Part shown: positions 1 through 31,723 of the stretch, one piece after another
Layout of the letters: each line of letters begins with the position of its first letter
Numbering within the stretch: position 1 is the first letter of the stretch
Notes under the pieces: model-generated
Databases searched by the model: none
Told to the model about the DNA's origin: nothing
What the model saw: the letters and a program-made list of their open reading frames with translations, nothing else
Translations under genes and position numbers: made by a program
Virus record (IMG/VR): IMGVR_UViG_3300030117_003082
Location: 1 to 31,723 of that record
From: a virus
Strand: one strand, 5' to 3'
DNA: 31,723 nt

Positions 1-42
1 GGTTGAGAAACATCTTTCATATCAATACTTTCTTATTGTTTT

Positions 43-76
43 CTGGTGGTACTTTCCTTTCGGTACCACCAGTTTT
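43..76 (+). terminator. Rho-independent terminator reading rightward
   Basis: A perfect 10-bp stem (CTGGTGGTAC at 43-52 with GTACCACCAG at 63-72) closes a 10-base loop and is followed by TTTT and more T/A bases on the + strand. On the minus strand the bases after the stem are AAAACAATAAG, so it does not look like a terminator for the leftward genes that end at 83. No + strand gene precedes it in the window. It would suit the end of the rightward late operon if the two window ends are close together in a circular or permuted genome. Confidence 0.65.
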
Positions 77-82
77 AATATT

Positions 83-406
83 TTATTCATCTACTTTTTG
101 AATTACAGCAACTTTACCAGCAATATAATCTCCTGGAAGTGATTGATGTCCAGTTCTATCTTGCCATTTATACCAAGCATTAGTGATATGTTTATTCGGT
201 ATCACTAACTCTTTAAATTTGCCTTCTTCATCAAAGTATATATCTGTATATCCGTCTTTTCTATTAGACCATTCAGGTAAATAACCTGTTGACATTTGAA
301 TCATATTACAATCTAAATAACCATACATATCTTCGAATGTTGGTTTAGTTTTAAAGTCATATGATTTAGTTCCGTCTAATGGAACTGATATATGAAGTTT
401 ATACAT
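83..406 (-). CDS. DUF3846-like small protein
   Basis: This encodes 107 aa of unknown function. The middle and C-terminal parts follow the pattern I associate with DUF3846: a hydrophobic IQ-x-G segment near residue 37, a short strand with an acidic DEEGKFKEL turn near residue 60, then PNK and a closing GDYIAGKVAVI segment. DUF3846 proteins are common in phages and plasmids, and their role is unknown. The start is well supported by GGAGAAG a few bases upstream of the ATG, lying inside the 3' end of the preceding gene. It is the last gene of the leftward block, one base after its neighbour. The family call comes from memory of the pattern. Confidence 0.6.
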   Translation of the reverse strand: MYKLHISVPLDGTKSYDFKTKPTFEDMYGYLDCNMIQMSTGYLPEWSNRKDGYTDIYFDEEGKFKELVIPNKHITNAWYKWQDRTGHQSLPGDYIAGKVAVIQKVDE

Positions 407-407
407 A

Positions 408-1016
408 TTACTTCTCCGATAACATTAGTAAGTTTTTAGCAACACTATCAGGTATTCCAGCTTTATTAAATACATTAGATATGTATTGTCTTACTGCTTG
501 AATTGATCCACCAGAATATAAAGCATTTTCTGATTCTTCTCTTTGTGCGTCTAGCAATCTTATTGCTGCACCTTTTTTAGATTGATCATATGCTTTTCTA
601 GTTTCATCTTTACATCTAGCTTCTATGTAAGAATCAACTTGATCTAGTTTAACAGGTGAAACTTTGTTATCAAATTTATCATTAACAATGTCAGCATTTT
701 CTTTCCAATTACGAATTTGATTCCAATTGTTAAGTTTCTTTTCTAGTTTTTCACCAGCTATTCTACATTTATCTCTGATTTCAGTTAACTTTCTATCGTA
801 GTTATCTCTGTAATCAGTGTACTCTTTTTCTAATTGAACAACATTTTTAAGCAACTTTTCTATATTTAATTTAGATTTAAATGCAGGTAAGTTTTTATCT
901 GTTGTTTTATCAACTTCAACTTCTCTTTCAGATTCTAAAGCTGATCTTCTAGATTTGAATTTCCTATCAATGTAATTAGATAAGTATTCAATCTCGTCTT
1001 TTCTTATTGGCTTCAT
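408..1016 (-). CDS. Hypothetical coiled-coil protein
   Basis: This encodes 202 aa, very rich in Lys, Glu, Asp and Arg. Residues 50-110 form a heptad-like helical stretch, consistent with a coiled coil. There is no signal peptide, membrane segment or catalytic motif. The C-terminal segment (SIQAVRQYISNVFNKAGIPDSVAKNLL) looks like a small helical domain. An AAGGAG-type ribosome site precedes the ATG. It sits between the ParB-like gene and the DUF3846-like gene in the leftward operon. I do not recognise the family. DNA or host-protein binding is possible but not shown. Confidence 0.75.
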   Translation of the reverse strand: MKPIRKDEIEYLSNYIDRKFKSRRSALESEREVEVDKTTDKNLPAFKSKLNIEKLLKNVVQLEKEYTDYRDNYDRKLTEIRDKCRIAGEKLEKKLNNWNQIRNWKENADIVNDKFDNKVSPVKLDQVDSYIEARCKDETRKAYDQSKKGAAIRLLDAQREESENALYSGGSIQAVRQYISNVFNKAGIPDSVAKNLLMLSEK

Positions 1017-1024
1017 ATTACTCC

Positions 1025-1765
1025 TTATCGTTTGTAATCATACAGCTCTAATCTAATCTTATTTTTAGGATTAGTTCCGTGATTATATATTCTTTCTATG
1101 TTGATTATAAAATCATTTCTACTTCCTTGGTTTTTAAGTTTAGATGAATTGCCTTCTAGTCTTTTCTTAAAGATATCCCATTTAAATGTTTTATCTTTAA
1201 AAACAGATAACATAGCAGCAATGAACTGTCTTTTTTTGTAGTATTGGAAAAACTCACCAATCCAAGCTAGTCGTCTTGCTTGAGTCTTTCCCCATTCAAG
1301 ATCAGAGATCTTAAATTCTCCTTGTTTATAACCTTTAATGATTTTGCTATCGACAAATCCTTTGCCATTTAACATAGCAACTGATGCCAATATAGGCATT
1401 TCATAGGTTTTAACAAACCATTCTAATAACTGGTAATCTTTATTACCTAATTTAACAAATGACATCATAAAATCTGTCAATGTCCATTTTTTAGAATTTT
1501 GATTTATTGCTCTTACTTCTTCAAGACCGAATTTATTTTTAATAATATATTTAACTGGAAGACCTACAATTTTATAGGCTTCTAATCTATGTTGTCCATC
1601 CTGGACTACCATTTTATCATCTACAATTATTGGTATTTGTAGATCATTTTCTTTAATAAGTTCTGCAAGTTTTCTTACCCAAGGTTCGTGAATAGCACGA
1701 TTACCTTTAAGGTATTTAAACATCTTGTAATCAGATGTTTCATATATCTTTTTATGTTCTGTCAT
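1025..1765 (-). CDS. ParB/Srx-like N-terminal domain protein
   Basis: This encodes 246 aa. Residues 20-80 match the ParB/sulfiredoxin-like fold: a helix (WVRKLAELIKEN), a PIIVDD strand, then DGQHRLEAYK at 56-65, the signature box 2 motif of ParB-type nuclease domains, and a PVKYII strand. Residues 90-246 are not recognisable and lack an obvious ParB helix-turn-helix, so a partition role is unlikely. Phages often carry such proteins as transcription or DNA-processing factors, and some ParB-fold domains act as nucleases or CTPases. AAGGAG precedes the ATG. It is the most conserved-looking gene of the leftward operon and the best candidate there for a DNA transaction or regulatory role. Its substrate is unknown. 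Confidence 0.75.
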   Translation of the reverse strand: MTEHKKIYETSDYKMFKYLKGNRAIHEPWVRKLAELIKENDLQIPIIVDDKMVVQDGQHRLEAYKIVGLPVKYIIKNKFGLEEVRAINQNSKKWTLTDFMMSFVKLGNKDYQLLEWFVKTYEMPILASVAMLNGKGFVDSKIIKGYKQGEFKISDLEWGKTQARRLAWIGEFFQYYKKRQFIAAMLSVFKDKTFKWDIFKKRLEGNSSKLKNQGSRNDFIINIERIYNHGTNPKNKIRLELYDYKR

Positions 1766-1775
1766 TTTGACTCCT

Positions 1776-1940
1776 TTAATTATATTTTATTTTAAAGTTT
1801 TTTAATTTCCAACCTTCATCATTCATATCATCAGCAAGTGTTTGATATACTGAATCTTTATCATAACAAGATGGTTCTATTATTTCTCCATCATCATCAG
1901 ATTCAGGACATATCAAATCAAATTGAATTTTATATTTCAT
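1776..1940 (-). CDS. Hypothetical small acidic protein
   Basis: This encodes 54 aa starting MKYKIQFDL. An open frame extends 12 codons further upstream, but the internal ATG at 1940 has GGAG five bases before it and overlaps the previous stop as ATGA, so I take it as the true start. The protein has a strand-like N-terminus, an acidic central loop (ESDDDGE) and a helical C-terminus with DEGWKL. This is a size and pattern common in small phage regulators. No function can be assigned. Confidence 0.7.
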   Translation of the reverse strand: MKYKIQFDLICPESDDDGEIIEPSCYDKDSVYQTLADDMNDEGWKLKNFKIKYN

Positions 1941-2146
1941 TTTTTCTCCTTTGCTTTTGCTTGATCTATTTTCCACATAGCTCTAGCTTCTTGTGCTTCA
2001 TCTAATAACATATGTATATCCATTGGTGAGCTGTAACCTAATTCGGTAATACCAGCTATAAATGTTTGAGTATCAATTTTACATTCACCATAATCAGATT
2101 GAAGTTGTTCTAACTTTTCTCTAGTCATTTGATTTACTTTGTTCAT
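1937..2146 (-). CDS. Hypothetical small helical protein
   Basis: This encodes 69 aa, mostly helical: MTREKLEQLQSDY, then a segment with ITELGYSSPMDIHMLLDEAQ, then a Lys/Ala-rich tail. AAGGAT precedes the ATG. Its stop overlaps the next gene's start (ATGA), and its start overlaps the end of the upstream lipoprotein-like gene, so translation is probably coupled. It has no membrane segment and no recognised domain. Confidence 0.7.
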   Translation of the reverse strand: MNKVNQMTREKLEQLQSDYGECKIDTQTFIAGITELGYSSPMDIHMLLDEAQEARAMWKIDQAKAKEKK

Positions 2147-2333
2147 ATTTATCCTTTACTATTTGATTTACTATTGTTGTTCTTGGATCTATATTTTTAT
2201 TACACGCAGTTAAAAAACATAGTATCACTATTATACATACCGCATAAAATACTTTTTCTTTAGTTACGGTATCATCATCAATGTATTTGCTTACTAAAGG
2301 TTTTAATTTTTTAAATAAATATATTACTTTCAT
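2121..2333 (-). CDS. Small membrane protein or possible lipoprotein
   Basis: This encodes 70 aa. A basic N-terminal region of about 26 residues is followed by a hydrophobic stretch (residues 29-43) that ends in LTAC, which fits a lipobox with Cys44, and then by a short polar tail of 26 residues. The N-region is unusually long for a lipoprotein signal, so a plain single-pass membrane protein is an alternative. GAAAGGA precedes the ATG. It overlaps the next gene by 26 bases. In the early region a membrane-active role (exclusion, signalling) is plausible. As a spanin it would be misplaced. Confidence 0.65.
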   Translation of the reverse strand: MKVIYLFKKLKPLVSKYIDDDTVTKEKVFYAVCIIVILCFLTACNKNIDPRTTIVNQIVKDKYEQSKSND

Positions 2334-2343
2334 ATTTCCTTTC

Positions 2344-2415
2344 TTACATAAAGTTGTGCCATATCATTGCCATAAATAACAATGTATATACAACTACTAT
2401 ACTATAATAGATCAT
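2344..2415 (-). CDS. 23-residue hydrophobic micro-protein
   Basis: This encodes 23 aa (MIYYSIVVVYTLLFMAMIWHNFM), almost entirely one transmembrane helix. The start has a strong ribosome site, AGGAG at 7-11 bases upstream, directly after the previous frame's TAG, and the next gene's GAAAGGA follows its stop. The spacing fits the gapless leftward operon and is the main evidence that it is translated. The function is unknown. Confidence 0.5.
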   Translation of the reverse strand: MIYYSIVVVYTLLFMAMIWHNFM

Positions 2416-2423
2416 AATTTCTC

Positions 2424-2558
2424 CTATTGTCTTAAGTGATCAATTAACATTATATACAAGATAATGACTACTACAAATGTAGTTACCATTTTCCAATCAA
2501 ACCACCAAACCCAATTAATCTTTGGTATCTGATCTGTCAGAATCTGTATTATATTCAT
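2424..2558 (-). CDS. Small Trp-rich membrane protein overlapping its neighbour
   Basis: This encodes 44 aa from the ATG at 2558, which lies inside the 3' end of the upstream gene. It has a Trp-rich patch (residues 14-22, INWVWWFDW) followed by a 17-residue hydrophobic helix and a polar end. No clear ribosome site precedes this ATG, so a shorter 21-aa form starting at 2489 is possible. Evidence for a real gene is the membrane-protein-like composition and the exact abutment of its stop with the next ribosome site. Confidence 0.45.
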   Translation of the reverse strand: MNIIQILTDQIPKINWVWWFDWKMVTTFVVVIILYIMLIDHLRQ

Positions 2559-2820
2559 ATACTATATCTGTAATTTTCTTTGATAAGAAAACTAATCCAA
2601 TCCATATTGGAGCACCAATAATAGATAGTATTAATGTTGGATTAATATTTAAGAATAGACAGCTAGTTATAAAACCACCACCTAATCCTAGATATATATA
2701 TACAAATGTACCTAACCATAATGCTCTACCTTTTAGAGCTTTAGTTGGTAGAAAATCCAGTGTATTTTTTTGAAATGATTTCCAATTAATAACTGGTTCT
2801 GCTTTTGCTTTTTTTACCAT
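2515..2820 (-). CDS. Hypothetical membrane protein, two helices
   Basis: This encodes 101 aa. A basic N-terminus is followed by two hydrophobic stretches (about 35-57, Gly-rich with LGLGGGFITSCLFL, and 61-79), then an acidic tail (NTDSDRSDTKD). AAAGGAG precedes the ATG, which overlaps the stop of the upstream gene as ATGGTAA. It is one of a run of small membrane proteins in the leftward region. No family is recognised. Confidence 0.7.
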   Translation of the reverse strand: MVKKAKAEPVINWKSFQKNTLDFLPTKALKGRALWLGTFVYIYLGLGGGFITSCLFLNINPTLILSIIGAPIWIGLVFLSKKITDIVYEYNTDSDRSDTKD

Positions 2821-3092
2821 TTGTTTTTCTCCTTTCTATTGTTTAATATTTTATATAATTGTTGTTCTTGTTCCCAATTTAATTCATTTTGATATTCTTT
2901 TCTTATTTGTTCATTTTTATATTCAACAAACTCATCTGTTGCTCTTGCTAACCATAGTCCAATGACAAATATCATTGCTATGGAACAATAAAACATTGCT
3001 TGAATATGTTTTTCATCAACGATTGCTACAAATATAATTGTAACTAACACTGATAATAATAAACTAAATTGTACTATTCTATATAGATTCAT
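2814..3092 (-). CDS. Hypothetical membrane protein with charged tail
   Basis: This encodes 92 aa. There are two hydrophobic helices near residues 7-25 and 31-49, and then a long charged helical tail (EYKNEQIRKEYQNELNWEQEQQ) that would lie in the cytoplasm as a coiled coil. AAAAGGAG precedes the ATG. A perfect 17-bp palindrome lies 16 bases upstream of the start codon, at 3108-3124. The function is unknown. Confidence 0.7.
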   Translation of the reverse strand: MNLYRIVQFSLLLSVLVTIIFVAIVDEKHIQAMFYCSIAMIFVIGLWLARATDEFVEYKNEQIRKEYQNELNWEQEQQLYKILNNRKEKNKW

Positions 3093-3107
3093 ATCATCTC
3101 CTTTTTA

Positions 3108-3124
3108 GTTTAGAATGATTCTAA
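3108..3124. promoter_or_regulatory. 17-bp palindrome, possible operator
   Basis: TTTAGAAT-G-ATTCTAAA is a perfect inverted repeat. It overlaps the stop of the 37-aa gene and sits 16 bases upstream of the start codon at 3092. The same 17-mer, read on the other strand and with one change, occurs at 11683-11699 just after the putative capsid promoter. A repressor or activator site is an inference from that match. Confidence 0.35.
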
Positions 3125-3234
3125 AATATAACTATACATAGTAATATAAATCCTATTACTGCTGTTATTCTTTCATTATGTAATTTTATTTCATATTCTA
3201 TATCTTTAAGCTGTCTTATTTCTGGCTTGTTCAT
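3121..3234 (-). CDS. 37-residue single-pass membrane protein
   Basis: This encodes 37 aa. A charged helix (KPEIRQLKDIEYEIKLHNER) is followed by a hydrophobic C-terminal helix (ITAVIGFILLCIVIF) that ends at the stop. GAAAGGA lies 7 bases before the ATG. It overlaps the upstream 47-aa gene in another frame. The tail-anchored layout suggests a membrane peptide. No family is recognised. Confidence 0.55.
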   Translation of the reverse strand: MNKPEIRQLKDIEYEIKLHNERITAVIGFILLCIVIF

Positions 3235-3349
3235 TTATAAATCCTTTCTTTTTTATTTGTTTTGGATAAATAGTTTTCCCACAAAAACTATCAATCCATT
3301 TCTTATGTTCTTTCCAACTAAACTTTTTAGTTTTTTTCTTTGGTTTCAT
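3206..3349 (-). CDS. 47-residue very basic protein
   Basis: This encodes 47 aa with 15 Lys, an N-terminal KPKKKTKKF patch and a WKEHKKWIDSFCGKTIYPKQ core. GAAAGGA sits a few bases before the ATG. It appears to be the first gene of the 3349-83 leftward operon, so its promoter should lie between 3350 and about 3450. The charge suggests nucleic-acid binding, which is an inference only. Confidence 0.55.
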   Translation of the reverse strand: MKPKKKTKKFSWKEHKKWIDSFCGKTIYPKQIKKKGFINEQARNKTA

Positions 3350-3402
3350 TGTGTCCTTTCTTTATTACATTCGGTAGCAACATCCTACTACAGGGAGAGT
3401 GT

Positions 3403-3437
3403 CCAGCGAGAACTCTCGTTCTTGCTGGTTTTTTTTT
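3403..3437 (+). terminator. Strong rightward terminator without an upstream gene
   Basis: An 11-bp stem (3403-3413 with 3418-3428, one G-U pair) with a 4-base loop is followed by nine T residues at 3429-3437 on the + strand. No + strand gene precedes it within 3 kb. A short alternative helix (GAGAGT 3395-3400 with ACTCTC 3412-3417) would compete with the stem. It may end a small RNA transcribed rightward, antisense to the start of the leftward operon. Confidence 0.7.
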
Positions 3438-3448
3438 CCCACGAGGAT

Positions 3449-3478
3449 AAAAAAAGCCCTGCCGATTAAGGCAGGGCT
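3449..3478 (-). terminator. Leftward terminator of the 4265-3551 genes
   Basis: A perfect 9-bp GC-rich stem (AGCCCTGCC 3455-3463 with GGCAGGGCT 3470-3478) is followed on the minus strand by seven T residues (3449-3455). It lies downstream of the leftward genes 4071-4265 and 3551-4069 and separates them from the 3349-83 block. It is adjacent to, and opposite in sense to, the terminator at 3403-3437. Confidence 0.8.
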
Positions 3479-3501
3479 AATCTTATTGGAACTATTATAT
3501 T

Positions 3502-3547
3502 AGGGGTTAAATCCTTTATACATTTAACGGATTGTCAAACCCCTTTT
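3502..3547. other. Two-part inverted repeat after a leftward gene
   Basis: AGGGGTT (3502-3508) pairs with AACCCCT (3538-3544), and inside it AATCC (3510-3514) pairs with GGATT (3529-3533). The + side is followed by TTTAATTT. It begins just past the stop at 3551, so on the leftward mRNA it would be a 3' hairpin ahead of the 3449-3478 terminator. On the + strand it could be a weak terminator. Confidence 0.45.
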
Positions 3548-3550
3548 AAT

Positions 3551-4069
3551 TTATATTAATGTTCCTTGTTTTAATGCATTCTTTAAGAACGCTTGGCTTT
3601 CAGCAGATTTCTTTATATCTGATTTAACCTTTTTATTATTTGAAGGAGTCCAATCTTTACCAATTATTTTCTTATATTGCTCTTTAGCAACATCTAGTAA
3701 ATATTGTGCTCTTTCAATGTTTAACTCTTGGGCTTTACTCGCAAAAGTTAGTTTATTAGATTGATTAATATCAATTTCAGTTTGATTATCTTCTGAAATC
3801 AATTTAGCAATCTTGTCTTTTGTTTTGTCGTGTGTTTCAATACATCTATCTAAATGATATTGGAACGATGCAACAAACCTTGATGCATCAGCACTTCCGT
3901 GCCACGACCAATTCTTATCTTCATAGAATACAGATACGAATTGTTCAAAGAAGTTAGTGATTGTTTCTTCAATAACTTCTTTACTAGATTCAAATGTATC
4001 TCTCATTTTATCTAGTCTTTCGTTAGAAAAATCAAATTCTCTAACTTCTGATGCTAATGTATTTGTCAT
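3551..4069 (-). CDS. Hypothetical protein
   Basis: This encodes 172 aa, soluble and mostly helical, with no membrane segment. A distinctive patch at about residues 52-72 reads EDKNWSWHGSADASRFVASF. It is followed by helices rich in Asp, Glu and Lys, and the end is basic. AAGGAG precedes the ATG, and the start lies just after the stop of the 64-aa gene, so the two are co-translated. The pair forms a separate leftward unit that ends at the 3449-3478 terminator, next to the divergence region. It may be expressed first. No function is recognised. Confidence 0.75.
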   Translation of the reverse strand: MTNTLASEVREFDFSNERLDKMRDTFESSKEVIEETITNFFEQFVSVFYEDKNWSWHGSADASRFVASFQYHLDRCIETHDKTKDKIAKLISEDNQTEIDINQSNKLTFASKAQELNIERAQYLLDVAKEQYKKIIGKDWTPSNNKKVKSDIKKSAESQAFLKNALKQGTLI

Positions 4070-4070
4070 A

Positions 4071-4265
4071 TTATTTGACTCCTTTCATATTAGCTATTTG
4101 ATTAAATGAAAATGGCGAAACTTTGTCATATATCTGACTTATTTCAGCATTTATTTCATTCTCATTATCTTTATTACGAATACTATCTAATTCTTGTACT
4201 CGTATCTTATCACTATCTGATAGACTAAACTCAAACCAATCTATCAAATCATTTACATTACTCAT
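4071..4265 (-). CDS. Hypothetical small acidic protein
   Basis: This encodes 64 aa, acidic and predicted helical (NDLIDWFEFSLSDSDKIRVQELDS). A good ribosome site (AAAGGAG) lies before the ATG. It is the first leftward gene from the divergence region. Its promoter must lie in 4277-4400, inside the same DNA that on the other strand encodes the structured RNA. The function is unknown. Confidence 0.7.
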   Translation of the reverse strand: MSNVNDLIDWFEFSLSDSDKIRVQELDSIRNKDNENEINAEISQIYDKVSPFSFNQIANMKGVK

Positions 4266-4296
4266 ATAACTCCTTTCAGTTATTGATTAATAATGA

Positions 4297-4671
4297 AACC
4301 CATATCGGGTATAGCGATATACGAAACAAGGGGGAATCCCACGAGTCAATAGCTTGGCAGGTTTACCTGCGACTCGCTTGTCTTTTACCTAATAAAGCAG
4401 ACAAAGAGTCCTATTGACCGTGAGGGTTGGATTCCTTGTTATCGTTCGCTTATCCCGATGTGTGGTTGATGATATCCCCGCAGCGAAATCACTTCGTTGT
4501 ATCAAGGTCGATAAATAAGTTATATCTTTTTGGCCACCGACATAGAGGGCAATCCTTTAGGATTGCTTAACTTATTTAGCGACAAAGAGAAGTGATTTTG
4601 CGAGGAGATTCTGTTGTAAGGAGATCGTAAGAACCATTAGCGGTTCTTACACACGCCAAAGCGTGTTTTAT
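4297..4671 (+). ncRNA. Candidate large structured RNA upstream of terS
   Basis: No gene fits here, and the + strand folds into two arms plus end hairpins. Arm 1: AACC+CATATCGGG (4297-4309) pairs with CCCGATGTG+GGTT (4454-4467). Inside it, 4313-4339 pairs with 4429-4450 (AGCGA, ACGA, AACAAG and GAATCC with small bulges), then CACG and GTCAATAG (4340-4352) with CTATTGAC and CGTG (4411-4422). This encloses the hairpins 4357-4370 and 4371-4410. Arm 2: 4483-4495 pairs with 4589-4601 (13 bp), then GTCG 4507-4510 with 4580-4583, AAATAAGTTA 4513-4522 with 4568-4577, and the hairpin 4549-4566. It ends with hairpins 4627-4650 and 4651-4666 and a TTTTATT tail. The wobble pairs (4303-4460, 4485-4599) are G-U only on the + strand, which favours a + strand RNA. 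No known RNA class is recognised. A DNA-level role (origin, pac/cos site) is the alternative. Confidence 0.6.
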
Positions 4672-4697
4672 TAGATTTAGAGAGTGTTGTAATGAGC

Positions 4698-4866
4698 TTT
4701 TAAAAGAAGCGACCGCTTGGGAGCGTTTGTCCACGACAATCTTTTAAATGCGAATGAAAACTCCATATGTAGTAGTGTGAGTAGAGAAAGGCACTAAAGT
4801 GCCATAATAATACTTGACAAGGAGATTTTAATATTCCACTAACGATAAGAAGCAGAATATATAATA
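4698..4866 (+). promoter_or_regulatory. Structured terS leader
   Basis: TTTAAAAGA (4699-4707) pairs with TCTTTTAAA (4740-4748). This encloses a short AAGC/GCTT hairpin near 4707-4718 and TTGTC/GACAA (4727-4739). A separate hairpin GGCAC-TAAA-GTGCC lies at 4790-4803. A TTGACA box at 4814-4819 has no convincing -10 at 16-18 bases, although AT-rich TATAAT (4859-4864) directly precedes the terS ATG. No ribosome site is seen before that ATG. The leader may control TerS level or be part of the packaging site. Confidence 0.4.
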
Positions 4867-5238
4867 ATGGACGAGTTAACAGATAAGCAGAAGGCATTAG
4901 TTGATACCATCGTAGCAACAGGGTGTAGTATTAAGGAAGCGTCTAAAAGTGCAGGATATTCAGCAAAAGGGAGTGAAGAAGCAGGTAGAGTAAGTGCAAG
5001 TCGCACACTACGATTACCAAAGGTACAGAAGTATATGGCTAGTAGAATAGCAGATACTCTAGGACTTGGTGCAGTGAGTGCGTCTAAGAGATTAATAGAA
5101 CTATCTTCAGGAGCTAGATCAGAATATGTTCAGCTTGAAGCTAGTAGAGATATATTAGATCGAGTAGGACTGAGAGCTCCCGAGAAAGTAAAGCATTCAT
5201 TCGAGGGAGATATCAAAGTTAATATAGATTTAACTTAG
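4867..5238 (+). CDS. terS: Terminase small subunit
   Basis: This encodes 123 aa. It selects the phage DNA and loads it on the large subunit for packaging. The N-terminus (LTDKQKALVDTIVATGCSIKEASKSAGYS) is the helix-turn-helix typical of phage terminase small subunits, followed by a serine-containing linker and LRLPKVQKYMASRI, then a helical oligomerisation region and a short C-terminal tail that would contact TerL. The length fits the family. No clear ribosome site precedes the ATG, and the next in-frame ATG is too far into the domain, so I keep this start. It lies between two structured non-coding regions and about 1.1 kb before terL. That unusual setting suggests these regions carry the recognition site or regulate expression. 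Confidence 0.85.
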   Translation: MDELTDKQKALVDTIVATGCSIKEASKSAGYSAKGSEEAGRVSASRTLRLPKVQKYMASRIADTLGLGAVSASKRLIELSSGARSEYVQLEASRDILDRVGLRAPEKVKHSFEGDIKVNIDLT

Positions 5239-5258
5239 TCCTACGAGAGGGAGAGAGT

Positions 5259-5317
5259 ACGAGAGAACACTAGTTCTTTCGTGGGGAGAGAGAGTGAGAG
5301 AACACTAGTTCTTTCAC
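5259..5317 (+). repeat. Twin 20-base repeats forming covarying hairpins
   Basis: A 20-base sequence (GAGAGAACACTAGTTCTTTC) occurs at 5261-5280 and 5296-5315, spaced 35 bases apart. Each forms a 10-bp hairpin with an ACTA loop: 5259-5268 with 5273-5282, and 5294-5303 with 5308-5317. The outer pairs differ between copies, ACG..CGT in the first and GTG..CAC in the second, so both sides changed together. That is internal covariation supporting a selected stem. Each stem holds one G-U pair only if read on the + strand. Confidence 0.75.
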
Positions 5318-5321
5318 ATAT

Positions 5322-5433
5322 AAGAGGCACATCGGTACGATGTGGCGATTGCCGACCGCCTCTTTCGGAGGGGGGAGGCCAAAATCTTCACAGCGTGAAG
5401 AACGAGGGGAGTTGAACACACAATAAGGTTCAA
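5322..5433 (+). ncRNA. Further structured RNA after terS
   Basis: AAGAGG (5322-5327) can pair with CCTCTT (5359-5364), enclosing the 7-bp hairpin CACATCG-GTA-CGATGTG (5328-5344). A G-rich run (5370-5378) follows, then the hairpin CTTCAC-AGC-GTGAAG (5386-5400) and TTGAAC (5412-5417) with GTTCAA (5428-5433). No protein-coding frame fits 5239-5454. The GC content is visibly higher than in neighbouring DNA. Together with the twin hairpins it may be a terS 3' UTR, a stand-alone RNA or a packaging site. Confidence 0.45.
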
Positions 5434-5454
5434 AAAAGGTTCGGTATCTATTTT

Positions 5455-5589
5455 ATGGCAAAGAAGAAGAATACATTTGGAATTAACACCTATGTTAAAA
5501 CAACCAAGAAGAAAATAGGTCGGCATAAAAAAAGATTAAATAAATCTGAAAAAAGGAATTTTAAAGCATACAACCGTCAAGGGCGTTGA
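5455..5589 (+). CDS. Small basic Lys/Arg-rich protein
   Basis: This encodes 44 aa, with KKKNTFGINTYVKTTKKKIGRHKKRL and KSEKRNFKAYNRQGR. It is strongly basic with no hydrophobic core. I have seen similar short KTTKKKxGRHKKRxNKSEK sequences in marine phages, but with no assigned role. Nucleic-acid binding is a reasonable inference from its charge. A weak AAGG lies about 15 bases before the ATG. It follows the structured region and precedes the first TGTGCGTT motif. Confidence 0.65.
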   Translation: MAKKKNTFGINTYVKTTKKKIGRHKKRLNKSEKRNFKAYNRQGR

Positions 5590-5592
5590 GTC

Positions 5593-5600
5593 TGTGCGTT
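5593..5600 (+). promoter_or_regulatory. TGTGCGTT motif, intergenic copy 1
   Basis: TGTGCGTT followed by TTAAATTATT lies 4 bases after the stop of the 44-aa gene and 56 bases before the next start. It matches the motif in the gaps at 11674 and 26854. Here the upstream bases (GAGTCTG) are not a TATAAT box, so the motif itself is the conserved part. A promoter or leader element for the packaging and structural genes is inferred. Confidence 0.4.
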
Positions 5601-5655
5601 TTAAATTATTTTTTAATTAGATAAGGTTCCTCTTTACACAATAGGAGAAATAAAT

Positions 5656-5910
5656 ATGAATTATCTAGTTAAGATATGGAGTTATCCTGCATCTGAGTTT
5701 AAGAAAGAAATATTGTTTTCGGCAGATAATGATGTTATAGCTATGCAAAAGGCATCTGCTGCAACACCTGATGGATGTCGAGCAACATACGAAGAAATCA
5801 ATAAGGAGGATTATGAAAAAGCCAAAGCCAAAGAAAAACAAGAAGAACAAGAAAGTGCAGTATGGCAAACCGAGCAAAAAGAAAAGGTACTAGAGTCGAA
5901 AACAGGATAA
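5656..5910 (+). CDS. Hypothetical protein
   Basis: This encodes 84 aa. The N-terminal half has a strand pattern (NYLVKIWSYPASEFKKEILFSADND) and helix AMQKASAATPDG. The C-terminal half is a charged Lys/Glu/Gln-rich helix. AGGAG at good distance supports the start. Its last 49 bases overlap the nuclease gene in another frame. The first half is of the kind often seen in small phage proteins next to terminases. No function is recognised. Confidence 0.7.
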   Translation: MNYLVKIWSYPASEFKKEILFSADNDVIAMQKASAATPDGCRATYEEINKEDYEKAKAKEKQEEQESAVWQTEQKEKVLESKTG

Positions 5911-6197
5911 AGAAATTATTCCTGGAACTAGGTATTCCAACAAGAAGACAACCAATGTCAGGAGCTATTGTTGGATTTCCACACGATGTATGGGCAGATG
6001 TAATGGGTGGACTTAGTATTGAATGCAAAGCTAGAAAGGGAGCTAAAGGATTTGTCACTATGGAGAAGTGGCAAGGCAGTGCAGATCTTTTAGTTCTTGT
6101 TTCAGATTATCAAGAACCTCGTGTTCAGATGAGATGGAGAAAATTTAAGGAGCTAATGGGTTATGTCATTTCTGAACAACCTGAGTCTAAAGGATAG
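5862..6197 (+). CDS. Hjc-like Holliday junction resolvase / PD-(D/E)XK endonuclease
   Basis: This encodes 111 aa. It would cut branched DNA, which matters for resolving recombination or replication intermediates before packaging. The motifs fit the archaeal-type Hjc fold: KGTRVENRI with Glu13, RRQPMSGA near 28-35, PHDVWAD with Asp42 (the PD motif), and SIECKARKG with Glu54 and Lys56. The length is typical of Hjc-like nucleases. It overlaps the upstream gene by 49 bases and has a weak ribosome site, so translation is probably coupled. VRR-NUC or another PD-(D/E)XK nuclease is possible. Its location just before terL suggests a link with headful or concatemer processing. Confidence 0.75.
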   Translation: MANRAKRKGTRVENRIKKLFLELGIPTRRQPMSGAIVGFPHDVWADVMGGLSIECKARKGAKGFVTMEKWQGSADLLVLVSDYQEPRVQMRWRKFKELMGYVISEQPESKG

Positions 6198-6351
6198 AAG
6201 AAGACTCAGAGCAATAGTTAAAAAAGTACACTTTGCTCATTACCCTAAAGATAAAATCACAGATTACGAAGCAGATAAATTAGTTGAAGCATTTGGTGAA
6301 GAAACAGTTTATAACTTATTAAAAGCCAATGTAGGAACTAATGTCGATTAA
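6163..6351 (+). CDS. Hypothetical small protein before terL
   Basis: This encodes 62 aa: LKDRRRLRAIVKKVHFAHYPKDKITDYEADKLVEAFGEETVYNLLKANVG. It is helical, with a basic N-terminus and an acidic middle. It overlaps the nuclease gene by 35 bases and terL by 11. GGAG lies about 10 bases upstream. Small proteins of this type recur between the nuclease and terL in marine podoviruses as I remember them, but their role is unknown. Confidence 0.7.
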   Translation: MSFLNNLSLKDRRRLRAIVKKVHFAHYPKDKITDYEADKLVEAFGEETVYNLLKANVGTNVD

Positions 6352-7870
6352 TTTTAATTATAAACCAGAAGGTATTACTTTAAAAACCTTTATGAAGTCT
6401 AATGATTTCTTTAGAGGCTTAAGAGGCCCAGTTGGATCTGGTAAATCTGTGAGTTGCTGCATAGAGATTTTTCGTAGAGCACTCCTTCAACAAAAGAATA
6501 ATGAGGGAAAAAGGAAAACAAGATGGGCAGTAATTAGAAATACCAATCCTCAATTAAGAACAACAACAATTAAAACTTGGTTGGATTGGTTCCCTGAAGA
6601 TCAATGGGGAGATTTCCAATGGTCAGTTCCTTATACCCATTACATTAGAAAAGGAGATATAGATGCAGAAGTTATATTCCTTGCTCTTGACAGGCCAGAA
6701 GATGTTAAAAAACTTCTATCGCTTGAACTTACTGGTGTGTGGATTAATGAAGCCAGAGAGATACCTAAGAGCATTATTGATGCTTGTACTATGCGTGTGG
6801 GGCGTTATCCATCTATGCGTGACGGTGGAGCATCCTGGTATGGAGTTATTGCAGATACTAATGCACCAGAAGAAGATCATTGGTGGCCCATAATGGCAGG
6901 GGATGTTCCTGTTCCCGACCACTTAAGTAGAGATGAAGTTCTAATGTTAGTTAAACCTGACAACTGGAGTTTTTATTCTCAACCATCAGCAATGAAGATT
7001 TTAACTGATGATAAAGGTGAGTTATCAGGTTATGAACATAATACCCTTGCTGAAAATCAAAAAAATTTAACTCCTAAATATTATGAAAATATTATTAGAG
7101 GTAAAACAAAAGGATGGATAGATGTTTATGTTTTAAATAAACTTGGATCTATTGAAGAAGGCAAACCTGTTTATTCAAACTTTAAAGAAGAATTACACAC
7201 ATCAGATGAAACATTAAAGTTAGTAGAGAAGCAACCAATCTATATTGGTATTGACTTTGGATTAACTCCTGCTGCTGTCTTTGGTCAAAGACTACCTACA
7301 GGTAGATGGCATATCTTACAAGAGCTAGTATGTTTTGATATGGGTGTTGTAAGATTTTCTGAATTATTAAAAAATGAAATAACTAGATCTTATAGAAATT
7401 ATGAAATAAATATTTATGGTGATCCTGCTGGAGATTTTAGATCTCAAACAGATGAAAGAACTCCATTTCAAATTATGAGGCAATCAGGATTAAAAGCAAT
7501 ACCTGCTCCATCAAATGATGTAGCTTTAAGAATAGAAGCTGTTGATGCTGCATTAAGAAGACTACTTGATGGTAAGCCAGGTTTCTTATTAAACAAACAA
7601 TGTGTTACTTTAAAGAAAGGATTTAATGGTGGTTATCATTATAGAAGATTACAAACATCTGGTGATCGATATGATGAGAAACCATTTAAGAATAAATATT
7701 CTCACTGCCACGATGCACTACAATATCTAATGTTAGGAGCTGGTGAAGGTACAGCTCTAATTGCTAAGAAGCAATCTAAACCTATTGTAGCTGATAGGCA
7801 TTGGGATGTTTTCTCTAAACATAAACAAAAAAGGAATAGGAAATGGGATATATTCAGAAGGAATGGTTAG
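6341..7870 (+). CDS. terL: Terminase large subunit
   Basis: This encodes 509 aa. It is the ATP-driven packaging motor and headful or concatemer nuclease. The ATPase part has Walker A GPVGSGKS at 29-36, a coupling region (RWAVIRNTNPQLRTTT) and Walker B GVWINEA with catalytic Glu137. The RNase H-like nuclease part has YIGIDFG (Asp305), YGDPAGD (Asp361) and HCHDAL (Asp458), a complete metal-binding triad. AGGA precedes the ATG, and the first 11 bases overlap the upstream gene. Length and motifs are those of podovirus terminases. Its last 28 bases overlap the next gene. Confidence 0.95.
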   Translation: MSINFNYKPEGITLKTFMKSNDFFRGLRGPVGSGKSVSCCIEIFRRALLQQKNNEGKRKTRWAVIRNTNPQLRTTTIKTWLDWFPEDQWGDFQWSVPYTHYIRKGDIDAEVIFLALDRPEDVKKLLSLELTGVWINEAREIPKSIIDACTMRVGRYPSMRDGGASWYGVIADTNAPEEDHWWPIMAGDVPVPDHLSRDEVLMLVKPDNWSFYSQPSAMKILTDDKGELSGYEHNTLAENQKNLTPKYYENIIRGKTKGWIDVYVLNKLGSIEEGKPVYSNFKEELHTSDETLKLVEKQPIYIGIDFGLTPAAVFGQRLPTGRWHILQELVCFDMGVVRFSELLKNEITRSYRNYEINIYGDPAGDFRSQTDERTPFQIMRQSGLKAIPAPSNDVALRIEAVDAALRRLLDGKPGFLLNKQCVTLKKGFNGGYHYRRLQTSGDRYDEKPFKNKYSHCHDALQYLMLGAGEGTALIAKKQSKPIVADRHWDVFSKHKQKRNRKWDIFRRNG

Positions 7871-8280
7871 TATATTTTTATGAACACGAACATCATGTAG
7901 AAGATGATTGGTTGTTCTTTTTAAAAAAAGGATTTAAACATTGTGGAGCTATGGGTTATGATCCTACTCACGAGATATGGACTAACTTAGAATATACCCA
8001 CGATGGAATTAGATGTAGTCATTTAACTCCTGAAGAAGCTAATAACTTAATTAACTATTTCTATGATTACAAAATGCTCAGATGTCCTGTCAAAAACAAT
8101 TGGCAACTCTTAAGAATTAAAGATGTTACCTGTGTTAGCTGGGTTCAAAGACTTATTGGTTTTTACCAATGGTGGATCTTTACTCCATATCAACTATATT
8201 GTGCGTTGAAAAAAGCTGGATATAAGTCATTTTACGAAGAAATTAAGGATCCAAATGCCAAAAAAGAAATTAACACCTGA
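7843..8280 (+). CDS. Possible papain-like fold protein
   Basis: This encodes 145 aa. Features are several His and Cys (EHEHHVED, KHCGAMGYD) and the segment DVTCVSWVQRLIGF (starting near residue 94), followed by WWIFTPYQLYCALKKAGYKSF. The combination TCVxxVKR-LG followed by TPxQLyxaL resembles permuted papain-like or NlpC/P60-like proteins I have seen in phages, with the Cys as nucleophile. The catalytic His is not identified. AAAAGGAATAGGA precedes the ATG. It lies between terL and the portal. It could be a virion-associated peptidase or amidase, or a non-catalytic structural protein. Confidence 0.45.
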   Translation: MGYIQKEWLVYFYEHEHHVEDDWLFFLKKGFKHCGAMGYDPTHEIWTNLEYTHDGIRCSHLTPEEANNLINYFYDYKMLRCPVKNNWQLLRIKDVTCVSWVQRLIGFYQWWIFTPYQLYCALKKAGYKSFYEEIKDPNAKKEINT

Positions 8281-8413
8281 AGATATCTTTGATAAACTTG
8301 ATGAATTACATCAGGAAGAACAAGATCTTTTAGAACAATTAAGAGATGAAGTCTGTAAATGTAATGACATGGATGATGATTTAGATGCAGATTTTGATGA
8401 GGAGGACAGATAA
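8255..8413 (+). CDS. Small acidic protein
   Basis: This encodes 52 aa: a basic start (MPKKKLTPEDIFDKL), a helix with QEEQDLLEQLRDEV, a CKC pair and a very acidic end (DMDDDLDADFDEEDR). AAGGAT precedes the ATG. The start overlaps the upstream gene by 26 bases, and the stop overlaps the next start as TAATG. The strong acidity suggests binding to a basic partner, but the role is unknown. Confidence 0.65.
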   Translation: MPKKKLTPEDIFDKLDELHQEEQDLLEQLRDEVCKCNDMDDDLDADFDEEDR

Positions 8414-8613
8414 TGAGTGATAAACTTAAAAATACTTGGAAACAAATTAAATCTGGTTTTAAAGATGAAAACATTATTTCTAAAATAACTAATAATGTTG
8501 GTTCAGGTATGAACAAATCAGCAAGTACAGGTTTCGGAATTTATCTTGATGTCAGTAAAAAAGGACTCAAAATAAAGAAACAAGAAAAACCTAAAAACTT
8601 TAAAGGATATTAA
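8413..8613 (+). CDS. Hypothetical small basic protein
   Basis: This encodes 66 aa, basic, with KNTWKQIKSGFKDE at the start, a Gly/Ser-rich middle (NNVGSGMNKSASTGFGIY) and a Lys-rich tail (KKGLKIKKQEKPKNFKGY). Its TAATG start is shared with the previous stop, and GAGGAG lies just upstream. It precedes the portal gene with the next protein, which suggests a minor head or assembly factor. No family is recognised. Confidence 0.65.
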   Translation: MSDKLKNTWKQIKSGFKDENIISKITNNVGSGMNKSASTGFGIYLDVSKKGLKIKKQEKPKNFKGY

Positions 8614-8615
8614 TA

Positions 8616-8825
8616 ATGGGCAGTGTATTTAAAAAACCTAAAGCACCACCAAGAAATGAAAAGCTAGAAGCTGAATTAGCAGCTGCTAGAAAAAGAGAAG
8701 AAGAACGAAAGAAACAAGCTGAAGCAGCTCAAAAAGAAAGAGAGTTTGCTTTAGGAATGGGTTGGACTGGTTCACGATCTCTATTTGGTAAAGCTGGTGG
8801 TCGTGGCTATTTTGACGAAGCGTAA
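8616..8825 (+). CDS. Hypothetical small pre-portal protein
   Basis: This encodes 69 aa. The N-terminal third begins GSVFKKPKAPPRNEK. The middle is a charged Ala/Glu/Lys helix (ELAAARKREEERKKQAEAAQKERE). The end is FALGMGWTGSRSLFGKAGGRGYF, a Gly-rich aromatic tail. AAAGGAT precedes the ATG. Proteins of this type often lie just before the portal in podoviruses. A role at the head vertex or in assembly is an inference. Confidence 0.65.
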   Translation: MGSVFKKPKAPPRNEKLEAELAAARKREEERKKQAEAAQKEREFALGMGWTGSRSLFGKAGGRGYFDEA

Positions 8826-8831
8826 TTAATT

Positions 8832-10424
8832 ATGGCATACATAGATGTAGCTGAACAACCTGATGTTAATTCAGAAGAAAAGGTTGTTCACTTAATAAAA
8901 AAATTTAAAGAAGCTAAAGATCTTAAGGATCATTGGAAATCTAAATTTGAGGAAGCATATGAATACTGCTTACCTAATAGAGAATCATTTTATACAGAAT
9001 CACCTGGAGATAAAAGAACAGATAAAATTTTTGATGAAACTGCTGTAGTAGGTGTACAAGAATTTGCATCAAGATTACAAGCAGGTATTGTTCCTACATT
9101 TGCAAGATGGGCAGACTTTCAAGCAGGATCTGATATACCTGATGAAGCTAAACCACAAATCAATTTAGAATTAGATACAATAACAAATTATGTATTTGAA
9201 GTAATTCAACAATCAAACTTTAACCAAGAAGTACACGAAGCATTTATGGATCTAGCTGTTGGTACTGGAGTTATGTTAGTTGAAGAAGGTGATGCAATTA
9301 ATCCAATTAAATTTACAGCAGTACCTTTACCAAGAGTTTATTTAAACTCAGGGCCTGATGGAAGAATAGATACAATCTATAGAGTTAGAAAATGCAAACC
9401 TGCTGAAATACATAAGCTATATCCTAAAGCAAATGTTCCTGATGATCTTTTAAAGAAAACAAAAAAATTAGATATTATAGAAGCTGTCTATAAATCATAT
9501 GATGAAAACAATGTAGAGAAACATAAACTATGTGTATTCATTGAAAATCCTAAAGTAATATTATTAGAAGAAACATATAAAGGAGTAGGTGGTAATCCTT
9601 ATTTAGTATTTAGATGGAACAAAGCATCTGGAGAAACTTATGGTAGAGGCCCAATTTTTAATGCAATGGCAGCTATTAAAACTTGTAATCTTACAATTGA
9701 ATTAATTTTAGAAAATGCTCAAATGTCAGTAAGTGGAGTTTATACATTTGAAGATGATGGAGTTATTAATCCAGAAAATATTTCATTAGTACCTGGATCT
9801 TTAATACCTGTAGCTCCCGGATCAAGAGGACTTGTTCCAATACAAGGAGCTGGTAACTTTGATGTAGCTCAATTAGTATTAAATGATATGCGTGAAAATA
9901 TTAAAAAAGCATTATACATGGAAACTTTAGGAAAACCTGAAGGAACTCCAATGACAGCAACTGAAGTATCTGAAAGAATGGCAGACCTATCTAGACAAAT
10001 AGGTTCTTCTTTTGGAAGACTTCAATCAGAATTTATTCAACCTTTGTTAAGACGAGTAATAAGAATTTTATCTGAACAAGGTAGAATAACTATACCACAA
10101 GTGAATGGTAGAGAAGTAAAAGTAGTATCAAGATCTCCATTAAGTCAAGCTCAACACTTACAAGATGTTGCAGATGTAAATAGATTTAATGAAATTATTG
10201 CAGCTACTTTTGGGCCACAGATGATCAATCTGATTGTAAATCAAAATGCTACAGCTAAATACTTAGCTGAGAAAATGAATTTACCCGAGAAGTTGATAAG
10301 AGATGAGTCAGAGCAACAACAAATTGTTCAGCAAATGTCACAACTAGCACAAGCACCTGAAGGACAAGCAGACGCTGCCCCTCCAGCTCCTATGCCTAAT
10401 GGTGCCATACCTGGACAATCTTAA
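8832..10424 (+). CDS. Portal protein (head-tail connector, T7 gp8-like)
   Basis: This encodes 530 aa, close to the 536 aa of T7 gp8. The portal forms the dodecameric DNA gate at one capsid vertex and joins terminase and then the tail. The N-terminus has the family segment KDHWKSKFEEAYEYCLPNRESF and DETAVVGVQEFASRLQAGIVPTFARW. The centre has the DNA-channel and wing region with GETYGRGPIFNAMAAIKTCN. The crown ends with Ala/Gln/Pro-rich residues. It follows the terminase genes. No clear ribosome site is seen 5-12 bases before the ATG, so coupling with the previous gene is likely. The stop overlaps the next start. Confidence 0.93.
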   Translation: MAYIDVAEQPDVNSEEKVVHLIKKFKEAKDLKDHWKSKFEEAYEYCLPNRESFYTESPGDKRTDKIFDETAVVGVQEFASRLQAGIVPTFARWADFQAGSDIPDEAKPQINLELDTITNYVFEVIQQSNFNQEVHEAFMDLAVGTGVMLVEEGDAINPIKFTAVPLPRVYLNSGPDGRIDTIYRVRKCKPAEIHKLYPKANVPDDLLKKTKKLDIIEAVYKSYDENNVEKHKLCVFIENPKVILLEETYKGVGGNPYLVFRWNKASGETYGRGPIFNAMAAIKTCNLTIELILENAQMSVSGVYTFEDDGVINPENISLVPGSLIPVAPGSRGLVPIQGAGNFDVAQLVLNDMRENIKKALYMETLGKPEGTPMTATEVSERMADLSRQIGSSFGRLQSEFIQPLLRRVIRILSEQGRITIPQVNGREVKVVSRSPLSQAQHLQDVADVNRFNEIIAATFGPQMINLIVNQNATAKYLAEKMNLPEKLIRDESEQQQIVQQMSQLAQAPEGQADAAPPAPMPNGAIPGQS

Positions 10425-10708
10425 TGACTTGGGATTCACTAAAATCAAAAAAGCCTGAACCAGTAAAAAGTGTAGATGGTTATGTTAGATCTCCTGAAAT
10501 GGAATCTAAACTAAACAAACTTTTTGCAGGTTTATTTAAAAACGAAGATGGAAAAGAAGTTATGAAATATTTAAAAAGCATAACTACTGAAGCTGTTGCT
10601 GGGCCTAATATAGACAGCAATGCTTTATTTCACATTGAAGGAATGCGATTCCTTGTAGGTATCATTCAAACACGCATAAAAAAAGGAGAACACGATGGCG
10701 GAAAATGA
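10424..10708 (+). CDS. Bbp19-like phage protein
   Basis: This encodes 94 aa. The second half fits the pattern of Bbp19-family phage proteins: LFAGLFKNEDGKEVMKYLKS, then a loop and ALFHIEGMRFLVGIIQTRIKKGE. Members are found next to the portal and scaffold in podoviruses and are likely head proteins of unknown role. The start overlaps the portal stop (TAATG). The last 14 bases overlap the scaffold gene, with the scaffold ribosome site inside. The family call comes from recalled pattern. Confidence 0.65.
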   Translation: MTWDSLKSKKPEPVKSVDGYVRSPEMESKLNKLFAGLFKNEDGKEVMKYLKSITTEAVAGPNIDSNALFHIEGMRFLVGIIQTRIKKGEHDGGK

Positions 10709-11432
10709 AACAAATCCACAACCAGAAAATACTCAAGAAGTAACTAATAAACCAGATTACATTCAAGATAAGTTCTGGAATAAGGATGCAAGTACAGTTA
10801 ATGTTGAATCATTAGCTTCTAGTTACAATGCGTTGGAAAAAAAGTTTAGTCAGAAAGTAGAAGATCTAAGTAAAACTATTAGATCCGATATAGAAACTGA
10901 AAAAGCTAATTCTACTCCACAAGAATATAAATTAAATATTCCTGATGTTGGCCCAACTAAAATTGATGTCAATAAAGATATGGAGATAGTCCAATGGTGG
11001 GAACAAACAGCTAAATCAAATAATTTTTCACAAGATCAATATGATCAAGGTGTAAAGGCTTTTGTTGAACACGCTGCTAAAAATTTACCTAACCCTGAAT
11101 TAGAAATGCAAAAATTAGGAGATAATGGTAAAGCTAGAGTAGAAGCAGCAGATCTTTGGAGTAAAAAACACTTATCACCTGAGGCTTATGCTGCTGTTCA
11201 AAGAGTAGCAACTACAGCAGAAGGTGTTAAAGCTGTTGAGGAATTGATGAAGTTAAACCAAGCAACTTCAATGCCTACAGCTCAAACAGCAATAGAAACA
11301 TCACCTTCAAGTGATGATCTAAAATCTATGCTTAACGATCCTCGTTACTATGATAGTGCAAGACGAGATCCAGCATATGTAAAACGAGTAACAGAGCTGT
11401 ATGAGAAGACTTACAAAGCAAAACAAGGGTAA
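10695..11432 (+). CDS. Capsid assembly scaffolding protein
   Basis: This encodes 245 aa. It is acidic and hydrophilic, beginning with a disordered NPQPENTQEVTN stretch and then PDYIQDKFWNKDASTVNVESLASSYNALEKK, the segment typical of podovirus scaffolds. The middle is helical (VQWWEQTAKSNNFSQDQYDQGVKAF). The end has DPAYVKRVTELYEK, where T7-like scaffolds contact the capsid. T7 gp9 is a little longer at 307 aa. AAAAGGAG precedes the ATG. It lies between portal and capsid as expected. Confidence 0.88.
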   Translation: MAENETNPQPENTQEVTNKPDYIQDKFWNKDASTVNVESLASSYNALEKKFSQKVEDLSKTIRSDIETEKANSTPQEYKLNIPDVGPTKIDVNKDMEIVQWWEQTAKSNNFSQDQYDQGVKAFVEHAAKNLPNPELEMQKLGDNGKARVEAADLWSKKHLSPEAYAAVQRVATTAEGVKAVEELMKLNQATSMPTAQTAIETSPSSDDLKSMLNDPRYYDSARRDPAYVKRVTELYEKTYKAKQG

Positions 11433-11673
11433 GACAAAATTTACCTTTAAGAAGTTAAATAAACCCATAAAGTGGCTTGATTGCGTATCACAAACGGGTT
11501 GGATTAGCGAAAAAGACATAGATGATGCTAGACCAGCTAATTGTATAACAAGCGACTTTTGGGTTTATAAAGATACGCCTGAGTATATTACATTATTCGG
11601 TACCTACTCCTACGATGAAAAAGGAGAGATGGAATTTGGAGAAGTTATTACTATACCTAAAAAGTGGGTATAA
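11401..11673 (+). CDS. Hypothetical protein before the capsid gene
   Basis: This encodes 90 aa. The order of motifs, WLDCVSQTGWISEKDI, then CITSDFWVYKDTPEYITLFGTYS and EFGEVITIPKKWV, is that of a small beta-rich phage protein with two short conserved blocks and a final IPK. It overlaps the scaffold end by 32 bases in another frame and has a weak ribosome site. It ends in GTATAATG, where the TAA stop forms part of a TATAAT box. No function is assigned. Confidence 0.6.
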   Translation: MRRLTKQNKGKTKFTFKKLNKPIKWLDCVSQTGWISEKDIDDARPANCITSDFWVYKDTPEYITLFGTYSYDEKGEMEFGEVITIPKKWV

Positions 11674-11681
11674 TGTGCGTT
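11669..11681 (+). promoter_or_regulatory. Putative capsid promoter, TGTGCGTT copy 2
   Basis: TATAAT (11669-11674) runs into TGTGCGTT (11674-11681), 137 bases before the major capsid start. The same TATAATGTGCGTT string occurs at 26849-26861. No good -35 is visible at 16-18 bases, so this may be a phage-specific or extended promoter. The position in the only long gap of the structural operon supports a promoter for the highly expressed capsid gene. Confidence 0.5.
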
Positions 11682-11817
11682 GTTTAAAATCATTCTAAAA
11701 TTTATTTTACCCACAAGACCTAATAGAGTTTAAAAATAACCCTTAACTGGACAATTATTCTCTGCTCCAATTAGATAATCGGTTAATAATAACAACTTAA
11801 CAAAAGAGGACATAACA
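11682..11817 (+). promoter_or_regulatory. Capsid gene 5' leader
   Basis: This 136-base untranslated region contains a 17-bp near-palindrome (11683-11699) that matches the palindrome at 3108-3124 with one change. The rest is AT-rich, with no strong hairpin and no coding frame. It ends with AAGAGGA at the proper distance from the capsid ATG. A long leader before the capsid gene is consistent with high expression or control. Confidence 0.4.
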
Positions 11818-12645
11818 ATGGCTAGTTCAATAACAAATGCCTTTATTACTCAGTTCGAAGCTGAAGTTCATATGGCTTACCAAAGAATGGGAAGCAAATT
11901 GAAAAATTTAGTAAGAACAGTTAATGGTGTTAACGGAAATACTGTTAAGTTTCAGAAAGTTGCAAAAGGTTCTGCAAACACAAAAGCAAGACATGCTGAA
12001 GTGGTTGCAATGGATCTTGCTCACAGCAATGTGTCAGCAACTTTAACTGATTACTACGCAGCAGACTATGTTGACAAACTTGACGAGTTAAAGGTTAATA
12101 TTGACGAAAGACAAGTCGTTGCTCAATCAGCAGCTTATGCATTAGGTAGAAAAACTGACCAAGTGCTTATAGATGTGCTTGATGGTGCAACTTCGATCGC
12201 TAACAATGTTAACAGTTCAGCAACTGGAATGTCTTTGATCAAAGCTAAGAACATGATGGAAATTTTCAATGGAAATGATGTTCCTGATGATGGTCAGAGA
12301 TACTGGGTTGTTGGGCCTAAACAATGGAGTGATCTATTGTCAATCGACCAATTTTCTAGAGTAGAATATGTAGGGCCGAATGAACTTCCTTTCCCTGGCG
12401 GTATAACTGCTAAGAGATGGATGGGCTTCCTGTTCTTCGTACACTCTGGATTAACACTTTCTGGTTCAGACAGAAAGAATCTATGTTTCCATAAATCAGC
12501 GATTGGTTGTGGAATAGGTTCTGATGTTAGAACTGAAGTTAACTACATCCCTGAAAAAGTATCTCACTTAATAACTTCAATGTTATCTTTAGGTGCAGTA
12601 GAAATTGATGGTGATGCTGCTAGAGTCCAACTTTGTGCAGAATAA
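11818..12645 (+). CDS. Major capsid protein
   Basis: This encodes 275 aa that build the icosahedral head. The N-terminal segment has FITQFEAEVHMAYQRMGSKLKNLVRTVNGVNGNTVKFQKVAKGSA, as in podovirus capsids. The centre has YYAADYVDKLDELKVNIDERQVVAQSAAYALGRKTDQVLIDVL, the long spine helix region. The C-terminus has GGITAKRWMGFLFFVHSGL and the HKSAIGCGIGSDVRTEVNY segment typical of HK97-fold proteins in this group. T7 gp10A is longer (345 aa). AAGAGGA precedes the ATG. It lies after the scaffold and its own promoter-like gap. Confidence 0.9.
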   Translation: MASSITNAFITQFEAEVHMAYQRMGSKLKNLVRTVNGVNGNTVKFQKVAKGSANTKARHAEVVAMDLAHSNVSATLTDYYAADYVDKLDELKVNIDERQVVAQSAAYALGRKTDQVLIDVLDGATSIANNVNSSATGMSLIKAKNMMEIFNGNDVPDDGQRYWVVGPKQWSDLLSIDQFSRVEYVGPNELPFPGGITAKRWMGFLFFVHSGLTLSGSDRKNLCFHKSAIGCGIGSDVRTEVNYIPEKVSHLITSMLSLGAVEIDGDAARVQLCAE

Positions 12646-12666
12646 TAACATAGGAGAAATATAACA

Positions 12667-12918
12667 ATGGCTTATTCTTTAGACAATCCTGTGAAAAAAA
12701 TTTCACAGATGGGCCCTTCAAACTCTCTTTGGTATTACACTGACGGAGATGCGATCGGCGACATAGATAATGATGATTACTTCATCTTATCTCATGCAGA
12801 GTTAAAAGCTGGTGATATAATTTTTGTAAATAGCGGAGGTTCAAACGGAGTAGTAGATATCTTGATGGTATCTGTTAATGACGGTGGAACAAACCTAAAT
12901 ACAGTATTATTAGCTTAA
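12667..12918 (+). CDS. Small putative head protein
   Basis: This encodes 83 aa: NPVKKISQMGPSNSLWYYTDGDAIGDIDNDDYFILSHAELKAGDIIFVNSGGSNG, then VVDILMVSVNDGGTNLN. It is a beta-rich pattern with GD-I-V turns. The position right after the capsid gene suggests a decoration or head-completion protein, since such genes are usual there. ATAGGAG precedes the ATG. No key residues confirm the function. Confidence 0.6.
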   Translation: MAYSLDNPVKKISQMGPSNSLWYYTDGDAIGDIDNDDYFILSHAELKAGDIIFVNSGGSNGVVDILMVSVNDGGTNLNTVLLA

Positions 12919-12930
12919 TGCATTAAAACT

Positions 12931-12950
12931 TAGGGGGAGCAATCCCCCTA
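12931..12950 (+). other. GNRA-loop hairpin after the capsid genes
   Basis: TAGGGGGA (12931-12938) pairs perfectly with TCCCCCTA (12943-12950) around the stable tetraloop GCAA (12939-12942), which is of the GNRA type only on the + strand. The bases after it (GGTTAGTAAAA) are not T-rich, so it is not a classic terminator on +. It may protect the 3' end of capsid mRNA or serve as a processing site, similar in place to the T7 element after gene 10. Confidence 0.6.
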
Positions 12951-12967
12951 GGTTAGTAAAAAAAATT

Positions 12968-13567
12968 ATGGCGACAACAAAAGTAGATATCTGTGCACGA
13001 GCATTAATAATGGTGGGAGCTTCACCTATTTCATCTTTTTCAGATGGAAGTACAGAAGCACTTGTTGCGTCTAATATTTATGAGGATATTGTAGAAGCGT
13101 CTTTATGTAGAAGTAGATGGAGATTTGCTACAACACAAAAACAAATTTCATTATTAACTAGTGCACCAACAGGCAGATATGATTATGCATATCAAATGCC
13201 TACAGATCCTGCTGCATTACAAATAAATACAATTACTGTTAATGATATTATTATTCCATATGAAAGATACCAAAATTATATTTATGTAAATGGTTATGGA
13301 TCTTCTAATGAGTTAATAATGGATTATATTTATAGGGTTGATGAATCTTATTTCCCTGCTCATTTTAAATTAGCTTTGGAATATCAATTAGCATCTGTAT
13401 TTGCAGGTTCGGTAGCTAGAGATAATGATATGATAAAATCATTTGTTGAACTGGCTGATAGACAATTTTTAACTGCTAAACACATAGACTCTGTTGAAAG
13501 AACCAATGCAAAATTTGATCTAAGTAGATACAAAAATTTGAGGTTATCAACAAGAACTAGTGGATAG
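12968..13567 (+). CDS. Tail tubular protein A (T7 gp11-like)
   Basis: This encodes 199 aa, nearly the 196 aa of T7 gp11. The protein is the adaptor ring between portal and tail tube. Family marks are CARALIMVGASPISSFSDGSTEALVASNIYEDIVEASLCRSRWRFATTQKQISLL at the N-terminus, a PTGRYDYAYQMPTD segment, and a C-terminal helical YFPAHFKLALEYQLASVFAGSVARD. It lies after the hairpin at 12931 and overlaps nothing. It has only a weak ribosome site. Confidence 0.92.
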   Translation: MATTKVDICARALIMVGASPISSFSDGSTEALVASNIYEDIVEASLCRSRWRFATTQKQISLLTSAPTGRYDYAYQMPTDPAALQINTITVNDIIIPYERYQNYIYVNGYGSSNELIMDYIYRVDESYFPAHFKLALEYQLASVFAGSVARDNDMIKSFVELADRQFLTAKHIDSVERTNAKFDLSRYKNLRLSTRTSG

Positions 13568-13569
13568 CA

Positions 13570-15774
13570 ATGCCAAGAACAATTAATACAGTACAAACAA
13601 ACTTTTCATCTGGAGAATTAAATCCATTACTAGCAAGTAGAACTGATAGTAAAGCATACTTTGAAGGAACAAAGTCTTGTAGAAATTTTGCTTTATTAGC
13701 AGAAGGTGGTTTAATGAGAAGACCAGGTACAACTTATTTAGCAACTTTACCTGCTGAATGTAGATTAATTCCATTTGTATTTTCTGATGATGAAGTAGCT
13801 ATTATTGTATTATCTAATAATAGATTAGATGTTTATAATACAAGTGGTACAGCTCTTACATCAAACTACACAACAAATTGTAATTGGACAACAGCTCAAT
13901 TATTTGAATTAAATTTTACACAATTTGCAGATACTATTTTTATAACTCATAGAAACAATCCAATTAGAAAAATATTTAGAGAATCAGCAACTTCATTTGT
14001 AGTTAATACATTTGATTGGGCAACTCATTCTTCTGGATTTCCAATATATCAACCCTACTACAAGTACGCTGCATCTTCTACAACTTTAACTCCATCTGCA
14101 ACAAGTGGATCAATTACAGTTACTGCTAGTGCAAGTACATTTACTAGTTCTTGGGTAGGATTAAGATTACGACACAAAACAAAAACAATGACGGTAACAG
14201 GTTATACAAGTGCAACAGTATTAACTTGCACCGTTAATGAAACATTAACAGATACAAATGCGACAACAGAATGGGATGAACAAACATTTTCAGATTTAAG
14301 AGGATATCCTCAAGCAGCAGCTTTTCATCAGAATAGATTTTGGATGGGAGGAAGTGCATCAAGACCTGCTGGTATATGGGCATCACAAACAGGATCTTAT
14401 TATAATTTTTTTGTAGATGATTCAGGAGATACAAAAGCAATTGATGTAGATATATCAGGAGATAAAGTTAATGAAGTAAGACATATGATTTCTACACGAA
14501 GTCTTCAAATTTTTACTGATGGTGGAGAATATTATGTACCAACTACAACAACAACAGCAGCAATTACTCCAAGTAATGTTACTTTAAAACAACAAACACC
14601 TTATGGAATAAATAGAGCAGCTCCTCAACAATTTGATCAAGCTACAATTTTTTCTCAAAAGACTGGAAAAATAGTTAGAGAATTTGTATGGAATGATATT
14701 GAAGATGGTTATAAAGCAACTTCAGTTTCTATTTTAGCAGCTCATTTAGTAGATGCTCCAAAACAAATATCTGTTCAATCAGGTAATTTAGTTAAACCAG
14801 AACAATATGCTTTTTTTTTAAATAATGGATCTGTACATCCAGGAAAGTTAGCTATCTTTCATTCTGTTAGAGATGAAAAAATAGCAGGTTGGACTATGTG
14901 GAGTACAAGAGAAAATGATTTATTTCATTCAATTGTTAGTTTAAATGAACATTTAATTGTTGCAGTTAAAAGACAGGTAGCTTCAGGAACAGTTTATACA
15001 TTAGAAAAATTTGGTGTTGATGATTCAACAACTTTAGATTGTCAAACAACTACAACATTATCTCAAAGAGGAACTCCACTTGTAGATGGAGGTTCTCAAA
15101 GCGGAACATCTGTAGTAGTAGATGGTTTAACATCATCTCCTGTTGTTAATGAAACATTTACAATAGCTGGAAATGCAACTGAATATACGATACAAGCAGT
15201 AACAGATAATGGAAGCGGAGAATATACATTGAATTTAGATAAAACTTTAGCTGCAACACCTAGTAATAATGCAGTAGTAACTTTTACAAAAGGATTTTTA
15301 CATACATTAAATTCTCTATATGGCAACAACCAATCTGTTAATGCTGTTGTAGGAAACAGTTCATTAGGAACTTATACAATCAATTCAAGCAATCAAATAA
15401 CTTTAACTTCATCTGCTGGAGCTCAAGCAACTGGAGTAAAGGTTGGATATAATTATACTCCTTCATTAGAAACAATGCCTATAGATAAAGAATTACCTGA
15501 AGGCCCATTAACAGGAGAACCAAGAAGAATCTCAAGAGCAATAGTAGATCTTAATAGCGTTTTAAATATGACTATTAAAGCTGCTGATAAAACTGCCAAA
15601 TCATTAGTAGTACAACAACTAGGATTTACTATTGGCTCTGACCTAGTACCAGTAACTGAAAGAAAAGAATTTTATTTTTTAGGTTATAGTAAAGAACCAA
15701 CAATAACAATTTCTCAAACAGATCCATTACCTATGAAGATCTTGGGAATGACAATGGAGGTAGTATTTAGCTAA
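13570..15774 (+). CDS. Tail tubular protein B (T7 gp12-like)
   Basis: This encodes 734 aa compared with 794 in T7 gp12. It forms the nozzle of the short tail. The N-terminus NFSSGELNPLLASRTDSKAYFEGTKSCRNFALLAEGGLMRRPGT is the family signature. The centre (YPQAAAFHQNRFWMGGS and GGEYYVPT) and the beta-rich remainder follow the blade structure. A Ser/Thr/Gly-rich part near 500-620 may be a variable insert. Its last base overlaps the next start. Confidence 0.92.
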   Translation: MPRTINTVQTNFSSGELNPLLASRTDSKAYFEGTKSCRNFALLAEGGLMRRPGTTYLATLPAECRLIPFVFSDDEVAIIVLSNNRLDVYNTSGTALTSNYTTNCNWTTAQLFELNFTQFADTIFITHRNNPIRKIFRESATSFVVNTFDWATHSSGFPIYQPYYKYAASSTTLTPSATSGSITVTASASTFTSSWVGLRLRHKTKTMTVTGYTSATVLTCTVNETLTDTNATTEWDEQTFSDLRGYPQAAAFHQNRFWMGGSASRPAGIWASQTGSYYNFFVDDSGDTKAIDVDISGDKVNEVRHMISTRSLQIFTDGGEYYVPTTTTTAAITPSNVTLKQQTPYGINRAAPQQFDQATIFSQKTGKIVREFVWNDIEDGYKATSVSILAAHLVDAPKQISVQSGNLVKPEQYAFFLNNGSVHPGKLAIFHSVRDEKIAGWTMWSTRENDLFHSIVSLNEHLIVAVKRQVASGTVYTLEKFGVDDSTTLDCQTTTTLSQRGTPLVDGGSQSGTSVVVDGLTSSPVVNETFTIAGNATEYTIQAVTDNGSGEYTLNLDKTLAATPSNNAVVTFTKGFLHTLNSLYGNNQSVNAVVGNSSLGTYTINSSNQITLTSSAGAQATGVKVGYNYTPSLETMPIDKELPEGPLTGEPRRISRAIVDLNSVLNMTIKAADKTAKSLVVQQLGFTIGSDLVPVTERKEFYFLGYSKEPTITISQTDPLPMKILGMTMEVVFS

Positions 15775-16271
15775 TGAGTGGTGATCCAATGACAATGGCA
15801 ATAATAGCCAACACAGCTTTTACAGTAGCTGGAACTTATTCTGAAATACAAGACGCTAAATATCAAGCAAAAGTTCAAAAAACTCAATATGAAAATGAAC
15901 AAAAAATGGCAGAGTTAAAAGCCATACAAGAAGAAAACAATCGTAGAGAATTAGCTGAAGATGAAATAGAAGCTAACAGAGCTTATTGGGCAAGTACAGG
16001 TTTCTTGGATGACTCTAGAAATTTAATAGGAGCTAATGAATCAGTAACTAAAAAAATGAAATCTGACATACAAGATATAAGAGTTAATTCTTATGCATTA
16101 CAAAATAAATATGAGCTTATGAAATTATCTACTGCATCAGCTGCAAAGAATAAAGTCTTTGGGGGTTATGCTAGTATTGGTTCTACTATGGCAACAGGTT
16201 ATAGTAATTACGAATTATATAAAGATACTGATCTTTACAAAGACAGACAAGAGGAAAAGAAAAAAGGATAA
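15774..16271 (+). CDS. Internal core protein (T7 gp14-like)
   Basis: This encodes 165 aa. The N-terminal part is hydrophobic (MTMAIIANTAFTVAGTYSEIQ), then comes a long Lys/Glu/Gln coiled segment, and a Gly-rich part near the end (GGYASIGSTMATGYS). This is the layout of small podovirus ejection proteins that form an outer-membrane pore with tail proteins. T7 gp14 is 196 aa. It is the first of three successive core genes, with TAATG overlaps on both sides. The call rests mainly on gene order and general sequence type. Confidence 0.72.
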   Translation: MSGDPMTMAIIANTAFTVAGTYSEIQDAKYQAKVQKTQYENEQKMAELKAIQEENNRRELAEDEIEANRAYWASTGFLDDSRNLIGANESVTKKMKSDIQDIRVNSYALQNKYELMKLSTASAAKNKVFGGYASIGSTMATGYSNYELYKDTDLYKDRQEEKKKG

Positions 16272-19200
16272 TGGCACTTAAAAGAGGAAAATATACTGAA
16301 CAAGTTTCTACAGCTAGTACATATGCTAGAACTGGTAATGTTAAAGTAATACCAGAAAATGCATTTGCTACTGTTGTTAAAGAAACTGAAAAAGGTAGGC
16401 AAGATTTATTAAAACTACAAGCTAGTAAGCACGAAGCAAATTGGGTAGCAGACTTTACTCAATCAACTCAAAAATTCTTTTTTGATTTAGGAAATAAATA
16501 TACTGATAATTGGAAACAATATGAAAAAGAAGCTGATGCTTATATTAAAGCTAAAGTAGCTAAAACTCCTTTAATATATAGAGCTAATGCTAACAAATCA
16601 TTAGAAGCATATAAGTCAGAAGGTATTCAAAAAAATTATGCAGCGTGGAAAATTAAAGAAGATAATAAAAAAATAAATAATCATAATAATTCTTCTACAG
16701 AAATGATTACTATGAATGATATGCATTATGAGTTTATTGTTGAACATGACAAAGGAGCTTCGGTAGAAGAAAAAAGTATGAGATTAATAAATAAGTTTAT
16801 TAAAATTGATCAAGATAGAATTAATACTCATTGGGGTTCAGGACAAGAACAATTAGTTGAAAGTGATGTTGGAGTTTCTATGACTACTTTTAATAAAAAT
16901 TATGAATCCTTTTTAACAGAAAATACAACTAACTTTTTATATCATTTAGCAGTAGCACAAATAGATAGTACTAATAGTTATCAAGCAGCATTTGATATTG
17001 TTGATGCTATTAAAAAAGGAAAAATAGATGAGATGTTTCAATCATTACAATTAAAAGATGATTTACCACCTACATTAAAAAGAACTTTAACTCTTTTAAA
17101 TAATCCTGATGAAGCAAAAAATATAGCAAAAACAGTAGAAGATAGATTAGAAGCACATATGGGAGAAAGTAGAGCTTCATTTGCAAAAGATAAAAAAGAA
17201 AATTTAAAAATTGAAATCAAAGCAGATATAGAAGGAGAACAAATTACTTCTTTATCTCATTGGTCATCTATTGTTGCAGATAAATCTGGTTTATCAGCAA
17301 ATGAATTAGTAACAAATAAATATGGACATAGTATTGATGCTGATGATGAAATGAAAATTGTTGCTACTTTAACAAAGAAACATGAGTTATTAAACAAATA
17401 TGTTTTACCTTACATAAAACAAACAATTACATCAGAAGCATTTGCTGCAATTCCTAATAACGAAGATAAAAAAGAAATTATTGAAGGAGTTATAGCATCA
17501 ATAGGTATTAACTCAGAAGATCCAAGTGTATTATTTGCAAATGGAGAAGGTAATAAAGTTTTAAGATTAATAGGAGATCTTGGAGTTATGCCTGATTCTG
17601 TTAAAAATTATTTTAATATGGACACAGGATCTTTTGCTAAAGATGGAAATGTAGATGGATTTAGAAAAAAATATCAAGACTTTATGTATTTAAAATCATT
17701 CAATGAAAGATTTGTATTTGATGGTGATATGTTTAAATTATTTGAACAAGCTAAAGCTGAAGGTTGGATGAATAAAGGAGATGAGTATTTAAGTCTTAAA
17801 TTACAAAATTATTTTAAAATAAAAACAGAAGGTAAAGAACAAGACCAAACTAAATTAGATGTAAAAGAAGGTCATATTAATAGTGAATGGAGAAAAAACT
17901 CAACTGTTATAGATAGACATATTTCAAATGAACTAGAAGAAATGAGTGATGAAAGATTCTGGGCAAAAAAATGGATGTTTAATTTAATGGATATTCCTGA
18001 ATGGGGTGAAGGTGATGGAAAACAAATGGGTAGCATTCATACTTGGTCAGAGTATGTACAAAATAAAGGTGCTGGAAGTTTATTCCAATCTAATTGGACT
18101 TGGTTTCCTTCTAATTGGACAGCTATGGATTTAGCTCCTGGAGTTTTAGATAATATAAAAGAATTAACTAAAGCTAAATTATTAGAAACTTTACCTGAAG
18201 GTGCATCATTACTAGATGAAAATGGCAAACCTAGTTTATATTTTAAAAATGCATTGAACTGGGCATTTACTATGAATGCTAAAAATGGATATGGTTATAC
18301 TACAATGGGTGATAACCATAAAAACATTGGTAAGATACAAGAAAGAAATACAAAATTAGAAAAGCTAGAAAATAGAGAAGATAAATTATTAAAACAATTA
18401 AAGTTTATGGGAAAAAAAGAGGCAATGACTGTAGGCGATTATTTTGTGACTGGCGATAATGTAAAAATGCAGTTAGGTAAAATAGAAAAAGATAAAACAA
18501 AACTTAAAAATGAAATTGAATGGTATAAAGGAAATAGAAATACAGACTATTCACAATACCCAGCAGAAAACTGGTTAGGGAAACCATTACTAATTAAAAA
18601 TGAAGGAGGTAAAGAAATTGTCACTTGGTTTAATAATTTATCTGATAATGATAAAAAACTTGTAGTTGGCCAAGACCTCAATATGGAGGATCATACTTGG
18701 AACGATACCTTCGCAGCTATAAGGTACGGAGAGAATATGGTAGTTAAACATATTCCTGGTCAATTTGAAGCTGATGGAATTACTCCTAAATTTGAATTAG
18801 GTTTCTATAATCTTAATGGAGATTACATTCAAGTAACTGGAGATGGTGAAAGTTTTACAACTTCTCACGCTAGTAATATACAAATAGACGGAACTGATGT
18901 TCCAGCTACAATGGAAAATGTTTCAACTAAAATTGCTTTAGATCATTATGAGAAATTTAATGATTGGACTAAAAAAACTTTAAATCTAGATATGGATGCA
19001 GCTGATAAGAAATGGCTTAGAGGTGTTTTCTTAGGATGGGAAAATTTTAGAGTTACTGCAACAGGTTGGGAATTTGGTATTACTACTCCTTGGAAAGAAG
19101 TTAACGATACTAAAATACCTTATGCAGTTAAAATAGGACAAATATTTAATATGCTTGGATATAATATAAATATAGATGATCATATGGCAGAAATATCTCA

Positions 19201-19879
19201 ATTAGAAGCAGAACATAATGGAAACAAAACATTAATAGATAAAGCTAATGAATCAGATTCTATGAAATTAAATAGCTCAATAGAAGCAATGGCTCCACCT
19301 AATGAAATGATTTTAAAAGATTATAAAGATGGAATGATGTTTGAATATTATGCTAAGAAAAATTTAAACAATTCACAATTACCTTATACATTAAGATCTA
19401 ATAATCCATTAGGTGTTCATATAATGGGTGGTGGTAAAAAATGGGATGGTGAAATGGATATTCAGGCTACTGCTAAAGATGGTGGTTCAGTACTTGCAAC
19501 ATTTAAACATCCTGCTTGGGGAGTAAGAGCAGCAGTTACATTAATGATTAATAAATCAGAATTAACTAAAGGTATTAATGATGTTACAAAACAATATGGT
19601 CATACACCAACTGTAACACAAATTATTACAGGGCATACAGCAGCTAAATCTGTTGAAGGATATTTACAATCTTTAGAAACAAATTTCGGTATCGATAGAA
19701 ATATGAATATAAATCTATTAGACGGAGATGATGTAATACCTTTATTATTTGCTATGACTAAACACGAAATGGGTATTGAAAATTATAATAAATATTGGAA
19801 AGGTAATGAAGCTATGTTGATGTATTATCTTAAAAAAGGATATGACCTATCTAAGAAAAAATACAATATGAGTAAATAA
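16271..19879 (+). CDS. Internal core / ejection protein with C-terminal lysozyme-like domain
   Basis: This encodes 1202 aa, larger than T7 gp15 (747). Most of it is helical and charged. The C-terminal part, from about residue 1041, reads LRSNNPLGVHI then GKKWDGEM, FKHPAWGVRAAVTLMI and TPTVTQIITGHTAAKSVEGYL. It resembles the N-P-G / F-x-x-x-x-x-GxRAxxxLl / IxxxIxxxAp-xN-Y pattern of phage virion lysozyme or transglycosylase domains. In T7 the wall-degrading domain is at the N-terminus of gp16, so this placement is different. The catalytic glutamate is not assigned. It follows the gp14-like gene and overlaps the next start. Confidence 0.75.
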   Translation: MALKRGKYTEQVSTASTYARTGNVKVIPENAFATVVKETEKGRQDLLKLQASKHEANWVADFTQSTQKFFFDLGNKYTDNWKQYEKEADAYIKAKVAKTPLIYRANANKSLEAYKSEGIQKNYAAWKIKEDNKKINNHNNSSTEMITMNDMHYEFIVEHDKGASVEEKSMRLINKFIKIDQDRINTHWGSGQEQLVESDVGVSMTTFNKNYESFLTENTTNFLYHLAVAQIDSTNSYQAAFDIVDAIKKGKIDEMFQSLQLKDDLPPTLKRTLTLLNNPDEAKNIAKTVEDRLEAHMGESRASFAKDKKENLKIEIKADIEGEQITSLSHWSSIVADKSGLSANELVTNKYGHSIDADDEMKIVATLTKKHELLNKYVLPYIKQTITSEAFAAIPNNEDKKEIIEGVIASIGINSEDPSVLFANGEGNKVLRLIGDLGVMPDSVKNYFNMDTGSFAKDGNVDGFRKKYQDFMYLKSFNERFVFDGDMFKLFEQAKAEGWMNKGDEYLSLKLQNYFKIKTEGKEQDQTKLDVKEGHINSEWRKNSTVIDRHISNELEEMSDERFWAKKWMFNLMDIPEWGEGDGKQMGSIHTWSEYVQNKGAGSLFQSNWTWFPSNWTAMDLAPGVLDNIKELTKAKLLETLPEGASLLDENGKPSLYFKNALNWAFTMNAKNGYGYTTMGDNHKNIGKIQERNTKLEKLENREDKLLKQLKFMGKKEAMTVGDYFVTGDNVKMQLGKIEKDKTKLKNEIEWYKGNRNTDYSQYPAENWLGKPLLIKNEGGKEIVTWFNNLSDNDKKLVVGQDLNMEDHTWNDTFAAIRYGENMVVKHIPGQFEADGITPKFELGFYNLNGDYIQVTGDGESFTTSHASNIQIDGTDVPATMENVSTKIALDHYEKFNDWTKKTLNLDMDAADKKWLRGVFLGWENFRVTATGWEFGITTPWKEVNDTKIPYAVKIGQIFNMLGYNINIDDHMAEISQLEAEHNGNKTLIDKANESDSMKLNSSIEAMAPPNEMILKDYKDGMMFEYYAKKNLNNSQLPYTLRSNNPLGVHIMGGGKKWDGEMDIQATAKDGGSVLATFKHPAWGVRAAVTLMINKSELTKGINDVTKQYGHTPTVTQIITGHTAAKSVEGYLQSLETNFGIDRNMNINLLDGDDVIPLLFAMTKHEMGIENYNKYWKGNEAMLMYYLKKGYDLSKKKYNMSK

Positions 19880-22800
19880 TGCCTATAGTAACTAATTCTC
19901 ATCCAGCTCGTAAAAGAGATATACAAGGAGAAATGCTTTCATCTATGGGGCAAAACCAAAGTTTTAGCATTGTAGATGCTTGGCAAGGGTTTAAAGATGA
20001 AAACATTTTGTATATGGGTGGTAGAAAATTAGTTGATTGGGCACTTGATAGAAATCAATTTCCACCAGAAGAAGGTTATAATGTTTGGCAAGATCCAAGA
20101 TTAGCAGAGTTTGGAAATGATTTATCTTTTTTTTCTAATAGTCAATCAAGAGCTGAAACAGATTTTATTGCAACTAAAATAAGACAATCTCAAGATGCTG
20201 ATTATAATTCACCTTGGTATTGGTTAGGTAGAACAGCTGGATTTATGACAGATATAACTTCATTAGCTTTATATGCTAAAGCTACTAGAGGAGCAGTTAG
20301 TTCTGCAAAAATGTTTGGTACATTAACAACAGCTGAAGAAATAGCAAAACAAAATTTAGATCCAGCAAGACCAGATGAATTTGTTCCTTGGAGTATTGGA
20401 TTAGGTTATGGAGTACCAGCTATAATGAATGGATTTAGAACTGGTAAGATGCCACTATCAGTTAAGAATAATGTAAAGAAAATGGATGAAATATTTTTCC
20501 AACCTAAGAATCTTTCTAAAGAAGGATTTGAAGAAGGTAAATTAATTGATCCTAATAAAGTAGTACCACCTTCATCAGGTGGAGCTGCTGCTAATCCTCT
20601 TGCACCTAAACAATTAAGTTATAATCAATCTAAAGAAGCTGAAGCAATCTTTAAAACTTATTTAAAAAAATTTGGAGAAGATGGGCCTTGGACTCCTATA
20701 TTTAGAACATTACAATCTAGCTCATTAAGAGCAAGAGAAATGATAACTGAGTTATTAGATATTCCATTATTACAAAATAAAAATATGAAACAAGGAGATT
20801 TTAAAGCTACAGCTCCTGGAGGATCTATTGAAACAAACAGAAGAATGTTAGAGAAAGATGTTATTGTAGCTCAAAAACAAATTGAAAATTTATATTTAAA
20901 ATATTTACATAGACTTGGTATCAATGCTCCTAGAACTAAAGTTGGTATGAACTTTATTAATAGACTTACACCAGGTAAATATTCATTAAGAGAATTTGCA
21001 AAAGAAATTTCTAGAGCAAGAATTAATCATGGAAAACACGACATTCCAGAAATTGCAGAAGCTGCAAGAATTACTCAAGATTTAGTTTATGAACCATTCT
21101 TAAAAATGATGAACGCAGCTGGTGTTAGATTAGAACCAATTGAAAGAGAAATGTTTTTCTGGGAATCTATTATTCATTCTATGAAAAGAAAACAACAAAC
21201 ATCAAGAGAATTTACAAGTGAATTATATGGAACTTCTACTTGGAATATTAAACAAATTGAAAATAGATTAATTAAATTAAAAGAAAGATTAGAAGCAGTT
21301 AAACAAAATAGTGGTGTTAAAAATTATGTTAATAGAATTTATATAAGACCAGTTATTGAAAAAAATAGAGAACTCTTTAAAGAAATATTAAGAAATTCTT
21401 TTATAAGAAATAAACAACACGGAATGTTAACTAGATTAAACCAGATAGTAGAAGATCTGGCTAATGATTTTCCTTTTGTTAGATATGAAAGAGCAATGAC
21501 TGATGCTGATAGATTTGCTTTTAATAACCCAAGATATGCTAGAGCTACAAGAGCTAGAGAAGTATGGTTAGATGATATAGCTCAAATGGAATTAATGGGT
21601 AAAAATGCTCAAGGTATAGAATTTATAGTAACTGATATGTTTTATTTAATGAAATCATATTACAGACAAGTAGCTCCTGATATTCTTTTAGCTCAAAAAT
21701 ATGGTGATGCTAATGGATTAGGTTGGAGAACTACTGCTGGTCAAGCAGGTTATGCTGATGGTTTAAAACAAATAGAATTTGAATATGCAAAAAGAATACA
21801 AGCAGCTAAATCAAATACTATAAAATCCAAACTTAAAGCAGAAAGAAATAAAGTATTAATGGATTTACAAGATTCAATAGAATTAATTAGAGGAACATAT
21901 GGTGTACCTAAAGATCCTACTAGATGGTGGAGTAGAGGTATGAGAATGTTTAAACATTGGAATGCCACAACTATGTTAACAGGATTCTTTTCAGCAATGC
22001 CAGATCCTGCTCGTATTGTGATGGTTAATGGAATTAAAAGAACTTTTAATAAAGAAATTGAAATGTTTGCTCAAGGTTTAAAAGGTAGAATATTTCATTT
22101 AGGTAAAAAAGAAGCTGAAGCTACAGCAGAAGCTGTTGATATGATTACAGGTCATAGAGCTATGTTGTTTTCTGATATTGGAGATATGTTTGCTTTAGGT
22201 AGTAAATTAGAAACTAATATGGGTAGAGCAGCAATGTTTAATTTTATGTATGTTAATATGATGTCTAGATGGACTGAGTATTGGAAATCAATTGGTGGAG
22301 TTATTATTGGTGGTAGAATATTAGAAGACTCAATAGCTTGGTCTAAAAATGCTAAAGGTTTAAAAGATAAATGGAAATCTGCATTAGCTAACTCTGGTAT
22401 TGATGAAGCAATGGCAGCAAGAATAGCTAAACAATTTGAAAAACATGGTGAAAAATTAAAACATAATCTTATAGCTAATACAGATGCTTGGGATGATGCA
22501 GTAGCAGTTCAACATTATAGAGCTGCTTTAAATAAAGAAATTAATAGAACTATTGTAACTCCTGGATTAGGAGATACTCCATTATGGATGAGTACAGAAC
22601 TTGGTTCTACAATAGCTCAATTTAAAAAGTTTGTAATGGCAGCTACTCAAAAAATGTTAATGAGAGGAATGCAAGAAAGAGATATGGATTTTTTATTTGG
22701 TTCATTAATGTTAATGGGATCAGGTATGTTAATTGATGGAATATATACAGAATTTAGATTTGATAAAGATTGGGGTAAAAAATCTTTAACTGATAAATTA

Positions 22801-23121
22801 CTTTCAGCTTTTGATAGATCAGGATTAGGTGGAATTTATGTTGATGTTAACAGAGCAATTGAATCATTATCTGATAACAGAATAGGAATTAGACCAATGT
22901 TAGGTGAACAAAGACCTTATTCTAATAGTATTAAATCTAAGTTGGGTAATATATTAGGCCCATCAGCAGGACAAATAGCTAATATTTTTGACATAATGTA
23001 TGATGTTGGATCAGGAGGATATAATCACTACACAGCACGGAATGTGCGTAGATTAATACCTTTTCAGAATATATTCTATTTGGACTGGTTATTTGACGAC
23101 ATCGAAAAAGGACTAAGATAA
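19879..23121 (+). CDS. Large internal core protein (T7 gp16-like position)
   Basis: This encodes 1080 aa. The N-terminus is polar with DAWQGFKDENILYMGGRKLVDWALD and GYNVWQDPRLAEFGNDLSFF. A long helical middle region is rich in Lys, Glu and Arg. The C-terminal part includes hydrophobic helices (FLFGSLMLMGSGMLIDGI) and ends FQNIFYLDWLFDDIEKGLR. Size, helicity and place (third core gene, before the tail fibre) point to the protein that forms the DNA channel across the cell envelope at infection. No transglycosylase motif is seen at its N-terminus. Confidence 0.75.
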   Translation: MPIVTNSHPARKRDIQGEMLSSMGQNQSFSIVDAWQGFKDENILYMGGRKLVDWALDRNQFPPEEGYNVWQDPRLAEFGNDLSFFSNSQSRAETDFIATKIRQSQDADYNSPWYWLGRTAGFMTDITSLALYAKATRGAVSSAKMFGTLTTAEEIAKQNLDPARPDEFVPWSIGLGYGVPAIMNGFRTGKMPLSVKNNVKKMDEIFFQPKNLSKEGFEEGKLIDPNKVVPPSSGGAAANPLAPKQLSYNQSKEAEAIFKTYLKKFGEDGPWTPIFRTLQSSSLRAREMITELLDIPLLQNKNMKQGDFKATAPGGSIETNRRMLEKDVIVAQKQIENLYLKYLHRLGINAPRTKVGMNFINRLTPGKYSLREFAKEISRARINHGKHDIPEIAEAARITQDLVYEPFLKMMNAAGVRLEPIEREMFFWESIIHSMKRKQQTSREFTSELYGTSTWNIKQIENRLIKLKERLEAVKQNSGVKNYVNRIYIRPVIEKNRELFKEILRNSFIRNKQHGMLTRLNQIVEDLANDFPFVRYERAMTDADRFAFNNPRYARATRAREVWLDDIAQMELMGKNAQGIEFIVTDMFYLMKSYYRQVAPDILLAQKYGDANGLGWRTTAGQAGYADGLKQIEFEYAKRIQAAKSNTIKSKLKAERNKVLMDLQDSIELIRGTYGVPKDPTRWWSRGMRMFKHWNATTMLTGFFSAMPDPARIVMVNGIKRTFNKEIEMFAQGLKGRIFHLGKKEAEATAEAVDMITGHRAMLFSDIGDMFALGSKLETNMGRAAMFNFMYVNMMSRWTEYWKSIGGVIIGGRILEDSIAWSKNAKGLKDKWKSALANSGIDEAMAARIAKQFEKHGEKLKHNLIANTDAWDDAVAVQHYRAALNKEINRTIVTPGLGDTPLWMSTELGSTIAQFKKFVMAATQKMLMRGMQERDMDFLFGSLMLMGSGMLIDGIYTEFRFDKDWGKKSLTDKLLSAFDRSGLGGIYVDVNRAIESLSDNRIGIRPMLGEQRPYSNSIKSKLGNILGPSAGQIANIFDIMYDVGSGGYNHYTARNVRRLIPFQNIFYLDWLFDDIEKGLR

Positions 23122-23124
23122 ATT

Positions 23125-24213
23125 ATGGCTATAACAATATCAGACGCTACACCTAGAGTGCAATATACTGCAACAGGAGGACAAACTACCTTTGCTGTTA
23201 ATTTTGAATTTTTTGTAAATGCAGATCTTAAAGTTTATAATGGAACTACATTATTAACTTACGATGCATCTCCTTCGTCAGCTTCTGAATATTCGGTATC
23301 TGGTGCTGGTCAAACAGGAGGAGGATCAATTACATTAGGTGGTGGAGCAACTGTAAATGATAAGATTACTATTTACAGAGATATGTCTATTGCTAGAGCA
23401 ACAGACTTTCCAACATCTGGAGCTTTTCAAGTAGATTCTTTAAATGAAGAATTAGATAAATTAACTGCTATGATACAGCAGGTAGAGAATGATACTAAAT
23501 ATTCTCCTAGATTTTCTCAAACAACTACAACAGGATTTAATTTAACTTTTCCTAATTTAGTAGCTAATAAAGTTTTATCTGCTAATTCAGCAGGTACAGC
23601 TCTTGTAATGGATCAAGAGCTTGGTACATTTAAAGGCAATTGGGCAGCTTCAACAGCTTATGTTGAAAGAGATTTAGTTAAAGATACTTCAAATAATAAT
23701 ATTTATTTATGTAATAGTGCACACACATCTTCAGGTTCACAACCAATTTCATCAAATACGCATGTAGCTAAATGGGATTTAATTGTAGATGCAGCAGCAG
23801 CTTCGACTTCAGCAACTAACGCAGCAACTTCAGCTACAAATGCAGCTTCATCAGCAACAGCAGCAGCAAGTTCTGCTTCAGCAGCATCGACATCTGCAAC
23901 TAATGCAGCGTCATCTGCTACATCGGCAGCATCATCTGCAACTACAGCAGCGTCAGAAGCAACTGCGGCAGCAGCTTCAGCAGCATCTTCAGCTGGAAAA
24001 TTAGATGAGTTTGACGATTTATATTTAGGAGTTAAAAGTTCAGATCCATCAGTTGATAATGATGGTGACGCTTTAACTTCAGGAGATATGTACTATAACA
24101 ATTCTTCTAATGAATTAAAAATTTACGATGGCTCTGTTTGGAGATTAGCAGCTGTCGATACAACAGCATTTGCACAAGCAGGTTTTGCTATTGCAATGGC
24201 GGTGGCATTATAA
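23125..24213 (+). CDS. Tail fibre with T7 gp17-like N-terminus
   Basis: This encodes 362 aa. Residues 1-130 (RVQYTATGGQTTFAVNFEFFVNADLKVYNGTTLLT, then ITIYRDMSIARATDF) match the phage T7 tail fibre N-terminal domain that attaches to the tail. Residues 165-215 (GNWAASTAYVERDLVKDTSNNNIYLCNSAHTSSG) resemble a small sugar-binding module. Residues 222-293 are an Ala/Ser/Thr heptad-like repeat that would form a trimeric coiled shaft. The end has LGVKSSDPSVDNDGDALTSGDMYYN, common in marine phage fibres. The receptor-binding tip is likely supplied by the following genes. Confidence 0.85.
   Translation: MAITISDATPRVQYTATGGQTTFAVNFEFFVNADLKVYNGTTLLTYDASPSSASEYSVSGAGQTGGGSITLGGGATVNDKITIYRDMSIARATDFPTSGAFQVDSLNEELDKLTAMIQQVENDTKYSPRFSQTTTTGFNLTFPNLVANKVLSANSAGTALVMDQELGTFKGNWAASTAYVERDLVKDTSNNNIYLCNSAHTSSGSQPISSNTHVAKWDLIVDAAAASTSATNAATSATNAASSATAAASSASAASTSATNAASSATSAASSATTAASEATAAAASAASSAGKLDEFDDLYLGVKSSDPSVDNDGDALTSGDMYYNNSSNELKIYDGSVWRLAAVDTTAFAQAGFAIAMAVAL
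23789..24000 (+). repeat. Ala/Ser-coding microrepeats in tail fibre
   Basis: A 210-base GCA/TCA-rich stretch (SATNAASSATAAASSA-type units) has units of about 7 codons repeated with variation. It is protein-level repetition inside the fibre gene and also produces a Gln-rich open frame in the +2 frame, which is not a gene. Length changes here would alter the fibre shaft length. Confidence 0.6.
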
Positions 24214-24225
24214 TAAGGAGGACAA

Positions 24226-24558
24226 ATGGCACAAAACTTTAGAAACCAATTAACTCATACTGCAATAGGCACTTCACCTGTAGATATATTAGCACAGGCA
24301 GATACATATGATGCAGTAGTTGGTATTCGTTTAGTTAATGTGGCTTCTTCTGCTATTAATGTAGATTGTTATATCGTTAATAGTAGTAATAATACTTACT
24401 TAATTAAAAATTGCCCATTACCTGCAGGAAGTTCTATTGAGCTTATTGATGGTGGTGCAAAGGTAATTTTAAAATCAGGTGATAAGATTACTGCTAAAAG
24501 TGATACAGCAAGTTCATTAAATACAGTAGTTAGTTTCATTGATAACATTAGTTCATAG
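24226..24558 (+). CDS. Putative tail or virion beta-sandwich protein
   Basis: This encodes 110 aa: RNQLTHTAIGTSPVDILAQADTYDAVVGIRLVNVASSAINVDCYIVNSSNNTYLIKNCPLPAGSSIELIDGGAKVILKSGDKITAKSD. The alternating strands and turn pattern resemble small beta-sandwich proteins found in phage tail-fibre clusters. AAGGAGG lies near the ATG, among the strongest ribosome sites in the window. It stands between the main fibre and adhesin genes, so a role as fibre subunit or tip is likely. No function is confirmed. Confidence 0.6.
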   Translation: MAQNFRNQLTHTAIGTSPVDILAQADTYDAVVGIRLVNVASSAINVDCYIVNSSNNTYLIKNCPLPAGSSIELIDGGAKVILKSGDKITAKSDTASSLNTVVSFIDNISS

Positions 24559-24566
24559 GAGGATAA

Positions 24567-24884
24567 ATGGGATATATAGGATCGAGTCCAGCAGCACAAG
24601 CATTAACAGGAGCTGACATACAAGACGGATCAATTTTATTAGCTGATATAGCTCAATCAGCTAGAGATGATCTTGGTAATACAGATTTATATGGTTTTAA
24701 AAAAACCAATGGAACAGGTAATCAATTAGAAGATTTAGTTATGACTTATACTAATGGAGCAGATGATATTAGTACTGCCACAAATGATGGAACACAAACA
24801 GATTTATATGATGAAAGTTTTTTTAGTAAAAAAGGATTATCATTTTCAGTTAACTCAGATGGGGAGCTTTTAGTTACAGTATAA
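24567..24884 (+). CDS. Hypothetical tail-cluster protein
   Basis: This encodes 105 aa. The N-terminus YIGSSPAAQALTGADIQDGSILLADIAQSARDDL resembles the start of phage tail-fibre subunits (the GADIQDGSI motif). The C-terminus is polar and beta-like. TAGGAGGA precedes the ATG. The stop overlaps the next start. It is likely a fibre-associated structural protein. Confidence 0.6.
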   Translation: MGYIGSSPAAQALTGADIQDGSILLADIAQSARDDLGNTDLYGFKKTNGTGNQLEDLVMTYTNGADDISTATNDGTQTDLYDESFFSKKGLSFSVNSDGELLVTV

Positions 24885-26311
24885 TGGCATTAACAAGAAT
24901 AGGAAATCAAGCAATAACTTTAGACGCAGCAGAGATACCAGATCTTCCTGCTTCTAAAATAACATCAGGAACTTTCGCAGATGCAAGACTTGCAGCTTCA
25001 AATGTAACTCAGCATGTTACAGCAACAGATTTACAACCTGTTAAATCAGATATATCTGCTTTAGCTTTAAGAGAAGCTACTAACGAAAGTTCAGCAGCTT
25101 TTAATTTACCAAATCAATTTATAGATACTTTTGCTACAGATGTATTAGGAACAAAGACAAATGTAGCAGTAGATACAGGTGGATATGTTTCATCAATAAC
25201 TCCTGCAGGATTTGCTAGTAATAGTGCAGCTTTAAAAACTAATTTAAAACACCTTTATACATTTGATAATTCTGTAACAGATATGATGGGTAACCAAAAT
25301 CTTGTTAATTCTCCTGATGGAAGTTCAAATATTACATTTAATTCAAGTACAAAAAAATTAGGTACACATTCAGCATATTTTGATGGTAACCAATATACTG
25401 AATTTGGATTTGACAATGGTAGTGGTTCAGCAGGAGTACCTTATTATCACACTAACAATACTAATGGTTCTTTTCCACCTGCAGCTTTATCAATAGCTTA
25501 TTGGGTTTATTGGACACCTGACAATAGTTCTTGGAATATGATTTTAGATGGGTATAGTCAAAGCACTTCAGCAAAAAGAAATTATATATTTGGAACACAA
25601 GATGACTCTACTGATGGAGTACACGACAAATTTGCAGTTTGGGATGGCTTAGATACTAACTGGGGTAATGCTCAAGATGGTGGTAATTCAACAACTTCAG
25701 GTACAATATCTCAAAGCACTTGGACACACATAATTCAATCTTTAACTTCAACTAAAAAACAAATATTTATAAATGGTACTTTATCATCTACTACAGGTAC
25801 TTATGGATTTGGAAGTGATGGAACTGGTACTCATGTTAGAATAGGTGGTAGAAGTGGTAGCTCTAGTTATCAATTTAAGGGTTATTTAGACCAATTTTGC
25901 ATATGGGATAGAGAAGTAACTCAAACAGATGCTAATAATCTTTACAATTCAGGAAGTGGAAATCTTTTTAGTGCATCTTCAGCAAGTGCAACTGGTACAG
26001 CTATTCAAGCAGCTAACACAGTTGGTTCTGCTAAAACAAAAGTTGGTGGAACAATGCTTTACAAAGACAATCAAGGAACTTGTACTCTAGGAACAGATTT
26101 AAAAATATATTTTACCTGTGATAATTCAAATTGGACAGAAGCATCAAGCTATACTGCAATTACACCTGTTTATTCTACAGGAATTAAACAAGTAAGATTA
26201 GGTGAAACTACTTGTACTTCTGGTACAGATGTAAGATACAAAGCAGTTTGGGCTAATCAATCAGAAGGTTCTAAAGAAACTCAATTACATGGAATAGGAG
26301 TTAATTACTAA
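24884..26311 (+). CDS. Tail fibre/adhesin with LamG-like domain
   Basis: This encodes 475 aa. The N-terminal segment ALTRIGNQAITLDAAEIPDLPASKITSGTFADARLA is a typical fibre-connector start. Residues about 120-340 look like a laminin G / concanavalin-like lectin domain: LKHLYTFDNSVTDMMGNQNL, GTHSAYFDGNQYTEF, LSIAYWVYWTPD, WTHIIQSLTSTKKQIFINGTL, and FKGYLDQFCIWDREVT. It would bind surface glycans of the host. The last part contains repeated beta-strands. It is coupled to genes on both sides by TAATG. Confidence 0.8.
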   Translation: MALTRIGNQAITLDAAEIPDLPASKITSGTFADARLAASNVTQHVTATDLQPVKSDISALALREATNESSAAFNLPNQFIDTFATDVLGTKTNVAVDTGGYVSSITPAGFASNSAALKTNLKHLYTFDNSVTDMMGNQNLVNSPDGSSNITFNSSTKKLGTHSAYFDGNQYTEFGFDNGSGSAGVPYYHTNNTNGSFPPAALSIAYWVYWTPDNSSWNMILDGYSQSTSAKRNYIFGTQDDSTDGVHDKFAVWDGLDTNWGNAQDGGNSTTSGTISQSTWTHIIQSLTSTKKQIFINGTLSSTTGTYGFGSDGTGTHVRIGGRSGSSSYQFKGYLDQFCIWDREVTQTDANNLYNSGSGNLFSASSASATGTAIQAANTVGSAKTKVGGTMLYKDNQGTCTLGTDLKIYFTCDNSNWTEASSYTAITPVYSTGIKQVRLGETTCTSGTDVRYKAVWANQSEGSKETQLHGIGVNY

Positions 26312-26853
26312 TGCCTTATGTAGGACGACCAATAGATGCAGGTGATTTTAAAGTAATAACTTTAAGCGAATCATTTGATGGATCAAGAGTAGATTTTACA
26401 ATGTCGGAGTCAGTAGGAACTCCTCATCAATTATTAGTTATATTATCAGGAGTACTACAACATTGGAATGATGCATTTTCTGTAGATGGTACTACGCTTA
26501 CATTTAGTTCTGCACCTGCAAATGGTGAAACAATTAAAATATTAAAATTAGGATCTGTATTATCACCTAATGTACCTGCTTCTAATACAGTAGGAACGGC
26601 TCAACTATCAACAACTGGAGTAGCAGAAGATAAAATATTTAAAGTTAATGCTTCTAATCAATGGGAATTAGCTACATTACAAGGTGGCAATATAACAACC
26701 GAAGGAAGTTTTTTTTCTAACTATAATGCAATAACAGGAAATGTTACTATTACTGCAAATAATACAACAAACAATTTTTTAAAAGGCCCTATTACAGTTA
26801 ACGCTGGTAATACATTAACTATAGCAGGTTCTGGAACATTAGATATTATATAA
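26311..26853 (+). CDS. Tail fibre protein
   Basis: This encodes 180 aa: YVGRPIDAGDFKVITLSESFDGSRVDFTMS, then QLLVILSGVLQHWNDAFSVDGTTLTFSSAPANGETIKILKLGS, a phage fibre domain with alternating strands, and AQLSTTGVAEDKIF. It resembles the start of marine phage fibre proteins. The stop is followed at once by the TGTGCGTT motif. It is part of the adhesin cluster. Confidence 0.65.
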   Translation: MPYVGRPIDAGDFKVITLSESFDGSRVDFTMSESVGTPHQLLVILSGVLQHWNDAFSVDGTTLTFSSAPANGETIKILKLGSVLSPNVPASNTVGTAQLSTTGVAEDKIFKVNASNQWELATLQGGNITTEGSFFSNYNAITGNVTITANNTTNNFLKGPITVNAGNTLTIAGSGTLDII

Positions 26854-26861
26854 TGTGCGTT
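26849..26861 (+). promoter_or_regulatory. TGTGCGTT copy 3, putative promoter
   Basis: TATAAT (26849-26854) followed by TGTGCGTT (26854-26861) overlaps the TAA stop of the previous gene, exactly as at 11669-11681, and lies 37 bases before the next start in a 44-base gap. It may drive the duplicated fibre cassette and downstream lysis genes. No clear -35 is visible. Confidence 0.45.
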
Positions 26862-26897
26862 TTTAATAATATTAATCGGTCTTAAAAAAGGAGCAAT

Positions 26898-27674
26898 ATG
26901 TCAAAAATCAAAGTTAACGAAATTGAAAAAGCATCTGGTAGTGGAATAACAGTTCCTACAGGTACATCATTTACGGTAGTTGATGGAGTGGGAGTAGCTG
27001 GAGGCGGTACAGGTTTAACTTCTTTTACTGCTGGGGATTTATTATATGCAACAGGTTCTACAACTTTAGCAAAATTACCTAAAGGTACAGCAAACCAAAC
27101 TTTACAAATGAATGGAGGTGCAACTGCACCAACTTGGGTTACAGCATCTAGCGGTGGTTTAGTAAAATTAGGTCAAGTAACTGCAAGTGATGATAGTTCT
27201 GTTTCATTAAATGGTTTATTTACATCAGATTATAAAATTTACAAAATATTTGGTCGTGAAATTGTTGGAGCATCAGATAATAAAGCCTTACGATGTAAAT
27301 GGAGAAATTCGGGAGGTTTAATATCTTCTGCTTATTACAATTCTCATTCTGGTATTTATAATAATAGTAGTACAAATAATGCTTTACTTAATAGACAATG
27401 GAATGGCGATCATATGAATATTGGTTTAAATGGTTTAGATCAATCAAATCAATATGGTATGGATTTTGAAATGAATATCTATGATCCACAATCAAGTACA
27501 AGACATAAAAATCATATGGGTTTTACTACTCATGATGTTTATGACCAAACATTAATTTATTCTTATACTTTCGGTGGATATTTAAATAATACAGGAACAA
27601 TGACAGGATTAGATTTTTATATGGATAGTGGAAATATAAACGGAATATTTACTTTATATGGAATTAAAAATTAA
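26898..27674 (+). CDS. Tail fibre, cassette copy 1
   Basis: This encodes 258 aa. A fibre-like N-terminus (SKIKVNEIEKASGSGITVPTGTSFTVVDG) and a GGTGLTSFTAGDLLYATGSTTLAKLPKG hinge are followed by a C-terminal domain, from about residue 95, that starts VKLGQVTASDDSSVSLNG and reaches DYKIYKIFGREIVGASDNKALRCKWR, ending GIFTLYGIKN. That domain is homologous to the C-terminal half of the fibre at 27921. GGAG precedes the ATG. It is likely a receptor-binding tip. Confidence 0.75.
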   Translation: MSKIKVNEIEKASGSGITVPTGTSFTVVDGVGVAGGGTGLTSFTAGDLLYATGSTTLAKLPKGTANQTLQMNGGATAPTWVTASSGGLVKLGQVTASDDSSVSLNGLFTSDYKIYKIFGREIVGASDNKALRCKWRNSGGLISSAYYNSHSGIYNNSSTNNALLNRQWNGDHMNIGLNGLDQSNQYGMDFEMNIYDPQSSTRHKNHMGFTTHDVYDQTLIYSYTFGGYLNNTGTMTGLDFYMDSGNINGIFTLYGIKN

Positions 27675-27688
27675 TAAGGAGATAAATT

Positions 27689-27916
27689 ATGCCAACTAAA
27701 GCAATAGCAGATAAAGAAAATCCTAATGGTATCAAAGTCGAAATGACTGCTGAAGAAATATCACAAAAAGAAACTGATGATGCACAAGGTATTATTGATT
27801 CTGAAAATGCAAAAACAGCTAGAGAAGCACATCAAAATTTAAAAGCTAGTGCTAAAGCTAAACTTGTAGCAGGAGAACCATTAACAGATGAGGAGGCAGA
27901 CACTATAGTCTTGTAA
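27689..27916 (+). CDS. Small fibre-associated protein, copy 1
   Basis: This encodes 75 aa. The C-terminal 29 residues (LKASAKAKLVAGEPLTDEEADTIVL) nearly equal those of the gene at 28793, while the N-terminal part differs apart from a shared MTAEE segment. It follows a fibre gene and has AAGGAG before the ATG. The layout recalls fibre assembly chaperones, but there is no sequence proof. The function is unknown. Confidence 0.7.
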   Translation: MPTKAIADKENPNGIKVEMTAEEISQKETDDAQGIIDSENAKTAREAHQNLKASAKAKLVAGEPLTDEEADTIVL

Positions 27917-27920
27917 TATT

Positions 27921-28784
27921 ATGGCAACAGTAAATTTAGGAAGAATTAAACCAGTATTTAGAGGAGCATATTCAGGATCAACTGCTTATGTTGTGGACGA
28001 CATTGTAACTTCAGGTGGAAGCTCATACATTTGTATTCAAGCTCATGGAGCTGGTACACAAGCTGTTAACCAAACTGCTTATTGGACTCAAATGGCAGCA
28101 GGTGGTACTGATGTAGGAACTGTAATTACTACACAAGGTGATGTACTTTACAGAGATGGTAGTGGATTACAAAGATTAGCGAAACCTGCTTCTGATATGT
28201 ATTTAAAAAATACATCAGGAGGAGTTTTATCTTGGGCATCTTTAGCATCTGACTGGGTAAAAATTGCTCAAACAAATGTAACAAGTTCTACAAGTGCAGT
28301 AGATTTTATTAACGGCACAGGGGGAGTTGTTATCGACTCCACATACAGAATTTATAAACTTTTATGTTCTGCTCACCCCGTTACTAACGGTGATGAATTT
28401 AGAATAAGGTTAATTAATGGTGGTTCAAATGTAAGAACATCAGGTTATTTAACTGAAGCTCATAGGTCATATTATTCAGGTGGAACATCAAGAGGTGCTG
28501 AAACAAATTACTTTTTAAGAACTCTTGGTGGAACTCAAAATACAAGTGAGCAAAGAGCAAACTTTGAATGTACTTTTTATAATATGTCAGACGCAGACCA
28601 TAATACCACAGGATTTGCAAATTTCTGTCAAGTAGATGGAAGTGGTAATAGTGAAGACCAAGTCAATCAAGGAACTTCAGGTGGTGTATATGCTACTGCT
28701 GAAGCTCACGATGGAATAAGAGTAATGTTTAATAGTGGTAATATTTCTGCGGGGGAATTTACTTTAATAGGGTTAAAAGGATAA
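27921..28784 (+). CDS. Tail fibre, cassette copy 2
   Basis: This encodes 287 aa. The N-terminal part, VNLGRIKPVFRGAYSGSTAYVVDDIVTSGGSSYICIQAHGAGTQ, resembles a carbohydrate-binding module followed by a DVLYRDGSGLQRLAKPAS hinge like that in copy 1. The C-terminal domain (DWVKIAQTNVTSSTSAVDF, TYRIYKLLCSAHPV, ending GEFTLIGLKG) parallels copy 1. The different N-terminus and similar C-terminus suggest module exchange or duplication. No strong ribosome site is seen before the ATG. Confidence 0.75.
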   Translation: MATVNLGRIKPVFRGAYSGSTAYVVDDIVTSGGSSYICIQAHGAGTQAVNQTAYWTQMAAGGTDVGTVITTQGDVLYRDGSGLQRLAKPASDMYLKNTSGGVLSWASLASDWVKIAQTNVTSSTSAVDFINGTGGVVIDSTYRIYKLLCSAHPVTNGDEFRIRLINGGSNVRTSGYLTEAHRSYYSGGTSRGAETNYFLRTLGGTQNTSEQRANFECTFYNMSDADHNTTGFANFCQVDGSGNSEDQVNQGTSGGVYATAEAHDGIRVMFNSGNISAGEFTLIGLKG

Positions 28785-28792
28785 GGAGAAAT

Positions 28793-28990
28793 ATGTCTAA
28801 AAAAATAGTTAATAATGTTGAAATGGATATGACTGCTGAAGAAGAAGCTCAAAAAGTTACTGACGCAGAAAATTTCCAAAAAGAATTAGACGAAAGACAA
28901 GCATTAAAAGATTTAAAAGCTAGTGCTAAAGCAAAGTTAATTGCTGGTGAACCTCTTACTGAAGACGAAGCAAACACAATCGTATTATAA
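28793..28990 (+). CDS. Small fibre-associated protein, copy 2
   Basis: This encodes 65 aa: MTAEEEAQKVTDAENFQKEL near the start and LKASAKAKLIAGEPLTEDEANTIVL at the end. It is a diverged paralogue of the 75-aa gene at 27689, and each copy lies just after a fibre gene. AAGGAG precedes the ATG. The pairing suggests the small protein works with its upstream fibre. Confidence 0.7.
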   Translation: MSKKIVNNVEMDMTAEEEAQKVTDAENFQKELDERQALKDLKASAKAKLIAGEPLTEDEANTIVL

Positions 28991-29013
28991 GTGAGTTTCT
29001 TATAACTCTTAAA

Positions 29014-29033
29014 CATCCTATTGCAGTAGGATG
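29014..29033 (+). promoter_or_regulatory. Hairpin holding a start codon
   Basis: CATCCTA (29014-29020) pairs with TAGGATG (29027-29033) around a TTGCAG loop. The 3' arm contains the ATG start of the 73-aa gene and the only AGG-like ribosome bases. Folding would hide the start, so translation could be controlled by an upstream ribosome or by the hairpin. Confidence 0.4.
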
Positions 29034-29252
29034 AAATTCATTTTAGTTTTACAAATATGTTCAAGTATGGCTATGCAATGTATGCCACCTATTAAAGCTA
29101 ATGATGTATTATATGATAGTTGGTATGACTGCGGTAAAGCAGGATATAAAAGTGCGTATAATATTATGGAAGAATCTAATAAAGTAGATGTTAATAAAGC
29201 CAAGACACTGATTCAGTTTCGTTGTATAGAAGTTGTAGCTGAAGATACATAG
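29031..29252 (+). CDS. Small secreted or membrane protein
   Basis: This encodes 73 aa. The start (MKFILVLQICSSMAMQCMPPIKA) looks like a short signal peptide or membrane helix, followed by a polar domain with two Cys (DCGKAGYKSAYNI, and FRCIEVV). It sits between the fibre region and the phosphoesterase. It vaguely resembles the 82-aa gene at 31313 in size, Cys placement and N-terminal hydrophobic stretch. A periplasmic role in lysis is possible. Confidence 0.55.
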   Translation: MKFILVLQICSSMAMQCMPPIKANDVLYDSWYDCGKAGYKSAYNIMEESNKVDVNKAKTLIQFRCIEVVAEDT

Positions 29253-29260
29253 GAAAGTAT

Positions 29261-30022
29261 ATGTTTAAAGGACATAGAGTTATTGTCATTGGTGATACCC
29301 ATGACTCTCCAAAGATTCCTCAAGATAGATTTAAATGGATTGGCAAACATATTAAACAATCTAATCCAGATTATATAATTCAAATAGGTGATTGGGCCTC
29401 ATTTGATAGTTTAAGTTATTTCCAAAAAAATTCTACACAAGCTGGTAAATTAAAAGATGCTTATATGGTTGATATAGAATCAATGAGAACTTCTATTGAT
29501 TTGCTAGACAAATATATTGATAACGATTTAATTCCTAGACATTGTACATTCGGTAACCACGAGCAAAGAGTTTATAAATTTGAAGAAAATATTCCTGAAA
29601 TTGCAGGTATGATGAAGAAGGAATTACATAATTCTTTTACATCTAGAAATTGGAAAATTTCTCCATACGGAGCTTTTATTAAAGTAGCTGGAGTTTCATT
29701 TACACATTGTCCACTTAATATTATGGGTAAAGAATATGGTGGTAAAAATTGTGAAATTCAAATAGCTAATGATGCGACAAATGATATTGTTTTTGGACAT
29801 ACCCATAAATATAGGGATTGGAAAGCTCCTAAAATAGGGGATAGAAACTTTGTTAGAATAGTAAATGTCGGATGTGCGTTGCCATTTGGGCATGTTGAGG
29901 AGTATGCAAAGCTAAACCTAACAGGTTGGAGTTGGGGAATAGTTGAATTGGGGATCTGGGATAATCATATTCAGGAAAGTCAATTCATATCAATGGACAG
30001 ACTGGAGAAAACATATGGGTAG
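29261..30022 (+). CDS. Calcineurin-like metallophosphoesterase
   Basis: This encodes 253 aa. The full set of metal-binding motifs is present: GDTH (Asp12, His14), GDW (Asp44), GNHE (Asn99, His100), a His at 149 (THCP) and GHTH (His180, His182). Enzymes of this fold hydrolyse phosphomono- or diesters. Candidate substrates are nucleic acids or cyclic nucleotides, but the sequence does not tell. TAGGA precedes the ATG. It lies between fibres and lysis genes. Such an enzyme could act on host nucleotide signals or DNA. Confidence 0.85.
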   Translation: MFKGHRVIVIGDTHDSPKIPQDRFKWIGKHIKQSNPDYIIQIGDWASFDSLSYFQKNSTQAGKLKDAYMVDIESMRTSIDLLDKYIDNDLIPRHCTFGNHEQRVYKFEENIPEIAGMMKKELHNSFTSRNWKISPYGAFIKVAGVSFTHCPLNIMGKEYGGKNCEIQIANDATNDIVFGHTHKYRDWKAPKIGDRNFVRIVNVGCALPFGHVEEYAKLNLTGWSWGIVELGIWDNHIQESQFISMDRLEKTYG

Positions 30023-30122
30023 AATAAGACAAATTTGGAAAAAGATTAAAGTGGAAATCAGTTTATGGAATAAGAAATTTGTAAATTGGTTATTCGATTG
30101 GAAAAATGGAACAAAGAGATAA
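30015..30122 (+). CDS. 35-residue basic Trp-rich peptide
   Basis: This encodes 35 aa: GRIRQIWKKIKVEISLWNKKFVNWLFDWKNGTKR. It is basic with an amphipathic and Trp-rich pattern. GGAG lies 7 bases upstream of the ATG, which overlaps the phosphoesterase stop. It ends 17 bases inside the amidase gene. The placement just before the endolysin suggests a lysis or membrane-active peptide, which is an inference. Confidence 0.5.
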   Translation: MGRIRQIWKKIKVEISLWNKKFVNWLFDWKNGTKR

Positions 30123-30540
30123 AACAGATACTATTGTAGTACATTGTTCACAGACACCTAAGTCTATGGACATTGGTGTAGAAAAGATTCACGAGTGGCA
30201 TGTTATCCAAAATAAATGGGAGGATGTAGGTTATCATTGGATAGTAAAACGAGATGGAACTATAGAAGTTGCTAGACCTGAAGATATGATGGGAGCTCAC
30301 GCACCCATTGCTAATCATAGATCTATTGCAATTTGTTTAATTGGTGGATCTAAAGATGATGGTAAAGGTTGGGAAAATAATTTTACTAAAGAACAATTTG
30401 AATCTTTAAAAAATAAAATAACTGACATTCAAGATAGATATGAAATTACACATATCATTGGACATCGAGATGTTGATGACAGAAAAGAATGTCCTTCATT
30501 TGATGTAGGGGAATGGGCAAAAGATAATGGCTTGGTTTAG
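30106..30540 (+). CDS. Endolysin: N-acetylmuramoyl-L-alanine amidase (T7 lysozyme-like)
   Basis: This encodes 144 aa, close to T7 lysozyme (151). It cleaves the amide bond between muramic acid and L-alanine in peptidoglycan. Zinc ligands His13 (VVHCS), His120 (IIGHRDV) and Cys129 (KECPSFD) and catalytic residues Tyr43 (GYHW) and Lys127 are all in place, matching T7 lysozyme His17, His122, Cys130, Tyr46 and Lys128. T7 lysozyme also inhibits T7 RNA polymerase. No such polymerase is visible here. It overlaps the small peptide gene before it and the holin after it by 14 bases. Confidence 0.93.
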   Translation: MEQRDKTDTIVVHCSQTPKSMDIGVEKIHEWHVIQNKWEDVGYHWIVKRDGTIEVARPEDMMGAHAPIANHRSIAICLIGGSKDDGKGWENNFTKEQFESLKNKITDIQDRYEITHIIGHRDVDDRKECPSFDVGEWAKDNGLV

Positions 30541-30913
30541 TTTAGCAAAGATGGCTCTCCAGGCAGGAAGCCACATATATAAAAAGCGTCAAGAAACTAA
30601 AATGATGATGGCAGATGCACAACATCATCACGCTGCTAAAATGGCTAAAGGTGAAGTTGAGTATCAAGGTAAATTATTAGAAGCAAGACAATCAGACTGG
30701 AAAGACGAGTTCGTTTTATGCATATTGTCGGCTCCAATTTTAGTACTAGCTTGGGCAGTGATAAGCGATGATCCTGAAGCTATGCAAAAGGTTGAATTGT
30801 TTTTTGAATATTTTTCTACGCTGCCGTCCTGGTTCACAAATTTATGGATCCTTGTCGTTGCGAGTATTTTTGGAATAAAGGGTACACAAATTTTCAGGAA
30901 CGGTAAAAAATAA
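30527..30913 (+). CDS. Probable holin or two-helix membrane protein
   Basis: This encodes 128 aa. There is a basic, His-rich cytoplasmic N-terminus (QHHHAAKMAK), then two membrane helices at about 62-79 (FVLCILSAPILVLAWAVIS) and 103-120 (FTNLWILVVASIFGIKGT), separated by an acidic loop. This is a common layout for class II holins and for related marine phage proteins. It overlaps the endolysin gene directly, which supports a lysis role. Confidence 0.65.
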   Translation: MAWFSLAKMALQAGSHIYKKRQETKMMMADAQHHHAAKMAKGEVEYQGKLLEARQSDWKDEFVLCILSAPILVLAWAVISDDPEAMQKVELFFEYFSTLPSWFTNLWILVVASIFGIKGTQIFRNGKK

Positions 30914-31329
30914 TGCCAAGAAAAGCTATACAAGTATCTTCTGAATCTGGTGTAGCTATGCCTATTAAAAACTTAATAAGCATTGTAGCAGCTGTAGCAG
31001 TTGGAGTATGGAGTTACTTCGGTATCGTTGAAAGAATTGGAAAACTAGAAACATCAAATCAATTAATGGAAAAAGATTTAGAAGCTGCTGTTGAATTTTC
31101 TATTAAATGGCCTCGAGGAGAATTAGGTTCTTTACCTGCGGACTCAGAACAATTTCTTTTAATCGAGGATGCAATTAAAGATATTGAAAAAATACAAGAA
31201 CAAATGGAATCTATGATGCACAACAAAGTGAATATCGAAAGATTACAAAAAGATGTAGAAAAACTTTTAAGAGATATAGAAAAATTAAAAGATAAACAAA
31301 GGGAGTTCGCAAATGGAAATCATAGCTAA
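30913..31329 (+). CDS. Membrane-anchored coiled-coil protein
   Basis: This encodes 138 aa. A short polar N-terminus and membrane helix at about 19-38 (KNLISIVAAVAVGVWSYFGI) are followed by a coiled-coil region (EKDLEAAVEF, later IEDAIKDIEKIQEQ, and MHNKVNIERLQKDVEKLLRDIEKLKDK). The arrangement resembles an inner-membrane spanin, but no lipoprotein partner is obvious nearby. It begins on the holin stop codon (TAATG). Confidence 0.65.
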   Translation: MPRKAIQVSSESGVAMPIKNLISIVAAVAVGVWSYFGIVERIGKLETSNQLMEKDLEAAVEFSIKWPRGELGSLPADSEQFLLIEDAIKDIEKIQEQMESMMHNKVNIERLQKDVEKLLRDIEKLKDKQREFANGNHS

Positions 31330-31561
31330 AGGTGTAATTGTATTATGTATGTTTTATCAAGGTGGTATTATTGAGCATACTTATGTTAAAGATCAAAAGA
31401 TGAGTACTTGTCTTAAGATGAAAAGAACAGTTGAAAGATCTGTTAATCCACAAAATGTTAGAATGGCTTGTGGTGAAGTAGATGCTGTGTTAGAAGAATT
31501 TATGGGTGAGAAGAAAGTTGTAAAAATAATTAAAGATAAATATGGAGATTATACTAAATGA
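31313..31561 (+). CDS. Small protein, lysis cluster
   Basis: This encodes 82 aa with a hydrophobic start (KGVIVLCMFYQGGIIEHTY), then a polar part with Cys in KMSTCLKMKRTVERSVNPQNVRMACGEVDAVLEEF. The N-terminus may be a membrane or export segment. Small proteins of this kind occur at the end of marine podovirus late operons. GGGAG precedes the ATG, inside the end of the upstream gene. No function is assigned. Confidence 0.6.
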   Translation: MEIIAKGVIVLCMFYQGGIIEHTYVKDQKMSTCLKMKRTVERSVNPQNVRMACGEVDAVLEEFMGEKKVVKIIKDKYGDYTK

Positions 31562-31665
31562 CAATTCCTGATATGATATCTAAAATACAGATATGGTCTT
31601 TACATTATAGAACTGAAATAGTGTGGTGCACTATTGGTTTTATAGTTGGTTCAATTATTTTTTAA
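31558..31665 (+). CDS. 35-residue single-pass membrane protein
   Basis: This encodes 35 aa: TIPDMISKIQIWSLHYRTEIVWCTIGFIVGSIIF. A polar helix with HYRTE is followed by a C-terminal membrane helix. The start overlaps the previous stop (ATGA), which supports coupling. I recall similar short HYRTEIVW proteins in marine phages, with unknown role. Confidence 0.6.
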   Translation: MTIPDMISKIQIWSLHYRTEIVWCTIGFIVGSIIF

Positions 31666-31723
31666 ATGAAGCGTAAGAGAACTTATACCAAGTATAAGGA
31701 ATACGCTGAAGATATCTCTTACG
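31666..31723 (+). CDS. Start of a further small basic gene, cut by window end
   Basis: The frame begins at the ATG directly after the previous TAA. The first 19 codons give MKRKRTYTKYKEYAEDISY, a basic start. The end is missing. If the genome is circular, the rest would lie beyond 31723 and before the terminator at 43. No ribosome site is evident, so coupling with the previous stop is assumed. Confidence 0.35.
   Translation, partial: MKRKRTYTKYKEYAEDISY

Follow-up and report, generated by a model that had tools for sequence, protein, structure and literature searches.

Strong folding without sequence conservation upstream of terS in marine phages related to Pelagibacter phage Hodr: a possible single-stranded DNA element

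What is encoded, if not a protein, in the heavily structured gap directly upstream of the terminase small subunit gene (terS) of a short-tailed marine phage? The window analyzed here, i.e., the whole 31,723-nt stretch of IMG/VR record IMGVR_UViG_3300030117_003082, is a contig of such a phage, and its nearest named relative is the isolate Pelagibacter phage EXVC031P Hodr (67% identity for TerL and 57% for TerS). The gap (4266-4866) separates the leftward genes gB and gA from the rightward terS (4867-5238, + strand; phrog_51, E 3.5e-11). An original prediction made from the letters of the window had described two long helical arms and end hairpins in this gap as an undescribed structure, more likely a + strand RNA than plain DNA palindromes, in a place typical of a packaging RNA or a regulatory element. 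We have followed up this prediction by folding, comparison with relatives, and analysis of loops and promoters.

The fold and its surroundings

The + strand of 4290-4675 (386 nt) folds with -156 kcal/mol compared to a mean of -95.8 (sd 5.7) for 100 dinucleotide shuffles, none of which was as good (z -10.5), and the minimum-free-energy (MFE) structure contains the predicted helices of both arms and the end hairpins. No other fold in the window is as stable as the one in this gap. Arm 1 (4297-4467; -79.9 kcal/mol on its own) is the strongest of all hairpin domains in the window, and the corresponding arm is the strongest of the complete Hodr genome. Structure scores are also high at several places in 3361-4320, so the gap is not the sole structured region.

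Fold, covariation, and a covariance model define arm 1 as a rod-like + strand hairpin of ca. 170 nt with a three-way junction at its end. Its closing helix (4297-4309/4454-4467) includes CCCGATGTGTGG (4454-4465); main-clade loci close arm 1 with the CCGTGTGTG motif, of which this is the window's version. The junction at the tip (4340-4422; alignment consensus GCTTGGCA..TGCGAC) is built from P1 (4340-4352/4411-4422), the joining segment CTTG (4353-4356), P2 (4357-4362/4365-4370), and P3 (4371-4383/4399-4410). P1 and P3 of the MFE fold are reproduced by the alignment, and the loci L059, L045, and L183 carry the motif at the same place. In main-clade loci, a small local hairpin is an alternative for the 5' strand of the closing helix: its stem reaches at least 5 in 13 of 38 loci vs. 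8% expected, which suggests two mutually exclusive folds.

The rod, which has such a junction at its end in the main clade, is followed by at least one further hairpin module. In the window, the MFE fold places the long stem of arm 2 at 4478-4605 (+), and its base CCCCGCAGCGAAAT..ATTTTGCGAGGAG is common to the short versions in L007 and L012. Downstream lie the hairpin AAGAACC-loop-GGTTCTT (4627-4650, +; MFE fold) and a terminator-like hairpin, ACACGCCAAAGCGTGT with a TTTTATT tail (4651-4666, +), that the nearest relative (L001) does not have. While the helices of the original prediction stood, its feature list had missed a promoter-like box at 4814 (see below) and a third module, AAAAGA..AGCGAC..GGGAGCG..GTCCACGAC..TCTTTT (4686-4761, +), which is conserved with related sequence in L002 and L003. 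The fold also proved as undescribed as claimed: neither the window nor 13 relatives matched any Rfam 15 family at the gathering cut-off (the best match at E<=5 was LINC00901, E 4.2, by chance), a DNA similarity search in named phages gave no match for the element itself, and no matching description was found in the papers searched.

Left of the element lie gB (4071-4265, - strand; 64 aa, without known family), which is divergent from it, and the element's conserved divergent neighbor gA (3551-4069, - strand), which encodes a helical protein of 172 aa (AlphaFold2 model with mean pLDDT 84) with the C-terminal motif Y-K-x-x-F-G-x-x-Y-x-P. The relatives of gA in the Hodr clade are distant: the gA profiles of the window's clade and the Hodr clade match each other (E 3e-6), a third clade matches weakly, and a fold search with gA returned no function. 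Behind gA, two strong terminator-like hairpins stand back to back at 3410-3490 with opposite T runs. On the other side, the window also has strong folding in the gap after terS (5240-5410; z -8.4 over the full gap), and structured gaps at this place are not general among the loci; a 32-nt direct repeat is present there (5249-5280 and 5284-5315, 91% alike). In L003, a piece of this gap, GAGAGAACACTAGTTCTTTCGT, is found upstream of terS, which suggests that modules change sides of the gene. A short ORF further downstream (5455-5589, +) encodes the basic peptide MAKKKNTFGINTYVKTTKKKIGRHKKRLNKSEKRNFKAYNRQGR and has a close relative at the same place in L003.

Conservation in relatives and the folding strand

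Two terS searches yielded 160 viral loci from IMG/VR contigs, to which Hodr was added, and removal of similar sequences left 56 independent regions upstream of terS homologues. One hairpin domain upstream of terS is better than all 30 shuffles in 44 of these 56 loci. Covariation in homologues had been set beforehand as a check, and it is pronounced: among 17 alignable versions of arm 1, 32 of 51 pairs are changed on both sides, with a covariation score of 0.429 vs. 0.169 ± 0.012 for shuffled partners and 0.06-0.13 when partners are slid. Three positions also covary in the helix that closes the second domain, CCATAGNNNN/NNNNCGTATGG. A covariance model (R1) trained on the alignable arms and tested on loci outside the training set recovers untrained + strand arms at the corresponding position of L044 (4.5e-7), L057, L007, L059, L008, L017, and L022. 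It has no match in Hodr-type loci, where the arms are equally strong but unalignable, and the homology of the two arm types therefore rests on position, neighbors, and fold instead of alignment. Between clades, the upstream sequence is almost entirely lost and the fold is kept. Since the letters change almost completely under a persisting fold, it is the fold itself that matters, and the element is conserved as a structure rather than as a sequence.

When all viral contigs were scanned with a pattern, true arms were recovered beside terS only, with the remaining matches due to chance, and the corresponding gap of phage HTVC010P has no comparable domain. The only candidates for host or prophage copies are seven contigs from marine MAGs; by their size, several of them look like virus contigs, and L211 and L213 have no strong arm. 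On informal inspection, many contigs among L001-L163 start inside the element, within a few hundred nt of the terS start, which may reflect either assembly breaks at hairpins or physical genome ends. Chance or compositional palindromes, for which the only argument is that hairpins generally occur in other parts of the window too, can be dismissed given the shuffles, the covariation, the matches at untrained loci, and the 44 of 56 loci with a strong domain.

To assess which strand folds, we defined helices in the same way from either strand and left wobble pairs out of the definition. Read on the + strand, isolated mismatches are G·T in 78 and A·C in 29 cases, an excess that persists after correction for base composition (p = 1.7e-5) and identifies the + strand as the folding and selected strand. 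The + strand of this gap is thus under selection to fold onto itself in the phage lineage, while its sequence is almost free. The original prediction had read the wobble pairs as a sign of + strand RNA; this was right about the strand and did not establish RNA, because a G·T excess fits a folded single strand of DNA just as well. Recent changes carry a weak strand signal, since close-pair substitutions in a first unrestricted count went to G·T in 133 and to A·C in 126 cases and those within arms (83 double Watson-Crick) in 40 and 23 cases, respectively. The folding-energy difference between the strands is not specific, as a coding control has the same bias. Purine-purine and pyrimidine-pyrimidine mismatches number 77 and 76, vs. 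19 and 8 in RNase P.

Loops and promoters

The loops of the element resemble DNA hairpins and are unlike those of our RNA control, which is a single family, RNase P. Typical RNA tetraloops (GNRA, UUCG) are not in excess: GNRA makes up 6 of 150 tetraloops, a background level, vs. 72 of 145 in identically processed RNase P RNAs, and UNCG only 1 of 150. Triloops of the C-GNA-G type account for 17 of 213 (3 on the other strand) vs. 0 of 75 in RNase P. GCGNAGC occurs 23 times on the + strand, where 4.2 are expected, and once on the other, while CGAAG occurs 52 vs. 10 times and is present in 33 of the 56 loci. All of the most enriched hexamers (CGAAGC, CCGAAG, GCGAAG, and AGCGAA) are on the + strand and fit C(GAA)G triloops. 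We also considered CCGAAG as the UUCG loop of a - strand RNA and rejected this, given that none of its occurrences fits. The oligonucleotide d(GCGAAGC) forms a DNA mini-hairpin of extraordinary stability (PMC10527192). Neither a GCGNAGC nor a CGAAG loop occurs in the window's own element, so the case for DNA draws on its relatives. GCGAAGC is also found on the viral strand of the phiX174 F-G intergenic stretch, the site of the complementary-strand origin.

Promoters separate the element from terS. The TTGACA box of the sigma70-type terS promoter (4814-4819, +) is conserved in place, with a weak -10 in the window, and 25 of 56 loci (3% expected) have an exact TTGACA among the 100 nt that precede terS. 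Hodr has a full TTGACA-17-TATACT promoter, and its clade has full TTGACA-16/18-TATACT promoters slightly further upstream, still 3' of the arm. Directly before the box, the window carries the palindrome GGCACTAAAGTGCC (4790-4803), a possible operator of the late promoter; palindromes of this CACTAAAGTG type also stand just 5' of the box in L003, L012, and L058. Across the 56 loci, we found no conserved sigma70-type promoter that reads into the element from its left side or drives gA, and no conserved -35/-10 pair inside the arms. Terminator-like sites on the + strand are about twice as numerous as in shuffles and have no fixed place, and a regular terminator behind the element and before terS was not found.

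The element is indeed next to terS, as had been pointed out, and shares its strand. Together with the lack of a regular terminator in between, this would fit a cis-acting 5' leader of the terS or late mRNA that controls antitermination or translation. However, the conserved promoter between element and terS in many lineages means that it is probably not a terS leader, and we consider this reading very improbable.

A site of single-strand initiation or a stand-alone RNA

The kind of nucleic acid and its function we infer from these observations. We favor, with a probability of roughly 40%, that the element acts as folded single-stranded DNA, i.e., as a single-strand initiation element, and rate such a priming site slightly more likely than a stand-alone RNA. 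Replication or recombination would expose the + strand as single-stranded DNA, on which the hairpins would fold, keep SSB off, and give the host primosome or RNA polymerase a place to land. A primer made there would then allow the complementary strand to be copied, so that the element would work like the phiX174 primosome assembly site or the ssi/Frpo elements of plasmids. Stable hairpins selected on one strand, as seen here, are the mark of such sites, and the enrichment of DNA-type loops on that strand, the GCGAAGC in the origin region of phiX174, and the lack of a conserved sigma70 promoter into the element all point the same way.

The early gene content of Hodr, the one complete genome checked for replication genes, agrees with this reading. 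It includes an ArdC-like antirestriction protein, an HTH protein with a DnaT-like domain, a YqaJ/RecE exonuclease, SSB, and RusA, and no polymerase, primase, or helicase was found among the genes scanned (part of the gene set). SSB and the DnaT-domain protein in this setting make use of the host replisome plausible for Hodr. The ArdC-like protein, which has a metallopeptidase domain, is encoded in the early region near the element (L165:13573-14457), and the window has a ParB-like protein in its place.

Known sites of this kind resemble the element in part. The phiX174 primosome assembly site is likewise a folded single strand with a GCGAAGC mini-hairpin on the acting strand, but it is a short site of a single-stranded DNA phage, whereas the present element spans several hundred nt in a double-stranded DNA phage lineage. 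These double-stranded DNA phages are not known to pass through a single-stranded stage, which counts against a single-strand initiation element. The Frpo/ssi elements of conjugative plasmids are a precedent as long, stable, one-strand stem-loops upstream of genes (PMC9849209, PMC11541004), but Frpo has -35/-10 boxes within the stem that its type of promoter needs and that are not conserved in our arms. The promoters of the N4 virion RNA polymerase are DNA hairpins with a sheared G:A pair in a 3-nt loop (PMC4496689); they are far shorter, and no N4-type RNA polymerase was found among the large proteins of the window. Further points against single-stranded DNA are that the loop signature comes from relatives and was measured against one RNA family, and that covarying multi-module folds in phage intergenic regions are usually RNA.

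Almost as likely is a stand-alone structured RNA that would be made from the + strand in the space separating the divergent units and would act in trans, be it in packaging like the phi29 pRNA, as originally suggested, or in the manner of large ornate RNAs such as GOLLD and ROOL. The covariation with a conserved three-way junction, the preference for G·T over A·C on the + strand, the several linked modules, and the constant place beside terS all suit such an RNA, and other phages have abundant intergenic ncRNAs (PMC7567579). The phi29 pRNA, too, combines free sequence with a fixed fold, a three-way junction, and a packaging neighborhood (PMC12670572), and GOLLD and ROOL are likewise large, multi-module, phage-borne, and of unknown function (PMC12286853). 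However, the element has no Rfam match, the phages studied here have terS, and the RNA is a prediction; unlike GOLLD/ROOL, which often lie near tRNA genes, it also has no tRNA nearby, and its loops are not RNA-like. No promoter into it and no regular terminator behind it were found, and wobble is low in the arms, where double Watson-Crick changes prevail.

The few wobble pairs would also suit a duplex-DNA element, such as a cos/pac or recombination site recognized as a cruciform or by TerS, and some phages carry cos upstream of terS. This is unlikely, as strand-asymmetric mismatches and loop motifs are unexpected if both strands are equal and no duplex motif of cleavage-site length conserved across clades was seen. 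Returning to single-stranded DNA, the broader proposal is more tentative still, namely that a hypervariable and covarying element of this kind belongs to a whole lineage of marine double-stranded DNA phages as a new class of single-strand initiation site between early and late units beside terS.

The marine phages that carry the element form a large group, and an isolate among them infects SAR11. It is the strongest fold of both the window and the Hodr genome and persists while its sequence turns over heavily. If it is an RNA, it would be a new class of large phage RNA in the packaging neighborhood. If it is single-stranded DNA, it would offer a testable model for how strand synthesis starts in phages that lack a primase of their own. 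With the isolate EXVC031P Hodr, either reading is accessible to experiment.
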